NCBI RefSeq assembly: GCF_001884135.1
Contig: NZ_MAOC01000026.1
Location: 124,001 to 188,000 of the forward strand
DNA: 64,000 nucleotides
Direction: 5' to 3'
Origin: Bacillus nitratireducens
Lineage (GTDB): Bacteria > Bacillota > Bacilli > Bacillales > Bacillaceae_G
Shown here in pieces: positions 1 to 64,000 of the stretch. A program made the translations under genes and the position numbers. The stretch's first letter is position 1. Each line of letters starts with the position of its first letter. Under the pieces are notes generated by a model. It saw only the letters and a list, made by a program, of their open reading frames with translations. It was not told where the DNA came from and did no database searches.

Positions 1-437
1 ATGAAAAGAAATATGCACAGTCTAAAGAGATACTTATAGGATTAACAAATTTTACGAGGGATGCAGAAGTACTATATCAATGCGCTTGGATACATGATGT
101 AATGGGTCTTGAAACGGAGGCAGTTCCGTATTATGAACAGGCAATTGCGAACGGACTTGATGGTGAATCCCTTTGCGGTGCATATATCGGTCTTGGCAGT
201 ACGTATCGTTGTATAGGAGAATATGATAAAGCGATTACTGTATTAGAAGCAGGGATAAAGAAGTTCCCGGAACATGACGTGATGAAAGTGTTTTTATCAC
301 TAGCAAAATATAACGTAAACGATCATGAATCCGCGATGAAATTATTGCTGGAAACGGTCGTAAAAGTAGAGGGAGTAAAAGAATTTGAACGTGCCATTTT
401 ATTTTATAAAGACCGTTTAAATGAGGTTTTTGAATAG
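1..437 (+). CDS. tetratricopeptide-repeat protein, 5' end outside window
   Basis: The reading frame is open from base 3 to the stop at 435-437, so the gene starts left of the window; the ATG at 102 is internal. The visible part, about 144 residues, is helical with TPR-like spacing: A-x-x-Y-Y-E-x-A and Y-D-K-A-I-T-V-L-E-A-G-I. TPR proteins act as protein-interaction scaffolds. It sits 12 bp before the next gene and probably shares its transcript. The exact role is unknown. Confidence 0.75.
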   Translation, partial: EKKYAQSKEILIGLTNFTRDAEVLYQCAWIHDVMGLETEAVPYYEQAIANGLDGESLCGAYIGLGSTYRCIGEYDKAITVLEAGIKKFPEHDVMKVFLSLAKYNVNDHESAMKLLLETVVKVEGVKEFERAILFYKDRLNEVFE

Positions 438-449
438 AGGAGTGAACGT

Positions 450-1505
450 ATGAATGTCACCATACCCCGGAAGAGAATAGGTGTTTGGTTTGGGCTTGTA
501 TCTCTAATTATGTTGTCAAACTATTTATTGTATACCCTTCCAATTGTAGCAGCTGCTCCGAAAGAAGTAGTGCTTGGTTCGTTATTAGATTTTATGTTTG
601 TAATTCCAGTCATCACATATTTCTTTATTATACGGAAAAGGTATTCATTAACGTATATGTTTCCTGTAGTTATAGCAGGATACGTGTTCGCAAGATTTAT
701 AATTCCTAGTGATTATTTACAAGCTTTTTCATTTGTTTCGTATGTAATAGTTGCTGGAGAAATTTTGTTCGTATGCTTTGAACTGTTTCTGATATATAAA
801 ATTATTAGAGTTCTACCTAAAATAATAAAACGATATAAAGAATATAGAAGTGAGTATTCTTCATTTTCTTATGCGATTGATCAAGCATTTGATGATACTA
901 TGAAAAGAAGTAGGTCAGTAAATATCATTCTTACAGAGTGTAAATTATTATATTATGCTTTTTTATCGTGGCGTGTAAAAGTATCAGAAAGTGAATTCAC
1001 ATACTCATATCATAAAAAGACCGGTGCAATAGGTGTTTATATCATGATTATTCATGCAACTGTAATTGAAAGTATCGGTTTTCATTATTTACTTCATCAA
1101 TGGAATCCAGTGATAGCTTGGATTTTACTTATCTTAAACATATATGCGATGTTTTATTTTTTAGCTGAAATACAAGCGATGCGTAAAAATCCAATTATCG
1201 TTTCAGAAGAAAAAGTAATTATTCAAATTGGATTAGGAAAGAAAATCGTTATACCATTTACACAAATTGATAACATTGCGTTTTATAAAGGCGAACCTTT
1301 AAAGAAAGAAGAAGAGAAAGAGGTTCTTGACGCAACTGTTATGGAATTTATAAAGGAACCTCCAACTTTTGAAATAAAGTTAAAGGAGCCAATTAAAGCG
1401 CAGTTGTTATATGGATTTTCTAAAACAGTAAGTCGTGTTCACTTAAATGTAGATGATGAACGGAATTTTTATGATGTAGTTAAGGAAAAGTTAAAACATG
1501 AGTAA
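450..1505 (+). CDS. multi-pass membrane protein with C-terminal PH-like domain
   Basis: This 351-residue protein has four hydrophobic segments in the first 110 residues, a charged cytoplasmic stretch at about 115-185, two more segments near 190-240, and a soluble C-terminal part. The tail (residues 250-350) looks like a bacterial PH-type beta domain: I-V-S-E-E-K-V-I-I-Q-I-G followed by short strands. GGAG lies before the ATG. Its last 8 bases overlap the Nudix gene, which implies translational coupling. I do not recognise a specific family and give no function. Confidence 0.6.
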   Translation: MNVTIPRKRIGVWFGLVSLIMLSNYLLYTLPIVAAAPKEVVLGSLLDFMFVIPVITYFFIIRKRYSLTYMFPVVIAGYVFARFIIPSDYLQAFSFVSYVIVAGEILFVCFELFLIYKIIRVLPKIIKRYKEYRSEYSSFSYAIDQAFDDTMKRSRSVNIILTECKLLYYAFLSWRVKVSESEFTYSYHKKTGAIGVYIMIIHATVIESIGFHYLLHQWNPVIAWILLILNIYAMFYFLAEIQAMRKNPIIVSEEKVIIQIGLGKKIVIPFTQIDNIAFYKGEPLKKEEEKEVLDATVMEFIKEPPTFEIKLKEPIKAQLLYGFSKTVSRVHLNVDDERNFYDVVKEKLKHE

Positions 1506-1983
1506 AGCTCTTAAATATCATCGTGTGTTTGGTGTATACGGTATTTGTATCGAAAATAATAGCATATTAGTAATCAATAAAATTAAAGGGCCATACAAAA
1601 ACCGATATGATTTACCTGGTGGTAGTTTAGAAGATGGGGATTCATTATTATCCGGACTTCATAGAGAAATTGAAGAAGAGACTGGGCTGAAAGTGAAAGT
1701 AGTAAAACAAATAGGCACAATTGACTTTCAATTTCCATCAAAATTCAAGGGATACACACATGTACATCATATCGCAGTACTTTACGGCGTTGAAAAATGC
1801 GAAAGTGAATTCATAGCACCTGAACAATTTGAAGGACAAGATTCATTAGAAGCGAGATGGTTCCCTATAGAAAGCGTTACAGAAGAGAATTCATCCCCAC
1901 TTGTGTGTAGTGCTGTTGAGTGGTTAAAAGAACGGGAGTTTTGTTTAGAAGTAAAGACTTATCCATCGTGGGTTATAAAATAA
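1498..1983 (+). CDS. Nudix hydrolase
   Basis: A 161-residue Nudix-fold pyrophosphohydrolase, expected to cleave a nucleoside diphosphate linked to another moiety. The Nudix box is at about residues 40-63 and ends in R-E-I-E-E-E-T-G-L, which holds the metal-binding glutamates. The first Glu of the G-x5-E part is replaced by Asp (G-G-S-L-E-D-G-D), a conservative change. The start overlaps the preceding membrane-protein gene by 8 bp, so the two form one unit ended by the hairpin at 1996. Substrate cannot be told from sequence. Confidence 0.85.
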   Translation: MSKALKYHRVFGVYGICIENNSILVINKIKGPYKNRYDLPGGSLEDGDSLLSGLHREIEEETGLKVKVVKQIGTIDFQFPSKFKGYTHVHHIAVLYGVEKCESEFIAPEQFEGQDSLEARWFPIESVTEENSSPLVCSAVEWLKEREFCLEVKTYPSWVIK

Positions 1984-1995
1984 TAATGGTATTGG

Positions 1996-2026
1996 AGTTC
2001 CTTCTAATTTAGAAGGGGCTTTTTTG
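1996..2026 (+). terminator. intrinsic terminator after the Nudix gene
   Basis: A 10-bp stem (1996-2005 with 2011-2020, two G-U pairs), a 5-nt loop AATTT, then a run of six or more T. It ends the TPR/membrane/Nudix transcript. Confidence 0.85.
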
Positions 2027-2150
2027 TGGAGCAGAAATGAGATGAAATGGATTTTAACTTTAAAAACAAGAAACGAATTCACTAAACGGCTTCTTAGTGG
2101 AAAAATAAAGGGTTATAATGAAAGAACTAAAATAAAAGGGGAAATACAAA

Positions 2151-2663
2151 ATGAGTTTCTTACGTCCAACAGGGATTGAAATTATTGAAAGAAAAATCCG
2201 ATATGATGCTACAACTGTAGATCATATTTGTTTATTAATAGAAGCACAACCAGAAAAAATTGTTTTATATCATGAAGTACAGTACTCTTTTACAATGGCA
2301 GCGAACGATAAGAAGTTAACGATCCCGAAAGGAAGTTATACAGCTGCATACTACTGGAGGAATCGTCCATATAATTTATACGTTTGGAGAGATCAGGATG
2401 GGAGTTATCTAGGTTCTTATTTTAATATTGTAAGGAATACATATATAACAGATGGAGTGGTATCCTTCGAAGATTTAATCCTTGATATTATGGTACTTCC
2501 AAGTGGGGGATATTTTATATTGGATGAGGATGAATTAGATGAGCCGTTAGAACAATTTGAAGACGGATATGTAGAAAAAGCTCTTCATACAGTCAAAAAT
2601 ATAATTCGAGAGTCGCTTCCAAAAATCATTTTAGAAACTGCTAATATTTTTAAAAGTAAATAA
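2151..2663 (+). CDS. DUF402-family protein (nucleotide phosphatase-like)
   Basis: 170 residues with the DUF402 pattern: Y-Y-W-R-N-R-P-Y-N-L-Y-V-W near 67-79, G-S-Y-F-N-I near 88, a D-x-x-V-S-F-E-D-L-I-L-D-I segment near 100-113, and L-D-E-D-E-L-D near 124-130. The family includes nucleoside tri/diphosphatases (Ntdp) and FomD, which use the conserved acidic residues to bind divalent metal. The ATG follows AAAAGGGGAAATACAAA. It stands alone between the terminator at 1996 and the ssu promoter. Confidence 0.75.
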   Translation: MSFLRPTGIEIIERKIRYDATTVDHICLLIEAQPEKIVLYHEVQYSFTMAANDKKLTIPKGSYTAAYYWRNRPYNLYVWRDQDGSYLGSYFNIVRNTYITDGVVSFEDLILDIMVLPSGGYFILDEDELDEPLEQFEDGYVEKALHTVKNIIRESLPKIILETANIFKSK

Positions 2664-2680
2664 CGTTCATTAAAACCTAG

Positions 2681-2709
2681 TTGACTTATCGGAAATGTTT
2701 GTATAATAT
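2681..2709 (+). promoter_or_regulatory. sigma-A-type promoter of the ssu operon
   Basis: TTGACT at 2681-2686 and TAATAT at 2704-2709 with 17-bp spacing (a TATAAT at 2702 gives 15 bp). Transcription would start near 2716, about 27 nt before the large hairpin at 2743. Confidence 0.7.
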
Positions 2710-2742
2710 ATAGTTAATTCTATAACGTATTGCTGATTGGAG

Positions 2743-2790
2743 AAACCAAAGGCATTTTATCTATTGATAAAATGCCTTTGGTTTTTTTAT
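2743..2790 (+). terminator. perfect terminator-like hairpin in the ssu leader
   Basis: An 18-bp perfect stem (2743-2760 with 2767-2784), 6-nt loop CTATTG, with a U-run on its 3' side. It lies after the promoter at 2681 and before the ssuB start at 2845, so any transcript from that promoter meets it first. No upstream gene other than DUF402 would need it; leader attenuation is therefore possible. Confidence 0.8.
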
Positions 2791-2844
2791 TATACAAATG
2801 CTGGATCTGTTCATTTAGATGAATCATTTCAAGGAGGGGAAGAA

Positions 2845-3600
2845 GTGACTGTTTCAATTGATGGAGTATCAAAATATTTTTCGAAACAAACTGGTACGGT
2901 TCAAGTATTGGAAGATATTAATTTTCAATTAGAGAAAGGGGATTTTATAACTATAATCGGACCGAGTGGTTGTGGGAAAAGTACGCTTTTAAAAATTGTT
3001 GCGGGGTTGGATAACGAATTTGAAGGTAAAGTTATCATTGATGGGGAGCAAATCGTAAAACCGAGTAAGAAACAAGGGTTTATTTTTCAAGAACACCGCT
3101 TGTTTCCATGGTTAACAGTTGAAGAAAATATTGCTGCAGATCTGTCGTTAAAAGATAAGTATGTAAAAGATAAGGTTAAGGAATGGGTTGAAATCGTTCG
3201 ATTAGATGGTTTTGAAAAATCATATCCGAAAGAAATTTCAGGCGGGATGTCACAACGTGTTGCGATTGCGAGAGCTTTATTAAGGGATCCAAATGTATTA
3301 TTACTTGATGAACCATTCGGAGCACTTGATGCTTTTACTAGAAGTCATTTGCAAGAAGTACTGTTGAATATTTGGGAGCAGAAGAAAACGACAATGATAT
3401 TTGTTACTCATGATATAGACGAAGCGATATATCTTTCAAACCGAATTATCATCATGAGTGCAAAGCCTGGAAAAATACATAAAGTGATTGAAAATAATTT
3501 ACCTTATCCACGTAGTAAAACTTCGGAATTATTCCAAGAAATTCGCACGAAAATATTGCAGCAGTTTGAACACGGGGGATTGATTCAAACAAGTATATAG
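2845..3600 (+). CDS. ssuB: aliphatic sulfonate ABC transporter, ATP-binding protein
   Basis: The ATPase of a sulfonate importer, 251 residues from the GTG at 2845, which follows AAGGAGGGGAAGAA. An in-frame ATG at 2737 lies inside the leader hairpin and is rejected. Walker A is [10 protein letters not shown]-loop F-Q-E-H-R-L-F-P-W, signature S-G-G-M-S-Q-R, Walker B V-L-L-L-D-E-P, and the switch His is in F-V-T-H-D. The F-P-W after the Q-loop is typical of the nitrate/sulfonate/taurine family. It is first in the operon with ssuA, ssuC and ssuD, which supplies sulfur when sulfate or cysteine is scarce. Confidence 0.93.
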
Positions 3601-3618
3601 GAAAAGGGTGAATTATAT

Positions 3619-4605
3619 ATGTATAAAAAAAGTAAGATTCTTTCTTTTGCATTAGTTATATCTTTATTTTTATTAGGATGCGAAAAAAGCACAGCAAGTA
3701 GTAAGAAAGAAGAGGTAACAATACAAATTGGTATACAGCAAGGATTAAGCCCGCTCTTACTGGCACAGAAAAAGGGATGGTTTGAAGAGGAGTTTAAAAA
3801 AGATGGAGTTAAAGTGAAGTGGACAGAGTTTCAAAGCGGGCCTCCTTATTTTGAGGCAATCGCATCAAATCGGTTGGATTTTGGTGAAGTTGGCAACTCT
3901 CCAGTTATTTCAGCACAAGCAGCAGGTATTGAATTTACCGAAATTGCTAATACAAGTTATGCGAGGAAAGGAACTGGAATTCTTGTACAAAAAGATAGCA
4001 AGATTACGAGTGTAAAAGATTTGAAAGGTAAAAAAATTGCAGTAGCAAAAGGAAGTAGTGCATTTAATTTATTATATCGGGCACTAGATAAAGAAGGTAT
4101 TGATGCAAAAGGTGTAAATGTCATTCAATTACAACCAGATGAGGCGCAGCCTGCATTTGAATCTGGTTCAGTAGATGCATGGGCAATTTGGGATCCTTTC
4201 ATATCGTTACATACGGTAAATAAAGGAGCGAAGGTGATTGCAGATGGTGAAACGTTAAATGTCTCTTCACCAGAATTTTTAATTGCGAGAACAAAATTTG
4301 CGAAAGAGCATCCAGAATTAGTTGAGAAATTCCTTAAGGTGTATGAAAAAGCACGTGTATGGCAAGAGTCAAATTTAGATGAAGCAATAAAAATATACAC
4401 TGCTGCAAAGAAAATAGATGCCGAAATTGTAAAAGAAGTGTTTAATCACGACAAACCAATTTTAGTTCCAGTAAAGAAAGAAATAATAGTGGAACAGCAA
4501 AAGACAGCGGATTTTCAATATAAGCTCGGTTCTATAAAGAAAGAAATCAAGACAGATAAAGTAGTAGATAATTCTTTCGTAGAAAAAGCATTAAAGGCGA
4601 AATGA
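3619..4605 (+). CDS. ssuA: aliphatic sulfonate-binding lipoprotein
   Basis: Extracytoplasmic solute-binding protein, 328 residues. The signal peptide ends in the lipobox L-L-G-C at about residue 21, so it should be anchored to the outer face of the membrane. The mature part shows NMT1/SsuA features: I-G-I-Q-Q-G-L-S-P-L-L-L-A, F-G-E-V-G-N-S-P, and the hinge motif D-A-W-A-I-W-D-P-F. It lies 18 bp after ssuB and hands the substrate to SsuC. Confidence 0.92.
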   Translation: MYKKSKILSFALVISLFLLGCEKSTASSKKEEVTIQIGIQQGLSPLLLAQKKGWFEEEFKKDGVKVKWTEFQSGPPYFEAIASNRLDFGEVGNSPVISAQAAGIEFTEIANTSYARKGTGILVQKDSKITSVKDLKGKKIAVAKGSSAFNLLYRALDKEGIDAKGVNVIQLQPDEAQPAFESGSVDAWAIWDPFISLHTVNKGAKVIADGETLNVSSPEFLIARTKFAKEHPELVEKFLKVYEKARVWQESNLDEAIKIYTAAKKIDAEIVKEVFNHDKPILVPVKKEIIVEQQKTADFQYKLGSIKKEIKTDKVVDNSFVEKALKAK

Positions 4606-4621
4606 AAAGAGGTTTTGTAAA

Positions 4622-5470
4622 TTGGAGAATACGAAAGCTGTTATGAAACCAACGAGTATAACGATTGGCAAAAACGATGTAAAGAAAGTGCGAAAGACGA
4701 ATGTAAAAGTGTTAGTAAGAGCAATTATGATACCGATTATCGTATTAATTATTTGGCAGCTAGCTGGCGTATTCGATTTAGTTTCTAAAACAGTTTTACC
4801 AACGCCATTAGATATATTTCTAGCTTTTCAAGAACTTATAAAAACAGGAGAGTTATTCGGTCATTTAAGTATCAGTGTATTCAGGGCTGCGGTTGGTTTC
4901 TTTATTGGCGGGAGTTTAGGAATTATTTTAGGAGCGATTGTTGGATTTTCAACGAGAAGTGAGCAATATTTAGATCCGTCTGTACAAATGTTAAGAACTG
5001 TACCTCATTTAGCTGTTGCACCGCTTTTCGTATTATGGTTCGGTTTTGGAGAAACATCGAAAGTGTTATTAATTGCGGACGGTGCATTTTTTCCTTTATA
5101 CGTAAACGCCTTTTTAGGAATACGTGGTGTAGATTCAAAGCTATTTGATGTTGCACGAGTGTTAGAGTTTAGTAAACGAAAGTTAATTACGAAATTAATT
5201 TTACCGGCTGCATTGCCGAACCTTTTACTTGGAGCAAGATTATCTTTAGGAGTTGCATGGGTAAGTTTAGTAGTAGCAGAACTGATGGGATCTACAGAAG
5301 GTATTGGCTATATGATTATGGATGCAAGGCAATTTTCCAATACAGACATCGTATTTGTCGGCATAATTATCTTTGCATTCGTTGGGAAGTTTTCTGATTC
5401 ACTCGTACGTTTACTAGAAGTAAAGTTTTTAAGGTGGCGAGATAATTTTAAAGGTGGGAAAGGGAATTAA
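4622..5470 (+). CDS. ssuC: aliphatic sulfonate ABC transporter, permease
   Basis: A six-helix permease, 282 residues, with the BPD_transp_1 coupling loop (E-A-A-like) around V-A-R-V-L-E-F-S-K-R-K-L-I-T-K-L-I-L-P-A-A-L-P, which contacts SsuB. I keep the TTG start at 4622 because AAAGAGG lies 9 bp before it, whereas the next ATG (4643) has no well-spaced site. This gives a slightly long N-terminus of about 30 charged residues before the first membrane segment. Confidence 0.9.
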   Translation: MENTKAVMKPTSITIGKNDVKKVRKTNVKVLVRAIMIPIIVLIIWQLAGVFDLVSKTVLPTPLDIFLAFQELIKTGELFGHLSISVFRAAVGFFIGGSLGIILGAIVGFSTRSEQYLDPSVQMLRTVPHLAVAPLFVLWFGFGETSKVLLIADGAFFPLYVNAFLGIRGVDSKLFDVARVLEFSKRKLITKLILPAALPNLLLGARLSLGVAWVSLVVAELMGSTEGIGYMIMDARQFSNTDIVFVGIIIFAFVGKFSDSLVRLLEVKFLRWRDNFKGGKGN

Positions 5471-5546
5471 CATATAAATTATTAGGGGTAATTTATATAG
5501 AGTATTTTAGTATACGTTTCAAAATAAATAAGGGGTGTGTAAAGGT

Positions 5547-6659
5547 ATGGAATTATTATGGTTTATTCCGGCTTATGGAGATGGTCGATATTTAGGAACG
5601 ACAAAACGAGGAAGAGCAGCTGAATATGGTTATTATAAACAAGTTGCACAGGCAGCTGATTATTTAGGATATACAGGCGTTTTACTTCCAACTGGTCAAG
5701 GATGTGAAGATCCATGGGTATTAGCGTCAGCTCTTGCAGCTGAGACAGAGAAATTAAAATTTTTAGTAGCGGTTAGACCAGGACTTATGTCACCGACAGT
5801 TGCAGCGAGGATGGCATCAACATTTGATAGAATTTCAGACGGGAGACTACTTATAAATGTCGTAGCTGGAGGAGACCCGGTCGAACTGCAAGGAGATGGA
5901 CTGTATCTTGAACATGATGAAAGGTATGAAGCAGCGGATGAATTTTTAAAAGTTTGGAAATCGACCTTGCAAGGAGAAAGTATTTCTTTAGAAGGAAAAC
6001 ATATTAAAGTTACAGATAGTAAAGTCGTGTTCCCGCCAGTTCAAACACCGTATCCACCAATTTATTTCGGGGGATCTTCCGCTGCAGGTAAAGAAGTTGC
6101 AGCTGAACACAGTGATGTATATTTAACGTGGGGGGAGCCGCCAGAGCAAGTGAAAGAGAAAATAGAAGAAGTAAAAAAACTTGCGGAAGAGAAGGGACGT
6201 AAGCTGCGATTTGGTATTAGGTTACACGTTATTGTAAGAGAAACAGAAGAAGAAGCATGGGAAGAGGCTGAAAAGTTAATTCAATATGTAGATAACGAAA
6301 CAATTGAGCTTGCCCAACAGACATTTGCAAGATATGATTCAGTTGGTCAAAAGCGGATGACACATTTAAATAAAGGAACACGGGATTCGTTAGAGATAAG
6401 TCCTAACTTATGGTCTGGCATTGGACTTGTAAGAGGTGGTGCAGGTACTGCACTTGTAGGAGATCCACATACAGTAGCGAAAAGGATAAAAGAATATGAA
6501 GCGTTAGGAATTGAGACGTTTATTTTATCGGGATATCCACATTTAGAAGAAGCGTATGAAGTAGCAGAATTATTATTCCCACTATTGAAAGACGAAAAGA
6601 AACAAGAAAATAAAATTGTTGGTGAAATGATTGCTGATGCATATGCACTAAAAAAATAG
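5547..6659 (+). CDS. ssuD: FMNH2-dependent alkanesulfonate monooxygenase
   Basis: Cleaves alkanesulfonates to aldehyde and sulfite using reduced flavin and O2. 370 residues from the ATG at 5547 (site AGGGGTG; an in-frame GTG at 5535 lies in the binding site). Bacterial luciferase-like fold: the start [17 protein letters not shown] is close to the SsuD N-terminus, and the loop [13 protein letters not shown] and [11 protein letters not shown] are typical. No ssuE flavin reductase gene is in the operon, so reduced flavin must come from elsewhere. Confidence 0.93.
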
Positions 6660-6671
6660 TGAAAAATAAAA

Positions 6672-6703
6672 AAACTCGCAGCTCACTAGCTTGCGGGTTT
6701 TCG
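6672..6703 (+). terminator. terminator after ssuD
   Basis: An interrupted stem of about 12 bp (AAACTCGCAGCT with AGCTTGCGGGTTT, one bulge) around the loop CACT, followed by TTTTC. A-rich sequence on the 5' side makes it usable from both strands. Confidence 0.75.
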
Positions 6704-6803
6704 TCGTAAACAATTAAAAAATATGGTAAAATTAAGAGGTAACTTAAGGTGTGGTTGGTTGTTCAATTATCACTTCTCCAAAGTAGAAGGGGGGTGATAA
6801 TTC

Positions 6804-6896
6804 GTGAGTGAAATTGCGTTGCTGCTGCAAGGTGGACTGTTTCTCGTTGCATTGTTAACGTTTATTGTCGTCTTAATTGACAAGCTCAAAAAATAA
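6804..6896 (+). CDS. putative holin-like toxin (type I toxin-antitoxin)
   Basis: A 30-residue peptide starting at a GTG 6 bp after AAGGGGGGTG. It is M-S-E-I-A-L-L-L-Q-G-G followed by one membrane segment L-F-L-V-A-L-L-T-F-I-V-V-L and the tail I-D-K-L-K-K. This matches the small holin-like toxin family (TxpA/BsrG-like) of Bacilli, membrane peptides normally silenced by an overlapping antisense RNA. The 3' flank contains two hairpins, one of which is followed by a T-run on the minus strand, as expected for an antisense RNA end. Family call is from pattern, not from a search. Confidence 0.75.
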   Translation: MSEIALLLQGGLFLVALLTFIVVLIDKLKK

Positions 6897-6929
6897 CAAC
6901 CCAGCTATGCCTATAGAAAGTGGGTTGTT
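6885..6929 (-). terminator. hairpin that could end a minus-strand antisense RNA
   Basis: Arms AACAACCCA (6895-6903) and TGGGTTGTT (6921-6929). On the minus strand the stem is followed by ATTTTTTG, which lies inside the toxin coding end; on the plus strand no T-run follows. This polarity fits an antisense RNA that overlaps the toxin mRNA 3' end. No strong minus-strand promoter could be named. Confidence 0.5.
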
Positions 6930-6984
6930 GTGTTTGTACGAAACAAATAGGATAAATGAACAATCCAATCTGCTAAGTTACGTG

Positions 6985-7016
6985 GACTAGTGTGTAGCCG
7001 CACACTAGTCTTTTTT
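6985..7016 (+). terminator. terminator of the toxin transcript
   Basis: A perfect 10-bp stem (6985-6994 with 7001-7010), loop TAGCCG, then six T. It lies 89 bp after the toxin stop codon, leaving a long 3' untranslated region where an antisense RNA could pair. Confidence 0.85.
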
Positions 7017-7124
7017 ATTTATATACAGTTTTTAATTGTTTTATGTGATTGTATTGTTCTTTTCATACTCATTATAACACAGTGTCTTTTCATGAAGAAA
7101 GGAGACCGTATGTTCTGGTGTGGA

Positions 7125-7946
7125 TTAAATAGAAGATGTAGTTTCTTTAAATAGCCCGTCCATATACTGTTTTAAGTTTTCTACAAAAAATCCTTTTTTG
7201 TCTACATTATTTACACCGACAATTGGTGATGGAAGATCGTACCTTTTTTCTGATAAATGAACAACAACATCAAAAATATCAAAAAGGCGAATGAAGCAGA
7301 ATAAACCGTCTTTATCACTAAGTAAAATAAAGTAATGGTTTTCACTCGTTGTATTTAATGTATTCCATAAAGAGCTTTTGCTTAAGTCACGTACGATACT
7401 CTTCTCCTTTAATTCCATGAAATCGGCATTTAATAGAATGTTAGAAATATCAATCGCATCTGGATCGTCAATGTAACCATCAATTGTTTGTGCAGCAAAA
7501 GTATAGGCCATTTTTAATACACTCATTTTATATTTACGGTTATCTAAAAGCAATTCACGTTGAATAGAACTAGCTACTTTTGTTACACGCTCTTCTTTCC
7601 AAATTTCATTATGTAGTGAAATATCGTGCTTTTTACATAGTTTCATAATTAATGCATTAGAATAAAGTATTTCATCACTTATTTCGACAACATCCGTTTC
7701 AGCGGCCGCCAGCTCCTCACCATGTTCATTCGTATAGAGAGGGGAGTCGATTTGTTTTTTCATTTGCTCAATCTTATATTGACTTAGCTTATGCCTAATT
7801 AAAGGACGGTCAACATTTGTTGTCATATGTTCATGACAGGAATCACAAATGGAGTTTGTGAAATAATATCCACATAATATCTCTGGTATGACATATTGTT
7901 CACTAAGTTCTTTCGTATCTTTTCTGCAAATGATGCATTGTGTCAT
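7125..7946 (-). CDS. hypothetical protein with two CxxC motifs (HNH-like N-terminus)
   Basis: 273 residues from the ATG at 7946, preceded by AAAGGTG; a GTG at 7955 overlaps that site. The N-terminus has C-I-I-C near residue 5 and C-D-S-C-H-E-H near 35, with S-E-Q-Y-V-I-P-E between them. This spacing resembles the zinc-binding half of HNH-type proteins, but no complete H-N-H catalytic signature is visible. The rest is helical and unassigned. It is transcribed alone and points away from the AI-2E transporter gene. Confidence 0.55.
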   Translation of the reverse strand: MTQCIICRKDTKELSEQYVIPEILCGYYFTNSICDSCHEHMTTNVDRPLIRHKLSQYKIEQMKKQIDSPLYTNEHGEELAAAETDVVEISDEILYSNALIMKLCKKHDISLHNEIWKEERVTKVASSIQRELLLDNRKYKMSVLKMAYTFAAQTIDGYIDDPDAIDISNILLNADFMELKEKSIVRDLSKSSLWNTLNTTSENHYFILLSDKDGLFCFIRLFDIFDVVVHLSEKRYDLPSPIVGVNNVDKKGFFVENLKQYMDGLFKETTSSI

Positions 7947-8095
7947 ATTTATCACCTTTACCTACAAATTTGTATGTAATCTCATTGTAGTGTATTTAAT
8001 GGTATTTTGGAATATTGTAAAGGAAAATATTATGTAAAATTCGTGTTTATTTTGGTACAATGAAAAGAAGTGCTAGTTTAAAGGAGGATGTTTTT

Positions 8096-9181
8096 TTGAA
8101 ATCGAAAGTGCACTTTTGGACATTAGAAGTGCTAATGGTTGTAGGAATTATATTTATTTGCACAAAAATATCGTTTCTATTTCAACCGATTGGTATCTTC
8201 ATATCAACATTATTTTTCCCAATTTTAATCGCGTTATTTTTATACTTCATTTTTAATCCATTGTTAGTCTTTTTGGAGAATAAAAAAGTACCGAGAGGTT
8301 TAGCGATTTTACTATTGTATCTTTTTATCATCACATTAACTGGAGTTGCTATTGGAGTAGTCGTTCCAACCATCTCACAGCAGCTAATGGATTTAGTGAA
8401 AAACATGCCGACTTATATAAAAGAGGGAAAAGTATACATACAAGATCTATCCCATCATAGATTATTTGAATGGCTATCTACACAAAACTACGTTTCCATT
8501 GAGACAATTGAGAAAAATGCAATTGAATACTTAAAGGAAATACCAAACACAATTACGTCGAGTGCAACGGCTTTATTTGGTATTATCACGAACGTGGCAT
8601 TAGTTATTTTTACAGTACCGTTCATTTTATTTTATATGTTTAAAGATGGACATGCATTTCCAGGAAAAGCCGTTAGTGTATTACCAGAGTCTTACCGTGA
8701 AGAGGGACTTCGTATCATAAAGGAAACGAACGAAACATTATCTGCATATATTCAAGGGCAAGCGCTCGTTTGTATGTTTATTGGTGCCTTTACATTTACT
8801 GGTTATTTAATCATCGGTTTACCGTATGCATTCGTTTTAGGGATTATCGCAGCACTTACAAACATTATTCCAAATTTGGGCCCGTTTATCGGAGCAGCAC
8901 CAGCTGTCATTGTAGGTCTGTTCGTTTCTCCAATGCAAGCTCTGTACGTAATTATTATTGTAACGATAGTACAGCAGTTTGAAAGTAACATCATTTCACC
9001 GCGTATTATGAGCTCGAAATTAAACATTCACCCGTTAACGATCATTATTCTTATTTTAGGGGTAGGTAATTTCGCGGGAATCATCGGAATGATTTTAGCA
9101 GTGCCAGTTTATGCGGTAACGAAAACAGTTGTTTCGAACTTAGTGAGATTGTTTAAGACGAAACGAAGTAATCGGAAATAG
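8096..9181 (+). CDS. AI-2E family (PerM/YtvI-type) membrane transporter
   Basis: 361 residues from the TTG at 8096, which follows AAGGAGG by 8 bp; the upstream in-frame ATG at 8060 lies within a possible promoter (TACAAT) and is rejected. Multi-pass protein with the family pattern: two hydrophobic hairpins at the N-terminus, a soluble region at about 75-150, then Q-G-Q-A-L-V, L-G-I-I-A-A-L-T-N-I-I-P-N-L-G-P-F-I-G and a long C-terminal membrane block. Members export small molecules or ions; the substrate here is unknown. Confidence 0.88.
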   Translation: MKSKVHFWTLEVLMVVGIIFICTKISFLFQPIGIFISTLFFPILIALFLYFIFNPLLVFLENKKVPRGLAILLLYLFIITLTGVAIGVVVPTISQQLMDLVKNMPTYIKEGKVYIQDLSHHRLFEWLSTQNYVSIETIEKNAIEYLKEIPNTITSSATALFGIITNVALVIFTVPFILFYMFKDGHAFPGKAVSVLPESYREEGLRIIKETNETLSAYIQGQALVCMFIGAFTFTGYLIIGLPYAFVLGIIAALTNIIPNLGPFIGAAPAVIVGLFVSPMQALYVIIIVTIVQQFESNIISPRIMSSKLNIHPLTIIILILGVGNFAGIIGMILAVPVYAVTKTVVSNLVRLFKTKRSNRK

Positions 9182-9193
9182 AAAAAATTAGGG

Positions 9194-9227
9194 AAGATAC
9201 ACCGCTGAAAAAGTGGTGTATCTTTTC
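9194..9227. terminator. bidirectional terminator between transporter and yrzI array
   Basis: A 10-bp stem AAGATACACC / GGTGTATCTT (9194-9203 with 9215-9224) with T-runs on both strands. It ends the AI-2E gene on the plus strand and may also end the YrzI array on the minus strand. Between it and 9413 I see only a 19-codon minus ORF starting at 9376 after GAAAGGAG, without recognisable similarity. Confidence 0.75.
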
Positions 9228-9413
9228 AAATTTTTAGAGTGTATGAAATGCGTATTATTATATATTTTTTACACATCAAATTAACTGCAACGCATGTATA
9301 AATTATTCCTGCTAAACTACGTGGAATCCCTCTGAACTATCCAAATCATTTCTTTACACTGCGTTATTAACATCATAATCGACTCCTTTCGTTTCTAATA
9401 TAATTTCAAATAA

Positions 9414-9554
9414 TTATAGGTGAGTGTAGTACTTGCTTCTACGATCACGAATTTCATCTATAATCTTTTTATATTGTTTCTGTTGTTTTACTTCATCTGC
9501 AGATATAGTTTCTTTTTGAATCGTAATGGTTAAAAAGAAAAGGTGAAACTTCAT
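9414..9554 (-). CDS. YrzI family small protein, copy 1
   Basis: 46 residues beginning M-K-F-H-L-F-F-L-T-I-T-I-Q-K and ending in R-S-K-Y-Y-T-H-L. The hydrophobic N-terminal dozen, Q-K, and charged helical rest are the YrzI small-protein pattern. An ATG at 9558 in another frame is too close to the site AAAGGAGG. It is the last of five tandem copies in transcription order and pairs with copy 2 as the likely duplicate of the copy 4/copy 5 unit. The family is described as small, possibly sporulation-associated, with unknown biochemical role. Confidence 0.8.
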   Translation of the reverse strand: MKFHLFFLTITIQKETISADEVKQQKQYKKIIDEIRDRRSKYYTHL

Positions 9555-9581
9555 ACATGAATTCCTCCTTTCAAATCGGAA

Positions 9582-9722
9582 TTACAGGTGACTACAATAG
9601 TGACTTTGTCGTTCTTTGACGTTGTCCATAGCCTGTTCAATTTGTCGGTCATGAAGCGTATCAGACTCAGATAGTTTGTTTTTTTGAATCGTAATAGTTA
9701 AAAAGAATACTTTGAATTTCAT
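9582..9722 (-). CDS. YrzI family small protein, copy 2
   Basis: 46 residues, M-K-F-K-V-F-F-L-T-I-T-I-Q-K at the start and V-K-E-R-Q-S-H-Y-C-S-H-L at the end. The binding site AAAGGGG precedes the ATG. Its C-terminal half is nearly the same as copy 5 (Q-I-E-Q-A-M-D-N-V-K-E-R-Q versus Q-I-E-K-A-M-N-D-V-K-E-R-Q), and the bases after both stops are alike, indicating duplication of a two-gene unit. Confidence 0.8.
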   Translation of the reverse strand: MKFKVFFLTITIQKNKLSESDTLHDRQIEQAMDNVKERQSHYCSHL

Positions 9723-9748
9723 TGGATTTTTACCCCTTTATAATTTAT

Positions 9749-9892
9749 TTAGTAAAGACGGTTGTAATAAGAGGACTGTCGTTCTTTTACTTCGTCCATA
9801 ATATTTTTAATTTGTTGTTCGTGAGAAAGTTCATCTTTTGAAAGTTTACGTTTTTGAATGGTAATCGTTAAAAAGAAAGCTTTAAATTTCAT
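9749..9892 (-). CDS. YrzI family small protein, copy 3
   Basis: 47 residues starting M-K-F-K-A-F-F-L-T-I-T-I-Q-K-R-K-L-S and ending Q-S-S-Y-Y-N-R-L-Y. AAAGGGG precedes the ATG, as in copy 2. It is the middle copy of the array. N-terminal residues 1-14 are almost invariant between copies 1, 2 and 3, whereas the tails differ, so the hydrophobic head is the conserved functional part. Confidence 0.8.
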   Translation of the reverse strand: MKFKAFFLTITIQKRKLSKDELSHEQQIKNIMDEVKERQSSYYNRLY

Positions 9893-9921
9893 TAGGATAT
9901 TGCCCCTTTAAAAATATATTT

Positions 9922-10065
9922 TTAATACATTTGCGTATAGTATGAACTTTTAATGTCAGTTATTTTATCAGTCATTTGTTTTAATTGTTGTTTACGAATG
10001 ATTTCATCTTCAGATAAAGTGTTTTTCTGAAGTACAGTCGTAAAAAAGAAAATATGAAAAGTCAT
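9922..10065 (-). CDS. YrzI family small protein, copy 4 (divergent)
   Basis: 47 residues, M-T-F-H-I-F-F-F-T-T-V-L-Q-K at the start and S-S-Y-Y-T-Q-M-Y at the end. It is the most divergent copy: the T-I-T-I of the head is T-T-V-L. AAAGGAGG and the bases around the start resemble those of copy 1, which together with the copy 5/copy 2 match supports an ancestral two-gene duplication. Confidence 0.75.
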   Translation of the reverse strand: MTFHIFFFTTVLQKNTLSEDEIIRKQQLKQMTDKITDIKSSYYTQMY

Positions 10066-10092
10066 AAATGAATTCCTCCTTTGGAAAAGGAA

Positions 10093-10233
10093 TTACAGGT
10101 GATCACAATAAAGCGCTTGGCGCTCCTTAACATCATTCATAGCTTTTTCAATTTGCTCATTATGGAAAATTTCATCTTTGGAAATTGTATTTCTTTGAAT
10201 CGTAATACTTAAAAACAATACGCTAATAGTCAT
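10093..10233 (-). CDS. YrzI family small protein, copy 5
   Basis: 46 residues from the ATG at 10233 (site GAAAGGAG). A longer open frame reaches 10338 but crosses a terminator hairpin and has no site. The protein is M-T-I-S-V-L-F-L-S-I-T-I-Q-R then R-Q-A-L-Y-C-D-H-L at the end. First copy in transcription order. Only about 50 bp separate it from the upstream terminator T-run, with no clear promoter in between. Confidence 0.8.
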   Translation of the reverse strand: MTISVLFLSITIQRNTISKDEIFHNEQIEKAMNDVKERQALYCDHL

Positions 10234-10284
10234 CGAATGTTGCTCCTTTCTTAAAAAAATAATGTAAGAGACTAAAAAATCGCA

Positions 10285-10363
10285 CAAAAAAGCCACAGGA
10301 AGATATAGTTCTCCTATGGCTAGGCGTGAAAAAGCCACAGGAAAGTATACGACCTCCTGTGGC
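10285..10363 (-). terminator. two twin terminators upstream of the yrzI array
   Basis: Read on the minus strand, two successive hairpins share the stem GCCACAGGA. Stem arms are 10334-10342/10355-10363, then TTTTT; and 10291-10300/10312-10321, then TTTTTTG. They follow the 32-aa peptide ORF and precede YrzI copy 5. Twin terminators of near-identical sequence suggest duplication, and their position suggests they limit readthrough into the array. Confidence 0.75.
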
Positions 10364-10397
10364 GAATTTATGAATTAATAGAAATAAAGTACGATTT

Positions 10398-10496
10398 TCA
10401 ATTCTCCGTTAGGGTGGTCGAATTCATATTCAATTGTCCGAAAAACAAAGGTGCAGTTAACGCTAATGTTAAAGCATGTAATTGTAATTTCATCAT
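10398..10496 (-). CDS. 32-residue hydrophobic peptide ORF upstream of the yrzI array
   Basis: ATG-ATG start 9 bp after AAAAGGAGG. The peptide begins M-M-K-L-Q-L-H-A-L-T-L-A-L-T-A-P-L-F-F-G-Q and ends in polar T-E-N. The hydrophobic core resembles a short signal or leader peptide, with six Leu in the first 17 residues. It is followed by the twin terminators at 10285-10363. Whether it is a functional peptide or an attenuation leader is not known; I recognise no family. Confidence 0.5.
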   Translation of the reverse strand: MMKLQLHALTLALTAPLFFGQLNMNSTTLTEN

Positions 10497-10673
10497 TTCC
10501 TTCGACCTCCTTTTAGAATATTTTTCTTACGTTAGTAATTATATACAATTAATGGATAATTGTAAACATAAAAAGTGAAAATTTTTAATTTTGATTAAAA
10601 TGCGTATATTTTAAAGGGTTTTGAGAAGAAGTATTGTAATGAACGAAATATCGATAAAAATGGGGGATGCTAA

Positions 10674-11267
10674 ATGAAATATATGCATCGTAATGTGGTT
10701 GTTATGCTAACAATTTTTTTATTTATTACTGCTTGTTCTAGCGGAGAAAGAATAAAAGAAATATCTGATATTGAACCTGGTGCTTTTAAGAAATATGCTG
10801 GGACATATGTTGGTAATAACTCAGATGTGGTTGCAATTGTTAATCATTTACCCGGTGGTGAAACATTTCAAAGTATAAGTTTAGAGAATGAAAGTATAAA
10901 GGTGAACTATGGTGCACGAGGGAATGGAGCCCTTACAGAAGATATGGTTGAGACGTATTGGTTTGATGGTAAGGATACGATGAAGAAGAATTTTCTCTTT
11001 AATACTATTTATCTTGCGGTTTTAGTACCGAATGCGAAAGGGTATGAGTTTCAGATTGAAAATCAAAGCTTTACATTAAAAAGAGAGGAACTTTTACCCA
11101 TACTGTATAAAGAACTTAATGATTTACCAAGGGATGATCTTATATGGAATATGGGAATCGTAATGAATTTCTTTTACGGTAATCAAGAAAAAATAGAAAA
11201 GCTAGTTAATAATAAAGATTTTCGAAAGCAATTTTTTAATGAACATCCTGTGCGTGAATCTAAGTGA
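10674..11267 (+). CDS. DUF4825-like lipoprotein
   Basis: 197 residues. The signal peptide ends with the lipobox I-T-A-C at about residue 21. The mature part has Y-A-G-T-Y-V-G-N-N-S-D-V-V-A-I-V-N-H-L-P-G-G, followed by strands I-S-L-E-N-E-S-I-K-V-N-Y; this is the pattern I associate with DUF4825 proteins. The site GGGGG lies before the ATG. It is monocistronic, closed by the terminator at 11325. Function unknown. Confidence 0.6.
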   Translation: MKYMHRNVVVMLTIFLFITACSSGERIKEISDIEPGAFKKYAGTYVGNNSDVVAIVNHLPGGETFQSISLENESIKVNYGARGNGALTEDMVETYWFDGKDTMKKNFLFNTIYLAVLVPNAKGYEFQIENQSFTLKREELLPILYKELNDLPRDDLIWNMGIVMNFFYGNQEKIEKLVNNKDFRKQFFNEHPVRESK

Positions 11268-11324
11268 TATGGAGGAAGAGGTGGTTATTTAACGATTGAA
11301 AATAAGGACATTTTTTAAAGGGGG

Positions 11325-11352
11325 TCATTCAGTATCGAATGATTCTTTTTTT
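11325..11352 (+). terminator. terminator after the DUF4825-like lipoprotein gene
   Basis: Stem TCATTC/GAATGA extended by G-U pairs (11325-11330 with 11337-11342), followed by TTCTTTTTTT. Confidence 0.65.
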
Positions 11353-11394
11353 GATGAAAATTATGGAAAAAAATATAACGTTGTGCTATGGTTA

Positions 11395-11408
11395 ATTACA
11401 TAAGTAAT
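11395..11408 (+). promoter_or_regulatory. palindrome, candidate GntR operator
   Basis: ATTAC-ATAA-GTAAT, a 14-bp inverted repeat 28 bp before the GntR gene start, within the likely promoter. The position suits autorepression by the YtrA/YhcF-type GntR regulator encoded next. The link to that regulator is an inference. Confidence 0.45.
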
Positions 11409-11436
11409 GAACCTATGAACCTAAGGTGGTGAAATC

Positions 11437-11817
11437 GTGAAACCTACTCTAGAACAAAATAAGTTAATATACATACAAATTGCAGAAACAATTGAATCTG
11501 ATATTTTAAAAGACATATTACTTGAAGAAGAACAAGTTCCGTCGACAAATCAATTTGCGAAGATGTTACAAATTAATCCGGCTACAGCTGCAAAAGGAGT
11601 AAATCTACTAGTAGATGAGGGGATTTTATATAAAAAGAGAGGGATCGGGATGTTTGTTACAAAGGGAGCAAAAGAAGTCGTACTAAAAAAAAGACAAAAT
11701 ACATTTATGACCGAGTATTTACCTAAAGTGTGGGAAGAAGCAAAAGTACTAGAAATATCAAAAGACGAATTGATGGACATGATACACAAAATTACGAAGG
11801 AGGGGAAAGAGGGATGA
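11437..11817 (+). CDS. GntR-family regulator, YtrA/YhcF type
   Basis: 126 residues. The N-terminal winged helix-turn-helix spans about 10-75: Y-I-Q-I-A-E-T-I-E-S-D-I at the start, then E-E-Q-V-P-S-T-N-Q-F-A and I-N-P-A-T-A-A-K-G-V-N-L-L. The short C-terminal tail has no effector domain, as in the YtrA subfamily, which represses ABC-exporter operons in Firmicutes. Its stop codon overlaps the next start (ATGA), so regulator and ATPase are translationally coupled. Confidence 0.85.
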   Translation: MKPTLEQNKLIYIQIAETIESDILKDILLEEEQVPSTNQFAKMLQINPATAAKGVNLLVDEGILYKKRGIGMFVTKGAKEVVLKKRQNTFMTEYLPKVWEEAKVLEISKDELMDMIHKITKEGKEG

Positions 11818-12686
11818 TTGCACTTGAAACGAAAGATTTAACGAAAAAATATAAAAAGAAACTAGCTGTAAATGAAGTAACAATTTCATTGGAAGAACAT
11901 AAAATATATGGTTTGCTTGGAAGAAACGGAGCGGGGAAAACAACATTATTAAACATACTTGCAGGTCAAATTATTTCAAGTAGTGGAAGTGTATCTATAT
12001 TTGGTGAAAATGTTTTTGAAAATAGTAAAGCGATGCGAAGCATTTGTTTTGTTAGAGTGAAAGAAGAAGGGCATTTAAGTAATAAAATTAAAGAGATTTT
12101 TGAGCTATGTAACATGTTTTATAAAAATTGGGATCAGAAATATGCTGAAGAACTGGCAGGGAAGTTTCAGCTTAATATGAAAGAGAAATACCATAAATTA
12201 TCACACGGTATGCAAACAGTCGTAGGAATTATTCAAGGATTAGCAAGTAGGGCACCAATTACTATTTTTGATGAGCCGACCACCGGTTTAGACGCAGCAC
12301 ATCGTGAGTTATTTTATAGTTTACTATTAGAAGATTACGGTGAGTATCCTCGAACAATTATACTATCAACACATTTAGTAGAAGAAGTGACCCATGTTAT
12401 TGAAGATGTAATCATCATAAAAGAAGGAAGATTAGTCGTTCAATCATCAGTGGAAGATTTATTACAACAGGGGCATATAATTTCAGGAATAAAAGATAAA
12501 GTAGATGAATTTTCGATAAATAAAAAAATTATAAATCGAGAAGTCTATGGAAATAAAGGCATTACTGTTATATGGGAAGAACTTTCTAATGAAGATTATT
12601 ACTCTCTTGAAAAAGAAGGTTTAGTAATTGATAGAATTACATTACAAAAATTATTTATTCACATAACTGGTGGTGAAGTGAAATGA
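11814..12686 (+). CDS. ABC transporter ATP-binding protein
   Basis: 290 residues from the ATG at 11814 (site AAGGAGGGG). Walker A is G-R-N-G-A-G-K-T-T, the signature is L-S-H-G-M, Walker B is I-T-I-F-D-E-P-T-T-G-L-D, and the switch His is in S-T-H. The LSHGM signature is a variant of LSGGQ, common in YtrB-type ATPases. It sits between GntR and a permease, matching GntR-ABC modules that respond to cell-envelope stress. The substrate is unknown. Confidence 0.88.
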   Translation: MIALETKDLTKKYKKKLAVNEVTISLEEHKIYGLLGRNGAGKTTLLNILAGQIISSSGSVSIFGENVFENSKAMRSICFVRVKEEGHLSNKIKEIFELCNMFYKNWDQKYAEELAGKFQLNMKEKYHKLSHGMQTVVGIIQGLASRAPITIFDEPTTGLDAAHRELFYSLLLEDYGEYPRTIILSTHLVEEVTHVIEDVIIIKEGRLVVQSSVEDLLQQGHIISGIKDKVDEFSINKKIINREVYGNKGITVIWEELSNEDYYSLEKEGLVIDRITLQKLFIHITGGEVK

Positions 12687-13345
12687 AGATGTTAATGAAG
12701 CAGTTGAAGTTACATATTAATTTTCATTATAAAGCAATTTTAATATTTTGGATTGTAGCTTTATTAATAAAAGGGGCTTTAAATGCTGCTCATTTAAATG
12801 AATTGAAAATTAGTTATCTACCCGAAATTATCAATAACCCTTCAATAGCAATTATGATGTTTATAGTAGTCAGTACTTTCAATATACAAGATGATTTATT
12901 TCGTTTAGCTATTTCATTTGGTGTAACGAGAATTCAATATTTCATCGGAGCGATTTGTTATATTGTACTGCAATCTGCGTTATTTTCATTTCTTCAAGTT
13001 ATACTTTTACAAGACATAAAATATAATTTAGGGAATGTTAGCATTGGAGAACAATTAACACAACAATTTATTTTACAATTTTTGTTTTATGTTACGACAG
13101 CATGTTTCTTCCAAGTAGTAGTAGTTTTTAAACAAAGATTTCAGTGGATTGGTCTCATGATTGGTGGAACGCTTTTCTTATCAACAAACAGTTTGCTTTA
13201 TGGAGAAGTAGGGATAAACGGTTTATTATTTACGAGTGATGTATCTTTAATAGATATTCCCTATTTTACTGTAATTTCAATTGGATTAACTAGTCTTTAC
13301 ATCATAACTAGTAGTATATTTATTCGTAAAGTTTCATTCGAGTAA
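12683..13345 (+). CDS. ABC transporter permease-like membrane protein
   Basis: 220 residues with six hydrophobic stretches (near 18-36, 57-75, 85-110, 125-145, 155-172, 190-212). The start overlaps the ATPase stop by 4 bp (ATGA), so it is almost certainly the membrane partner of that ATPase. Sequence conservation in this class is low and I assign no transported substrate. Confidence 0.75.
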   Translation: MKMLMKQLKLHINFHYKAILIFWIVALLIKGALNAAHLNELKISYLPEIINNPSIAIMMFIVVSTFNIQDDLFRLAISFGVTRIQYFIGAICYIVLQSALFSFLQVILLQDIKYNLGNVSIGEQLTQQFILQFLFYVTTACFFQVVVVFKQRFQWIGLMIGGTLFLSTNSLLYGEVGINGLLFTSDVSLIDIPYFTVISIGLTSLYIITSSIFIRKVSFE

Positions 13346-13390
13346 ACGATTTGAAATATTGTTAGATTATTATAGAGAGAAGGAAAGTAA

Positions 13391-13870
13391 ATGGGAGACA
13401 CATCTTCACTAATTACGGTCTTTTTATGTATTGCACTGCTAATTTTTTGGCGACGATATCGTTCTATGTATAAGCCGATAAAGGGAACGGGAAAACGTAT
13501 TTTGTGGCCATTACTATTTTTAACACCGGGGATAATATGGTTTTTTGGACCCGTACATCCAGCACTGTTACAAGTAGTTATAGCAGCATTCATTGGGGGG
13601 CTTTTCGCCGTACCACTTATAATTCTAACAAACTATGAGCGAAGAGATGATGGGAATATTTATACAAAAAAAAGTGCAGCTTTTTTAATTACTTTTATTG
13701 CACTTGTCGTTTTAAGATATGGTTCAAGACAATTTATTGTTGATTTAGATCAAAAAACGATTGGTTTATTATTTTACGTCGTTGCAGTATCGTATATTAT
13801 TCCGTGGAGAATTGCTTGTTATATAAAATTTAGGAAAGTTTTGAGAGAAAATAATAACCATGCCATATGA
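13391..13870 (+). CDS. CcdC-family membrane protein
   Basis: 159 residues with about four or five membrane segments. The N-terminal F-W-R-R-Y-R-S-M-Y-K-P-I-K-G-T-G-K-R-I and the later R-Y-G-S-R-Q-F-I pattern resemble CcdC proteins, associated with cytochrome c maturation in Bacillus. No ccdA/ccdB genes are nearby, so a role in cytochrome assembly is uncertain. Followed by the terminator at 13872. Confidence 0.6.
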   Translation: MGDTSSLITVFLCIALLIFWRRYRSMYKPIKGTGKRILWPLLFLTPGIIWFFGPVHPALLQVVIAAFIGGLFAVPLIILTNYERRDDGNIYTKKSAAFLITFIALVVLRYGSRQFIVDLDQKTIGLLFYVVAVSYIIPWRIACYIKFRKVLRENNNHAI

Positions 13871-13871
13871 A

Positions 13872-13899
13872 AACTTCTCATTTGAGAAGTTTTTTATTT
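13872..13899 (+). terminator. terminator after the ccdC-like gene
   Basis: 9-bp perfect stem AACTTCTCA/TGAGAAGTT (13872-13880 with 13883-13891) followed by TTTTTATTTT. Confidence 0.8.
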
Positions 13900-13989
13900 T
13901 TATATGCAAGCAAATTAATTTGTTGAAGTTCACGCTACCATACAATATGATAAATATAAAAAAATTGAGAGGGAGTAGGGGATATAAAA

Positions 13990-14499
13990 GTGCGTACAAT
14001 TCTACTGTTTTTACAAAACATGCCCATAGATGAAATAGAGAGTATGAGAGAAAAGCACGACCCTTTATTCGGATTAATCCCTCCTCATATAACAATTGTA
14101 TTCCCGTTTGAAAGTTCCATTTTAAATGATGAGCTGGAATTACATATTTTGAAAATGGCGAAAGGGGTTCATCCGATTGAAATTGAGTTTGCTAACCGGA
14201 TAAGTAGCAAGGGAGAGTATCTATTTTTGGAAGTGGAAAGAGGGAAAGAAAAGATAGAAGAATTACACGATAGATTGTATACAGGTCCTTTACTGCAATT
14301 TTTGAGAACGGATATTCCATACATACCACATGTAACAGTTGGGAGAAAAGAAAGTGCCGAGTTAGCAGCTAAAGTAGTAAAGGATATGCCTAGTTTTCAT
14401 GAGAAGTTAAATTGTGTAATTGATAGAATTAGCGTGGAGCGAATTGGAGAGAACGGGGAATCAATTATTGAATTTGAAGTACCATTACAAAAAAGCTGA
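13990..14499 (+). CDS. 2'-5' RNA ligase superfamily protein (YjcG-like)
   Basis: 169 residues from a GTG at 13990 preceded by TAGGGGA. Two H-x-T/S motifs define the 2H phosphoesterase fold: P-P-H-I-T-I-V-F-P-F near residue 35 and I-P-H-V-T-V-G-R near 116. Such enzymes open 2',3'-cyclic or ligate 2'-5' phosphodiesters. It ends in a terminator shared with the convergent pantothenate kinase gene. Confidence 0.85.
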   Translation: MRTILLFLQNMPIDEIESMREKHDPLFGLIPPHITIVFPFESSILNDELELHILKMAKGVHPIEIEFANRISSKGEYLFLEVERGKEKIEELHDRLYTGPLLQFLRTDIPYIPHVTVGRKESAELAAKVVKDMPSFHEKLNCVIDRISVERIGENGESIIEFEVPLQKS

Positions 14500-14516
14500 C
14501 AAAAGTCAGCTTTTTT
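14491..14516. terminator. bidirectional terminator between RNA-ligase-like gene and coaW
   Basis: 10-bp stem AAAAGCTGAC/GTCAGCTTTT around AAAA, T-rich on both strands. It overlaps the 3' end of the RNA-ligase-like gene and abuts the stop of coaW. Confidence 0.85.
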
Positions 14517-15336
14517 ATTTCGAACTATGGAGTAAAGCACCAATTGCACCACTATAACCGCCGTCTTGTAAAAAGACTGGTATTTTGTTTTGATATTCTG
14601 TATAGCTACTAATAATATTTTGAAGATGTACGTTATTACATAGAGTAGAACCGATGTAAATGATATGGTCAATATTTTTTGCTTCGGCGAATTGAAGACT
14701 TAATGCTGTGACGACTTCACCGACAAGTCCTTGAACGGTAGCTAGTATATCTGAACTACTATAATTTGAGTCTGTAATGGCCGCTTTTCCAAAATTGCTA
14801 GCAGTTAAGTTGTTATCAATAGGGGAGAGAATACCGCCATAAATATCTCCAACCGTAATATCTAGACTTTTTCTTGATCCTATATTCGTAAGCGGTAGCA
14901 CATCTTCAAAATGATCTATATTTGTTAATAGTTTTGAAAGACCCATAATTGTTCCGCCGCCAACTCCAGTTCCACCAGCGCGAATGTATTGTTTGTCGTG
15001 AACGTAGTGAATGGAAGTACCTGTACCGATATTTGTTAGGACAAAGTTCTGTATAGCACGTTTTTCTTCTTTTAGTATGAATCGTACTCCCCCTAATGTA
15101 GCTTCGAACTCGTTTAATTCTACTATTTTAAATGAACCTGAAAGTAGTTCTTCTAACTGTTTAGCTTTGCCACCTGTAATGCATAATTGTGTAATTGAAT
15201 TATGACTTTGAAGCCATTCTTTAACTCTTTCTTGTTCATATGAATAAAATTTTTCGAAAACTAATTTGTTCATTTCGTTAAAGTAAGCAATTTTTGTTAA
15301 TGTTCCCCCAGCATCAATACCAACAACATTCCGCAT
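14515..15336 (-). CDS. coaW: type II pantothenate kinase
   Basis: Phosphorylates pantothenate in coenzyme A synthesis. 273 residues, an ASKHA-fold kinase like the staphylococcal type II enzyme. The phosphate-1 loop is [10 protein letters not shown] at the start, the second loop N-I-G-T-G-T-S, and [11 protein letters not shown] follows. The type II enzyme is not feedback-inhibited by CoA in staphylococci. It is followed by the shared terminator and preceded by the FabZ-like gene. Confidence 0.88.
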
Positions 15337-15363
15337 TTTCCTACCCCTTACTATGTGATCTGT

Positions 15364-15762
15364 TTAATCAGCTTGATATATTAATAGCTTTTCAATGGTA
15401 ACGATTGATTGACCGTTTACAGAGGCAATTCCTTTCCCAAGAATAAAACCTCGTCTGTTACGTGTTAATTCATAATGTAAGTCAAGTTTATCACCGGGAT
15501 ACGCATTTGCATGAAATTCCACCCCATCTAATGAGGAGAGGAAACCAAGTCCTTCAGATTCACCTGTACTGACAAAGGCACTAAGTTGCGCTAGTGCTTC
15601 TACAATTAACATATGAGGCATATAGTTTTGATTGTTATTAATAAACCACTCATTATTTGTAATCAGTTTGTATCCTGTAGCTGATTGAGATTCTGTAACG
15701 CTTGTAATTTTATCGATCATTAAAAATGGATAGCGATGGGGAAGAGTATCTTTAATATTCAT
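15364..15762 (-). CDS. FabZ-like hotdog protein without the usual catalytic His
   Basis: 132 residues of hotdog fold. L-P-H-R-Y-P-F-L-M-I-D near residue 7 and I-V-E-A-L-A-Q near 55 match 3-hydroxyacyl-ACP dehydratase FabZ. In canonical FabZ the segment before that helix is H-F-P-G-x-P-V-M-P-G, whose His is catalytic. Here it reads W-F-I-N-N-N-Q-N-Y-M-P-H, so His and the Gly turn are missing. The Glu of the active site is retained. It may be a paralogue with altered chemistry or a binding role. A short intergenic gap suggests co-transcription with coaW. Confidence 0.7.
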   Translation of the reverse strand: MNIKDTLPHRYPFLMIDKITSVTESQSATGYKLITNNEWFINNNQNYMPHMLIVEALAQLSAFVSTGESEGLGFLSSLDGVEFHANAYPGDKLDLHYELTRNRRGFILGKGIASVNGQSIVTIEKLLIYQAD

Positions 15763-15786
15763 ATCGTACCTCCAGGAATAATAATA

Positions 15787-15809
15787 CCCCTGCTACAGTT
15801 AAGCAGGGG
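15787..15809 (-). terminator. hairpin between aminotransferase and FabZ-like genes
   Basis: Stem CCCCTGCT/AGCAGGGG (8 bp), loop of 7. On the minus strand it follows the aminotransferase stop and is trailed by TATTATTATT rather than a clean T-run, so it is a moderate terminator or processing hairpin. Confidence 0.5.
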
Positions 15810-15817
15810 AGTTATCA

Positions 15818-17017
15818 TTAATTTTTAACTAATTCATTTACTTTTTCAAGAGAAAAAATACCACTATTTCTAATGTTTTCAACAACTTGTTGTAACACTT
15901 CTTTATCTTGAACGAGTGCAATACGTACAAAGCCTTCTCCGTGAGGTCCAAATGCATGACCTGGTGTAACAACGACATTCGCACGATCCATTAATGCATA
16001 AGCGAAATCTATAGAAGTCCAGCCTTTCGGAATTTCAGCCCAGACGAACATACTACCAGCTGGTTTATCAACATTCCAACCAAATGTTCGGAATCCATCA
16101 ACTAAAGTATCTCTACGTTCTTGATAAATACCGCGATTTTTTTCGCAAAACGAAGCGCCATTTCTTAGTGCAGCTGATGCTGCTTTTTGAATTGGTAAAA
16201 ACACGCCGTAATCTGTATTTGATTTAAATTGAGTAAGTGCACGAACAATTTCTTCATTTCCAATCATATAACCAATACGGCTACCTGCTAAACTATAACT
16301 TTTTGACAAAGAGTTGATTTCTATGCCAACTTCTTTAGCCCCAGGTACAGAGAGGAAGCTAATTGGTTTATTACCATCAAAATAAAATTCAGCATAAGCA
16401 AAATCATGGACGACAATAATATTATGCTTTTTCGCGAATGCGATTACCTCTTTAAAGAAATCTTCATGAGCCATTGCTGGAACTGGATTTCCTGGGAAGT
16501 TCAAAATCATCATCTTCGCTTTATCGGCAATTTCTTTAGGGATAACTTCTAAGTTAGGTAAGAAATCATTTTCTTTCTTTAAAGGCATGTAGTAAGATGT
16601 TGCGCCGGCCATTTGAATTCCTGTTTCATAAGCCGTATATCCTGGGTCAGGAACTAATATAATATCTCCCGGATTTGCAAAAACCATCGGTAAATGAACG
16701 AGTCCGTCTTGTGAACCCATTAATAATAAAACTTCTTTATCGGCATTTAAAATAACGTTATGAGTGTTGTTGTAATATTCAGTTACAGCTTCGTGAAATT
16801 CTTGTATGCCTGTTAATGTGTATCCATAGCTTTCTTTTTCACTCGCCGTATGTACCATTGCTTCTCTTACGAAATCAGCAGGAGGCATATCGGGATTCCC
16901 GATACTTAAATCAATCATTTTATGACCTGCTGCAATTTTCTCTTTTTTATAGGCCCCTAATTCACTAAATATAGAAGATTGGAATGCTTTCATTCTAGTT
17001 GCTAACGTGTAAGTCAT
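15818..17017 (-). CDS. class I/II pyridoxal-phosphate aminotransferase
   Basis: 399 residues from the ATG at 17017 (site AGGAGGGG; an overlapping TTG at 17020 is less well placed). PLP-dependent fold type I: S-I-G-N-P-D-M-P-P near 40, N-F-P-G-N-P near 175, H-D-F-A-Y-A-E-F near 203 and the Schiff-base lysine in S-L-S-K-S-Y-S-L-A-G-S-R near 240. It resembles the LL-diaminopimelate/alanine aminotransferase group, but substrate cannot be fixed. The upstream region has a weak CodY-like stretch (17060-17074, four mismatches to the consensus I remember). Confidence 0.85.
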   Translation of the reverse strand: MTYTLATRMKAFQSSIFSELGAYKKEKIAAGHKMIDLSIGNPDMPPADFVREAMVHTASEKESYGYTLTGIQEFHEAVTEYYNNTHNVILNADKEVLLLMGSQDGLVHLPMVFANPGDIILVPDPGYTAYETGIQMAGATSYYMPLKKENDFLPNLEVIPKEIADKAKMMILNFPGNPVPAMAHEDFFKEVIAFAKKHNIIVVHDFAYAEFYFDGNKPISFLSVPGAKEVGIEINSLSKSYSLAGSRIGYMIGNEEIVRALTQFKSNTDYGVFLPIQKAASAALRNGASFCEKNRGIYQERRDTLVDGFRTFGWNVDKPAGSMFVWAEIPKGWTSIDFAYALMDRANVVVTPGHAFGPHGEGFVRIALVQDKEVLQQVVENIRNSGIFSLEKVNELVKN

Positions 17018-17155
17018 CAAAACCCCTCCTAAAAACAGTGTTTTCTTTCTGCGTTTTTAATTATTCTGAAAACACATGTTAACATTTTATCATTTTTTTA
17101 TGAAAATTAAAACGATTGACAAATTTAGAGGGAGGATAATAAGGGGAAAATAAAA

Positions 17156-17183
17156 ATAACGCAGAAAGTATTTTCTACGTTAT
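17156..17183 (-). terminator. terminator of the 122-aa lipoprotein gene
   Basis: A 12-bp stem with one mismatch, ATAACGCAGAAA with TTTCTACGTTAT, loop GTAT. On the minus strand it is followed by TTTTTATTTT. Confidence 0.75.
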
Positions 17184-17192
17184 AAATGACAA

Positions 17193-17561
17193 TTATTTGT
17201 TTACTTTTTTGTATGTACATGTTTTTTCAGTTGTAAAAAAGTATACATTTAATTTATTATCGACAACTTTTAAAGATTGATCCGATGTAAACGAGTTACC
17301 ATAATCAATACGATACACGTTAGAATTTTTAACAAACGATCCTTTAAATAAATCCTCTTTTTTATTTGTTGTTTGCATTTCCACTAAATTGTGAACAACC
17401 TTTTCTTTCTTTTCCTCTTTTACAACTGTTTCAAATTTATAATATACAGGGCATTCACCTTTTTTATTATCAATGACCTCCCAAGAGCCGTATATATCAT
17501 TATTGCTACATCCACTAAGTAGAACGATTAATATAGGGAAAATAAATAGAAACTTTTTCAT
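17193..17561 (-). CDS. small lipoprotein of unknown function
   Basis: 122 residues. A lipoprotein signal peptide ends at L-L-S-G-C (about residue 18). The mature protein begins S-N-N-D-I-Y-G-S-W-E-V-I, a G-S-W start common in lipocalin-like small lipoproteins, and carries three further cysteines or Cys-adjacent turns (E-C-P-V-Y-Y, K-T-C-T-Y). The site AAAGGAG precedes the ATG. I assign no function. Confidence 0.65.
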   Translation of the reverse strand: MKKFLFIFPILIVLLSGCSNNDIYGSWEVIDNKKGECPVYYKFETVVKEEKKEKVVHNLVEMQTTNKKEDLFKGSFVKNSNVYRIDYGNSFTSDQSLKVVDNKLNVYFFTTEKTCTYKKVNK

Positions 17562-17694
17562 TGTGTACTCCTTTCTTATTCGTTTTTATAAACGTGCGAA
17601 TACGATAGGAATATTGTAAAAAATAAAGTTTAAATTTTTATAAAGAATTATTAAATTTCACATAAAAATTTGGAGAAAGGTGAGATTTTTAAAA

Positions 17695-17734
17695 TAAAAA
17701 GGCATGAATCTAGTGTAATGCTAGATTCATGCCT
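17695..17734 (-). terminator. terminator after the 102-aa membrane protein gene
   Basis: A 14-bp perfect stem AGGCATGAATCTAG/CTAGATTCATGCCT (17700-17713 with 17721-17734) and TTTTTATTTT on the minus strand. Confidence 0.85.
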
Positions 17735-17740
17735 AGTACT

Positions 17741-18049
17741 CTATCTTATGTTATGTTTTTTGAGGATAAATGAAGCGGAAAGAAGAATGACAATTCCATT
17801 TACAATATATACATTTAAAATAACGAAGACTAGGTTAGCTACTCCCAAACCACCTTTATCGAATATAGAGGTGAGTGCTGTAGTAGTCAAAAAGATAATG
17901 GGAGTTAACAATAAAAATAGAAAACCTGCAACAATCCTTCTTTTAAAGTTATTTTGAGATAAGGAAATGGCTAAAAAATTAAGGACGCCAAACATGACCA
18001 ATGAAAAAAGAAGGATAATTAATAATTGGATGCCATAAGACATTTCCAC
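17741..18049 (-). CDS. small four-helix membrane protein
   Basis: 102 residues with four hydrophobic segments (about 5-28, 40-60, 67-85 and 80-98). No motif is recognised. The middle section L-T-P-I-I-F-L-T-T-T-A-L and the length resemble the protein at 52308-52586 in this window, so the two may be distant paralogues. The site AAAGGAG before the start supports translation. Confidence 0.55.
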   Translation of the reverse strand: MEMSYGIQLLIILLFSLVMFGVLNFLAISLSQNNFKRRIVAGFLFLLLTPIIFLTTTALTSIFDKGGLGVANLVFVILNVYIVNGIVILLSASFILKKHNIR

Positions 18050-18158
18050 AGCTCCTTTTTGAAAAACTATAATTTATTTTATTCGAAAGTAGTAGGGGAT
18101 ACTCCTTTAAATATTTGAACTACATAAAGAAAATAGGTTTTAATCCTTGAAATTCAAA

Positions 18159-18193
18159 AAGAATGGACCCAGTAAAATACGGGATCCATTCTT
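18159..18193 (-). terminator. terminator of the MFS gene
   Basis: Arms AAGAATGGACCC and GGGATCCATTCTT with a 10-nt loop; T-run on the minus strand. Confidence 0.8.
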
Positions 18194-18207
18194 AAGAAGT
18201 ATTAGTT

Positions 18208-19410
18208 TTATATATTCGCAGATTGTGACGTTTGTTTTTTAAATTGTTTCTGCTTAGATAAGGAAATAAAAATAATCAACAACGAAATAACTCCGAAGAT
18301 GAGAACCATATATTGTAACCCAATCGTATCTAAGAAGAAGCCAGTTCCAAGTAAGACAATTTGGAACATAACTCTCTCAAACATATTACGGAATGAGAAG
18401 AGGCGACCGTGATAGCTTTTTTCTACTTTCGTTTGGAAAATTGTCGACATAATAGGGAAGAAACAGCCGACACTAAAGCCAAACAAACCAAACGATGTAA
18501 GAGCCATCCATTTTATATCGCTAAAGAACAATGAAAGGTGTGCAAAAGCGGTACAAACAGCGAAGAAATATAACAATTTTTCAGGTTTGAAATGGTCAGA
18601 TAAACGTTTAATAACGAAGGCACCTAACATAAATGCGACACCTTCAATTGTATATATAAATCCTTTAATCGTTGGATCATGTTGCATTTCGCTAATGTTA
18701 ATAACCATTAAATTGAATCCAGCTATAAATAATAGAGGGATAATACTTAATATAAGTGCTGTAAAAGCAATAGGAATTCCTTTTAAAATACGAAATACTT
18801 CCATAAAGCTATTATCTTTAGCTGATTCTTTACTTGAAGTAGTTGACTTTTTATCCTCAAATTGTAGGAAGAAAGTTGAGAGGAATAATAAAGCGTATGC
18901 TGCCATTGAGAAGGCATACATATATTGTAAACTCATTACAACTAAAAGAATTCCACCTAGTGAAGTACCCGCAATACGAGCGATTGTACCAACATTCATA
19001 TGTACACCGTTCATCTGTAATAACTCATGCTCACGAACGATTAGAGGAATTACAGATTGTAATGCAGGGAAATAAAATGCAGCTGAAATTTGAAGTGCAA
19101 CCATAAATGCAATCATGAATGCGATACTTTCATATTGAATGGCGAAAAACATGAAAATAACACTAATAACACGACCGAATCCAGCGTATAGAAGAACTTT
19201 CTTTTTTTCATATTGATCAATGACACGCCCAGCCATTGGGCCAACTAGAACACCAGCTAACAGTCCGATAAATAATATAACGGATTTCATAAAATCAGAA
19301 GGGACGTATTTTTGCATAAATTCAAGATTACCAAGAATACCAAGCCATAACCCTAGACCAGCAATAAACTCCCCAATTAACACAATCCAAACATTTTTAT
19401 TACGCCACAT
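18208..19410 (-). CDS. MFS transporter (12-helix exporter)
   Basis: 400 residues with about 12 membrane segments. Cytoplasmic loop 2-3 has G-P-M-A-G-R-V-I-D-Q-Y-E-K-K-K-V, the MFS motif A variant, and the centre has a charged linker E-D-K-K-S-T-T-S-S. This is the pattern of the enterobactin/macrolide-exporter-like MFS group. The substrate is unknown. The ATG follows GGAGAGG. Confidence 0.82.
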   Translation of the reverse strand: MWRNKNVWIVLIGEFIAGLGLWLGILGNLEFMQKYVPSDFMKSVILFIGLLAGVLVGPMAGRVIDQYEKKKVLLYAGFGRVISVIFMFFAIQYESIAFMIAFMVALQISAAFYFPALQSVIPLIVREHELLQMNGVHMNVGTIARIAGTSLGGILLVVMSLQYMYAFSMAAYALLFLSTFFLQFEDKKSTTSSKESAKDNSFMEVFRILKGIPIAFTALILSIIPLLFIAGFNLMVINISEMQHDPTIKGFIYTIEGVAFMLGAFVIKRLSDHFKPEKLLYFFAVCTAFAHLSLFFSDIKWMALTSFGLFGFSVGCFFPIMSTIFQTKVEKSYHGRLFSFRNMFERVMFQIVLLGTGFFLDTIGLQYMVLIFGVISLLIIFISLSKQKQFKKQTSQSANI

Positions 19411-19702
19411 AATGTAAAACCTCTCCGTCTTTTAAAATGAAAAACTCGTATATAAAACCTCCTTATTTTATGTATTATTTTTAACGAACTTTTATAGAGT
19501 CAGAGTCTATATTACGTGTTTCATTAATTGATTTCAATCTTTTTGATTTGTAAAAAAATGATGAATTAAGTGATACAATGGGTAACTAAAAATACAAAAA
19601 TTCACAAGTAAATTCAAAGGGAAGGTAAGTGTGTGGAAAATAAAAAAAGTAAGAACGCAGATAATACGTCTTACTTTTCTCAAAAAACCAAAATAGATTA
19701 AA

Positions 19703-20137
19703 TTAGCAACACTTATGATCTTGTCCAATAGCTAAACCGCTAAAAGACAGAGGACCAACAATGTCTGCACTTGCACCACTAGTAAGGTTTTCTACAGTTA
19801 ATGAATACTCGTGAGTCCCGCAGCTAACATTTTGATCTATAGCTTGAAATGTTTGTGCGTAAAATTGCTCAGAATCTGTAGATTCAATCCCTACTTGAGC
19901 GTTGAAGATTTCTGTATTGTCACGGAAAATTCGGAATAAAACTTGTGAAATCTCAGTTATACCTTTAACCCCAACTGTAGCAATTAATTCTACTCGATTA
20001 TTACGTGAGTCTCTTCTTGAAATTTTTAATTTAATACTTGCTAGAATTGCTTTTTCTGGGGAATGGGGAATTGCAAAAGTTGTTTCACCGGTTTTATTTA
20101 AAGGTTGAGTAGCTTGATAATCAATGATATGAGTCAT
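19703..20137 (-). CDS. exsC: ExsC-like exosporium protein
   Basis: 144 residues from the ATG at 20137, preceded by AGGAGGTG; an upstream extension to 20194 is untranslated. M-T-H-I-I-D-Y-Q-A-T-Q-P-L and R-R-D-S-R-N-N-R-V-E-L match my recollection of exosporium protein C of the B. cereus group, a structural component of the loose outer spore layer. The C-terminus ends D-H-K-C-C, giving a possible disulfide or metal site. A sigma-K-like promoter lies just upstream, agreeing with late mother-cell expression. Name from memory, not from a search. Confidence 0.6.
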   Translation of the reverse strand: MTHIIDYQATQPLNKTGETTFAIPHSPEKAILASIKLKISRRDSRNNRVELIATVGVKGITEISQVLFRIFRDNTEIFNAQVGIESTDSEQFYAQTFQAIDQNVSCGTHEYSLTVENLTSGASADIVGPLSFSGLAIGQDHKCC

Positions 20138-20158
20138 ATTCGTCACCTCCTCATATAC

Positions 20159-20193
20159 TAAAATATGAAAATAACGATGAATTAGCTTGGACA
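20159..20193 (-). promoter_or_regulatory. sigma-K-like promoter of the ExsC-like gene
   Basis: Minus strand: TGTCCAAGC (20185-20193), 17-bp spacer, CATATTTTA (20159-20167), which fits CATAnnnTA. The start site would fall almost at the ribosome binding site, giving a very short leader. The TGTCCAAGC box recurs at 33674 and 53661. Confidence 0.55.
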
Positions 20194-20250
20194 TATACTA
20201 TAAGATTTTAAGAGAATTGAGGAGTAATGTTGAATAAAGGGAGATAATAT

Positions 20251-20301
20251 AAAAGCATCAAGAAAAAATCCCAATTATGAGAGTCATTTATTGATGCTTT
20301 T
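20251..20301 (-). terminator. long hairpin downstream of the AUA-start gene
   Basis: 11-bp arms AAAAGCATCAA/TTGATGCTTTT enclosing 29 nt. On the minus strand it follows the small ORF stop at 20308; the T-run is weak. Confidence 0.45.
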
Positions 20302-20307
20302 CATACT

Positions 20308-20460
20308 TTAGGCAGAATATTCTTCTTTACGTACTTCGAAGAATTCATTTCGGCGTAAGTAATTAAAAATTTTTTCCGAAACCTCTTCTTCATAAGACAC
20401 TAAGAATCGATGATCAAAAGCATAGAAAGATTGACCTTTAATTAGTTTTACGTAGTATAT
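20308..20460 (-). CDS. 50-residue small protein with an AUA start codon
   Basis: A strong site AAAGGAGG lies exactly 8 bp before an in-frame ATA, and the reading frame then runs I-Y-Y-V-K-L-I-K-G-Q-S-F-Y-A-F-D-H-R-F-L and ends E-Y-S-A. No ATG, GTG or TTG occurs in frame between the upstream stop and that codon. The protein has good codon use and a mixed aromatic/charged pattern like a folded small protein. Either AUA is used here, which is rare, or an ATG has mutated and the gene is silenced. Function unknown. Confidence 0.55.
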   Translation of the reverse strand: MYYVKLIKGQSFYAFDHRFLVSYEEEVSEKIFNYLRRNEFFEVRKEEYSA

Positions 20461-20681
20461 TTTACACGCCTCCTTTAAATTAGGATTCTTAAATACTTTA
20501 TATTATGATGACCTATCTGGTTGTTAATAATACTTAAAATTTCAAAGGGGAGAAGTATAAATTCAAAAAACATTGAAATAGCTTACAAATATGTAATGTT
20601 TTTGTCACCTTTGCCGATAGTTAAAATTAACTAATATCTCCTATAATACAAATAAGTTCCATTAAACAAGGGGGTAGAAAG

Positions 20682-20798
20682 ATGGAGGAAGTAATTGGAG
20701 AAGTTGTAGCAGGGATTTGTGAATTTGTAGTTGAAGTAACGGCAGATGCTATTGGAAATTTAGTATCCGGAAATGATGAGGAAAAAGAAACATTATAA
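20682..20798 (+). CDS. 38-residue acidic small protein
   Basis: ATG 7 bp after AAGGGGG. The peptide M-E-E-V-I-G-E-V-V-A-G-I-C-E-F-V-V-E-V-T-A-D ends in G-N-D-E-E-K-E-T-L. It is highly acidic with one amphipathic helix and a single Cys. A terminator follows at 20832. It is too short for automatic calls, and I know no family. Confidence 0.6.
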   Translation: MEEVIGEVVAGICEFVVEVTADAIGNLVSGNDEEKETL

Positions 20799-20831
20799 TA
20801 GTTTGTAAAAATATAAAGATGATCAAAAAAT

Positions 20832-20862
20832 AAAGGCTGATTTCTAAAGAGAAGTCAGTTTT
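20832..20862 (+). terminator. terminator after the 38-aa ORF
   Basis: 9-bp stem CTGATTTCT/AGAAGTCAG with one wobble, loop AAAG, then TTTTTTTATTTTT. Confidence 0.7.
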
Positions 20863-20944
20863 TTTATTTTTTACATTATATTAATTTTATTTGAATATTC
20901 ATTTGTTATTATGTTTATGAAACTCATAAAGGAGGTGAATAAAT

Positions 20945-21313
20945 ATGTCGAAATTACGGTCTGATTTATCTGATTCTCGTTTGATTGTGGTGAATGTGGA
21001 GGAAAAGGAATATCACTTTGTTGTTCGTGAACATCCCATTGTAGGGAAAATTATATCGCTATTTGAAAATGGAAAAGAATATGGCTTAATAGATAAACAA
21101 ATCGCTAATAAAGATAAATTTATTAAATCGGAGCTTACTAAATTAGATTATTTTAACATAGATGTTCTATATTATACACCTGGATGGATATGGATCGGCA
21201 TGGATCAATTTGGTTTACATGCTCGTGAGGCTACTTATAACGAAGTAGAAGTTATTATGAAGTTGAAAGAGGATTTATATTATATAGATATATATGAAAA
21301 AATAAAAATGTAA
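20945..21313 (+). CDS. hypothetical protein
   Basis: 122 residues after AAAGGAGGTG. Soluble, with aromatic-rich segment Y-Y-T-P-G-W-I-W-I-G-M-D-Q-F-G and several charged helices. No known domain or signal peptide recognised. A hairpin (AGGTTAGGGGA/TCCCGTAGCCT, with mismatches) and a T-run at about 21325-21360 end the transcript. Confidence 0.55.
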   Translation: MSKLRSDLSDSRLIVVNVEEKEYHFVVREHPIVGKIISLFENGKEYGLIDKQIANKDKFIKSELTKLDYFNIDVLYYTPGWIWIGMDQFGLHAREATYNEVEVIMKLKEDLYYIDIYEKIKM

Positions 21314-21378
21314 TAGATATTAAGTAAGGTTAGGGGACAAGTTCCCGTAGCCTTTTTTGTTTAATGGTAAAACGTAAA

Positions 21379-21405
21379 ATTAATATTAATATTAATATTA
21401 ATATT
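21379..21405. repeat. short tandem repeat (ATTAAT)4.5
   Basis: Four and a half tandem copies of ATTAAT in the intergenic stretch. No other copy of this array was seen in the window. Such AT-rich runs are prone to slippage between strains. Confidence 0.85.
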
Positions 21406-21527
21406 CTGTTAATGATGACAGCGTTATAAGAAGTGAGTGGAAAAGAGGATTTGAAAATATATAAAGAGAATTTTAATTATTATATGAATCCTGTATATTT
21501 AAATACCAATAGAAAGAAGATGATAAA

Positions 21528-22313
21528 ATGAGTAGAGAAGAGCTTGTGAAACAACAGTTTGGTAATAATGCGGAAAAATATGTGAAAAGTAAAATTCATG
21601 CAAAAGGACCAGATTTACAATATGTAGTTCAACAAGTAGCGTCTCGTCATAATAATCGTCTTCTTGATATTGCTACTGGTGGTGGACATGTTGCTAATCT
21701 GTTAGCCCCAATGTTTAAAGAGGTAGTCGCTCTTGATTTAACAGAAAAAATGTTAGAAAAGGCAAAAGGTTTTATAGAAGGGAACGGGCATGAAAATGTA
21801 TCATTTGTAGCAGGACATGCAGAAAGGTTACCATTTGCTGAAGAATCTTTTGATACAATTACATGCCGAATTGCAGCACATCATTTTGTTGACCCTTCGC
21901 AATTTATTTTTGAAGTACATCGAACGTTAGAGGATGAAGGATTATTTATATTAATAGATAATGTTTCACCAGAAAATAATGAGTTTGATACATTTTATAA
22001 TTTTATCGAAAAAAAACGTGATCCAAGCCATGAACGAGCTTTGAAAAAAACAGAATGGATTACTTTATTAGAAAAACATGGTTTACAAATGCAGTCATGT
22101 CTTACTTTTGACAAAAAATTTGATTTTGACTGGTGGTGCGATATGATGGATGTGCCTGTGCCAAAGCGCGTAAAGTTAACAGAATGTATGATGAAAACAT
22201 CAAACGAAATGCAGGAATTCTTCAACATTCACTTTGATAATAATAAAGTAGAGTCGTTCTATACTGAGATGGCACTGTTTGTCTGTAAAAAAAGTTCAAC
22301 ATTAAAAAGATAA
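21528..22313 (+). CDS. class I SAM-dependent methyltransferase
   Basis: 261 residues. SAM-binding motif I is L-L-D-I-A-T-G-G-G-H-V-A, motif post-I V-V-A-L-D-L-T, and F-D-T-I-T-C-R-I-A-A-H-H-F is motif II. This is the UbiE/YcgJ-like family that methylates small molecules. The acceptor is not predictable. The ATG has a weak site AAGAAGATGATAAA. Preceded by a 214-bp AT-rich intergenic stretch holding the short repeat. Confidence 0.83.
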   Translation: MSREELVKQQFGNNAEKYVKSKIHAKGPDLQYVVQQVASRHNNRLLDIATGGGHVANLLAPMFKEVVALDLTEKMLEKAKGFIEGNGHENVSFVAGHAERLPFAEESFDTITCRIAAHHFVDPSQFIFEVHRTLEDEGLFILIDNVSPENNEFDTFYNFIEKKRDPSHERALKKTEWITLLEKHGLQMQSCLTFDKKFDFDWWCDMMDVPVPKRVKLTECMMKTSNEMQEFFNIHFDNNKVESFYTEMALFVCKKSSTLKR

Positions 22314-22382
22314 ATTTCTTGCAGAGTTTCTGAAGTACGATATACTTAGTACAGAGAAAATGAGAATTGAGGAATAGTAATA

Positions 22383-22571
22383 ATGATTCGTGTACGTATT
22401 GAAGGAACTGAGGAAGAAATGCTTGAATTTTTGCAAAGAATGCCTGATATTCCTGGGTTTGAAAAAACACATATGAGAGAACCGAGAAAAGGGAATAATC
22501 CGAAATATGATTCAAGCAAAAGTGTACTAGCATATTTATCTTATAAAAAGATTGAAGTCGCCAATAAGTAA
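22383..22571 (+). CDS. DUF3970-like small protein
   Basis: 62 residues, beginning M-I-R-V-R-I-E-G-T-E-E-E-M-L-E-F and containing R-E-P-R-K-G-N-N-P-K-Y-D-S-S. I associate this pattern with the small family DUF3970. The site GAGGAATAGTAATA precedes the ATG. A weak hairpin of the stop region (GTCGCC/GGCGGC) with TTTTTT follows. Role unknown. Confidence 0.6.
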   Translation: MIRVRIEGTEEEMLEFLQRMPDIPGFEKTHMREPRKGNNPKYDSSKSVLAYLSYKKIEVANK

Positions 22572-22655
22572 TAAATAGGCGGCTTTTTTAATTATCTCTG
22601 TTTCACCGCCTTGTCTTTTTCGCATAATAATGATAGTAGATTATGCTGGAGAGGG

Positions 22656-23621
22656 GTGAGGAAAGTTAATAAAAAAATAATCTTTTTCGGAGATTTTGGA
22701 ATTGATGATGCGGTAACGTTAATTTATGCGAATAAAACATGCCAATTAGATATTTTAGGTATTGTTGCAGAGTATGGAAACGTATCAAGAGAAATTGTTA
22801 CCGAAAATGTATATTTTTTAGAAAGATACTATGCTACAAAAGTAAAGATTATCGAAGGTGCCAGTAGACCGATGACAGCTGAAGAACCTTTATTTTTCCC
22901 TGAAATTCATGGGGATCACGGTTTAGGTCCAATTATTCCACCGAAAATGAGAATTTGTGAAAGAGAAAATTTTTGTGAATTGATTAAATTAATTGAGCCT
23001 TGTCCAGAAGATATTATTATAGTGGCGACGGGACGATTAACAACACTTGCAACATTATTTTTATTGTACCCCAATTTAATGAATCGAGTATGTTCTTATT
23101 ATATAATGGGTGGTGCTTTTCTTTTTCCAGGAAACGTTACACCAGTATCGGAAGCTAATTTTTACGGCGATCCAATTGCGGCGAATATCGTTATGAAATA
23201 CGCGAAGAATGCTACTATATATCCGTTAAATGTAACGCAGCGCGCTCTTATTACGCCTGAAATGGTCGATATTATTGATAAAGAAGGAACCGGACAGGCG
23301 AAACTTATTAAACCAATGATTGATTTTTATTTTGAAAACTTTTATAAAAAAGAATACCCAGGTATTGCTGGGAGTCCGATCCACGATTTACTTCCGTTCA
23401 TTTCTTTTATAAATGATAATATTTTTGAATATAAAAAATCAGCAGTTTGGATTAGTACGACGAATGATGTAACGAGAGGTCAAAGTGTAGCTGACTTTAG
23501 AAAAATTGCTGAGCCAACACGATTTGATAATCGCCCGATACAAAGAATCGCCGTTGAATTTAATTATCAAGCGTTTAAAGACGAATTTATGAGAACAATA
23601 TTGAAGCCAGATTGCCCTTAA
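22656..23621 (+). CDS. nucleoside-hydrolase-like protein with altered metal motif
   Basis: 321 residues from a GTG at 22656, only weakly supported (GGAG two to four bases before); a TTG at 22611 would add 15 residues. The fold is of inosine-uridine nucleoside hydrolase: L-G-I-V-A-E-Y-G-N, I-M-G-G-A and the C-terminal H-D residue (S-P-I-H-D). The calcium-binding D-T-D-P-G-x-D-D motif reads F-G-D-F-G-I-D-D, so the first Asp is replaced. It probably hydrolyses or binds a ribonucleoside-like ligand, but activity is doubtful. Confidence 0.7.
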   Translation: MRKVNKKIIFFGDFGIDDAVTLIYANKTCQLDILGIVAEYGNVSREIVTENVYFLERYYATKVKIIEGASRPMTAEEPLFFPEIHGDHGLGPIIPPKMRICERENFCELIKLIEPCPEDIIIVATGRLTTLATLFLLYPNLMNRVCSYYIMGGAFLFPGNVTPVSEANFYGDPIAANIVMKYAKNATIYPLNVTQRALITPEMVDIIDKEGTGQAKLIKPMIDFYFENFYKKEYPGIAGSPIHDLLPFISFINDNIFEYKKSAVWISTTNDVTRGQSVADFRKIAEPTRFDNRPIQRIAVEFNYQAFKDEFMRTILKPDCP

Positions 23622-23744
23622 TTGGTTGAGCAGATTTGAATGATTTTCATAAGACGAATAACTTACGAAAAATGTAACATAACTAATGGTAAGCAATTGT
23701 TTCAGATTTTATTTATATTGGTTAAATATACAGGAGGTTATCAT

Positions 23745-23987
23745 ATGATTTGGTATTTAATCGTCGGTGGTATATTAGGATGGTTTGCAAGTTTAATTAC
23801 TGGAAAGGATGTGCCGGGCGGTGTAATTGGTAATATTATTGCTGGTATTATCGGTTCTTGGCTTGGTTCGTTATTACTTGGTAAATTCGGTCCTGTTATT
23901 GGTGGCTTTGCAATTATTCCAGCTTTAATAGGTGCGATTATTTTAATCTTCATCGTGAGTTTTCTGTTACGAGCAATTCGGAAATGA
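23745..23987 (+). CDS. GlsB/YeaQ/YmgE-family stress-response membrane protein
   Basis: 80 residues from the ATG after CAGGAGG. Two or three hydrophobic segments and a Gly-rich backbone: I-V-G-G-I-L-G-W-F-A-S-L-I-T-G and G-V-I-G-N-I-I-A-G-I-I-G-S-W-L-G-S. This matches the transglycosylase-associated protein family, often induced by envelope stress. The longer frame from 23640 lacks a ribosome site. Confidence 0.85.
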   Translation: MIWYLIVGGILGWFASLITGKDVPGGVIGNIIAGIIGSWLGSLLLGKFGPVIGGFAIIPALIGAIILIFIVSFLLRAIRK

Positions 23988-23994
23988 AGATAGG

Positions 23995-24028
23995 TGGACT
24001 GTTTACATTTGTAAGCAGTCCATTTTAT
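23995..24028 (+). terminator. terminator after the GlsB-like gene
   Basis: A 12-bp stem TGGACTGTTTAC/GTAAGCAGTCCA with one wobble, loop ATTT, then ATTTTAT. Confidence 0.75.
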
Positions 24029-24066
24029 ATGTTATGCTACTGTTATACAATCAGGAGGTGTCAGCA

Positions 24067-24462
24067 TTGAAATCATTCACAGTAAATTTCCATCAAGAAG
24101 ATAATGCAAAAGCGACAACAGTACATAAATTAAGTGAAGAGGACTTCGATAAAGCAACAGAAAAAGGTACTCGTCATCTATTTGATTTAGATACAAACGT
24201 TGGTTTCTTCGTATTCTTTGATGCTGAAGATGCAGAAGGTAATGATCAATACTTAATGTTACAATATGAAGGAGATCATGAAGAACCAAGTGCTTGCTAC
24301 GGATTTGATTTAAAACTATACTATCAATTTTTAGCATTATACTTAAATGATCTTGAATTCCAAGGTGAAACAAATGAAGAAGAGGAAGAGTATGGTCCAA
24401 TTCATCATTTAGCTCACTTACTTTACCATATCGTTGAAGACGGTAAATCAATCGAAGTGTAA
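24067..24462 (+). CDS. acidic hypothetical protein
   Basis: 131 residues from the TTG at 24067 (site AGGAGGTG). Very acidic: E-E-E-E-E-Y-G-P-I near residue 107 and repeated F-F-D-A-E-D-A-E-G. No membrane segment or signal. Likely a soluble regulatory or binding protein of the Bacillus cereus group; no family is recognised. The terminator at 24478 follows. Confidence 0.6.
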   Translation: MKSFTVNFHQEDNAKATTVHKLSEEDFDKATEKGTRHLFDLDTNVGFFVFFDAEDAEGNDQYLMLQYEGDHEEPSACYGFDLKLYYQFLALYLNDLEFQGETNEEEEEYGPIHHLAHLLYHIVEDGKSIEV

Positions 24463-24477
24463 ATATACATATTTTGA

Positions 24478-24505
24478 AGCTGTCCTTAAATAGGACAGCT
24501 TTTTT
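24478..24505 (+). terminator. terminator after the acidic protein gene
   Basis: AGCTGTCC/GGACAGCT 8-bp stem (24478-24485 with 24493-24500), loop TTAAATA, then TTTTT. Confidence 0.85.
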
Positions 24506-24532
24506 AATTATATAAATTGGCAATCTTAATGG

Positions 24533-24646
24533 AGTTCTGATGGCGACAAATGGTTTGAATAAAATATAGAAAGAAAAAATATTAAACCAGCAGGGAATGA
24601 ATATTTACTTCCAGCTGGTTATTTGCATTTAAATGAGCTTTTGTGA
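24533..24646 (+). pseudogene. possible remnant of a degraded gene
   Basis: In one frame the sequence reads W-S-S-D-G-D-K-W-F-E, stop, N-I-E-R-K-N-I-K-P-A-G-N-E-Y-L-L-P-A-G-Y-L-H-L-N-E-L-L, stop. That is more protein-like than expected by chance in AT-rich intergenic DNA, and it has no start or ribosome site. A hairpin (ACCAGC...GCTGGT) lies in it. Judged from composition only. Confidence 0.3.
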
Positions 24647-24709
24647 CAGTTTATTTTAAGTTATTAATGAAGGATATAAAGAGCATGGAGAGAAGGTGTA
24701 TACAAGGAG

Positions 24710-25564
24710 ATGAATAAGATGATTAACAATACAATTCCAAGGTTTTTGAAGGTTTTGGAAAGCGATGATATAGGATTACATGATTTGAACAATTATTATG
24801 ATATGTATCCAGAAGCATTCGAAGAATATTTTAATTATCATTGTCCTAAGACAGACGAACGTCTTTCTAGTGCAATTAAAAAATATCCTGAAAAACTAGA
24901 AGACATTCGTATTATTTCGGAAACTTTACCATCTATTATTCAAGAAATGAGTGAGGAGTATCGCATTCAATTTGGTTTTAATATAGATTTAACTTTTCAT
25001 CTATTTGTAGGTGGATTTGGTTCTAATGCATTTGTAGAAAGAGATATTATTGGGGATATATTTCTTGCGGCAGAAAAATTATCTCCTGCAAGGGAGCATC
25101 TTCGTGTTATCGTTGCCCATGAAATCGGACATATATATCATAATTTCGTATTGCAAGAAAGTGGAATGGATTGGACTAAAGCACAATGGACTGATGCAGC
25201 GGTTAGTTTATATCGTGAGGGAGTCGCGACATATTTATCGCAAAGAATAGCTAAAGGATTAAGTAAACCAGTCTATTATTCATATGATAATGATGGAGAC
25301 GACTGGTTGTTTTGCTATGAAGAACATAAAGATCAAATTAAGAAACATTTTTTACAAGATTATGTTAAAGGATGGACGGATGAAAAAGAGAAAGAATGGT
25401 TCCGTTTATCAGGAGGGAACTATTTCGGATACAACCGACTCGGTTATTTTTTAGGAACATCATATATAGAGTATATGGTCCGTACTTTCGGAGAAACCGA
25501 AGCACTTACTTTTTGGGGGGGAAATAATTTGAGGAGTAGTGTTATGGAATGGTTACAAAAGTGA
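24710..25564 (+). CDS. zinc metallopeptidase-like protein (HEIGH)
   Basis: 284 residues with V-A-H-E-I-G-H-I-Y-H-N-F at about residue 140: the H-E-x-x-H zinc site of gluzincin/metzincin peptidases. A downstream glutamate that could complete the site is present in A-A-V-S-L-Y-R-E-G-V-A-T-Y-L near 170. There is no signal peptide, so it should act in the cytoplasm. It is 27 bp before the lipoprotein gene. No specific family is recognised. Confidence 0.6.
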   Translation: MNKMINNTIPRFLKVLESDDIGLHDLNNYYDMYPEAFEEYFNYHCPKTDERLSSAIKKYPEKLEDIRIISETLPSIIQEMSEEYRIQFGFNIDLTFHLFVGGFGSNAFVERDIIGDIFLAAEKLSPAREHLRVIVAHEIGHIYHNFVLQESGMDWTKAQWTDAAVSLYREGVATYLSQRIAKGLSKPVYYSYDNDGDDWLFCYEEHKDQIKKHFLQDYVKGWTDEKEKEWFRLSGGNYFGYNRLGYFLGTSYIEYMVRTFGETEALTFWGGNNLRSSVMEWLQK

Positions 25565-25591
25565 ATATGATGAAAAGGGAGGCTGAAAAGT

Positions 25592-26293
25592 ATGAAAGTA
25601 TATATAAAAACATTTATATTTTTTTTAACTTTAACATGTGTAGTGATATTAACAGCTTGTACTAGTGCTGAGGAAAAGAAACCTACAGGTCCAACACCAG
25701 AAAATAATACAGAAATAAAAAATGATAAGCCGGAAGCGAGTAAAAAGAGTGAGGACACCACTCCAAAAACAGAGAAAGAACCTGTGGAAAAACCCAAAAA
25801 TCAAGATTCAGCAAAACCTACAGCAAATTCTAATTCGAACAATACAGCAATAAATCAAAAATCAATTAATCATATTAAAGATTTATTTGAGCAAGCGAAA
25901 GTAGGTAAAGTACCTAATGTTCCATATGCGGCGCATACAGGTGATATAGAAGAAATAGAGAAGGCGTGGGGGAAAGCTGATAAGACGGAGCAAGCAGGAA
26001 ACGGGATGTATGCGATGTTTACAAATAAAAATGTTGCATTTGGCTTTAATAAAGGATCACAGGTCTTTGACGTTCGATCTTACCATTCAGAACTTAAAGT
26101 GATTACGTTACAAGAGATCGAAAAGGCTTTAGGAAAACCAGTGTCTGTTAAAGTCAACGGTAATGATAAAATATACAATTATAAAGTAAATAATCAGTTT
26201 GAGTTGAAATTCGTTATTCCGAAATCTACTGGTAAAGTAGATCACATTTCTGTGTTCTCACCGGAGGATAGTATTAATAAAATGGCAGGTTAA
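25592..26293 (+). CDS. DUF4309 (YjgB-like) lipoprotein
   Basis: 233 residues. The lipobox I-L-T-A-C is at about residue 23, followed by a Lys/Pro/Thr/Glu/Asn-rich linker to about residue 85. The C-terminal domain has D-L-F-E-Q-A-K-V-G-K-V-P-N-V-P and I-E-E-I-E-K-A-W-G-K-A-D, the DUF4309 pattern of B. subtilis YjgB. The linker probably spans the wall. Function unknown. It may be co-transcribed with the peptidase-like gene. Confidence 0.75.
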   Translation: MKVYIKTFIFFLTLTCVVILTACTSAEEKKPTGPTPENNTEIKNDKPEASKKSEDTTPKTEKEPVEKPKNQDSAKPTANSNSNNTAINQKSINHIKDLFEQAKVGKVPNVPYAAHTGDIEEIEKAWGKADKTEQAGNGMYAMFTNKNVAFGFNKGSQVFDVRSYHSELKVITLQEIEKALGKPVSVKVNGNDKIYNYKVNNQFELKFVIPKSTGKVDHISVFSPEDSINKMAG

Positions 26294-26295
26294 AT

Positions 26296-26332
26296 AAAAG
26301 AGCTGTTCCTATAGGGACAGCTCTTTTGTTTT
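26296..26332. terminator. bidirectional terminator between DUF4309 and MFS genes
   Basis: A 14-bp stem AAAAGAGCTGTTCC/GGGACAGCTCTTTT (one G-U pair) with T-runs on both strands. It overlaps the last codons of the convergent MFS gene. Confidence 0.85.
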
Positions 26333-27514
26333 GTTTCTTTCTAACGATTGAACAAAAAAAGCTTGAATGATACCACCGATTATTAATAAGAAGGCACAAA
26401 TATAAAATAGAGTACTACCGCTTAATTTACTTAATAACAATGCACCTACAAAAGGCCCGCAAGTTCTTGAAATATCCCAATGTATACCGTATATAGAAAA
26501 ATATAATCCGCGTCTATGACTTGGAGCGATTTGTGAAACGAATCGTAGTAAGTGATTCAAAGCTATACTTTGCCCAATTACTAAAAAGAGCAATGTGAAG
26601 AATAATGACCATATTGTTGTGGCATAACCGTAGCCAATCGCAGCTAACGTATAGCAAGTATAGGAAATAACAATTATTTTAGGCATAGAAAATCGTTCAG
26701 ACCATTTCACAAGGGAAATTTGGAGAATCACTTCCATGACTGCTTTACAAGTTGAGATAAACACGAGTACAAATAGAAAATTTGGAAATACACTTTCGGC
26801 GAATATACGATAATTCGATTCGGTTTGGGCGTAGAAAAAACTAATCGGTAGCGTAGAAACCATAAGTCCAAACACAGCGTAATGCTTTGAAATAAATTGT
26901 TTTGGCGAATATACTTCTTTCGTTTTATTAACGTTTTTCATGAGTGGAGCTGTTTCAGGAAGCTGCGTCCAAACGAGAATAGCATATAGCGTAAGGGCTA
27001 CACCTTGCAAAATAAATAAATACTCAGGGTGACTAGTATAGAAAAAGGCGCCGATTAATGGGCCAATTACAGAGCCGATTGCTCCCGTAGTATGAAGAAC
27101 AGCAAATATTTCTGCCTGTTGTTCTTCCTTCGTTAAGTCAGCGATTTGAGCGCGCTGTGCCGGAATGTATAAAGAGCGGCCAATACCATTTATGACATAT
27201 AATAAGGCGAAAAAGGCGACGGATTCAGCAAAAACGAATCCGCTTACGGCAAAAGCTTGTAAAAGTAATCCGAGTAACATGATTTTCTTACGACCGTATT
27301 TATCTGTTACACCCCCAGCGATTAATGTAAATACAATATCAGCGAGTGGCTGTAATCCGAAAAGAAGCATTGTAACTATCACATTACCATTTAAAGCTTT
27401 ATTAACGTGAACAATAAAAATGATAGCTAGCATCGCTTCAGTCGTTCGGACTAACAATTCACCGAACAACCGAATGAGGATGGGCTTATTATAACGTTTT
27501 AAAAGATGATTCAT
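26309..27514 (-). CDS. MFS transporter, divergent from SgrR-like regulator
   Basis: 401 residues from the ATG at 27514, which follows GAGGAGG; the upstream open frame to 27598 overlaps the other promoter. About 12 membrane segments; motif A is G-G-V-T-D-K-Y-G-R-K-K after helix 2. It lies head-to-head, 47 bp from the SgrR-type regulator. In E. coli sgrR sits next to the sugar exporter setA, so sugar-phosphate or similar efflux is a reasonable inference but not shown. Confidence 0.82.
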   Translation of the reverse strand: MNHLLKRYNKPILIRLFGELLVRTTEAMLAIIFIVHVNKALNGNVIVTMLLFGLQPLADIVFTLIAGGVTDKYGRKKIMLLGLLLQAFAVSGFVFAESVAFFALLYVINGIGRSLYIPAQRAQIADLTKEEQQAEIFAVLHTTGAIGSVIGPLIGAFFYTSHPEYLFILQGVALTLYAILVWTQLPETAPLMKNVNKTKEVYSPKQFISKHYAVFGLMVSTLPISFFYAQTESNYRIFAESVFPNFLFVLVFISTCKAVMEVILQISLVKWSERFSMPKIIVISYTCYTLAAIGYGYATTIWSLFFTLLFLVIGQSIALNHLLRFVSQIAPSHRRGLYFSIYGIHWDISRTCGPFVGALLLSKLSGSTLFYICAFLLIIGGIIQAFFVQSLERNKTKELSL

Positions 27515-27561
27515 TTTTAATTCCTCCTCTCTATATTGAAATGATAAGATGGAAGCTAGAA

Positions 27562-29352
27562 ATGAAAAAGGGTAGAATGAAAGAGGAAGATTTTTCATCT
27601 TTTAGGGGGCGTTTTATGATTATTTTGGAGCAATATATGCACCTATGGATCCAGTATGGAAAAGGGAGAGCAGAGGGAGATAAATTTGAAGTAACAATAC
27701 AAAATATATCTGAAACATTATTTTGTACAGAGCGAAATAGTAAACTCATCATAAAAAAATTAGAAGAATTAAATTGGATTATGTGGTTTCCAGGCAGAGG
27801 GAGAGGCAATCGTTCAAAGTTGTTATTTCAAAAACATCCACTTTCTTTAATTTTAGAAAGAGGAAAAGAAATAACGAAACAAGGGGACGTAAAAAGCGGA
27901 AGTGCATTTATTGAAAGATATAGCTCGCATTTTCCATTACTGCAAACGCAATTTCAAACGTGGATTGATTCGATATTCGGTTATCAAGTCGAAAGGACAT
28001 CTAAAGGGAGAAGAGATGTGCTACGTTTGCAAGTCCAAATGAACCTAGATATTGCATTAGACCCTCTATACGCTACGATGCGTTCGGAATGTCATATGGT
28101 AAAACATATATACGACACATTAGTGTATGTAGACGGAAATACAAACAGTGTAGAGCCAAGACTTGCGTTTTATTGGGAATATGATGACCAGAAATATATG
28201 TGGACCTTCTACTTACGAAAAGGTGTTACATTTCATAATAGAAAAGAACTAACCGCTTATGATGTTGAACAGACATTTAAACGATTTATGAAAGTGAAAA
28301 ATAATCCGCATGCTTGGATGTTACAACACGTTGAAAGTTTACATATTCTTGATGACTATATTGTGCAGATTCGTTTATCTACAGATAATAAGTTGTTTTT
28401 ATATGCTTTAAGTACAGAACAGTGTTCTATTGTAAATGAAGATGAAGACGGGAAGTTAATTGGTACTGGACCGTTTCGGTTATGTGAAAAGAATGAGGAT
28501 GTATTTGTACTAGAAGCACATGATTATTATTTTCGAGAGCGACCTTTTCTCAACCGAATTGAATTATGGAATGTAGAGCACAGTGTTAATACGTACGATG
28601 TTTTAGCGAAAGCACGATATAAAGATATAGAAAAGCATCATAAAGAACTAACTCGACTTGAGTCGAATGTAACATACATTACGTTAAATACTGCAAAAGA
28701 AGGACCTATGCAAGATATGATATTTCGAAAAGCTTTATATAAAATCATTCATAGCAAGGCGATCGTTGCGGAATTACAAGGATCACGCGGAGAGATAGCC
28801 GAAGAATTAGTGCTAACAAAGAGTGGTACAATACATATAAATGAGGACATAAATACGCTTATTAAAGAAAGTTCTTACCGTAATGAAACATTGCGACTAT
28901 ACACATTTACAGGACAAGATCATGTTGAAGACTCAAATTGGATACAAAAAGAATGTGCGAAATATGGAATTATAATTGATATTGAATTTCTTGAAACAGA
29001 AGAGTTATTGCAAATTAGTACGATACAAAAGGCTGATATTATGCATGATAGTGCGACAATTAGCGAGCGTATTGAAGAGAGTTTACTATACATGTTTCTT
29101 ACAAAAAACAGTTTTATTCATCAGCAAAGCAATATAAACTTTAACGAAACATTACAGCCGTACTTTATGGAGAGTAAAGTAGAGAAACGAGTTGCACTGT
29201 TACGCGATATTGAGGATACACTGTTACGTCAAATTCATATCATTCCTTTGTACCGTAACAAACAGCAAGTAAGTTCACACGAAAAAATACAAAATATAAT
29301 AATTAATTCACAAGGTTGGATTGATTTTTATGAAATATGGTTTAAACCATGA
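27562..29352 (+). CDS. SgrR-family transcriptional regulator with solute-binding domain
   Basis: About 596 residues. The N-terminal 110 residues form a winged helix (SgrR_N-like: I-L-E-Q-Y-M-H-L and the turn E-R-N-S-K-L-I-I-K-K). The rest is an oligopeptide-binding-protein fold (SBP_bac_5: L-D-P-L-Y-A-T-M, W-T-F-Y-L-R-K-G-V-T-F-H, and L-I-G-T-G-P-F). No signal peptide is seen, so it is a cytoplasmic regulator. Start uncertain: ATG 27541, 27562 (GGAAG six bases before) and 27577 are in frame. It probably controls the divergent MFS gene. Confidence 0.8.
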   Translation: MKKGRMKEEDFSSFRGRFMIILEQYMHLWIQYGKGRAEGDKFEVTIQNISETLFCTERNSKLIIKKLEELNWIMWFPGRGRGNRSKLLFQKHPLSLILERGKEITKQGDVKSGSAFIERYSSHFPLLQTQFQTWIDSIFGYQVERTSKGRRDVLRLQVQMNLDIALDPLYATMRSECHMVKHIYDTLVYVDGNTNSVEPRLAFYWEYDDQKYMWTFYLRKGVTFHNRKELTAYDVEQTFKRFMKVKNNPHAWMLQHVESLHILDDYIVQIRLSTDNKLFLYALSTEQCSIVNEDEDGKLIGTGPFRLCEKNEDVFVLEAHDYYFRERPFLNRIELWNVEHSVNTYDVLAKARYKDIEKHHKELTRLESNVTYITLNTAKEGPMQDMIFRKALYKIIHSKAIVAELQGSRGEIAEELVLTKSGTIHINEDINTLIKESSYRNETLRLYTFTGQDHVEDSNWIQKECAKYGIIIDIEFLETEELLQISTIQKADIMHDSATISERIEESLLYMFLTKNSFIHQQSNINFNETLQPYFMESKVEKRVALLRDIEDTLLRQIHIIPLYRNKQQVSSHEKIQNIIINSQGWIDFYEIWFKP

Positions 29353-29358
29353 TATATA

Positions 29359-29402
29359 AGGGTTCTTACGCATTTTTTATGAGATGTGTAAGAGCCTTTT
29401 TT
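29359..29402 (+). terminator. terminator after the SgrR-like gene
   Basis: Interrupted stem AGGGTTCTTACGCAT with ATGTGTAAGAGCCT, then TTTTTTG. Confidence 0.75.
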
Positions 29403-29431
29403 GTGTGCAAGTCATGTTTGTTTTACGCATT

Positions 29432-29486
29432 GTTACGCTATTTGCGATAAAAGTCTATTTACAGCGTAACAGTGTTATGTTACATT
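29432..29486 (+). promoter_or_regulatory. promoter and inverted-repeat operator of yhbD-bacEF
   Basis: TTTACA at 29458-29463 and TACATT at 29481-29486 with 17-bp spacing. GTTACGCT (29432-29439) and AGCGTAAC (29463-29470) form an inverted repeat whose right half lies in the promoter spacer. This fits binding by the MerR-like YhbD product, i.e. autoregulation. Confidence 0.6.
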
Positions 29487-29511
29487 GTTATCGGGAAGGA
29501 GTGATATACAG

Positions 29512-30135
29512 TTGAGTACAGATTTGATTTCAAAAAAAGATTTATTAGAACTAACTGGTATTTCATACGGACAGTTATATAGGTGGAAGAGAAAAAATTT
29601 AATACCGGAAGATTGGTTTGTACGGAAGTCAACGTTCACAGGCCAGGAAACATTTTTTCCGAAAGAAAAGATATTAGAACGTATTGATAAAATCCAAACG
29701 ATGAAAGAGGATTTATCACTAGATGAATTAGCAAATATGTTTTCACCGAGCGTGACAGAAATTCATTTAACAAAGGATGATTTGTTACGTAAGGGTATTG
29801 CATCAGAAACAGTTTTACAATTCTTTATAGAACAAACGAATAAAACAGCAGAATTTCAATTTATAGATATTCTTTATGTGTATATGTTAGAAGAATTACT
29901 ACAATCGGGAGAGATTAGTTTAGAAGAAGGAAAAATGGTCTTGCAAGTTTTACGTGAAAATTATGAAGCAATTAAACATAAAACTTGTGACTTAATCATC
30001 GTCCGAAAGTTAGGTATTTCTACATGTTTCTTAGTTTCAAATGTGGACGATTTAATTTTTGAAAAAGGCACCAAAATTGTTTTACGCGAAGCGATTATGA
30101 AATATACCGAAGCATTAAAAACTAAACTGTTGTAG
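29512..30135 (+). CDS. yhbD: YhbD-like protein (DUF4004, MerR-type N-terminus)
   Basis: 207 residues from the TTG at 29512 (site GGAAGGAG, 10 bp spacing); the ATG-like frame from 29485 lacks a site. The N-terminus is a MerR-type helix-turn-helix: I-S-K-K-D-L-L-E-L-T-G-I-S-Y-G-Q-L-Y-R-W-K-R. The C-terminal region is the YhbD-specific domain. In B. subtilis yhbD precedes the bactofilin genes yhbE and yhbF, as here, with 13-bp and 12-bp gaps. Confidence 0.82.
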   Translation: MSTDLISKKDLLELTGISYGQLYRWKRKNLIPEDWFVRKSTFTGQETFFPKEKILERIDKIQTMKEDLSLDELANMFSPSVTEIHLTKDDLLRKGIASETVLQFFIEQTNKTAEFQFIDILYVYMLEELLQSGEISLEEGKMVLQVLRENYEAIKHKTCDLIIVRKLGISTCFLVSNVDDLIFEKGTKIVLREAIMKYTEALKTKLL

Positions 30136-30148
30136 TGGAGGAGAAATA

Positions 30149-30859
30149 ATGCGTACAGAAAATTTAATTATAAACGGATATGGTTCATCGAACGGTGGAG
30201 AGTTTCATAAAGTGCAGCTAAACGGAAAAGGAACTGTTAACGGAAACGTTGAATGCGACCAATTTGAATGTAATGGTTACGGAACTGTTACTGGTGATTT
30301 GAAAAGTGGCAATGCGAGAATTAGCGGATCAGGCAAAGTTGAGGGTACAGTTAGTGCAGAAACGATGCGAATCGATGGGAAAGGGACAATTACACAAGAT
30401 GTAAAGGCAACCACTTTGAAAATTGCAGGAAAAGGGACGATAGGTGGTAATGTAACTGGTGAAGAATTTAAAATCAACGGTCAAGCGACGATTGATGGTA
30501 ATTGCGAGGTTGATATTTTTTCTTCAGAAGGGCAATTTACAGTTGGTGGATTATTAAGCGCAGATGAAATTAATATAAATATTCACGGTACATGTAGAGC
30601 GAAAGAAATTGGTGGCCAAACCATTAAAGTAAAACATAGATTAAGTGCTTTTAGTAGACTTTTTAAAACAGTATTTGGCTTACAGTTAGAAGCTGAATTG
30701 TTAGAAGGTGACAATATCGATATTGATTATGCTCACATAAAAACGGTAAGGGGAAACAATGTCACAGTAGGACCGAACTGTGAGATAGAACTTATTGAAT
30801 ATACTGGTGTTCTTACTGTTGATAAAAGTGCAAATGTAAAAGAAATTAAGCAGGTTTAA
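30149..30859 (+). CDS. bacE: bactofilin (polymer-forming cytoskeletal protein)
   Basis: 236 residues, almost wholly a right-handed beta helix with short repeated turns: G-Y-G-T-V-T-G-D-L, G-S-G-K-V-E-G-T-V, G-K-G-T-I-T-Q-D-V, G-K-G-T-I-G-G-N-V. This is the DUF583/bactofilin fold, which polymerises into cytoskeletal filaments. The B. subtilis pair (YhbE/YhbF, BacE/BacF) affects flagellar hook assembly and motility. GGAGGAG precedes the ATG. Symbol from synteny and fold. Confidence 0.85.
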   Translation: MRTENLIINGYGSSNGGEFHKVQLNGKGTVNGNVECDQFECNGYGTVTGDLKSGNARISGSGKVEGTVSAETMRIDGKGTITQDVKATTLKIAGKGTIGGNVTGEEFKINGQATIDGNCEVDIFSSEGQFTVGGLLSADEININIHGTCRAKEIGGQTIKVKHRLSAFSRLFKTVFGLQLEAELLEGDNIDIDYAHIKTVRGNNVTVGPNCEIELIEYTGVLTVDKSANVKEIKQV

Positions 30860-30871
30860 AGGAAGGGAGAA

Positions 30872-31585
30872 ATGAGTATGGAACATCAACATAGTCTTAC
30901 TGTAAATGGTTCTGGTAGTTCAGCAGGCGGAGATTATAATAAAGTAAAGATACGCGGTGAAGGAACAATTTCTAATGATATGAGTTGTAATGAATTTAAA
31001 ACGTACGGCACGAGTGATGTACGCGGTAATATGAAAGTTAAAAACTATATCGTATATGGGGATAGTGAAGTACAAGGAAACGTAGATGCGGAATGTATAA
31101 AAATATATGGCAATACACAAATGCATGGTGATGCTCATATTGAAAAAACAAAAGTAAGAGGTATGATTGAAGTAAAAGGAAGGTTTTCAGGTGATTTCGT
31201 AGATGTGAAAGGTGCTTTAAATGTGAAGGGAGATATTGAAGTAGAAGAATTATCACTAACTGGTGGTCTTGAAAGTGATGGATTACTTAATGCTGAAAAT
31301 ATTGAAATCTCAATTCGTTATGAAGGAAGTAAAGTGAGAGAAATCGGTGGAAAAAAGATTACAGTACGTAAAAAATCGAGATTTATTCCTTTTACAAGTC
31401 ATACAGGAAGCCTTCAAACATCAATTATTGAGGGGGATGATATTTATTTAGAACATACAATAGCAGACGTAGTAAGGGGAAATCATGTTATAATAGGCCC
31501 TGGCTGTGAAATTAGTGTTGTAGAATATCATACTAGTTTTAATCAGAAAGGTAATACAGTCGTAAAAGAACATAAACAAATATAA
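30872..31585 (+). CDS. bacF: second bactofilin paralogue
   Basis: 237 residues with the same beta-helical repeat pattern (G-T-S-D-V-R-G-N-M, G-D-S-E-V-Q-G-N-V, G-N-T-Q-M-H-G-D-A) and the shared C-terminal I-I-E-G-D-D-I-Y-L-E-H-T-I-A-D-V-V-R-G-N motif also found in the previous gene. It follows bacE by 12 bp. Expected to co-assemble with it. Confidence 0.85.
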   Translation: MSMEHQHSLTVNGSGSSAGGDYNKVKIRGEGTISNDMSCNEFKTYGTSDVRGNMKVKNYIVYGDSEVQGNVDAECIKIYGNTQMHGDAHIEKTKVRGMIEVKGRFSGDFVDVKGALNVKGDIEVEELSLTGGLESDGLLNAENIEISIRYEGSKVREIGGKKITVRKKSRFIPFTSHTGSLQTSIIEGDDIYLEHTIADVVRGNHVIIGPGCEISVVEYHTSFNQKGNTVVKEHKQI

Positions 31586-31608
31586 GTAGTATGAGGGAGA
31601 GCAAGATT

Positions 31609-33144
31609 ATGGTTGAGAAAAATAATAAACTCGGCTTCGTTGTTGCCGGTTTATTGCTGGGTATTTTAATGGCATCAATGGATAATACCATTGTCGTAAC
31701 AGCGATGGGAACGATTGTTGGTGACTTAGGAGGCCTTGAAAACTTTGTATGGGTCGTTTCTGCCTATATGGTCGCAGAAATGGCAGGTATGCCGATATTC
31801 GGTAAACTATCAGATATGTATGGTAGAAAAAGATTCTTTATTTTCGGTTTAATCGTCTTTATGATTGGTTCGGCACTTTGTGGTACTGCTGAAAATATTA
31901 CACAGTTAGGTATTTATCGTGCCATTCAAGGTATTGGCGGCGGGGCATTAGTGCCGATTGCGTTTACTATCGTTTTTGATATTTTTCCTCCTGAAAAGCG
32001 TGGGAAAATGGGTGGTTTATTCGGAGCAGTATTTGGTTTATCAAGTATTTTCGGGCCATTACTTGGCGCATATATTACGGATTATATTAGCTGGCACTGG
32101 GTGTTTTATATTAACTTACCACTTGGCATTTTAGCACTTATTTTTATTACATTCTTTTATAAAGAGTCACGAGTTCATAGAAAGCAAAAGATTGATTGGT
32201 TTGGCGCAATTACTTTAGTTGGTGCAGTAGTTTGTTTAATGTTTGCCCTAGAACTAGGCGGACAAAAATATGATTGGGATTCTAGCTTTATTTTAAGTTT
32301 ATTTGCTGGGTTCGCTATTTTAGTAATTGCTTTTATCGTTATTGAACGAAAAGTAGAAGAACCAATCATATCATTTGAGATGTTTAAACAACGTCTATTC
32401 GGAATGAGTACAATTATTGCATTATGTTACGGGGCTGCATTTATGTCAGCAACTGTGTATATTCCGTTATTTATTCAAGGCGTATATGGTGGTAGCGCAA
32501 CAAACTCAGGATTATTACTTTTACCGATGATGTTAGGATCAGTCGTAACAGCGCAATTAGGCGGGTTTTTAACGACGAAGCTTAGCTACCGAAACATTAT
32601 GATTATTTCTGCGGTTATTATGCTAATTGGACTATTTTTATTAAGTACGTTAACGCCAGAAACAAGTCGTATATTATTAACGGTTTATATGATTATTATT
32701 GGATTTGGAGTCGGTTTCTCATTCTCTGTACTAAGTATGGCAGCTATTCACAACTTCGGTATGGAACAGCGCGGATCTGCAACTTCAACGAGTAATTTCA
32801 TTCGTTCATTAGGAATGACACTAGGTATTACAATCTTCGGAATGATCCAAAGAACAGGTTTCCAAGATCAATTAGAAGAAGCATTTAAAGGGATGAGCGG
32901 GGGAATGAATACAAACGCTTTAGGAGATTCAAGAGCTATTTTATCAGAATCGGCAAGATCTCAAATCCCGCCGCAAATATTAGATAAAATTATTGACGCT
33001 CTTTCTAGTTCAATCGTTCAAACATTTATGTGGGCGTTAGTACCAGCAGGGTTAGCATTCGTATTCATTTTCTTTATGGGAAATGAGCGCATGGTAATTA
33101 AGAAAAAACAAAACAAGGTAAAAAGTGAAACATCAAAAGCGTAA
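31609..33144 (+). CDS. DHA2-family drug exporter (EmrB/QacA-type MFS)
   Basis: 511 residues from the ATG at 31609 (site AGGGAG; an in-frame ATG at 31591 precedes the site). 14 membrane segments: helix 1 carries L-M-A-S-M-D-N-T-I-V, motif A is G-K-L-S-D-M-Y-G-R-K-R, and motif C is G-A-V-F-G-L-S-S-I-F-G-P-L-L-G in helix 5. These define the DHA2 proton-drug antiporters. It directly follows bacF and may be in the same transcript. A bidirectional terminator ends it. Confidence 0.88.
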   Translation: MVEKNNKLGFVVAGLLLGILMASMDNTIVVTAMGTIVGDLGGLENFVWVVSAYMVAEMAGMPIFGKLSDMYGRKRFFIFGLIVFMIGSALCGTAENITQLGIYRAIQGIGGGALVPIAFTIVFDIFPPEKRGKMGGLFGAVFGLSSIFGPLLGAYITDYISWHWVFYINLPLGILALIFITFFYKESRVHRKQKIDWFGAITLVGAVVCLMFALELGGQKYDWDSSFILSLFAGFAILVIAFIVIERKVEEPIISFEMFKQRLFGMSTIIALCYGAAFMSATVYIPLFIQGVYGGSATNSGLLLLPMMLGSVVTAQLGGFLTTKLSYRNIMIISAVIMLIGLFLLSTLTPETSRILLTVYMIIIGFGVGFSFSVLSMAAIHNFGMEQRGSATSTSNFIRSLGMTLGITIFGMIQRTGFQDQLEEAFKGMSGGMNTNALGDSRAILSESARSQIPPQILDKIIDALSSSIVQTFMWALVPAGLAFVFIFFMGNERMVIKKKQNKVKSETSKA

Positions 33145-33146
33145 AG

Positions 33147-33182
33147 AAAAAGCTCCTTTCAATTTTGAAAGGAGCTTTTTTC
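33147..33182. terminator. bidirectional terminator between DHA2 exporter and 106-aa gene
   Basis: A 16-bp perfect stem AAAAGCTCCTTTCAA/TTGAAAGGAGCTTTT with T-runs on both strands. Confidence 0.9.
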
Positions 33183-33199
33183 ATATGTACGGATTCAGA

Positions 33200-33520
33200 T
33201 TAGCCTTCGATAATTTCGTATTCTTCGTCTGCTAATAATAAAATTTGCGTTTTCTTACCTTTGTTTTGAACTTCGATTACATCATATGTACCTAAGTCTC
33301 TTAGTTTGCTTTGAGAAGCGTTAACCATAACTTCCATAGAATCAATTAAGATATCTTCTTCAATGTATGATTCAGGCAATGCCATATCTTCAGTTTCTAA
33401 TACACATGCGTATAGATTTTGTAAGTTTTCAGCAGTTGGATTTTGTTCCTCAACATCAATGATGTTTTTTACTGCTTCCATATTTTCTTCTTTTGCTTGG
33501 TACACTTTAATTTTAGCCAT
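33200..33520 (-). CDS. hypothetical protein
   Basis: 106 residues from the ATG at 33520, preceded by AAAGGAG; the longer frame to 33565 has no site. Soluble and acidic: M-A-K-I-K-V-Y-Q-A-K-E-E-N-M then V-L-E-T-E-D-M-A-L-P-E-S. No family recognised. Ends at the shared terminator. Confidence 0.55.
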   Translation of the reverse strand: MAKIKVYQAKEENMEAVKNIIDVEEQNPTAENLQNLYACVLETEDMALPESYIEEDILIDSMEVMVNASQSKLRDLGTYDVIEVQNKGKKTQILLLADEEYEIIEG

Positions 33521-33673
33521 TGTTTTAATCTCCTTTATAACGTAATCGTAGAGGCTACACCTCATTATAACGCTTTTTCATTGAAAGATGAAATTGTTAT
33601 ATGTATTTATAGTAAAAATTATGTGTTATTGGTGTTATGAGTAAATAATTATATCCTTACGTTAAAATTATAT

Positions 33674-33708
33674 TGTCCAAGCTTTTCTTATATCCCGTTC
33701 ATATTATG
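33674..33708 (+). promoter_or_regulatory. sigma-K-like promoter of the Cys-rich spore candidate
   Basis: TGTCCAAGC (33674-33682), 17-bp spacer, CATATTATG (33700-33708). Identical upstream box to those at 20185 and 53661. The start would be near 33716, 33 bp before the coding start. Confidence 0.55.
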
Positions 33709-33748
33709 TGTATGAGATAAAAACATAAAGGGAAGGGATTGAATGTAA

Positions 33749-34528
33749 GTGGATTGCAAGCCGAAACAAAATTGTCAATGTTGTCAAAATAGCATATGTG
33801 AATTTTTACAAAGTCTAGAACCTTTTACTAAGGTTGAGAGTATCGTAATAGCCGGAAAGGAAAGTGTTGTATCCTATTTTCTTTCATTTAACAAGATGAA
33901 AGGTATCGTGTCATTTGTACAAGAGGACAATGATGTTATTTTTGTAGATTGTTCAAAGATTGATGCGGTTCGAATAGGAAAAGTGTGTAATTGTAAAGCG
34001 AAAGTTAAATTTATTGAAGAGGATTTTAGTCTCCTTGGAAATGTTTGTCCACAGTGTTTAACGGAGGGAAGTACACTCTTTTTCGACTTTTATAATTCTG
34101 AATTGAATTTATCTCTACAAGCAAAAACAATTGATGCGCCTAGATGTATTGAATTTACAGATGAACTTGGGAATGTAGTAAAGCAAATTACAATAGTAGG
34201 TGAAGCGATTGTTTCTAAAGATTTTGTTCAAGTGCCAGAACTATTAGATTTTCGATTGATATTATCGGATATGGCTACAAATCCTTTGAACTTCGGATTA
34301 CTGTTCATTAATTTCCCTGATATTACGTTTATTATTCTTTTCGCATCAAGTGGATATCTTAATATTTCGAACTGCTTAAAAATAGAGAGTGGAACTGGTA
34401 ACGTAGAAATAGAAGAGATGAAAAAGATGGTAACGAATGACAGTAATACGTACAAGTCAATTATTAAGTTGACTAAAATATATAAAAATGGTGCTACAGA
34501 ATCCTTTATTTCTAAGAAGGAAATATAA
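33749..34528 (+). CDS. cysteine-rich protein, possible spore-surface component
   Basis: 259 residues from a GTG at 33749 (site GGAAGGGA; a nearby ATG is followed at once by a stop). The N-terminus has D-C-K-P-K-Q-N-C-Q-C-C-Q-N-S-I-C and the middle V-C-N-C-K-A-K and N-V-C-P-Q-C-L: nine or more cysteines in the first half, typical of cross-linked spore coat/exosporium proteins. I do not recognise the family. The promoter shared with exsC-like and the 53777 gene argues for expression in the mother cell. Confidence 0.5.
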   Translation: MDCKPKQNCQCCQNSICEFLQSLEPFTKVESIVIAGKESVVSYFLSFNKMKGIVSFVQEDNDVIFVDCSKIDAVRIGKVCNCKAKVKFIEEDFSLLGNVCPQCLTEGSTLFFDFYNSELNLSLQAKTIDAPRCIEFTDELGNVVKQITIVGEAIVSKDFVQVPELLDFRLILSDMATNPLNFGLLFINFPDITFIILFASSGYLNISNCLKIESGTGNVEIEEMKKMVTNDSNTYKSIIKLTKIYKNGATESFISKKEI

Positions 34529-34542
34529 CGTATTTAAATTGA

Positions 34543-34575
34543 TTAACCCTCCTACAATATAATGAGGGTTTTTAC
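34543..34575 (+). terminator. terminator after the Cys-rich gene
   Basis: AACCCTC (34545-34551) / GAGGGTT (34564-34570) with TTT after. The 34576-34800 stretch that follows holds no gene that I can support. Confidence 0.7.
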
Positions 34576-34800
34576 ATATACTAGGTGGATTGTAATAAAG
34601 CAAAAATCACATAGTTAATATGAAAGTTAGAAGTATATAGAGCGGTTAGTTGTACGATTAATTGCAATGTGTAAATTCCTATCATGATACGTTCTTTTAC
34701 AACAAATTATGAAAGTATCCATAACAGTAAAACTAAGAAATATTATTTAAGTATTTTTAAATGTAATGAAAGAGGTCATATAATATTTGTAAAGTAATTA

Positions 34801-34830
34801 AGAAAAGGGCGATTGAAGTAGCCCTTTTCT
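34801..34830. terminator. bidirectional hairpin before the isochorismatase gene
   Basis: A 10-bp perfect stem AGAAAAGGGC/GCCCTTTTCT with 10-nt loop. It lies 65 bp after the minus-strand gene stop and may end that transcript. Confidence 0.65.
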
Positions 34831-34894
34831 TAATTATGTAAATTGCTATTGGTAGTCATTATTGAGTTTAAATAGTTATTTAAACTTGAGTAAT

Positions 34895-35530
34895 TTATTT
34901 ACTAAATTCTTTTTGAGCTGCCCTATAACTTCCGATGATATTTTGATAACTTGGAAGATGCTTAGCAAGTAAAGCTCCAAAGCCCTCAATATCATTTCGC
35001 CAGTCGCGCTGTAATTCAGCTGCAACGCTAAACCAGTTCATTAGTTGCACCCCTCCATGAGCCATACGCATAAGAGCGGCATCAGCAACTGGTTTACTAA
35101 AAGTTCCAGATGCATCCGTTACAACAAATACCTCATACCCTGCATTTACAGCTGATAGCGCTGGGAACGAAACACAAACATCAGTAACTACGCCTGCGAT
35201 AATTAGCTGTTTTTTACCCGTTGATTCAATAGCTTTTACAAATTCATCATTGTCCCATGCGTTAATTTGTCCAGGACGCGCTATTTTAGGCGCATTTGGA
35301 AATAGTTCAATTAATTCCTGCATGAGTGGACCATTAGGACCATCTTCGAAGCTAGTTGTTAAAATAACCGGTAAATCAAAAAACTTAGCGGTATTAGCAA
35401 GAGCTAAAACATTATTCTTGAACTCATCAACACCATAGTCACGCACTAGGCTGGAAATAAGACCAGTTTGATGATCCACTAGAAGAACAGCGGCATCACT
35501 TTTTGAAAGACGAGAATAGAAATCAGACAT
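34895..35530 (-). CDS. isochorismatase-family cysteine hydrolase
   Basis: 211 residues. D in A-A-V-L-L-V-D-H-Q-T-G, an upstream Lys in the middle and Cys in G-V-V-T-D-V-C-V-S-F form the family triad. V-V-T-D-A-S-G-T-F-S-K and H-G-G-V-Q-L-M-N-W resemble YcaC-type hydrolases of unknown substrate. The start follows AAGGGGGATAATAAA. The gene stands alone. Confidence 0.82.
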   Translation of the reverse strand: MSDFYSRLSKSDAAVLLVDHQTGLISSLVRDYGVDEFKNNVLALANTAKFFDLPVILTTSFEDGPNGPLMQELIELFPNAPKIARPGQINAWDNDEFVKAIESTGKKQLIIAGVVTDVCVSFPALSAVNAGYEVFVVTDASGTFSKPVADAALMRMAHGGVQLMNWFSVAAELQRDWRNDIEGFGALLAKHLPSYQNIIGSYRAAQKEFSK

Positions 35531-35852
35531 TTTATTATCCCCCTTAAAAAGCTTATTTATAAAGTAATCTTACAGTTATTTAGATAGATTTGGTATACGT
35601 ATAAAATTTTATCAACAAATATGCTTTATTTAGATGAAAAGATGTGTGTTTTAAAATCAAAAAAAAGTAAATTTTTCTTTTTTGAATAGATGTTATAATA
35701 ATTTTATATTTGTGAATAATTTATAATTATATGAAGTTTAAGTGTAATAGGCGTTTGCTTATATGACGAATAAACGGATGAGTAAAAAAGTTATTTAAGT
35801 TGATTCATAAAGATATAGAGTTATATTGATTTTATAGAAAGCGGGAATGTAA
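35531..35852. other. AT-rich intergenic stretch without a gene
   Basis: About 320 bp between the isochorismatase gene and the GNAT gene. I see no coding sequence, RNA gene or strong hairpin; there are only long A/T runs that may hold promoters for both divergent genes. Confidence 0.5.
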
Positions 35853-36623
35853 ATGATATATGAAGCAAATATACATACTAGAAAAAAATTAGTTTCTATG
35901 TTTGAGGATTTTAATAATGTTGTGTTATTTTCTTATTTACAAGGACATATGGGCACCGCTTGGGTAAATGATCTTGAAAATCCGACAGTAGCGCAAGTTA
36001 CGGTAGGGATTTTCACATTTTATACTGGAGATCCAAATGCAAAAGAGACAAAAGAGTTATTACGTAACATCCCTGAAAGAATTTTAGTAATCGTAAATAG
36101 TGATCAATGGAAAAAGCGTTTAGAAATATTCCACGAAAGAAAAATAGATAAGTTTTTACGATATAAATTTAAAAGAAATTCAGAAGTGTTTAATCATACA
36201 AAATTACAATCTTTTATATCGGCACTTCCAAAAGGATATGAATTAAGAAAGGTAGATGAGCATATTGCGAATAACCCATCATTACACAAGGTTTCTGAAG
36301 ATTTTATAAGCCAATTCCGTTCAATAGATGATTATGTAAATCGAGGTATAGGTTATTGTATTTTGTATAATGGAGAAATCGTATGTGGTGCATCATCATA
36401 TAGTATTTATGATGATGGTATTGAAATCGAAGTTGCTACTGAACCAAATCATAGAAGAAAGGGATTGGCAACTGTAGTTAGTGCAGCACTAATATTGGAT
36501 TGTTTAGAAAATGGGAAATATCCAAATTGGGATGCAGCGAATAGCACTTCTGCTAAACTAGCTGAAAAGTTAGGATATGTTTTTGATAAAGCGTATGATA
36601 CTTATTTTGTGAATAATAGGTAA
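35853..36623 (+). CDS. GNAT-family acetyltransferase
   Basis: 256 residues. The C-terminal GNAT core has I-E-I-E-V-A-T-E-P-N-H-R-R-K-G-L-A-T-V-V, where R-R-K-G-L-A is the acetyl-CoA-binding loop, and the N-terminal half is the extended domain of the GNAT_acetyltran type (PF12746, from memory). The substrate is unknown. The ATG follows GAAAGCGGG. Confidence 0.75.
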   Translation: MIYEANIHTRKKLVSMFEDFNNVVLFSYLQGHMGTAWVNDLENPTVAQVTVGIFTFYTGDPNAKETKELLRNIPERILVIVNSDQWKKRLEIFHERKIDKFLRYKFKRNSEVFNHTKLQSFISALPKGYELRKVDEHIANNPSLHKVSEDFISQFRSIDDYVNRGIGYCILYNGEIVCGASSYSIYDDGIEIEVATEPNHRRKGLATVVSAALILDCLENGKYPNWDAANSTSAKLAEKLGYVFDKAYDTYFVNNR

Positions 36624-36695
36624 ATGAACGGTGTGTGTACAAATTATACAATGTCATAAGGCTAGCTAACCTTATTAAATTAATGTTTATTAGAC

Positions 36696-36884
36696 TTGTT
36701 TTCTATAATCGCAAATATAAACTATCCGAAGGTGATTTTACCAAAGTTAAAGGCATTGAAACAGATGTTAATTAATGAAGTTAAGGGAAAGAATGACAAT
36801 CGGATTGGTTCTATTAGAAGAATTGATAAATTTGAAAAAAAAACAATATCAATGGTAAGATTGAGGGAGTTCGCAAAATTTTGA
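36696..36884 (+). other. weak ORF or gene remnant
   Basis: A 62-residue frame with a Lys/Ile-rich composition and no ribosome site; the start would be TTG. The second half M-L-I-N-E-V-K-G-K-N-D-N-R-I-G-S-I-R-R-I-D could be part of a lost gene. A terminator follows. I would not call it a gene without similarity evidence. Confidence 0.2.
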
Positions 36885-36888
36885 GTAT

Positions 36889-36918
36889 AAAAACCGACTT
36901 TTTTAAGTCGGTTTTTAT
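36889..36918 (+). terminator. perfect hairpin terminator
   Basis: AAAAACCGACTT/AAGTCGGTTTTT, 12-bp stem (36889-36900 with 36905-36916), loop TTTT, T-run. Confidence 0.85.
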
Positions 36919-37167
36919 TTTTTTACTAATAGAGTACCACCAATATTAATTTTTTGTTGTATAGATAGTATTAAATGAAAAAAATCCTATTCCATTACTA
37001 TTGAATATAATTAACCCATCAGTTCCTACTTCCACTATGAGGGTTCAGAAATTCTCTTTTTGTATAGGTAGATAATCATAAAGGCTCAATATATTTAGTT
37101 TTGTGTGTTTTAACTAGCAAAAAATTGCTATTTTTTTGTAAATGATGAAAGTAACTATTACAGGAAC
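36919..37167. other. intergenic stretch with one hairpin before the SPOCS-like gene
   Basis: No gene is supported. It contains a short terminator-like hairpin TAGCAA-AAAA-TTGCTA plus seven T at 37115-37137, and leads into the sigma-K-like promoter at 37168. Confidence 0.5.
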
Positions 37168-37198
37168 CCACGCATTAATAGAAGAGATACATATACAG
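37168..37198 (+). promoter_or_regulatory. sigma-K-like promoter of the SPOCS-like pair
   Basis: ACGC at 37170-37173, 16-bp spacer, CATATACAG at 37190-37198. The CATA half fits the sigma-K -10 pattern, the final TA does not. The preceding CC-A-CGC resembles the CCAAGC of the other spore promoters. Confidence 0.45.
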
Positions 37199-37249
37199 TA
37201 TAGAGAGTTAAAAAACTCTAAAAACTTGTATAAAAGGAGATTATAAAAT

Positions 37250-37945
37250 ATGAGTGAACAATGCCCAATTAATGTACCATGTCAGGTAGTAGGACAAACT
37301 CAAACACCATTAAGTGATGCACCTGTAACGCCAATTACTACGCCAGGAACACCGATTGTAAAAATACCAGTTGTATTAGCAGAAAGAACGATTCAAATTG
37401 TTGTAGAATCTGATATTTCATTAGATCCTCCAGCAGTTGAAATTAAACGTATCTTAAAAAATGCATTTTTAACACAATGTAAGTTAGTTCCTGTAGCATT
37501 TACTCCAGTACCAGGTACAAATTACCGCCGAGTTACAAGAGCAAAATTATTTGTACAAGGATATATTCGTAAAAACATTGAATATGCAAATGACGAGTGT
37601 AATGGAGTGCTATATGACCGCATTGCTAATGTTCCATTTTCTGGTTTTGCTGATTTAACAGCTGGTGATTTTCTATCACAAGCTATAGTAGCTGCTTCCT
37701 CAGATACTACTTCTCACTTTATTAATCCTAAAAATGGTGATCTACCACGTTTAGACAAATACTTCTTCGAAAATACAGTTTTTTACAATGAACAACCGTA
37801 TTGCGAATTAGTCAGCGCTCAATTTTTCGAATTAGACTTTTCCCCTTGTCCAACAGAATTAAATGAGCCATTTGAAACTCTTCGTGAAAAAATTGTACTA
37901 GATCTTACTTTAAAAGTTTTACAAGTACAACAAGTACAAGTATAA
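37250..37945 (+). CDS. SPOCS (DUF3794)-like spore protein
   Basis: 231 residues. N-terminal low-complexity Pro/Thr stretch with Cys (C-P-I-N-V-P-C), then I-P-V-V-L-A-E-R-T-I-Q-I-V-V-E-S-D-I, A-V-E-I-K-R-I-L-K-N-A-F-L-T-Q-C-K-L-V-P and L-F-V-Q-G-Y-I-R-K-N-I-E-Y, a pattern I associate with the SPOCS domain of spore proteins. The C-terminus is V-L-Q-V-Q-Q-V-Q-V. Its own terminator (about 37972) is preceded by a 15-bp tandem duplication that includes the stop. Confidence 0.6.
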   Translation: MSEQCPINVPCQVVGQTQTPLSDAPVTPITTPGTPIVKIPVVLAERTIQIVVESDISLDPPAVEIKRILKNAFLTQCKLVPVAFTPVPGTNYRRVTRAKLFVQGYIRKNIEYANDECNGVLYDRIANVPFSGFADLTAGDFLSQAIVAASSDTTSHFINPKNGDLPRLDKYFFENTVFYNEQPYCELVSAQFFELDFSPCPTELNEPFETLREKIVLDLTLKVLQVQQVQV

Positions 37946-37960
37946 CAAGTACAAGTATAA
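37931..37960 (+). repeat. 15-bp tandem duplication spanning the stop codon
   Basis: CAAGTACAAGTATAA occurs twice in a row (37931-37945, 37946-37960). The first copy ends the SPOCS-like gene (Q-V-Q-V-stop), the second is untranslated copy beyond the stop. Confidence 0.9.
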
Positions 37961-37967
37961 AACTAAA

Positions 37968-38003
37968 AAAGCATTGTCTTTGATAAAAAGACAATGTCTT
38001 TTT
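37968..38003 (+). terminator. terminator after the first SPOCS-like gene
   Basis: Stem CATTGTCTT/AAGACAATG (9 bp, 37972-37980 with 37988-37996), loop of 7, then TCTTTTTT. Confidence 0.75.
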
Positions 38004-38087
38004 TATTATTATACAACATATATAATGATGAAATGGTCACGTACAAAAAACATATTTTTTTGAATTTCATCAGATGGGGGGATGGTG

Positions 38088-39242
38088 ATGAATAAGCCAT
38101 GGGTTGGTAAGGAAATATGGAACAAAGTATACAAGTGGAAAATGCTGAATGTTCAAGATGATTCGCGCGAAATAAGAGAAAAAAAGGAAAGTAAAGAAAC
38201 TGAATCAGAGAAAGAAAGTAAAGAAACTGAATCAAAAAAAGAAGATAAAGTAATTAAATCAGAGAAAGAAAGTAAAGAAACTGAATCAAAAAAAGAAGAT
38301 AAAGCAATTGAATTAAAGAAAGAAAGTGAAAAAACTAGATCAGCAAAAGAAGATAAAGCGAATGGATTAAAGGAAGAAGAGGTGAAAATTAAATCAGCAA
38401 AAGAAGATGAAGAAACCGAGTCAGAGAAAGAAGAAATAGTAATTGCATCAAAGAAAAAAAGTGAAGAGACTGAACCAGCAAAAGAAGAAGTAGCAAATGA
38501 ATCAAAGAAAGTAAGTATAGATTCAGGATCAAAAATAGAGACTTCAGTGAGTTCAATAGTAGTGAAGACTCCATTTTCTATTATTTCGGATGTGACTAGT
38601 TTTATAAAATTTCCTAATATTAATGTAAAAAAACAAGAAGTATTTGTATTTCGTAATGAAAAAAATGCTAGGGGTCGTGAACTGGATGCTAAGTTATTAA
38701 CGACAGTGCAACATTATCATGGAGAAGTTAATTGTAATTTAGTTTCTTCAAACCTTCATGAAAAGAGAGTACTTTTAGAATTTCCTAATCAAAAAATAAA
38801 AGGTAATACTAAAGAGAATTGTATAGGAACATCTTCGTGGATCCCTATACACGGTATAATTTTAGAGAAGGAAGATGAAGGAGGAGTAAATAATTACATA
38901 CCTGCGAAATTACCAATAGAAATAGGGAAGTATAAAGGTGAAATTAATTTACGAGAAAAAGTGGTATTTAAAGAAAAAGTTATAGAAATAAAAGAGGTGT
39001 CACAGGAAATTATTTTAACAAAAAAAGAATTCTTAGTGCCAAAAATAATAAAGAAAGGAAATAATCCATCTATAATTGAAAAAGGGAGCTTACTTGTAGA
39101 AGGTTATATTTCTCAATGTATTGAATTTATATCGGAACGAAGTACACCACATGATAACACTTATCAATTAATGCAAAATATTGTATTGGAATTAACTATA
39201 CAATTATTACAAGAACAGGAAGTGTTGGTGCGGATTAAATAA
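38088..39242 (+). CDS. SPOCS-like protein with Lys/Glu repeat region
   Basis: 384 residues from the ATG at 38088 (site GGGGGG; the in-frame ATG at 38082 lies too close). Residues about 34-141 are six units of 18 residues such as E-S-K-E-T-E-S-K-K-E-D-K. The C-terminal domain, K-G-S-L-L-V-E-G-Y-I-S-Q-C-I-E-F, matches L-F-V-Q-G-Y-I-R-K-N-I-E-Y of the neighbour, and the tail L-L-Q-E-Q-E-V-L-V matches V-L-Q-V-Q-Q-V. So it is a paralogue with an inserted charged coiled region. Likely a spore-layer structural protein. It is separated from its neighbour by a terminator. Confidence 0.6.
   Translation: MNKPWVGKEIWNKVYKWKMLNVQDDSREIREKKESKETESEKESKETESKKEDKVIKSEKESKETESKKEDKAIELKKESEKTRSAKEDKANGLKEEEVKIKSAKEDEETESEKEEIVIASKKKSEETEPAKEEVANESKKVSIDSGSKIETSVSSIVVKTPFSIISDVTSFIKFPNINVKKQEVFVFRNEKNARGRELDAKLLTTVQHYHGEVNCNLVSSNLHEKRVLLEFPNQKIKGNTKENCIGTSSWIPIHGIILEKEDEGGVNNYIPAKLPIEIGKYKGEINLREKVVFKEKVIEIKEVSQEIILTKKEFLVPKIIKKGNNPSIIEKGSLLVEGYISQCIEFISERSTPHDNTYQLMQNIVLELTIQLLQEQEVLVRIK
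38187..38510 (+). repeat. degenerate 54-bp repeat array (18-residue units)
   Basis: Exactly 324 bp, six times 54 bp, encoding a nine-residue half unit, five 18-residue units and a final half. The first two full units are nearly identical at DNA level; later ones diverge. Half-units of 27 bp are visible. Length should vary between strains. Confidence 0.85.
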
Positions 39243-39474
39243 ATGATCATCCCCATTAACTAGTTAAAAATTTCCTCAGGAATATGTAATAGGGAAACTT
39301 AAAAATAGTGCTAGCAAGTTTGTAAACGAGCTAGCTAATAAGCGTTTGGGAAAGATGTGAAATACAACTGATGGATCGATTTAAAAAACTAGGTACTTAA
39401 ATTGATGAAAGGCATAAATCTTTATTAAAACATGTGGTGTAATACAAAGTGTATCCACTCCTATTATAGAAAAC

Positions 39475-39906
39475 TCACAACTTAAATAGTAATACATGTT
39501 TATCATAATTTTTCAAACACCAATTATATTTTTTTAGAATAATTGGATGGACAACCTCTTGCGTAGTATCGACTTCAGTAAAACCGTATTTTTTATAAAA
39601 GCTTTTTAATTCTTCGAAAGGGAGACAGAATACATGTTGCATATATGATTCCTTTGCTGTTTGCACTAAAAATGAAACGAGTTCTCCTGCTAATTGTAAC
39701 CCTCTAAATTTAGGTGCTATGAAAATCCCCCCCATTTCCATAGTTTCTCCATCGATTTGGACTAAACGACCTACACCTGCATACTCATCGTTATATGTAA
39801 TGATTGCAACTTTATCCCGCTTTAAATCACTTGGTAAAAAACCTATTGATTCGTATTGTTTATTAATCCATTCTAAATCTTTAGGAGTAGCTAGTTGTAT
39901 ACTCAT
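39475..39906 (-). CDS. GNAT-family N-acetyltransferase
   Basis: 143 residues. The acetyl-CoA-binding region is F-I-A-P-K-F-R-G-L-Q-L-A-G-E-L-V; the C-terminal K-K-Y-G-F-T-E-V is the last GNAT strand region. The start follows AAAGGAGG. Its target is unknown. The flanking 39243-39474 and 39907-40130 hold no other gene. Confidence 0.8.
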   Translation of the reverse strand: MSIQLATPKDLEWINKQYESIGFLPSDLKRDKVAIITYNDEYAGVGRLVQIDGETMEMGGIFIAPKFRGLQLAGELVSFLVQTAKESYMQHVFCLPFEELKSFYKKYGFTEVDTTQEVVHPIILKKYNWCLKNYDKHVLLFKL

Positions 39907-40130
39907 AAGAACCTCCTTTGGAAGAGTATTAATATTCTAATTATATATAGCTCTATAACTGGTGAAAAGAGGATGAATTGAAATCATTTTACTTTATAGT
40001 TCAAGTTTTGAAGAATAGAGCATACAATATAAAGTCTTTTCCTTTCTTCATTTAAGTTTTACGTATATAATTTAAAAGTACTATTTTTATTTTATATTTT
40101 TTATATTTATAACAGAATAGAGGTTTAAAA

Positions 40131-40991
40131 ATGGGTGTTAAAATCATTACGGATAGTGCGGCGGATTTACCGGTAGAATTGCTGCAAGCATATGATATTG
40201 ATTTAATTCCACTCCGTGTATATGATGAAGCAGAAACAGAGTATTTAGATGGGGTTACATTAAAATCAGTTACTTTATTGCAAAAAATGAGAGAAGGTGC
40301 AGTTTATAAAACGTCATTGCCTTCACTTGAAACATTTCAAGAAAAATTTGTTTCTTATGCAAAAGAAGGTAATCCTTGTATATATTTAGCTTTCTCATCT
40401 GAACTGTCTGGTACATATCAATCGTCAGTTCTCATTAAAGAAGAAGTGAAAGAAACATACACTGATTTAGATTTAGAAATTATTGATACAAAATGTGCCT
40501 CACTCGGTCAAGGTATTGTCGTATTAGAAGCTGCTAAAATGGCGAAAGACGGCGCATCAAAAGAAGATATTTTAAAACGGGTCGCTTTTCTAATGAACCA
40601 TATGGAACATATCTTCACTGTAGCTGACTTGCAGTACCTAGTGAGAGGTGGGCGTTTAAGTAAAGTAGCTGGTTTTATTGGTGGTTTATTAAACATTAAG
40701 CCAATCTTAAATGTGGATGAAGGAAAACTTGTACCACTTGAAAAGGTAAGAGGGAAAAAGAAAGTATTAAGCCGCATTGTTGATATTATGGAAGAGCGCG
40801 GAAAAGATCTTAAAGGTCAAACAATCGGTATGACTCACGGTGATGATTTAGAAACTGCCGAAGCATTAAAAGCATTAATTACCGAAAGATTCGGTTGTGA
40901 AGTATTTATCGTAAATACAATTGGAGCTGCAATCGGAGCGCATACAGGACCAGGTGCGTTAACATTGTTCTTCTTAAATGAAGTAGAGTAA
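40131..40991 (+). CDS. DegV-family fatty-acid-binding protein
   Basis: 286 residues, no signal peptide. V-K-I-I-T-D-S-A-A-D-L-P at the start, S-S-E-L-S-G-T-Y-Q-S in the middle, and the C-terminal I-G-A-A-I-G-A-H-T-G-P-G-A match DegV. DegV proteins bind a single fatty acid and supply FakB-type substrate to fatty acid kinase. The site AGAGG precedes the ATG. A perfect terminator follows. Confidence 0.9.
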   Translation: MGVKIITDSAADLPVELLQAYDIDLIPLRVYDEAETEYLDGVTLKSVTLLQKMREGAVYKTSLPSLETFQEKFVSYAKEGNPCIYLAFSSELSGTYQSSVLIKEEVKETYTDLDLEIIDTKCASLGQGIVVLEAAKMAKDGASKEDILKRVAFLMNHMEHIFTVADLQYLVRGGRLSKVAGFIGGLLNIKPILNVDEGKLVPLEKVRGKKKVLSRIVDIMEERGKDLKGQTIGMTHGDDLETAEALKALITERFGCEVFIVNTIGAAIGAHTGPGALTLFFLNEVE

Positions 40992-41021
40992 AGGATTGAT
41001 CTTTTGATCAATCCTTTTTTA
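40991..41021 (+). terminator. terminator after degV
   Basis: AAAGGATTGATC/GATCAATCCTTT, 12-bp perfect stem, loop TTTT, then TTTT. Confidence 0.9.
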
Positions 41022-41058
41022 ATCTAATTTAATTGTTTTATGTGAATAAAATATATAA

Positions 41059-41262
41059 TTATTTATTAACTTTCTCTTTAATAGGTAAGAAGGTAGATAG
41101 GAAAGTAATGATAACTAGTCCAAAGCTGACTCTTTCAGTTTGATCAATTACTAAGTCATTTTTCCACTGATAAAGGAAAGAAGCGATTATTAAAAGTAAA
41201 GCAGCGCCTCCAACATACCTTACTATTTTTCGTGCGGATTCATCTTTAAATCTTACAATCAT
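41059..41262 (-). CDS. small membrane protein
   Basis: 67 residues from the ATG at 41262 (AAAGGA 9 bp before). Two membrane segments: V-G-G-A-A-L-L-L-I-I-A-S-F-L-Y and F-G-L-V-I-I-T-F-L-S-T-F. No family recognised. Confidence 0.55.
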   Translation of the reverse strand: MIVRFKDESARKIVRYVGGAALLLIIASFLYQWKNDLVIDQTERVSFGLVIITFLSTFLPIKEKVNK

Positions 41263-41716
41263 GTTTATCATCCTTTCGTTTTTATTGAATAATTCGACAA
41301 ACTAATTTCTAGGATTTGATATTAATAATTCATCTATTAAATTTATTTGGTTTATAATAGATATTTTTTATGTATTAGGTAAATATAATGAACTATAACT
41401 ATCTAAATGAAGAATGATAGCTTACATGTAGTTAAATCTTTTTCATTAAGTTTATCGTAATTCAAGTATATGATTCTGTGTTTGTTAATAACAAGTAGTA
41501 AAATTACATGAAAAAAATGGACGGAAAATCTAAATTTTAACCATTAAATTTAACAAAGTATCTAGAAATAATCATAGTATGAATGTAAAATTAAAATGTA
41601 TGATACATTTTTTTACATTTTTAAAGTTATGCATTTTCTTAGTATGAAAGATTAAGCAATACATAATGGCTTATTTAGTAAAAAGTATGAAATGGTTAAG
41701 CAGGGAGAGTAGAAAG
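41263..41716. promoter_or_regulatory. intergenic stretch with a palindrome upstream of the NprR-like gene
   Basis: No gene is supported in this 454 bp. The 15-bp palindrome AATGTAT-G-ATACATT at 41595-41609 is a plausible operator for the downstream quorum-type regulator. The rest is AT-rich. Confidence 0.35.
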
Positions 41717-42985
41717 ATGGAAATAGGGGAACGTATTCGGCAAGTTCGTATGCATAAAGGATTGACACAGGGGGAGCTCGTATCAGAAATATGCTCAGTA
41801 ACCTATTTAAGTAGAATTGAGAGTGGGAAAATCAAACCATCATCTTCTTTTTTAAAACAAGTTTCTAAGAAGCTAGGTGTTGATTGCGATTTTCTCATAG
41901 ATGGCAATAACGAGGAGATAAAGCTTACTATTCTTGAAATATGTGATAAATATAAAAAAGATAAAAGTATAACTGAAGCTCAATTATCTTTGTTAGAATT
42001 ATACGTTCGTGAAGTGGACGCAATTCCTTTATTATTAAAGACGTATGGCGTCATCATATACTATCATGTCCGAAATAAAAACTTATTATATGTGAAGTTA
42101 TTTGTAGATCAAGCTTGGCAAATGATTCCAAGTCAAGTGGAAATGCAAAATAATGAAGATTATATATATTATTTAAGAGCTCGAGGTCTTTATTTTTCTA
42201 ATAAAGGGGAGTATTTTACAGCATATGAAGTTTACAAAAAGATAGAAAATATGTTGGAATCCGAAGAAACCGAGTTGCACGCTGATACGTATTACAATAT
42301 AAGTATGGTAAGTCAGCATCTTAATAAAGATCTAAGTGTTAGTCGCATATACGCAAAAAAAGCATATGAATTGTATAAAAGGTTTAATATAGAACAATAT
42401 AAAATTTATGCGTTAATACTTCTTGCGATGCAATATAACAAAGATAAACAGTATGAACAAGCATTTGAAACTTTAAAACAAGTAGAAGATGAATCAAAGA
42501 TGGAAAATGATCCATTAAATTTATGTTTTGTGAAATATAATTACGGGAAAATTTATCAAGCATTAAAAGATAATAAAAATGCAATAAAATGTTACGAAGA
42601 AAACTTGATTCTTTGTGAGTATTTACCAAACAAAGCAGATAAAGTATATACAATCCGGAATTTAATAGAAATTTATATGGAATTAAAAGATTGGAAAAAA
42701 GTAACTAAACTTATAGATGAGGCATTTGAAATTTTGTCAATTTGTGATGTACCTTATGCACATGTTCAACTATATGGGTTTAAAGCAGAAAAATCTAAAA
42801 TATGGGCAGATTATAATGGATATGAGAAGAATATGAAACAAGCAATTGAGATGGGGATTGAAAAACAACAATATAGCTTGGTTGCTGAATTAGCTTATAA
42901 ATTAGGGGATTATTATTATGAGAATCGTTCCTATAAATTATCTGCGAAGTATTTTAAAATATCAGCTGAAAATAAAATAGATTAA
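41717..42985 (+). CDS. NprR-like RRNPP-family regulator with TPR domain
   Basis: 422 residues from the ATG at 41717 (site GGGAGAG); the longer frame starts within the leader. Residues 1-60 are a Cro/Xre HTH: I-G-E-R-I-R-Q-V-R-M-H-K-G-L-T-Q-G-E-L-V; the remainder is helical TPR, for example A-D-T-Y-Y-N-I-S-M-V-S and Y-E-Q-A-F-E-T-L-K-Q. Length (NprR is 423 residues) and HTH match the peptide-sensing RRNPP group (NprR, PlcR, PrgX). No cognate peptide gene is visible after the stop; see findings. Confidence 0.8.
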   Translation: MEIGERIRQVRMHKGLTQGELVSEICSVTYLSRIESGKIKPSSSFLKQVSKKLGVDCDFLIDGNNEEIKLTILEICDKYKKDKSITEAQLSLLELYVREVDAIPLLLKTYGVIIYYHVRNKNLLYVKLFVDQAWQMIPSQVEMQNNEDYIYYLRARGLYFSNKGEYFTAYEVYKKIENMLESEETELHADTYYNISMVSQHLNKDLSVSRIYAKKAYELYKRFNIEQYKIYALILLAMQYNKDKQYEQAFETLKQVEDESKMENDPLNLCFVKYNYGKIYQALKDNKNAIKCYEENLILCEYLPNKADKVYTIRNLIEIYMELKDWKKVTKLIDEAFEILSICDVPYAHVQLYGFKAEKSKIWADYNGYEKNMKQAIEMGIEKQQYSLVAELAYKLGDYYYENRSYKLSAKYFKISAENKID

Positions 42986-43025
42986 AAGCAAAGTTTGAAG
43001 TATTTATGAATTTTAAAATTAAAGT

Positions 43026-43075
43026 GGTTATTCAAAAAGTAAAATGTTTTATACTTTTTGAATAACCTCCTTTTA
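43026..43075 (+). terminator. terminator after the NprR-like gene
   Basis: A 16-bp perfect stem GGTTATTCAAAAAGTA/TACTTTTTGAATAACC with a 10-nt loop, then TCCTTTTATT. Confidence 0.85.
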
Positions 43076-43279
43076 TTGGGTGATTGATATTTATTCCAGT
43101 GGCTGTATCATTCATGTGCTTATGTTATATGCGTTTCAGTAGCATAAGCAAAGAGTCTAAATAAGAATACGTTTATATAAATCTAAATATTTAAAGATAT
43201 TAAAATTTTCTTGTTTCATATATAATTGTGTAGGGAGAAATATCTGTAACTATTTGTAAAAATAGGAGGCAGCTAAAAA

Positions 43280-44869
43280 ATGAATGAAATTGCTAGATGG
43301 GATTTAGATCGATTGTATCCGAGTGAGGATATTCTAACTCCAATATTGGGGTTGAAAGAACAATATTATATGACAAAAGATGTAGGAATCCTTTCAAAGC
43401 TTATACAAGCTATTGAAAAAGCAGAATACTATTTGTATTGCCGATCGGCTGAAGAAAGTATTCCAACTGATCTTTCTGTATTGACTATTACAGTAAAAGA
43501 TTTGAAAAGAGAAGTACAGCAAGTAATACAACAAAGTGAAGTGCAAACGTCCGATAATATTAATACTAGGTTAATAAAAGATGAACTTAACGCATGGGAA
43601 AATATGTACATACAATTAAGGAATAAAATAGAAATAGAGCACGATAATAAGCAATTATCATTTGGCCAAGCAAATAATATTGCAATGAATAGTGATAATG
43701 AAAAGGAAAGATTAGAAGTATTCGAGTTATTAACAAGGGCCTTACACAAGGAAAAAGAAATCTTCGCTACTGTCTTAAATCAAATAGGGAGATTACGCAA
43801 TGCAAAGAGTAATGAATTAGAAGATAGAGAGATGTTAACTCAATCTCTACATGCGAATGGTATTTCTGAAACTGTATTATTACAAATGTGGAATGCAACA
43901 GAAGAAAATCTTGATACATTAGTAAGTGCTTTAAACGTGTATAAGAAGGGGGAAGCTTCGATTACATGGCATGAACTTATGACGGTAAAGGAAAATAATG
44001 AGGCTATTATCCCTTTTTCAGTAGCAGTACAAAACATATATGATGCATTAAAAGATATTGATGAAGAATTAGCAGAATTTGCAAGTAATGCAATAGAGAG
44101 TGGATGGGTAGATACGGAACCGAGAAATAATAAACCACCTGGTGGATTTTGTGCTCCTTTCTTCAGTGAACTAGAATCACGAATCTCTATGCGTTATGAC
44201 GGAAGTATCGATAGTGTAAGGATACTTGCGCACGAACTAGGACATGCTTGGCATTTTTATAATATGAGTTTTGAGCAATCTACATCTTTTTTAGATGATT
44301 ATTTGCCAATGAGTACGGCTGAATCGGCGTCTATTTTCTTTGAAACTGTGCTTATAAACTATTTAATTCAAGCAACAGATAGTATAGATATGAAAAAGTC
44401 ATTGCTTAGTTGGAAAATAAGAAACTGTTTTAATTATGTAATGGCAATTCGAGCATCATTTGAATTTGAGAAGAATTTTCATGAAAAGTGTAAAGAAGGT
44501 TCATTAAGTGCTGATGAAATCGAGAAATTATCTATAGCATCGCAAGAAAAAGCATACGGGAATGCATTATCAGAATATCAGCCGTTTGTTTGGATGAAAT
44601 ATGTTCAGTTTTATATAGCAGATGTTCCTTTTTATAATTATCCATACACATTTGGTTATTTAGCTAGTTTTAGTTTATTAGAAATAGCTCAAGAAAGTAA
44701 AAGTACTTTTCATTCGAAATATAAAGAGTTTTTACGAGAAACAGGAAAAGCCCCAGTGGAAGAGCTTATGAAAAAACATCTTGAAATAGATATAACAAAA
44801 TATGAATTTTGGAATAAAGCTTTTCTTCAAATGAATAAAGATATTGATGAATATTTGCAGATTATATAG
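43280..44869 (+). CDS. M3-family metallopeptidase (PepF-like)
   Basis: 529 residues, somewhat shorter than the usual 560-600 of oligoendopeptidase F. The zinc motif is A-H-E-L-G-H-A-W-H-F near residue 316, with a second acidic stretch S-T-A-E-S-A-S-I-F-F-E-T near 340 holding the third zinc ligand. No signal peptide, so it should cleave peptides in the cytosol. AGGAGG precedes the ATG. The last-codon region and the nucleosidase gene are 32 bp apart. Confidence 0.85.
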   Translation: MNEIARWDLDRLYPSEDILTPILGLKEQYYMTKDVGILSKLIQAIEKAEYYLYCRSAEESIPTDLSVLTITVKDLKREVQQVIQQSEVQTSDNINTRLIKDELNAWENMYIQLRNKIEIEHDNKQLSFGQANNIAMNSDNEKERLEVFELLTRALHKEKEIFATVLNQIGRLRNAKSNELEDREMLTQSLHANGISETVLLQMWNATEENLDTLVSALNVYKKGEASITWHELMTVKENNEAIIPFSVAVQNIYDALKDIDEELAEFASNAIESGWVDTEPRNNKPPGGFCAPFFSELESRISMRYDGSIDSVRILAHELGHAWHFYNMSFEQSTSFLDDYLPMSTAESASIFFETVLINYLIQATDSIDMKKSLLSWKIRNCFNYVMAIRASFEFEKNFHEKCKEGSLSADEIEKLSIASQEKAYGNALSEYQPFVWMKYVQFYIADVPFYNYPYTFGYLASFSLLEIAQESKSTFHSKYKEFLRETGKAPVEELMKKHLEIDITKYEFWNKAFLQMNKDIDEYLQII

Positions 44870-44901
44870 GGGAGAGCAATTAGATAAAGGGGACTACATA
44901 C

Positions 44902-46293
44902 ATGAACAGAATCGGCATTATCGGAGCAATGCAAATTGAAATAGACTTACTTTTAGAAAAACTACATATAAAAGAGAAACATACAATTGCGGGAATGCCT
45001 TTTTACATTGGCGAATTCATGGGAACAGAAGTAATTATTACACGTTCTGGTGTAGGGAAAGTAAATGCAGCGGCATGTACGCAAACCTTAATTCATAAAT
45101 TTAATGTAGATGCTATCATCAATACGGGTGTTGCTGGCGGGTTACACCCGGATGTAAAAGTTGGTGATATCGTTATTTCAACGAATGTTACCCATCATGA
45201 TGTAAGTAAAACTCAAATGAAAAACTTATTCCCGTTCCAAGAAGAATTTAATGCAAGTAAGGAATTAATAGAGTTAGCACGTAAAGCATGCAATAGTAGT
45301 AGTTTACATATGGAGGTTCATAAAGGAAGAATTGTCAGCGGTGAATGTTTTGTTGAGGATTCAAAACTAAAAGCGAAACTAATAGACGAATATGCACCTC
45401 ATTGTACAGAGATGGAAGGTGCAGCAATTGGACATGTTGCTTACATAAATGAAGTACCGTTTCTCGTTATACGATGTATTTCAGACAGCGCAGACGATGA
45501 AGCACAAGTCTCTTATGATGACTTCGCGAAAACTGCCGCAAATTATTGTTCGGAAATTATTGTTGAGATGCTGAAAAATATATCGAGTAATACTTATAGT
45601 TCAAAAGGGGAGAATGGAATGTTACAAGCATTAATTTTTGATATGGACGGAACATTATTTCAAACAGATAAAATTTTAGAATTATCGTTAGATGATACAT
45701 TTGATCACTTAAGATCACTACAATTATGGGATACGGTAACACCTATTGATAAATACCGTGAAATCATGGGTGTGCCTTTACCAAAAGTTTGGGAAGCTTT
45801 ATTACCGAATCATTCTCTTGAAGTAAGAGAACAAACAGATGCATATTTTTTAGAAAGACTAATTGAAAACATTAAGAGCGGAAAAGGTGCTTTATATCCG
45901 AACGTAAAAGAAGTTTTTACATATATAAAAGAAAGTAATTGTTCAATATATATTGCTAGTAATGGTTTAACTGAATATTTACAAGCGATCGTATCTTATT
46001 ATGCTTTAGGCCAATGGGTTACTGAAACGTTTAGTATTGAGCAAATTAACTCACTTAATAAAAGCGACTTAGTTAAAAGTATTTTGAACAAATATGATAT
46101 AAAAGAAGCAGCTGTAGTTGGGGACCGGTTATCTGATATAAACGCAGCTAAAGATAATGGCTTGATTGCGATTGGATGCAATTTTGATTTTGCACAAGAA
46201 GATGAACTTGCGCAGGCGGATATAGTAATAGATGATTTAATGGAGTTAAAGGGAATATTGTCTGAAGTGCAGAATACGCATGTTACGAATTGA
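44902..46293 (+). CDS. MTA/SAH nucleosidase fused to a HAD phosphatase
   Basis: 463 residues in one frame. Residues 1-235 are a methylthioadenosine/S-adenosylhomocysteine nucleosidase (I-I-G-A-M-Q-I-E-I-D, S-G-V-G-K-V-N-A-A, N-T-G-V-A-G-G-L, M-E-G-A-A-I-G-H). The second half begins L-Q-A-L-I-F-D-M-D-G-T-L-F, the HAD nucleophile motif, and has V-V-G-D-R-L-S-D-I-N-A-A. The ATG at 45619 has its own site AAGGGGAG, so the HAD part may also be made alone. The nucleosidase recycles SAM by-products; the HAD substrate is unknown. Confidence 0.8.
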   Translation: MNRIGIIGAMQIEIDLLLEKLHIKEKHTIAGMPFYIGEFMGTEVIITRSGVGKVNAAACTQTLIHKFNVDAIINTGVAGGLHPDVKVGDIVISTNVTHHDVSKTQMKNLFPFQEEFNASKELIELARKACNSSSLHMEVHKGRIVSGECFVEDSKLKAKLIDEYAPHCTEMEGAAIGHVAYINEVPFLVIRCISDSADDEAQVSYDDFAKTAANYCSEIIVEMLKNISSNTYSSKGENGMLQALIFDMDGTLFQTDKILELSLDDTFDHLRSLQLWDTVTPIDKYREIMGVPLPKVWEALLPNHSLEVREQTDAYFLERLIENIKSGKGALYPNVKEVFTYIKESNCSIYIASNGLTEYLQAIVSYYALGQWVTETFSIEQINSLNKSDLVKSILNKYDIKEAAVVGDRLSDINAAKDNGLIAIGCNFDFAQEDELAQADIVIDDLMELKGILSEVQNTHVTN

Positions 46294-46309
46294 ATAAAGT
46301 AACAATCAT

Positions 46310-46348
46310 AAAAATGCTCAGAATAAATAATTCTAGAGCATTTTTATG
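46310..46348 (+). terminator. terminator after the fusion gene
   Basis: AAAAATGCTC/GAGCATTTTT, 10-bp stem with a 16-nt loop and a T-run. Confidence 0.75.
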
Positions 46349-46374
46349 TGTTTTCATATTAAGGGGGAATTTAT

Positions 46375-46827
46375 TTGAAAGATATACATATTCAACAAAT
46401 TGAAGATTTAATGATATATGAACACGATTATCTTGTTCAAGAAAGCAAAGACGAAGGATTTAATTTCCTAATAAAACTAATAAGTGATTATGAAAATAAA
46501 ATAAACACATTTAATAAAACTGGAGAATGTTTATATGGTATCTTTCAAGGGGAAAAGTTAATTGGAATAGGAGGACTAAACCAAGATCCATATACAGAAA
46601 ACAATAAGATTGGCCGATTAAGGAGAGTTTATATTTCAAAGGACTATCGTCGTATAGGGTTAGGGAACTTGTTATTAAACCGGCTATTATCTCATTCGGA
46701 AAAGTATTTTAAAGTGGTTGTTTTACATACTGATACAAAGCAAGGCCATGCGTTTTATACTACAAATGGATTTGTGAAGGGGGAATTATTTAAAGGGTCT
46801 AGTCACTATAAAGTGTTAAAGGAGTAG
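46375..46827 (+). CDS. GNAT-family acetyltransferase
   Basis: 150 residues from a TTG after AAGGGGGAATTTAT. R-R-V-Y-I-S-K-D-Y-R-R-I-G-L-G-N-L-L-L is the acetyl-CoA-binding loop; T-D-T-K-Q-G-H-A-F-Y-T-T-N-G-F is the last strand. Substrate unknown. Confidence 0.85.
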   Translation: MKDIHIQQIEDLMIYEHDYLVQESKDEGFNFLIKLISDYENKINTFNKTGECLYGIFQGEKLIGIGGLNQDPYTENNKIGRLRRVYISKDYRRIGLGNLLLNRLLSHSEKYFKVVVLHTDTKQGHAFYTTNGFVKGELFKGSSHYKVLKE

Positions 46828-46856
46828 CTGTCCAAAAAAAAGTTTTGGACAGCTAC
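46824..46856 (+). terminator. terminator after the GNAT gene
   Basis: 14-bp perfect stem GTAGCTGTCCAAAA/TTTTGGACAGCTAC, short A/G loop. The 46857-47131 stretch beyond holds no supported gene; it is less AT-rich than its surroundings and may be remnant coding DNA. Confidence 0.75.
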
Positions 46857-47131
46857 TTTAGTGGTTATTTTTATCTGTAAATCCAAATATTCAGATAAAA
46901 TTGAATACGTGTAGATTTTCTTACTATCTCAAAATACACAATCATGTTTTTGTTTTTGAATAGTAACGAAAATGGCTGAGTGAAATTTAAACTGGAGTTC
47001 GAGACCTATAAAAATCTGTAAGGCCAGGTATATTGGTAACAGGGATCGATCAAGGTATTGATGATTTTTGAGGGGAGTTAGAATAGTCTCCGTCGAAGCA
47101 GTTTCTATGTTCAGTCGTGAAGTCGTCCACT

Positions 47132-47455
47132 CTATAGTATTGAGGATGTAGGGCGAAGGGAAGTTACTATAGTACTATAGGGTTCCAAACGAATTTGTAC
47201 ATTTGCTCCGGCGTTTGCTAGTTGCGTTACGGCATTCAAAATAATGTTGCGCTTACCTGATCTAACGGCTTTATTATAGGACGCGATTAGTGGGAGAACT
47301 GGATCAGTAGGAATATATTGATTGAGGTTAGTCACATGATAAATGGTTTTAGATAATACAGTTGCAGTCAGCGTAATACCATTTTTAATGACGCCAGTCA
47401 GTGTTGTCCCGTCAAATGAGGTGAGTTTGCATGTAAGTATACGATGGTGTTTCAT
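47132..47455 (-). CDS. hypothetical protein with a sigma-K-like promoter
   Basis: 107 residues, basic: M-K-H-H-R-I-L-T-C-K-L-T-S-F-D-G-T-T-L at the start and E-P-Y-S-T-I-V-T-S-L-R at the end. Rich in Thr and beta-prone; no known family recognised. The start follows AAAGGAGG. The upstream -35/-10 pattern at 47486-47514 points to sporulation-time expression. Confidence 0.5.
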   Translation of the reverse strand: MKHHRILTCKLTSFDGTTLTGVIKNGITLTATVLSKTIYHVTNLNQYIPTDPVLPLIASYNKAVRSGKRNIILNAVTQLANAGANVQIRLEPYSTIVTSLRPTSSIL

Positions 47456-47485
47456 ATTTGTGCCTCCTTTATAGTAGATTTAATT

Positions 47486-47514
47486 TATTTTATGCTTGTC
47501 CAACAAATCAGTGT
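47486..47514 (-). promoter_or_regulatory. sigma-K-like promoter of the 107-aa gene
   Basis: Minus strand: ACAC (47511-47514), 16-bp spacer, CATAAAATA (47486-47494), which matches AC-N16-CATAnnnTA. Confidence 0.6.
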
Positions 47515-47739
47515 AGACAATTAAATCATTATATAAGTATTTTAAACTTAAAAAAGTGAGGTTTTTAAATAAGTTTAAAACCTAGAGATACCGGCGTATT
47601 TGTGAATAAAAGTAGCTGTCACTTTTTTGAGTTTAAATATCGGAATCAACGTTCATATAATTTCATTTACCGAATTAATAGTACAAAAAAAACCCCAGCA
47701 ACTAAAGTTCAGTTTGCGAGGTAAATTCTCTGCAGTCAA

Positions 47740-48156
47740 TTACTTTCTAACCTTCATTTGTTTTAATAATCCCTTCGGATCACCTTTTACATAATAAAAA
47801 TGTGGATTATTCTCATCATCGTAAAGCATAATATAAGGTTTTTCATTAAGTGGGAGAAGGATGAGTACTTCATCGATTGTTGTATGTAACCATTGATTTG
47901 TAATAGGAACAGGTTTTGATAACGGGATTTTTATCATATGACCATCTTTCGGAACGACATTTAAGTTTTTAAATGGACCAGTAATTGATTTTGCGTATTG
48001 AATTGCTTCTTTTTGAATGGTTGCATCTAAAGATTGTTTTTGGACTACCATTTCTTTTTTACAATCAAATACTTCAATTTGTTTATTTGTATTTGCGAAC
48101 GCATTTGTTGATAATAAAAAGAAGAGAAGAGTAATGACTCCTATTTTTTTGAACAT
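47740..48156 (-). CDS. secreted protein of unknown function
   Basis: 138 residues from the ATG at 48156 (site GAGGTG). The signal peptide is M-F-K-K-I-G-V-I-T-L-L-F-F-L-L-S-T-N-A-F-A with a clear A-F-A cleavage. The mature part is beta-rich, ends in G-L-L-K-Q-M-K-V-R-K, and has no lipobox. It is divergent from the two-component system at 48278, whose regulator may control it. Confidence 0.65.
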   Translation of the reverse strand: MFKKIGVITLLFFLLSTNAFANTNKQIEVFDCKKEMVVQKQSLDATIQKEAIQYAKSITGPFKNLNVVPKDGHMIKIPLSKPVPITNQWLHTTIDEVLILLPLNEKPYIMLYDDENNPHFYYVKGDPKGLLKQMKVRK

Positions 48157-48277
48157 GAAATAACACCTCACACTTACTATACCCTCAAACGTTATAAATA
48201 TTTTTATGTCACATTGATGTAACAAAGAAGTTGTATGATAAAATTGATATTTGTTTATAAGTAACGGAGGAATTGTA

Positions 48278-48925
48278 ATGAAAGTATTAATCGCGGATGA
48301 TGAACAAGATATGCTGAAAATTTTAAAAGCGTATTTTGAAAAAGAAGGCTTCGAAGTTTTATTAGCAAAAGATGGAGAGGAAGCACTTCAAATATTTTAT
48401 GATGAGAAAATTGACTTAGCTATTTTAGACTGGATGATGCCGAAAAGTAGTGGTATCACTGTCTGTCAGGAAATAAAAAAGAATTCGAGTGTAAAAGTAT
48501 TAATGCTTACTGCGAAAAGTGAAAGTGAAGATGAATTAGCAGCTCTTCAAAGCGGGGCAGATGAGTATGTGAAAAAACCGTTTCACCCAGGAGTGCTAAT
48601 TACGCGAGCGAAAAAGCTTGTACAGCATGATGATATTATTCAAGTTCAAGATTTAAAAATAGATTTCACTAAAAATAAAGTATATAAAAACGAGAAAGAA
48701 TTAGATATTACAAAGACAGAATTACAATTAATAAAGTGCTTTTTAAATCATAAAGGCACGATTTTAACGCGGAAAAAGTTGTTAGATATCGTTTGGGGAT
48801 TTGATTATTTTGGGGAAGAGCGAACGGTTGATACGCATGTAAGAAGGTTGCGTAAAAAAATAGGAGAAAATATTATAAAGACACATCGCGGTTTAGGGTA
48901 TAGTTTGGAGGAAGAGTGTGAATAA
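48278..48925 (+). CDS. OmpR-family response regulator
   Basis: 215 residues from the ATG after ACGGAGG. The receiver domain has D-D-E near residue 8, phospho-acceptor Asp in L-A-I-L-D-W-M-M-P, and the switch Lys in Y-V-K-K-P-F. The C-terminal winged helix ends T-V-D-T-H-V-R-R-L-R-K-K-I. Overlaps the kinase gene by 8 bp, so the pair is co-translated. Confidence 0.93.
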   Translation: MKVLIADDEQDMLKILKAYFEKEGFEVLLAKDGEEALQIFYDEKIDLAILDWMMPKSSGITVCQEIKKNSSVKVLMLTAKSESEDELAALQSGADEYVKKPFHPGVLITRAKKLVQHDDIIQVQDLKIDFTKNKVYKNEKELDITKTELQLIKCFLNHKGTILTRKKLLDIVWGFDYFGEERTVDTHVRRLRKKIGENIIKTHRGLGYSLEEECE

Positions 48926-50294
48926 ACTCGGTAAAAAGTTATTTTTCAGCATCTCTTTAACAGTCATCCTTATTTATACGGTCTCTTTATTATTAATTAA
49001 CTATTTTTTACCCAAATATAATGTGCACAAAACACGCGAAAGCTTAGAAGGCATTACAGCGCAAATACAGTCAATACCGCGTAAAGAACTGGATGATGCT
49101 ATAAATCGTATCGAAAATGAAGGTAATGTTACGATTGCGTATACATCAATAAATAATTCAGAAGATGCTATTAATGAAGAATTACGCATGCAACTTACAA
49201 AAAAGAGAGTTGCATTGAATAAACTTTGGATTACAAAAGAAGAAATTACGAAAGTGAAGAACCTCGGACAATCGAATAAAATATATGATCAAGAAAAGAT
49301 AAAATCTAGTTTTTTTGCGAAATACATTGCGAAAGATGATATGTTGATTTTAGTAGGAGTTTCTATCGCACATTCTAATGAAGTAATTAAAACGCTTAAC
49401 TCATTTTATTTATACATTTTGGGATTCTCACTATTTCTTATTATCGTACTCGTCTGGATTTTTTCAAAAACAATCACTACACCACTGAATGAATTGAGTG
49501 ATGTCGCAGAAGATATTTCACGTCTGAAATTTAAACGCACGAAAGTTAAAACGAATGATGAAATAGGTGATTTAGCAAATAGTATAAATATTATGAGTGA
49601 TAAATTACATGAAGCACATCAAGATCTAACAAATCGAAATGAACATTTAAAACGATTTATGGGCGATGTAACTCATGAATTAAAAACACCAATCGCATTA
49701 GTAAAAGCATATTCTATGGGAATAAAAGACGGTTTAGATGATGGTACATATGTTGATACAATCATTAAACAAACAGATCAAATTTCAAATTTAATTGAAG
49801 AGTTATTGCGATTTTCTAAACTAGAAAGAGATATTTTACAAAAAGAAGAATTCCCTATTGAACCACTAGTCCAAAGTATAATAGATAAGCATAAGATTGA
49901 ACTGGAGTTGAAAGAAATCAATTTACAAGTGAACTATAATGCTGGTGACGCGATTGTTTATGCGGATTTAAATAAAATGAGAATGGTCTTTCAAAATTTA
50001 ATCTCTAATGCGATAAAATATACAACGAATCACAATATAAAAATCATATTAGAAGAGAAAAATGACGTTGTATATTTTCAAATTCAAAATGGTATTGCCG
50101 CTGAGGGCAGTAAAGAGATAGATAAAATTTGGGAACCTTTTTACGTATTAGAATCTTCTCGTAGTAAAGAAAAATCAGGTACAGGATTAGGACTAGCGAT
50201 AGTAAAAAGTATTTTAGAAAGGCATGGATTTGAATACGGGGTTTCGGTAGTAGATGGGGAAATACAATTCTATATGTATATAGAAAGGAACTAA
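48918..50294 (+). CDS. sensor histidine kinase
   Basis: 458 residues with two membrane segments (about 8-28 and 160-180) flanking an extracytoplasmic domain, a HAMP region, the phospho-acceptor in D-V-T-H-E-L-K-T-P, the N-box Q-N-L-I-S-N-A-I-K-Y and the G-box G-T-G-L-G-L-A-I. It phosphorylates the preceding regulator. The sensed signal is not known; the downstream S15 peptidase and the divergent secreted protein are candidate targets. Confidence 0.92.
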   Translation: MNKLGKKLFFSISLTVILIYTVSLLLINYFLPKYNVHKTRESLEGITAQIQSIPRKELDDAINRIENEGNVTIAYTSINNSEDAINEELRMQLTKKRVALNKLWITKEEITKVKNLGQSNKIYDQEKIKSSFFAKYIAKDDMLILVGVSIAHSNEVIKTLNSFYLYILGFSLFLIIVLVWIFSKTITTPLNELSDVAEDISRLKFKRTKVKTNDEIGDLANSINIMSDKLHEAHQDLTNRNEHLKRFMGDVTHELKTPIALVKAYSMGIKDGLDDGTYVDTIIKQTDQISNLIEELLRFSKLERDILQKEEFPIEPLVQSIIDKHKIELELKEINLQVNYNAGDAIVYADLNKMRMVFQNLISNAIKYTTNHNIKIILEEKNDVVYFQIQNGIAAEGSKEIDKIWEPFYVLESSRSKEKSGTGLGLAIVKSILERHGFEYGVSVVDGEIQFYMYIERN

Positions 50295-50321
50295 TTGTTA
50301 TTAGTTCCTTTTTTTATATGA
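50286..50321 (+). terminator. terminator after the kinase gene
   Basis: AGGAACTAA/TTAGTTCCT stem with a short loop, then TTTTTTTA. Confidence 0.85.
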
Positions 50322-50430
50322 TAATATTTGATAGTTCTACAAATTTCTCAACTTTTTATATAAAATATAAACTGAATTTTCTGTGTTTTTGATGTATAGT
50401 AAAAGAAGGAATATATGGGGAGGGAAGGGC

Positions 50431-52227
50431 ATGAAAAAAAAGAAAATAGCAATTACACTATCGACTATATTATCTTTAACAATTACTTCAGGAGTTTCTA
50501 GTATGACTGCACATGCAGAAAATAATGAAGGGAGCTCCGTAAAAGACAAAAATGTTATGTTAAATGGTCAAATTTCAGAGGATTTAATGTCAAATACGAA
50601 AATTGAATTAGAAAATGGGATGACGAAGCCAATCTATTCACTTGATGAAGCCATCGTAGAAAATCTATTTGTAGAGACAGAAGTTGATAGTGATCGAGAT
50701 GGTAAAAAAGATCGTGTATCAGTAAAGGTTATGCGTCCAAAGACAAATCCAGATGTAAAAGTCCCCGTTATTTATGAAATGAGTCCATATCGATCTGGAT
50801 TAAAAGATATTCCTGTTTATAATGTTGATGAAGAATTGAATGCATATGGAGGAAAACCGTATGGAGCTGTTAATCTTGGTTCATACGGAAATTATTACGT
50901 TCCAAGAGGATATGCAGTCATTTTAGGTGAAAGTATCGGAACTGGGAAATCAGATGGATGTCCGACCACTGGAGATGAGCAAGAAATATTAGGGACTAAG
51001 TCTGTCATTGATTGGGTAAATGGTCGTGCAAAAGCATATACAGAGGATGGTAAGGAAGTAAATGCAAATTGGTCTACGGGAAATGTAGGGATGACAGGAG
51101 TTTCTTATAATGGTACTTTACCGAATGCTGTTGCGACGACAGGTGTTGAAGGTTTAAAAACAATTATTCCAATTGCAGCGATTAGTAGTTGGTATGACTA
51201 TTATCGTGCAAATGGTGCAGTAATTGCGCCGGGAGGTTACCAAGGAGAAGATACAGATAATATGGCTGAAGCAGTACTAACAAGAAAGAATCCTGAAGTT
51301 TGCGGGCAAATTATTAAAGCACTAACAGCTGGACAAGATCGTAAAACAGGCGATTATAACGATTTTTGGGATAAACGTAACTATGTAAAAGATGTGAAAA
51401 ATGTAAAAGCTAGTGTGTTTGTTGTTCATGGACTAAATGATTGGAATGTAAAAACGAAGCAGTTCGCACAGTGGTGGGAAGCTCTTGGCGAAAATAATGT
51501 TCCTCGTAAAATGTGGTTACATCAAGGTGGACACGGCGGAACATCAAGTAATAACTGGCAACAAACGCAAAATAAATGGTTTGATTATTGGTTATATGGA
51601 ATTGAAAATGGAATAATGGATGAACCAATGGTAGATGTACAACGTGAAAATAAATCGTGGCAAAAAATAAAAAATTGGCCAGATCCTGCGGCTGTACCAT
51701 CAAAAGTCCGTATGTATTTAAGTAATAAAGCCACCAATCTACCATTAAGTATGGGATCAGTAAACAATGTTTTCTCATTAGTAGATGATGCAAAAATAAA
51801 ATCGAATCAATTAGTAGAAAACCCAGAGCTAGAAATAGCGAACCGATTAGTATATACAATGCCTGTACTGCAAAAAGATATGCGAATAAGTGGGACGCCG
51901 AAAATTTCAATAACAGGTAATATTGATCGGTCTGTTTCAAATTTAACCGCCTTACTCGTTGATTACGGCGGAGCGAAGCCTGAAATTGTAACGAGAGGTT
52001 GGATGGATCCGCAAAACTTAAATAGTATAGAAAATTCAACGGCGCTTCAACCCGGTAAGAATTATACATTTACATGGGACATGCAGCCAGATGATTACGT
52101 GTTTAAAGCAGGGCATCAAATAGGAGTCGTCTTAATCGCAAGTGACTACGATTATACAATTAGACCGAAAGCCGGAACAAAGCTAGCGGTGAAATTAAGT
52201 GAAGTAACATTGCCGATTGTGAAGTAA
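50431..52227 (+). CDS. secreted X-Pro dipeptidyl-peptidase-like hydrolase (S15/CocE)
   Basis: 598 residues from the ATG at 50431 (site GGGAGGGAAGGG); the upstream in-frame start lacks one. Signal peptide of about 28 residues ending in M-T-A-H-A. The alpha/beta-hydrolase core has the nucleophile in G-V-S-Y-N-G, Asp in G-L-N-D-W-N-V and His in H-Q-G-G-H-G-G. The C-terminal half is the beta-sandwich domain of the S15/CocE family. Secreted proline-specific peptidase is the best guess. Confidence 0.85.
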   Translation: MKKKKIAITLSTILSLTITSGVSSMTAHAENNEGSSVKDKNVMLNGQISEDLMSNTKIELENGMTKPIYSLDEAIVENLFVETEVDSDRDGKKDRVSVKVMRPKTNPDVKVPVIYEMSPYRSGLKDIPVYNVDEELNAYGGKPYGAVNLGSYGNYYVPRGYAVILGESIGTGKSDGCPTTGDEQEILGTKSVIDWVNGRAKAYTEDGKEVNANWSTGNVGMTGVSYNGTLPNAVATTGVEGLKTIIPIAAISSWYDYYRANGAVIAPGGYQGEDTDNMAEAVLTRKNPEVCGQIIKALTAGQDRKTGDYNDFWDKRNYVKDVKNVKASVFVVHGLNDWNVKTKQFAQWWEALGENNVPRKMWLHQGGHGGTSSNNWQQTQNKWFDYWLYGIENGIMDEPMVDVQRENKSWQKIKNWPDPAAVPSKVRMYLSNKATNLPLSMGSVNNVFSLVDDAKIKSNQLVENPELEIANRLVYTMPVLQKDMRISGTPKISITGNIDRSVSNLTALLVDYGGAKPEIVTRGWMDPQNLNSIENSTALQPGKNYTFTWDMQPDDYVFKAGHQIGVVLIASDYDYTIRPKAGTKLAVKLSEVTLPIVK

Positions 52228-52239
52228 ATAGTTATTAAT

Positions 52240-52272
52240 AAAGAGCTTACTACATAGTAAGCTCTTTAAATT
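52240..52272 (+). terminator. terminator after the S15 gene
   Basis: AAAGAGCTTACTA/TAGTAAGCTCTTT, 13-bp perfect stem, loop CA, then AAATTTT. Confidence 0.8.
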
Positions 52273-52307
52273 TTGAAATATAAATGCCTACAGATATGGG
52301 GAGTTTA

Positions 52308-52586
52308 TTATGAATTTCTATTGGTAGATACAAAAATGCTTACAACAAATAAAAAAATTGCATTCAAGATCAATAGACCACTAAAGGTAAGCCCAGCAAA
52401 ACCTCCAGCGAATCCATCTCCTACTTTTTCACCAATTACATGCAAAGTGGCAAAGAAAACAATGGGGGAAGAAAGAATGAAAATACCACTGGCTATTTTC
52501 CATATTTGTTTATATTTCTTTGCTATAAAGAAAATCAGTGTATTAAATGTGATAAGAAGAAAAACAAATCCAATTAATGAATTCAT
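52308..52586 (-). CDS. small four-helix membrane protein
   Basis: 92 residues from the second ATG (52586), 5 bp after AAAGGAGG. Four hydrophobic segments with F-I-L-S-S-P-I-V-F-F-A-T-L near 36-48, comparable with L-L-L-T-P-I-I-F-L-T-T-T in the 17741 protein. No known family. Confidence 0.55.
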   Translation of the reverse strand: MNSLIGFVFLLITFNTLIFFIAKKYKQIWKIASGIFILSSPIVFFATLHVIGEKVGDGFAGGFAGLTFSGLLILNAIFLFVVSIFVSTNRNS

Positions 52587-52691
52587 CATATCCTCCTTTC
52601 GGTATAAGTCTGAATTTTGATTTCTATATGTTCATTTTTAAGGAAATATTATACAATATGATTATATTCTATGGAAAGCGAGTGATATATT

Positions 52692-52745
52692 ATGACAGTC
52701 AGCTCTTTCGAATTTGTATTAAAAGTAAAGGTGCAGGAAGATTAA
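52692..52745 (+). CDS. 17-codon leader ORF upstream of the methyltransferase
   Basis: M-T-V-S-S-F-E-F-V-L-K-V-K-V-Q-E-D, stop at 52743-52745. The ribosome site is weak (GCGAGTG). Its last codons are the left arm of a hairpin that competes with a second hairpin covering the methyltransferase ribosome site. The layout resembles a translational attenuator. Confidence 0.4.
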   Translation: MTVSSFEFVLKVKVQED

Positions 52746-52781
52746 TTGAATTGAAATCTTCCGTACGTAAAAAACGGAGGA
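52736..52781 (+). promoter_or_regulatory. two mutually exclusive hairpins controlling a ribosome site
   Basis: Hairpin 1: GGAAGATT (52736-52743) with AATCTTCC (52755-52762), 8 bp. Hairpin 2: TCTTCCGT (52757-52764) with ACGGAGGA (52774-52781), 8 bp with one G-U, covering the GGAGG of the methyltransferase. They share bases 52757-52762, so only one can form. Confidence 0.55.
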
Positions 52782-52789
52782 GAAAATAA

Positions 52790-53551
52790 ATGTTTAGTTT
52801 TTATAGTACACTTTGTACGGAACTTTATGATTACACAAAACCTGTTGGTTATTCTTTAAATGGTGATATTGAGTATTACCAAAAACGTTTAAATAATTGT
52901 GAGGGCAGCATACTCGAAGCAGCAGTAGGATCAGGGCGTGTCATTATACCACTTCTTGAAGCTGGTTTTAAAGTTGATGGGATAGATTATTCACCTGAAA
53001 TGCTAGATTCTTGCCGTATGCGGTGTAAAGAGAGAGGCTTGCATCCTAATTTATATGAAGGAAGCTTACAACAACTTTCACTGCCACATAAATATGGAGC
53101 GATAATAATTCCTACTGGCTCCTTTTGTTTAATTGAAAATCGTGATGATTCTATAAACGCTTTGAAATGTTTTTATGAACATCTTAATCCAGGTGGGCGT
53201 TTAATTGTAGATCTTGCGCTTCCATATGACTGGAAGACGGGTGAGATTCATACATCGACTTTTTCCTTACCAAGCGGAGACGGGATTACATTAGAAAATA
53301 AATCAATTGAAATAGATTGGCTTAACCAAGTAACTGTATCATATTTAAAATATGAAAAATGGAGTAAAGGACAGTTAGTACAAACAGAACTACAACGTTT
53401 TGCAATGCGGTGGTATGGAATAGAAGAGTTTAGACTCCTTTTAGAAAGTATAGGTTTCTCTAACATTACTTGCTCTGCTGACTATGTTTATGAAAAGCAT
53501 CCGTCAAATGCAGACCAAATTGTTACTTTTGAAGCTGTACGAAACGAATAA
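52790..53551 (+). CDS. class I SAM-dependent methyltransferase
   Basis: 253 residues. Motif I is I-L-E-A-A-V-G-S-G-R-V-I, motif post-I V-D-G-I-D-Y-S, and motif II L-P-H-K-Y-G-A-I-I-I-P-T-G. It lacks N-I-P-Y/N-P-P-Y motifs of nucleic-acid adenine methyltransferases, so a small molecule acceptor is likelier. The start codon is 9 bp after ACGGAGGAG, which can be sequestered in the hairpin above. Confidence 0.82.
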   Translation: MFSFYSTLCTELYDYTKPVGYSLNGDIEYYQKRLNNCEGSILEAAVGSGRVIIPLLEAGFKVDGIDYSPEMLDSCRMRCKERGLHPNLYEGSLQQLSLPHKYGAIIIPTGSFCLIENRDDSINALKCFYEHLNPGGRLIVDLALPYDWKTGEIHTSTFSLPSGDGITLENKSIEIDWLNQVTVSYLKYEKWSKGQLVQTELQRFAMRWYGIEEFRLLLESIGFSNITCSADYVYEKHPSNADQIVTFEAVRNE

Positions 53552-53570
53552 TGTAGGAAATATTTATGAA

Positions 53571-53608
53571 AATAAGGCAGTCGATGTTGTGTCGATTGCC
53601 TTATTTTT
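53571..53608 (+). terminator. terminator after the methyltransferase gene
   Basis: AATAAGGCAGTCGA/TCGATTGCCTTATT, 14-bp stem with one G-U pair, loop TGTTGTG, then TTTT. Confidence 0.85.
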
Positions 53609-53660
53609 AATTTAAGGAGAAGTTTCGATTGTAAAATTTAAAATGTTGTTACGTTTTCAT

Positions 53661-53694
53661 TGTCCAAGCATTCTCTTGAAAACCACATATACTA
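53661..53694 (+). promoter_or_regulatory. sigma-K-like promoter of the 87-aa gene
   Basis: TGTCCAAGC (53661-53669), 16-bp spacer, CATATACTA (53686-53694), a perfect CATAnnnTA. Confidence 0.65.
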
Positions 53695-53776
53695 TTTATA
53701 TTCAAGGTGGTCACTATTTTTATTGGGGCTGTTTTTTTAATATAAATGATACTTTAGGGAAGTAGGGAGATTAAAT

Positions 53777-54040
53777 TTGGAAAACGAAGAACAAGGAAGA
53801 ATTGAAAATCAAGTGTATTCTAATCGGGTTGTAAGATCAGAATTTGATAAGCATTGGGAAACTTGTATTTCAAAAAGTGGTTATGTAATCTATGTAGCGA
53901 CAAGTGATCATGCTGAAGTAATAGTACTACTTTCAGATGGTTCAAGTAAATTGTTAATCTTCAAAAAAGGCGGTAAAGTAATAGTAGGTGGCGGTGGAAC
54001 GAGTCACTACAGCAAACCACATATTGCAAGAAATATTTAA
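53777..54040 (+). CDS. small Gly-rich protein, possible spore component
   Basis: 87 residues from a TTG 7 bp after AGGGAG. Contains V-I-V-L-L-S-D-G-S-S-K-L-L-I-F-K-K-G-G-K and V-G-G-G-G-T-S-H-Y-S. No family known. The promoter at 53661 links it to sporulation. Confidence 0.45.
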   Translation: MENEEQGRIENQVYSNRVVRSEFDKHWETCISKSGYVIYVATSDHAEVIVLLSDGSSKLLIFKKGGKVIVGGGGTSHYSKPHIARNI

Positions 54041-54165
54041 TGTAAAAAATGATAATCGAGAAGACGCTGACAACCGTATAGTCTTTAATTTGTATATGGA
54101 AATACGTATCCTAAAGTGAGTTTTTGTTTTAGATTCTGGCGGTTTTAGTAATAAAAATAAGATGA

Positions 54166-54203
54166 AAAAGATCTTTAACGTATAAAGGTCTTTTTGTTTT
54201 TTT
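54166..54203 (+). terminator. terminator after the 87-aa gene
   Basis: AAAAAGATCTTTA/TATAAAGGTCTTTTT stem with one G-U pair, T-run. Confidence 0.75.
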
Positions 54204-54234
54204 CACAAATAAAATTAATGGAGGTGAGCTAATA

Positions 54235-54450
54235 ATGAAAAATATTGGAGTAATCTATGTTCTTTCGGGAGTTCTCCTATTCGGGCTTACATATATAACT
54301 TCCGCAATTTACGCGGGTTCATTAGAAATTTGGGATAGACCAAGCGGGAAATTCTTTACTGCATTTTATGAAATTCATGGTACAACTTTATCGATAATTT
54401 CAATTTGTTTTATATTAGTGGGGATATACTATATACATAAAAAAGGGTAG
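54235..54450 (+). CDS. two-helix membrane protein
   Basis: 71 residues starting 9 bp after GGAGGTGAG. Two membrane segments (about 5-26 and 48-66) with a short D/R/P-containing loop (I-W-D-R-P-S-G-K). No family recognised. Confidence 0.6.
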   Translation: MKNIGVIYVLSGVLLFGLTYITSAIYAGSLEIWDRPSGKFFTAFYEIHGTTLSIISICFILVGIYYIHKKG

Positions 54451-54457
54451 TGAACAA

Positions 54458-54503
54458 AAGTCAGCCTTTCATGTACTATACATGAAAAGCTGACCATTTT
54501 TAT
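54458..54503 (+). terminator. terminator after the two-helix protein gene
   Basis: GTCAGC-c-TTTCATGTA paired with TACATGAAA-a-GCTGAC, interrupted 15-bp stem, then ATTTTTAT. Confidence 0.75.
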
Positions 54504-54658
54504 GTATTTAATGAGTCTTCTAGAAGAACTGCAGTTTTCAGATTGATAGTTAAAAATGTAACGACTTAGTATAATTAAAATCATTTCGTCAAATGAATGT
54601 CACATAAAAGTTTTATAGTAGATGTAGAAAGTGAAACATATACAAAGCAGGAGATGAA

Positions 54659-55150
54659 ATGATGAAAAAAGCGCTACAGTATATATTCATATTACTTCCG
54701 CTATTTACTTTAAGTTATGTAATTTATACTAACTACGAAAAGCAGAAAGAGATTAAAAATAATAAACAAGTAATTAGTGAAGTTGCAAAGAGGTATGGTA
54801 TTCCAGAGTGGATACCATTATCTATTGCTGATCATGAAACAAAATTTGAACGAAAAGCAATAGGGGATAAAGGGACATCTTTCGGTCTGTTTCAATTACA
54901 TCGTGATGGTTTAGCACCAGCGCAATTATCGGAAGAGAGCTTAATGGATCCACAAATAAATGCAACAATAGCGATTTCTAATATGGTTAAATCGTATAAA
55001 TGTGGTGTGCAAAAAGGATTAGTTGATTGGGAGTTACTTAAATATGTTGCCAATACATCAGGATGGCCAGGAAACTTAGGGGGAGAATGGACGGACAATA
55101 ATACGAAATATAATATAGGGCTAGAACAATCATACCAATTATATAAGTAA
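54659..55150 (+). CDS. SLT-like lytic transglycosylase, membrane-anchored
   Basis: 163 residues; ATG at 54659 or 54662 (GGAG 5 or 8 bases before). An N-terminal hydrophobic anchor (A-L-Q-Y-I-F-I-L-L-P-L-F) is followed by a lysozyme-like fold with I-A-D-H-E-T-K-F and S-F-G-L-F-Q-L-H, where the Glu is the catalytic acid. It should cleave peptidoglycan outside the cell. Confidence 0.7.
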   Translation: MMKKALQYIFILLPLFTLSYVIYTNYEKQKEIKNNKQVISEVAKRYGIPEWIPLSIADHETKFERKAIGDKGTSFGLFQLHRDGLAPAQLSEESLMDPQINATIAISNMVKSYKCGVQKGLVDWELLKYVANTSGWPGNLGGEWTDNNTKYNIGLEQSYQLYK

Positions 55151-55161
55151 GAGGGAGAAAT

Positions 55162-55198
55162 ATAAAAGGCATTTCCAATTTGGGGAAATGCCTTTTAT
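55162..55198 (+). terminator. terminator after the transglycosylase gene
   Basis: Perfect 15-bp stem ATAAAAGGCATTTCC/GGAAATGCCTTTTAT. Confidence 0.85.
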
Positions 55199-55322
55199 AT
55201 GTTATAGTATAATAGTGTTTAAATGGTATGTTATTTCGATATATCTTCAAATTTGTTATGTAGTATTTTTATATTAAATAACTACTAATATCATTTTTTT
55301 ATAAGGAGTAAGTAGTAGGAAT

Positions 55323-55553
55323 ATGAAAAATATAGATTTTATACTAGAAAGTGATGAAACATTAAAACCGTCAGAAAGATTAGTACTACTATTATTAGAG
55401 AAGCATAGAATGTTATATACGAACGATCTATTAGCTCTTTCAAATTTATCATATAAAACATTAACAGATTCACTAACAGCACTCGTTTTAAAGTCTTATG
55501 TTTTAAAGGATACAGGTAAGGGAAGAAGGCAGAATTGTTATAGATTAGTATGA
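55323..55553 (+). CDS. small winged-helix regulator
   Basis: 76 residues, mainly one wHTH (MarR-like): E-R-L-V-L-L-L-L-E-K-H, S-N-L-S-Y-K-T-L-T-D-S-L-T-A-L and a basic wing G-K-G-R-R-Q-N-C-Y. The nearest site AAGGAG is 14 bases away, so the start is uncertain. Target unknown. Confidence 0.6.
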   Translation: MKNIDFILESDETLKPSERLVLLLLEKHRMLYTNDLLALSNLSYKTLTDSLTALVLKSYVLKDTGKGRRQNCYRLV

Positions 55554-55733
55554 TAAGATTAGTAACTATAGATATTTTACATATGTTTTTTCAAATGTAA
55601 GGTAAAATTCTTTTTTTATTTTCGAATGAAAAAAACTACTATAGAGTATACATATATTTAAAATACATTTTTTTATTGTATTTTTCTAATGATAGAAACA
55701 AGAAAAAATAAACTGTATAAAAATGAAATATAA

Positions 55734-55770
55734 AAAACAATCCATTTTAAAAACGGATTGTTTTTTTATT
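55734..55770. terminator. bidirectional terminator before the deaminase gene
   Basis: AAAAACAATCC/GGATTGTTTTT, 11-bp stem; T-runs on both strands. Confidence 0.75.
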
Positions 55771-55807
55771 GGAATAATATTATTTGATAAAATGAAAGCA
55801 TGAATGA

Positions 55808-56239
55808 TTATTCTACTTCACTTGTATACTTTTCAGGTAATAATTCCATTACGCTACATTTTACAAGTTCACCATTATAAGAAAGTATAACGTTCGTATT
55901 TTTTCCGTAATCACTTATTAATTCTCGGCACATACCACATGGAGCGACAACCCAGCATTTTTCTATATCTTCATGAGGATGTGGGTGAGCAACGGTTACA
56001 ATGGTATCAAATTCATGATCACCTTCTGAAATAGATTTTCCGATTGCCATAGCTTCACCGCATACTGTTATTCTTCCAACATTTTCTTTAACATGTACTG
56101 CTGCATACACATTACCTGTTTTGGTTCGTACAGCTGAACCGATATGATGACGACCATATTTATAGTTTTTTTCGATTACTTTTTCAGCGGCTCTAATTAA
56201 ATCATAGTCTTCAGTGTTTAAAGGCATTACTTGTAACAT
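55808..56239 (-). CDS. blasticidin-S-deaminase-like cytidine deaminase family enzyme
   Basis: 143 residues, the same length class as the blasticidin S deaminase (140 aa) described from B. cereus. Shared: H-H-I-G-S-A-V-R-T-K-T-G, V-G-R-I-T-V-C-G-E-A-M-A-I-G, A-P-C-G-M-C-R-E-L-I-S-D-Y and L-L-P-E-K-Y-T. Zinc ligands are C in V-C-G-E and P-C-G-M-C; the Glu is catalytic. The normal C-A-E reads C-G-E here. It would deaminate a cytosine nucleoside antibiotic or cytidine. Similarity recalled from memory. Confidence 0.75.
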   Translation of the reverse strand: MLQVMPLNTEDYDLIRAAEKVIEKNYKYGRHHIGSAVRTKTGNVYAAVHVKENVGRITVCGEAMAIGKSISEGDHEFDTIVTVAHPHPHEDIEKCWVVAPCGMCRELISDYGKNTNVILSYNGELVKCSVMELLPEKYTSEVE

Positions 56240-56444
56240 AGTCTCTCTCCTTTATTAAGCATAATACGACTATTTTGACAGGAAATTTAAATATTAAAAA
56301 TAAATAATTAAGTTCAATCGCTACTATCAAAAAATCAACCAAATAACATTATTATGTAAACTATTAATTTGAAAAGGAAAATATAATAATGAATAGAACA
56401 TATAGAAAGGGATACTCAAATAATTTGAAAACTGGGGGATTATT

Positions 56445-56936
56445 ATGAAACATTTACAATCAATATCACAAGCTGTCATAAGCGGCGACAAGGAAAAGGT
56501 AGAGGAATTAATAAAGATGGATCCAAGTGTTGTTAACGAATTTAGTGAAGATGGCTGGACACCACTTCATTTAGCAGCTTATTTTGGACAGAAAGAACTA
56601 GCAAGCTTTCTTTTGGAACAGGGTGCAGATATACATATTAGAGCAAAAAATGAAAATGAAAATACGCCACTTCAAGCAGCAATTGCGAACAAACAAAGCG
56701 AGCTTGTAGCTTTGTTAATTGAAAAGGGATCAGATGTGAATGCAGTTCAAAGTGGTGGTTGGACAGGACTTCATGAAGCTGCTTTATTAGGAAATGAAGA
56801 AATAATTATATTATTACTTGAAAACCGGGCTAATAAAACGATTAAGAAAAGTGATGGGAAAACAGCGTACGATATTGCATTAGAGAAAGGGCATGAGCAT
56901 CTTTTACATCATTTGCAGGGGGAAGTGAGTTTATGA
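56445..56936 (+). CDS. ankyrin-repeat protein
   Basis: 163 residues with at least four ankyrin repeats: G-W-T-P-L-H-L-A-A-Y-F-G-Q, N-T-P-L-Q-A-A-I-A-N, G-W-T-G-L-H-E-A-A-L-L-G-N, G-K-T-A-Y-D-I-A-L-E-K-G. A protein-interaction module. It overlaps the DJ-1 gene by 4 bp, so the two are translationally coupled. Confidence 0.88.
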   Translation: MKHLQSISQAVISGDKEKVEELIKMDPSVVNEFSEDGWTPLHLAAYFGQKELASFLLEQGADIHIRAKNENENTPLQAAIANKQSELVALLIEKGSDVNAVQSGGWTGLHEAALLGNEEIIILLLENRANKTIKKSDGKTAYDIALEKGHEHLLHHLQGEVSL

Positions 56937-57529
56937 TTAATCACTGGAATGTAGGGATTTTTCTATTTAATGAAGTGGAAGTGTTAGATTTCGCGGGGCC
57001 GTTTGAAGTTTTTTCCGTTACTACAATGAATGGTGAACAACCATTTACTGTACATACCGTTAGCCAAGATGGGGAAATGATTATAGCGCGGAACGGATTA
57101 AAAGTACAACCGGATTATAGCATTGAAAACTTACCTCCAGTTGATATTTTAATTATTCCTGGTGGATTAGGTGTTAGAGAAAATGAAGTGAAAAATGAAA
57201 TTGTAATAAATTGGATTCGTAAGCAGATGAAAGAAGTGAAGCTAATGACTTCTGTTTGTACCGGTGCGCTTTTACTTGCGAAAGCTGGATTACTCGATGG
57301 CTTAAAAGCGACAACGCATTGGGCTAGTATTGAAAACTTTAGAAATGATTTTCCGAATGTTGAAGTATTAGAAAATGTAAAGTTTGTAGATGAGGGGCAT
57401 ATTATTACGTCTGGTGGAATTTCAGCCGGAATTAATATGTCATTTCATATTGTGAAAAATTTGTTAGGTGCTCGGGTTGCTGAAGAAACAGCGAAGAGAA
57501 TGGAATATGATATTGATTTACAATATTAA
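56933..57529 (+). CDS. DJ-1/PfpI-family protein
   Basis: 198 residues. The nucleophile elbow is S-V-C-T-G-A-L-L-L-A, with a nearby Glu (F-N-E-V-E-V-L-D-F-A-G-P-F) and His in A-T-T-H-W-A. This is the isonitrile-hydratase-like branch of the GATase1 fold. The function is probably detoxification or a chaperone role; substrate unknown. Coupled with the ankyrin gene. Confidence 0.85.
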   Translation: MINHWNVGIFLFNEVEVLDFAGPFEVFSVTTMNGEQPFTVHTVSQDGEMIIARNGLKVQPDYSIENLPPVDILIIPGGLGVRENEVKNEIVINWIRKQMKEVKLMTSVCTGALLLAKAGLLDGLKATTHWASIENFRNDFPNVEVLENVKFVDEGHIITSGGISAGINMSFHIVKNLLGARVAEETAKRMEYDIDLQY

Positions 57530-57533
57530 AAGT

Positions 57534-57578
57534 AAAACAAGACCAGCAGTTGAAAAATCCAACTGCTGGTCTTGTTTT
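57534..57578. terminator. bidirectional terminator between DJ-1 and aldo/keto reductase genes
   Basis: A 19-bp perfect stem with an 8-nt loop. It overlaps the stop codon of the convergent gene. Confidence 0.9.
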
Positions 57579-58503
57579 ATATTGACTGAATATACGCTAA
57601 TTCCTCATCTGTAAGGATCGGGCGGGTAGTTGCATCTGCATTTTCTTTCGCTTGTGTTTCTGTTTTGGCGCCAGGAATTGCGACCGATACTGCTGGATGG
57701 GAGAGGACGTAGCGAAGTGCAAGTTGTCCTAATGTCTGATTTTTATTTGAGAGTAACCTTAATTTTTCTACTTTTTGTAAATCTTCCTGAAACCACTTTT
57801 CTTTTGGCCATTCTTTGCGTAAATCTCCGTCAGGAAAAGTTGTTTTATTTGTAAACTTTCCAGTTAATATCCCCATTTTTAAAGGTCCGCGTATAACAGC
57901 TCCTAAATTGTTCTCTTGTAGGTAGGGCAGTATGTCGTTTTCTGGTTTTCGGTTTAATATGTTGTAATCAAGTTGCACAACATCAATTTCATTGTTTTTA
58001 TTGAAATGTTTTATATATTGTAGGTCGTGAGTTGAAACACCAACAGCTCTTACTTTTCCGTCCCTTTTTAATATTTCAAATGCGCGTAAAAATGCTTCTG
58101 TTTCTTCTTGTTTATCCCACCAAATGTGACAGAAATAAACATCAATATAATCTGTTTCTAAGCGCAGTAAGCTAGTTTCAAATACTGCGATTACTTTTTC
58201 GGCAGTATTATAAACAGGCTCTCCACTTGGATCATAGTGATGCCCAATTAAACCGCCTTTCGTTGATAAAACGATATTGTTACGGTGCTTTCTTATTGCT
58301 TGAGTTACTAACCTTTCACTATGTCCTAAACCGTATACATCAGCAGTATCAATAAAGTTTACGCCGCATTCAATTGCTTTCTTCATAGCGGTTATAGATT
58401 GTTTGTCGTTAACAGGACCCCATTCATCGCCGCCAATCGCCCACGCTCCAAAGCCAATTTCAGAAACAGTAATTCCAGTTTTACCTAATGTACGGTAGTG
58501 CAT
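57577..58503 (-). CDS. aldo/keto reductase
   Basis: 308 residues from the ATG at 58503 or 58506 (site AAGGAGG); the longer frame to 58545 is in the promoter. NAD(P)H-dependent reductase fold: catalytic D-T-A-D-V-Y-G, K in L-S-T-K-G-G, and H in Y-F-C-H-I-W. I-P-G-A-K near residue 280 binds NADP. Substrate unknown. Confidence 0.88.
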   Translation of the reverse strand: MHYRTLGKTGITVSEIGFGAWAIGGDEWGPVNDKQSITAMKKAIECGVNFIDTADVYGLGHSERLVTQAIRKHRNNIVLSTKGGLIGHHYDPSGEPVYNTAEKVIAVFETSLLRLETDYIDVYFCHIWWDKQEETEAFLRAFEILKRDGKVRAVGVSTHDLQYIKHFNKNNEIDVVQLDYNILNRKPENDILPYLQENNLGAVIRGPLKMGILTGKFTNKTTFPDGDLRKEWPKEKWFQEDLQKVEKLRLLSNKNQTLGQLALRYVLSHPAVSVAIPGAKTETQAKENADATTRPILTDEELAYIQSI

Positions 58504-58791
58504 CATTTTTCCTCCTTGTAAGCATGTTATAACATCGGTATGCAAAACTGGAATTTATGTGTGTAAAAATGTTTTCTACAATTGGGGAAAAAGAATAACA
58601 TAAACTACTATTTTATAGCAGCATAAATAAAAATTTTCATATCAAATACGGAAATGTCGTCGAACGCTATCTCTAATTGGTTAATTTGTGAGATTTTTTT
58701 GTGAAGGAGCTTATTTTATAAGGATAGAATTTAAGTTAGTAAGAGGATCGTGCCGATGGTAGTGAAAAATATGGGTTAGGGGGATTTGAAA

Positions 58792-59148
58792 ATGAGGAAA
58801 CTCAAAAGAGTAAATGTTCCTAATATACCAGAGCAACTATCACAGTCTAATGACAATCGAGCAATAAATAAAAAGAAATTAAGGCGATTTATATTCATGT
58901 TTATTTTTGTCGCTGCAACTACTTTGTACGTTCAATATATATTGACGAAACAACAAGAAATAATAAGTGAAAAAAAAGATACAATAACGAATCAAAAGAA
59001 ACAATTAGTTTCATTAAAGAAGGATCAAGGTTCTTTAAAGACTAGCATCGAGAATTTAACGGATAATGAAGAAGAAATTTTAAAGTTTGCGAGAAAAGAG
59101 TATCAATTTTCTAAGTCAAACGAAACAATATTCGTATTGCCAAAGTGA
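58792..59148 (+). CDS. FtsB/DivIC-family septum protein
   Basis: 118 residues from the ATG 8 bp after AGGGGG; a TTG at 58786 is too close. One membrane segment (R-R-F-I-F-M-F-I-F-V-A-A-T-T-L-Y) follows a basic cytoplasmic tail. The outer part is a coiled coil (K-Q-Q-E-I-I-S-E-K-K-D-T-I-T-N-Q-K-K). This is the DivIC/FtsB layout. Position outside the usual divIC context suggests a paralogue. Confidence 0.75.
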   Translation: MRKLKRVNVPNIPEQLSQSNDNRAINKKKLRRFIFMFIFVAATTLYVQYILTKQQEIISEKKDTITNQKKQLVSLKKDQGSLKTSIENLTDNEEEILKFARKEYQFSKSNETIFVLPK

Positions 59149-59156
59149 AGTGGTGG

Positions 59157-59185
59157 AACAGTTAGCGATAGCTAACTGTTTTTTG
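59157..59185 (+). terminator. terminator after the DivIC-like gene
   Basis: AACAGTTAGC/GCTAACTGTT, 10-bp perfect stem, loop GATA, T-run. Confidence 0.9.
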
Positions 59186-59450
59186 ATGTATGAGGGAAAA
59201 GGTGTTTGTAGTATGAGTGTCATGGTACAAGGAGTAATGACATATTGTAAAAATGAGAAGTTTGAACCATTTTTAATTGTTGAAATAGATTTTCATAATT
59301 GTGGAATATACGTTAAAATAAATATTGTTAAAATTCCGTCAATTGTATATAATACAAGGTAAGCGGATACATTTTTTAATCAACGTTGAGTTAACAGCTC
59401 ATACGTCTGTTAAGAAAACCATTATCCTCGTATAAGAAAGGAAGATAGCT
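59186..59450. other. intergenic stretch before the DUF3870 gene
   Basis: A frame from 59214 (49 residues) lacks a convincing ribosome site and is not called. The stretch contains the strong promoter at 59325 and a leader of about 90 nt. Confidence 0.5.
59325..59353 (+). promoter_or_regulatory. promoter of the DUF3870 gene
   Basis: TTGTTA (59325-59330), 17-bp spacer, TATAAT (59348-59353). The start would be about 59360. Confidence 0.7.
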
Positions 59451-59777
59451 GTGTATGCTTCAAATACAATTTATGTCGTAGGGGATGCGAAAGCGCCTCA
59501 AAATAATCCCATTACTGAAAAGTTTAAAAGCTATTTTGTAGCATTTGTACTTGTGAAGGAGACGGGGGAAATTGTAGATGCAGATTGCTCAGCGACAATT
59601 GCATTAACATCTCAATTCGTTAAATATTTATTTCTACATAAAAATATTAATGCTCCAGCGCTAGTAACAGAGATAAAAGATCGTTATTTCGGTTCAACTC
59701 AAAAGGCACTACTTGTAGCGCTAAAAGATGCGCAAAAAAAATATAATCAGATTGCTGCTTTGTCTACTCAATCATAG
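59451..59777 (+). CDS. DUF3870-family protein
   Basis: 108 residues from a GTG after AAGGAAGA. Y-V-V-G-D-A-K-A-P and D-A-D-C-S-A-T-I-A-L-T followed by F-V-K-Y-L-F match DUF3870. Small soluble protein of unknown role. It is followed by a terminator that also lies between it and ykfB. Confidence 0.75.
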   Translation: MYASNTIYVVGDAKAPQNNPITEKFKSYFVAFVLVKETGEIVDADCSATIALTSQFVKYLFLHKNINAPALVTEIKDRYFGSTQKALLVALKDAQKKYNQIAALSTQS

Positions 59778-59779
59778 AC

Positions 59780-59822
59780 AAAATCCAGCCGTAAGGAAGT
59801 TCTTGCGGCTGGATTTTTTTAT
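59780..59822 (+). terminator. terminator between DUF3870 gene and ykfB
   Basis: AAATCCAGCCG/CGGCTGGATTT, 11-bp stem, followed by TTTTTTT. Only about 25 nt then remain before the ykfB start, leaving no room for another promoter. Confidence 0.85.
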
Positions 59823-59845
59823 TGGACAACGAAAGGATGAGCGAA

Positions 59846-60892
59846 ATGAAAATAACGGATATAAAGGTGAAACGTCGTTGTGTAAAGCTTCATACTCCAT
59901 TTAAAACCGCACTTCGTACCGTAACTGAAATTGAAAGTATTGATGTGTTTATTCATACAGATGAAGGAATTGTTGGAAAAGGAGCTGCGGCCGCAACGCC
60001 GGTTATTACAGGGGATTTCACTAGTGGGATTGAGGAAGCAATTTTAGGACCGATGCGCTCACATCTAATTGGTCAAGATATAATTCAATTTCAGCAGTTA
60101 TTACAGCATATCCAAATGAGTTGTATTGGAAATACAAGTGCGAAAGCGGCGGTTGATATCGCTTTATATGATGTGTATTGCCAATATCAAAACGTTCCTC
60201 TTTACGCATTATTAGGTGGTAAGAAAGAAATCTATACAGATATTACAGTAAGTGTAGATGATCCTATTATTATGGCAAAAGAGGCAAAGCAACATGTAGA
60301 AAAAGGATTTCAAACTTTAAAAATTAAAGTTGGTAAATCTGCTCATTTAGATTTAGAACGTATTGAGGCGATTCGAAATAGCGTACCCAAAAATACGACG
60401 TTACGATTAGATGCAAATCAAGGATGGAATCCAAAAGAAGCGGTTTCTATTGTTAAAGAGATGGAAAATCGTAATTTAAATATAGAATTCATTGAACAAC
60501 CAGTACACGCGAAAGATTGGGATGGATTAAAGTACGTGAAAGAAAATGTACAAACGCCTATTATGGCTGATGAAAGTATCTTTTCAGCAAGTGACGCATT
60601 AAAACTCGTTCAAGGAAGATATGCGGACTTAATTAATATTAAATTAATGAAATGCGGTGGTATACGTGAAGCGTGGCGAATTGCGGATATTGCAGAAGCG
60701 GCAGGTGTGAAATGTATGGTTGGCAGTATGATGGAATCTTCACTTTCCGTTAGTGCTGTAGCACACTTTGCTGCTGCACATCCGAATATTCATTATTTCG
60801 ATCTTGATGCACCGCTATGGTTAATGGAAGAACCGGAAGGAATGACTTACTCCGGCTCAAAGGTAAACCTTCATTCCAAAGTGAATATGTAA
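59846..60892 (+). CDS. ykfB: L-Ala-D/L-Glu epimerase (dipeptide epimerase)
   Basis: Epimerises the murein dipeptide L-Ala-D-Glu. 348 residues from the ATG at 59846 (AAGGATGAG before). Enolase-superfamily MLE branch: L-K-I-K-V-G-K, R-L-D-A-N-Q-G-W, E-Q-P, M-A-D-E-S and N-I-K-L-M-K-C-G-G supply the metal ligands and two catalytic lysines. It heads a ykfB-ykfC-oppA group comparable with ykf genes of B. subtilis, which are CodY-regulated. Confidence 0.9.
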   Translation: MKITDIKVKRRCVKLHTPFKTALRTVTEIESIDVFIHTDEGIVGKGAAAATPVITGDFTSGIEEAILGPMRSHLIGQDIIQFQQLLQHIQMSCIGNTSAKAAVDIALYDVYCQYQNVPLYALLGGKKEIYTDITVSVDDPIIMAKEAKQHVEKGFQTLKIKVGKSAHLDLERIEAIRNSVPKNTTLRLDANQGWNPKEAVSIVKEMENRNLNIEFIEQPVHAKDWDGLKYVKENVQTPIMADESIFSASDALKLVQGRYADLINIKLMKCGGIREAWRIADIAEAAGVKCMVGSMMESSLSVSAVAHFAAAHPNIHYFDLDAPLWLMEEPEGMTYSGSKVNLHSKVNM

Positions 60893-60937
60893 TCTTAGAA
60901 GAAATGAATAGTAACTTATCTTTTAAGGAGGATATAT

Positions 60938-61939
60938 ATGAAAAAAGTAGGAACTGCATTTTTAACAACTTTATTTATATTTTCATCGTTTACATCGGCA
61001 AATGCTGAAGAGAAGAAAGATAGCAAAGCGTTTATCGATGTATCTGCCGCAACACTCTGGACTGCACCTGATTCATTACGGCCAATTGATGCACCGAGCG
61101 CAACAAATCCAGTTGATTTATGGAAGTGGACGAAATCAATGACGCTCGATGAAAAATTATGGTTAACAAATGCAAATAAATTAGAAACGCAAGCGCTATT
61201 AGGTCAAGAAGTAACGGTTGTTGATAAAAAAGGTGACTGGGTGAAAGTGTTAGTCCATGGTCAGCCAACTCCACGAAACGAAGAAGGCTATCCAGGTTGG
61301 ATGCCTGAAAAACAATTAACATATAATCAAGAATTTGCAGATAAAACAAACGAACCTTTCGTTTTAGTAACGAAACCGACAGCCATTTTGTATATTAATC
61401 CTTCTGAAAAACATAAATCACTTGAAGTCAGTTATAATACGCGACTGCCGCTATTAAGTGAAGATACGATTTCATACCGTGTATTGTTGCCAAATGGTCA
61501 GAAGGCATGGCTACGAAAAAATGATGGAACGGTTTATCGTTCGCAAAATGATATTCCAAAGCCGACAGCTGATGATTTAATAAACACGGGAAAAATGTTT
61601 TTAGGATTACCGTATATATGGGCTGGTACAAGTGGATTCGGATTTGATTGCTCTGGATTTACACATACGCTTTATAAATCGCACGGTATTACAATTCCGC
61701 GGGATTCTGGTCCACAATCGAGAAATGGAGTTGCAGTTGATAAAGAAAACTTACAAAAAGGAGATTTAATCTTCTTTGCACATGAGCAAGGAAAAGGTAG
61801 TGTTCACCATGTTGCTATGTATATTGGTGATGGAAATATGATTCACTCACCGAGAGCTGAAAGATCGGTAGAGATTATACCACTAAATACGCCAGGATAT
61901 ATAGAAGAATACGCTGGTGCTCGTCGTTACTTACCTTAA
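60938..61939 (+). CDS. ykfC: gamma-D-glutamyl-L-diamino-acid endopeptidase
   Basis: Splits murein peptides between D-Glu and the diamino acid. 333 residues: signal peptide M-K-K-V-G-T-A-F-L-T-T-L-F-I-F-S-S, two bacterial SH3 domains, and a C-terminal NlpC/P60 domain. The catalytic Cys is residue 238 (F-D-C-S-G-F), His 291 (S-V-H-H-V-A) and His 303 (M-I-H-S-P), the same numbers I recall from the B. cereus YkfC crystal structure. It is preceded by ykfB and followed by oppA, so the three recycle cell-wall peptides. Confidence 0.93.
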   Translation: MKKVGTAFLTTLFIFSSFTSANAEEKKDSKAFIDVSAATLWTAPDSLRPIDAPSATNPVDLWKWTKSMTLDEKLWLTNANKLETQALLGQEVTVVDKKGDWVKVLVHGQPTPRNEEGYPGWMPEKQLTYNQEFADKTNEPFVLVTKPTAILYINPSEKHKSLEVSYNTRLPLLSEDTISYRVLLPNGQKAWLRKNDGTVYRSQNDIPKPTADDLINTGKMFLGLPYIWAGTSGFGFDCSGFTHTLYKSHGITIPRDSGPQSRNGVAVDKENLQKGDLIFFAHEQGKGSVHHVAMYIGDGNMIHSPRAERSVEIIPLNTPGYIEEYAGARRYLP

Positions 61940-61959
61940 AAAATAGAGGGGGTTTTCAA

Positions 61960-63582
61960 ATGAAAAAAGTTGTTCGTTACTCATTAGTTAGTACTCTATT
62001 AGTTTCTTCATTCTTAGTTGGCTGCGCAAAAGAAAAAACAACTACAAAGCCGAAAGATGAGAAAAAAGTAATACAGCTACTAGAAACGGGTGAAATTCCG
62101 TCATTAAATTCAGGGAAAGTAACAGATGCGGTATCGTTTAACGTGTTAAATAACGTAATGGAAGGGTTATTCCGTTTATCGAAAAATGATGAAGTGATTG
62201 AGGCTGGGGCACAGAAATATGAAGTGAGTAAAGACGGAAAGACTTATACATTCCACTTGCGTGATGCAAAATGGTCTAACGGTGATCCAGTAACAGCTCA
62301 TGATTACGTATATGCTTGGAAGCAACTTATTAATCCAGATACAGTCTCTCAATATGCATATATCGCGTACGATGTGAAAAATGCGGAGAAGATAAATAAG
62401 AAACAATTAGGCTTAGAAGAATTAGGTGTGAAAGCAAAAGATGATAAAACGTTCGTTGTTGAGTTAGAACATCCAGTACCGTATTTTACGAAACTACTTA
62501 TTTTACCGTCTTTCTATCCAATTAATGAAAAGTTTGCAAAAGAGCAAGGCGATAAATACGGGTTAGAAGCAAATAAAGCGATATATAATGGGCCATTCAC
62601 ATTATCAGAGTGGAAGCATGAAGCAAGTTTTACAATGAAGAAAAACGATAAATATTGGGATAAAAAAGAAGTGAAATTAGATGAGGTAAACTATCAAATT
62701 GTTAAAGAAATTTCAACTGCGGTAAATTTATATGAAACAGATAAAGTAGACAGAGCAGTTATTTCTACAGAATTCGTAGATAAATATAAAAATAATAAAG
62801 AACTGAAACAATATACAGATCCAGTTATGTATTTCTTCCGTTTCAATGAAAATGTACCGATTCTTAAAAATAAAAACGCCCGTCTTGCATTAAGCACAGT
62901 TTTTGATAAGAAGGGGCTCGCAACTTCATTTTTAAATGATGGTTCCGTAGCTGCGAACTATTACGTTCCGAAAGGGTTTTTAAAAGGGCCAGACAAGAAA
63001 GACTTTAGAAGTACGGCAGGTGAGTTTAATAAGACTGATGTAAAACAGGCGAAAGAATATTGGGAAAAGGCAAAGCAAGAAACGGGAACAAATGAAGTAA
63101 CGCTGGAGTTATTAAACTATGACTTAGAAAACTTTAAAAAAGTAGGCGAGTATATTAAAGAACAGCTTGAGAAAAATTTACCAGGCTTAAAGGTAAATGT
63201 GAAATTACAACCACATACACAAAAACTAGCGCTCGAGAAGAAAAAAGAATATGAAATGTCGTTATCACGTTGGTTACCTGATTATCCAGATCCAATGACA
63301 TACTTAGAAGTTTTCCTTTCGGGAAGTACCGTAAATAATACAGGATATGCAAATCCAGAGTATGACACGTTAATTAAGAAGATTAAAACTGAATTAGGTA
63401 ATGATGAAAAAGCTCGTTGGAAAGCACTGCAAGATGCTGAAAAAATGCTTCTGGATGATGCAGTAATTGCACCAGTATTCCAGCGCGGTCTATCTTACTT
63501 ACAAAAACCATATGTGAAAGACTTATATGTGCATCAATTCGGTCCAGCTACAAGTTTAAAATGGGCAGATGTACAAAAATAA
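61960..63582 (+). CDS. oligopeptide-binding lipoprotein (OppA-like)
   Basis: 540 residues. Signal peptide ends in F-L-V-G-C. SBP_bac_5 features: L-N-S-G-K-V-T-D-A, W-S-N-G-D-P-V-T-A-H-D-Y-V-Y-A-W, Y-N-G-P-F. It probably captures murein tri/tetrapeptides for the ykf pathway; membrane and ATPase subunits are not in the window. Ends at the terminator at 63593. Confidence 0.88.
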   Translation: MKKVVRYSLVSTLLVSSFLVGCAKEKTTTKPKDEKKVIQLLETGEIPSLNSGKVTDAVSFNVLNNVMEGLFRLSKNDEVIEAGAQKYEVSKDGKTYTFHLRDAKWSNGDPVTAHDYVYAWKQLINPDTVSQYAYIAYDVKNAEKINKKQLGLEELGVKAKDDKTFVVELEHPVPYFTKLLILPSFYPINEKFAKEQGDKYGLEANKAIYNGPFTLSEWKHEASFTMKKNDKYWDKKEVKLDEVNYQIVKEISTAVNLYETDKVDRAVISTEFVDKYKNNKELKQYTDPVMYFFRFNENVPILKNKNARLALSTVFDKKGLATSFLNDGSVAANYYVPKGFLKGPDKKDFRSTAGEFNKTDVKQAKEYWEKAKQETGTNEVTLELLNYDLENFKKVGEYIKEQLEKNLPGLKVNVKLQPHTQKLALEKKKEYEMSLSRWLPDYPDPMTYLEVFLSGSTVNNTGYANPEYDTLIKKIKTELGNDEKARWKALQDAEKMLLDDAVIAPVFQRGLSYLQKPYVKDLYVHQFGPATSLKWADVQK

Positions 63583-63592
63583 AGTGATGGAG

Positions 63593-63627
63593 AAACAGAC
63601 TTCACGTAAGTGATAGTCTGTTTTTTC
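63593..63627 (+). terminator. terminator after oppA-like gene
   Basis: AAACAGACT/AGTCTGTTT, 9-bp stem, T-run. Confidence 0.8.
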
Positions 63628-63842
63628 TTATAGCTTCAAATGAGTTATAGACATTTCAAATGTTTTCTCGCCGTTTGAAAATAAAATTATTACATAAATT
63701 CCAGTGTGAAATTTATGTAGAATCTTGTATAATTAACGTGTTTCTTGTGCTATTTGTATAGGACTTAATAGAACAAGGAAGGAAATACATACATGTATAA
63801 TAGATAAATAGAATGGAACATGTATAGAGAAAAAGGAGAGAA

Positions 63843-63905
63843 ATGATGACGTGTCAAAAACAAGGGTTACAATTTATTCGTAATAGAAAGAGGAATAACC
63901 AATGA
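63843..63905 (+). CDS. 20-codon ORF overlapping the next start
   Basis: ATG-ATG after AAAAGGAGAGAA, ending at TGA (63903-63905), which overlaps the ATG at 63902 as ATGA. Sequence M-M-T-C-Q-K-Q-G-L-Q-F-I-R-N-R-K. It may couple translation of the downstream gene. Confidence 0.35.
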   Translation: MMTCQKQGLQFIRNRKRNNQ

Positions 63906-64000
63906 AGATGAAGCATGCTTTTGGTCCAATTATTATAGCATGTCTACTCTTTTTCATTGTCGTGCTTATTCCGTCTAAAAGTTTAGTATCACTAATTAGC
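63902..64000 (+). CDS. DltD-like protein, 3' end outside window
   Basis: The first 33 residues are seen: M-K-M-K-H-A-F-G-P-I-I-I-A-C-L-L-F-F-I-V and then L-I-P-S-K-S-L. F-G-P-I-x-x-A and I-P are the pattern of the DltD membrane anchor, which takes part in D-alanylation of teichoic acids. No dltA-C genes precede it here, so it may be a stand-alone paralogue. The site AAAGAGG precedes the ATG. Confidence 0.45.
   Translation, partial: MKMKHAFGPIIIACLLFFIVVLIPSKSLVSLIS

Follow-up and report, generated by a model that had tools for sequence, protein, structure and literature searches.

A candidate ribosome-read RNA switch before a small-molecule-type methyltransferase gene in Bacillus nitratireducens and related bacteria

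The window analysed here is a 64,000-nucleotide stretch of the Bacillus nitratireducens genome (contig NZ_MAOC01000026.1, positions 124,001 to 188,000). A −10-like box on its forward strand is followed by the start region and the 17 codons of a leader open reading frame (ORF), then by several RNA arms that compete for pairing, and finally by an ORF for a methyltransferase of 253 residues; all of the features described below are on this strand unless stated otherwise. The candidate promoter of the leader transcript is the −10 box TACAAT (52652–52657). Across the family, a −10 box matching at least 5/6 positions was found within 44 nt 5′ of the element in 69/80 loci, compared with 37.4 expected from shuffles, and in 38 of those 69 the distance from box to element is identical. 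By hand count TACAAT lies at this same distance; the first choice of the script in the window was the overlapping 5/6 box TATTAT (52647–52652). A consensus promoter scan of the window listed no + strand promoter at the leader, and the consensus promoter and terminator scan of the window was uninformative.

The leader ORF MTVSSFEFVLKVKVQED has 17 codons and a TAA stop (52692–52745, with the ATG at 52692 and the TAA at 52743–52745). It is preceded by a ribosome-binding region GAAAGCGAGTGAT (52674–52686), which is strongly conserved in our alignment A1. We note that in A1 the conservation of the leader start region GAAAGNGAGTGATT seems, family-wide, to exceed the needs of a plain ribosome site. 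The RNA arms are numbered 0 to 3. Arm 0, CTCTTTCG (52703–52710), runs from the end of leader codon 4 to the start of codon 7 and is predicted by folding to pair with 52775–52782 in the idle RNA; its presence depends on the clade. Arm 1 (52731–52743) consists of GTGC, a bulged A and GGAAGATT, and forms the last leader codons. Arm 2, AATCTTCCGTAC (52755–52766), can partner either arm 1 or arm 3, and arm 3, ACGGAGGA (52774–52781), contains GGAGG, the ribosome site of the methyltransferase. Arms 1, 2 and 3 are indicated by both covariation and folding.

The methyltransferase itself (52790–53551) is a class I SAM-dependent enzyme of 253 residues, and profiles, PDB sequence matches and the predicted fold all point to the small-molecule methyltransferase type. 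Profile matches at E 0.001 comprise ten NCBIfam and six Pfam families, which are generic methyltransferase domains together with a daptide methyltransferase profile, matched below its cut-off. No Erm model is among these NCBIfam and Pfam matches, in keeping with the statement in the first-pass annotation that the enzyme is not an Erm protein. The predicted fold has a pLDDT of 94, and its entire length can be matched to small-molecule methyltransferases, including CcbJ, TylM1, CypM and glycine N-methyltransferase. The nearest folds also include YunM and CalS10, several of them from antibiotic pathways, and several of the PDB sequence matches are likewise small-molecule methyltransferases. We conclude that the enzyme is probably of this type. 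Elsewhere in the window, about 2.3 kb from the methyltransferase, a gene on the − strand (55808–56239) encodes a cytidine deaminase of PRK06848 type (238.8 bits), for which a PDB search at E 1e-10 returned only cytidine deaminases, judged by their names. We take the blasticidin S deaminases to be close to this family.

The first-pass annotation had described a 17-codon leader ending in the left arm of one hairpin (hairpin 1, 52736–52743 with 52755–52762) and a second hairpin (hairpin 2, 52757–52764 with 52774–52781) that shares bases with the first and covers the ribosome site. These features are present as described. Hairpin 1 has 8/8 standard pairs, base for base; hairpin 2 also has 8/8 pairs, one of them U-G, and covers GGAGG at 52776–52780. 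Positions 52757–52762 are common to both hairpins, which are thus mutually exclusive. Hairpin 1 is in fact longer than was claimed, because beyond the bulged A the pairing of GTGC with GTAC adds 52731–52734/52763–52766. Forced within 52725–52792, hairpins 1 and 2 have energies of −13.2 and −9.9 kcal/mol, respectively. As duplexes of short segments, 1:2 is weaker than 2:3 in the window (−10.9 vs −12.1), and with the bulged extension 1:2 reaches −15.7. When 52660–52800 was folded with bases 52736–52745 masked, hairpin 2 formed, as the first-pass annotation had expected. The minimum-energy fold of the same segment contains a pairing that had been overlooked, in which leader positions 52703–52710 pair with 52775–52782 over the ribosome site.

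Relatives of the methyltransferase were sought by a protein scan of 84,980 species genomes, seeded with exact 8-residue peptides, which found 13 loci: 11 at 57–81% identity in Niallia, Paenibacillus and Jeotgalibacillus, and two remote. None of these 13 is titled as B. cereus group. At E 1e-60, the methyltransferase occurs in 13/19 genomes of the genus of G002 (the genome of L003) and in 11/193 of the family of G001 (the genome of L001); at E 1e-70, it occurs in 121/394 genomes of the family of G002 and 47/398 of the class of G001. Many of these orthologs have the same leader and arms upstream. The arms and leader that had been proposed for comparison within the B. cereus group are therefore conserved beyond it, in orthologs from Niallia and Paenibacillus. 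The gene neighbors differ among the eight loci examined, with no operon partner visible by eye, and plasmid and phage collections gave no match to the leader and gene.

The leader is not universal among the orthologs. Of 143 upstream regions, a simple detector scored 86 at 36 or above and 22 at 34 or below, with 35 having no candidate; L001 and L131 are in the low-scoring group though the element is present there. On a tree of 135 orthologs, labelled from the detector plus five hand-added loci, the leader is present in 83/135 and absent in 52/135, and by parsimony the label changes 18 times (at least 7), compared with 41 in shuffles. It follows that the gene works without the leader, and the comparison suggests that the switch has been lost or gained repeatedly. 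In the leaderless loci L030–L033, a −10-like box and a strong ribosome site can be seen by eye directly 5′ of the gene.

Covariation was analysed in two alignments: A1, which has 49 of 54 representative leaders (omitting L037, L076, L110, L124 and L135), and A3, which has 36 leaders including other gene families (omitting the three pump leaders described below, L188, L191 and further family members). Helix 1:2 has standard pairs in 79.6% of cells in A1 and 83.0% in A3, where slid controls give 41–56% and 40–55%; helix 2:3 has 87.1% and 93.8%, with slid controls at 42–65% and 44–73%. For helix 1:2, A1 contains 26 double-change cells, a number reached in 2/500 shuffles, and a one-column slide gives 27; A3 contains 29 (0/500 shuffles as high, slid controls at most 15). 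For helix 2:3, there are 35 such cells in A1 and 18 in A3, each with 0/500 shuffles as high, and slid controls in A3 reach at most 9. The numbers of double-change pairs in helix 2:3 are not unusual, since 367 and 279 of 500 shuffles are as high (A1 and A3), nor are its pair-type counts (486 and 477 of 500). The compared sequences are kin, and p values in this analysis are therefore not independent. One pair of helix 2:3 is U-G in 48/49 leaders of A1, and in 43/49 the U concerned has an A as its partner in helix 1:2. The 1:2 duplex is the stronger in 49/54 leaders, with the window an exception by the short-segment count.

A covariance model, R1, was run on 100 of 136 non-duplicate ortholog loci, mostly pre-selected for a leader. 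It found the element at 79/100, with a single match per locus that in every case sits where the gene begins, and gave no other match at E 0.001 in 408,115 bases. Leader length was counted from the earliest ATG or GTG at the expected position up to the first stop in the same frame. On this definition, the leader is 16–19 codons long in 74/79 matches, a count biased toward an intact frame because the R1 training leaders were picked by an ORF rule. Among the five exceptions, two leaders have 14 codons, one lacks the usual stop, another reads on past it, and the last is divergent. Taken together, the covariation and the kept leader frame place the two hairpins beyond chance, as judged by sequence comparison, and confirm that part of the first-pass annotation.

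The encoded peptide is much less constrained than the length of its ORF. Over 184 non-independent pairs, pN/pS is 0.84 for codons 2–5, 0.82 for the middle and 0.66 for the last five codons. Silent sites are also conserved at the two ends, with pS of 0.15 (codons 2–5) and 0.17 (last five) vs 0.32. The start sequences vary among clades, and M-T-V-S-S starts and V-R-K-G ends recur. Constraint on the RNA, from arm 0 and arm 1, appears to fit the leader ends better than an arrest peptide does. The +X+ macrolide arrest motif was considered and rejected, being visible by eye in only part of the leaders.

The spacing between the leader stop and arm 2 is also conserved. Arm 2 begins at least 8 nt past the stop in 78/81 loci, and exactly 8 nt past it in eight; the 81 loci are the 86 regions scoring at least 36 minus four duplicates and L093, so that the element carriers L001 and L131 (below 36) are not included. 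Toeprints lie 15–16 nt from the A of the AUG, as quoted in the available part of PMC6851288. By our own reckoning from those toeprints, a ribosome that has the last sense codon in its P site extends about 9 nt beyond the stop. Terminating on the leader, it would therefore mask arm 1 and end just short of arm 2, which could then pair over the ribosome site of the gene and close it.

Folding calculations for the 54 representative leaders are consistent with this geometry. When only the RNA past the ribosome edge was folded, with 30 nt of the gene, the mean openness of the ribosome site was 0.23–0.28 with the P site 9–17 codons before the stop, and 0.04–0.06 for the last seven codons. Shuffling the stretch 5′ of arm 2 reduced the opening from 0.253 to 0.087, the real sequence being higher in 45/54. 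When the whole leader was folded with the footprint masked and 11 nt of the gene, openness was 0.21 in the idle RNA, 0.37 with the P site 9–12 codons before the stop (mid) and 0.05 for the last four codons (late), with mid above late in 51/54, mid above idle in 47/54 and idle above late in 45/54. With 30 nt of the gene, the values were 0.20, 0.33 and 0.04, with mid above late in 53/54 and mid above idle in 38/54. The predicted mean opening is thus modest (0.33–0.37). The idea that a ribosome near the leader end opens the site was rejected because of the spacing and the folding.

In the window the predicted states were followed with several lengths of the gene. With 11 nt of the gene, openness is 0.05 in the idle RNA, 0.61–0.63 for codons 4–8 and 0.00 in the late state. 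The idle and codon 4–8 values are 0.08 and 0.64–0.89 with 3 nt of the gene, and 0.01 and 0.57–0.69 with 20 nt. With 30 nt the band narrows, to 0.06–0.08 for codons 4–6, 0.25 for codon 7, 0.52 for codon 8 and 0.27 for codon 9, with the idle RNA at 0.02. The idle site is predicted to be closed because arm 0 covers it. Among 93 elements, codons 2–8 pair with the site better than shuffles do in 66/93, compared with 32/93 for codons 9–13. Arm 0 is clear in xxVxx leaders (25/30) and xxVCS leaders (14/18), weak in MQ (8/15) and MRTI (4/7) leaders, and absent in a second family of methyltransferases (1/5), described below. Shuffling codons 2–8 opens the idle site slightly, from 0.21 to 0.25 (higher in 33/54, p 0.012).

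These predictions bear on the mechanism that the first-pass annotation attached to its hairpins, which is partly supported. The conserved leader, the two exclusive hairpins and the predicted closing of the site by a ribosome at the leader end all stand. As for the transcription start beyond 52750 that the annotation named as a refutation, the −10-like box lies 5′ of the leader, at a distance that is conserved. The further claim, that a stalled or absent ribosome alike would free the site, divides: a stall near codon 8 is predicted to open it (52–69%), and with no ribosome it is predicted to be only 1–8% open, because the arm in the early leader covers it.

The same element also occurs before other genes. 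Searches of whole genomes with the model gave matches in 57/148 (E 0.1), 42/398 (E 0.02), 24/193 (E 0.01) and 72/235 (E 0.005), the weakest of which are chance-like. The element lies upstream of a second methyltransferase family (L182–L185, L193, L259; truncated in L196 and L254) and of a third (L187, L188, L190, L191, L255, L260, L262 and, as far as it was fetched, L189; truncated in L256 and L257). It also lies upstream of a 295-residue APH-type kinase (L180; element E 3.3e-15), which matches Pfam APH at 128 bits over its first 260 residues and falls well short of all the NCBIfam resistance cut-offs listed. Broken copies of the first family, that of the window, keep the leader and arms in L181, L201 and L258; in L186 and L261 the break also took arms 2 and 3. 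Retention of the leader and arms before truncated or frameshifted copies (L181, L196, L201, L254, L256–L258) is what is expected for a dispensable accessory gene, and intact copies exist elsewhere. Two genomes carry two copies of the element each, before first- and second-family methyltransferases (L111 and L185 in G518, L092 and L259 in G531).

Twenty such elements were re-read, and 13 have leaders of 15–20 codons. In seven near-identical third-family loci (L188, L190, L191, L255–L257, L260) the leader is 27 codons long and runs past arm 1. Because these leaders overrun arm 1, closing at the leader end and the spacing rule cannot hold there, and the loci represent either a different logic or decay. 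The L182 leader reads arm 1 in another frame. Three major facilitator superfamily (MFS) pumps in three genomes (L212, L213 and L218; element E 5.3e-5, 7.7e-5 and 0.003) have 17-codon leaders with different arm sequences in the same order, with 8, 8 and 9 nt from stop to arm 2, and leader peptides that end in KLEGML plus one more residue. The two of these pumps that were scanned match TetA(P) at 257 and 265 bits, below the cut-off of 750, and are thus TetA(P)-related. The pump leaders perhaps form a second, independent class. Weak model matches (about 24–35 bits) before an AhpC gene (L192, L195), and weak matches inside other coding sequence (L194, L214–L216, L219–L221, L225–L228), were rejected, the arms being absent by eye.

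We propose that the leader forms a translational switch that is read by the ribosome and controls the methyltransferase. The leader, its frame, its spacing and the 1:2 and 2:3 covariation come from sequence comparison, and the three states come from folding. In the idle RNA, arm 1 would pair with arm 2 and arm 0 would cover the ribosome site, keeping the gene off. A ribosome slowed or stopped with its P site at about codons 4–8 would cover arm 0 and leave arm 1 free and holding arm 2, so that the site is exposed and the gene is on. Ribosomes that reach the leader end would cover arm 1, and the freed arm 2 would pair with the ribosome site, turning the gene off again. We infer that a compound blocking early translation is the likely inducer, and that the enzyme probably serves to methylate, and so disarm, such a compound. 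To our knowledge, methylation would be an unusual route for disarming an antibiotic. We regard this switch, with arm 0, opening by an early stall and closing at the leader end, as probable, with a confidence slightly reduced by the 27-codon leaders and by the narrower open band.

A simpler version, that of the first-pass annotation, dispenses with arm 0: any failure to read the leader to its end, with the ribosome stalled or absent alike, opens the site. Arms 1, 2 and 3 do covary, the stronger 1:2 duplex in 49/54 leaders makes 1:2 the default pairing, arm 0 is weak in some clades, and the idle RNA is more open than the late states in 45/54; however, the idle RNA is less open than the early-stalled state in 47/54 (38/54 with more of the gene), and in the window its openness is 0.01–0.08. 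We therefore consider this version unlikely. Less likely again is a classical drug-specific arrest peptide of the erm or yxjB type, in which one drug halts the ribosome on a particular nascent chain. The recurrent M-T-V-S-S starts and V-R-K-G ends would be in its favor, as would the late R-Y-R arrest motif that yxjB has according to the available part of PMC6851288, but the leader peptide is nearly unconstrained, its start sequences vary by clade, and folding predicts that stalling late would shut the site rather than open it.

Translational coupling, in which the ribosome terminating on the leader helps the methyltransferase to start, would be helped by the short distance from leader stop to ribosome site, and leader ends past arm 1 could favor it in the seven third-family loci. 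In the 78/81 first-family loci, however, the spacing lets arm 2 close the site at termination, and the late states are closed in the folding model, making coupling very improbable. As for an RNA that binds a ligand or senses temperature, with an incidental ORF, two exclusive covarying helices would suit it, but leader length, start region and stop are all kept and matches to Rfam are all far below the gathering score, and we give it hardly any credence. The ribosome-read switch with arm 0 is therefore the reading that we prefer.

The resistance-like genes that share the element suggest that the switch may sense antibiotics. A wider reading is that the element is a portable, peptide-independent drug sensor, in which the RNA gauges where the ribosome stops on a leader of fixed length, as a band-pass reader. 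Within Bacillales it would have been reassorted to sit in front of genes of at least five kinds, marking hidden inducible resistance genes with small-molecule methyltransferases that disarm ribosome inhibitors. We put this forward tentatively, as a real possibility that falls somewhat short of probable, and the 27-codon leaders and narrower open band slightly lowered our estimate of it as well.

We compared the element with known systems. Rfam 15 gave no family at or above its gathering cut-off over the whole window, and only matches far below the cut-offs. Among the papers listed from the literature searched, a scope outside which most subscription papers and bioRxiv preprints fall, none deals with this element. 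The switch, with its likely mechanism, appears to be a variant of ribosome-mediated translational attenuation that has not been described before. In trp-type attenuators too, the RNA takes opposite states depending on whether the ribosome stalls early or continues as far as the leader stop; these attenuators end transcription and read one charged tRNA, whereas the output here would be the start of translation.

The nearest known systems are toiL, yxjB and cplR/vmlR, none of which has an arm that closes the site on termination, as described in the available parts of the sources. The toiL upstream ORF (uORF) before topAI in E. coli is, like ours, a short leader that reads several translation stresses by way of RNA structure covering the ribosome site of the next gene. 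In toiL it is the leader itself that pairs with this site, and its authors propose that a ribosome stalled at any point of the leader unmasks it (PMC12121999, in part). The toiL leader differs in having eight codons and in belonging to an enterobacterial toxin-antitoxin operon (same source), and in our element ribosomes near the leader end are predicted to shut the site by means of a third arm. The yxjB (RlmA-II) leader of B. subtilis shares a Bacillales leader peptide and a site-hiding hairpin before a methyltransferase, but has a late R-Y-R arrest motif with tylosin, an intrinsic terminator, and an enzyme that methylates 23S rRNA (PMC6851288, in part). The cplR/vmlR uORFs share a short uORF on which a stalled ribosome exposes the ribosome site of a resistance gene, but have consensuses of three or four codons, a terminator in cplR, and ABC-F proteins as products (PMC10201436, in part). 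Classical erm-type attenuation shares a leader peptide, competing helices over a methyltransferase ribosome site, and opening by a stall (PMC12121999, in part, and general background). Our element likewise has a leader ORF with its own start region and competing helices of which one hides the ribosome site; in contrast, a conserved arrest peptide was not found (pN/pS 0.66–0.84, differing starts), the enzyme has no Erm match, and a ribosome at the leader end is predicted to close the site.

Starting from a single suspected leader, the analysis has arrived at a family that can be searched for with an RNA model, and yields a testable rule, namely that the position of the ribosome is read and not the peptide. 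The methyltransferases, one APH-type kinase and the TetA(P)-related pumps may be candidates for induction by translation stress. Once found, the inducer would suggest a substrate for an uncharacterised family of enzymes.
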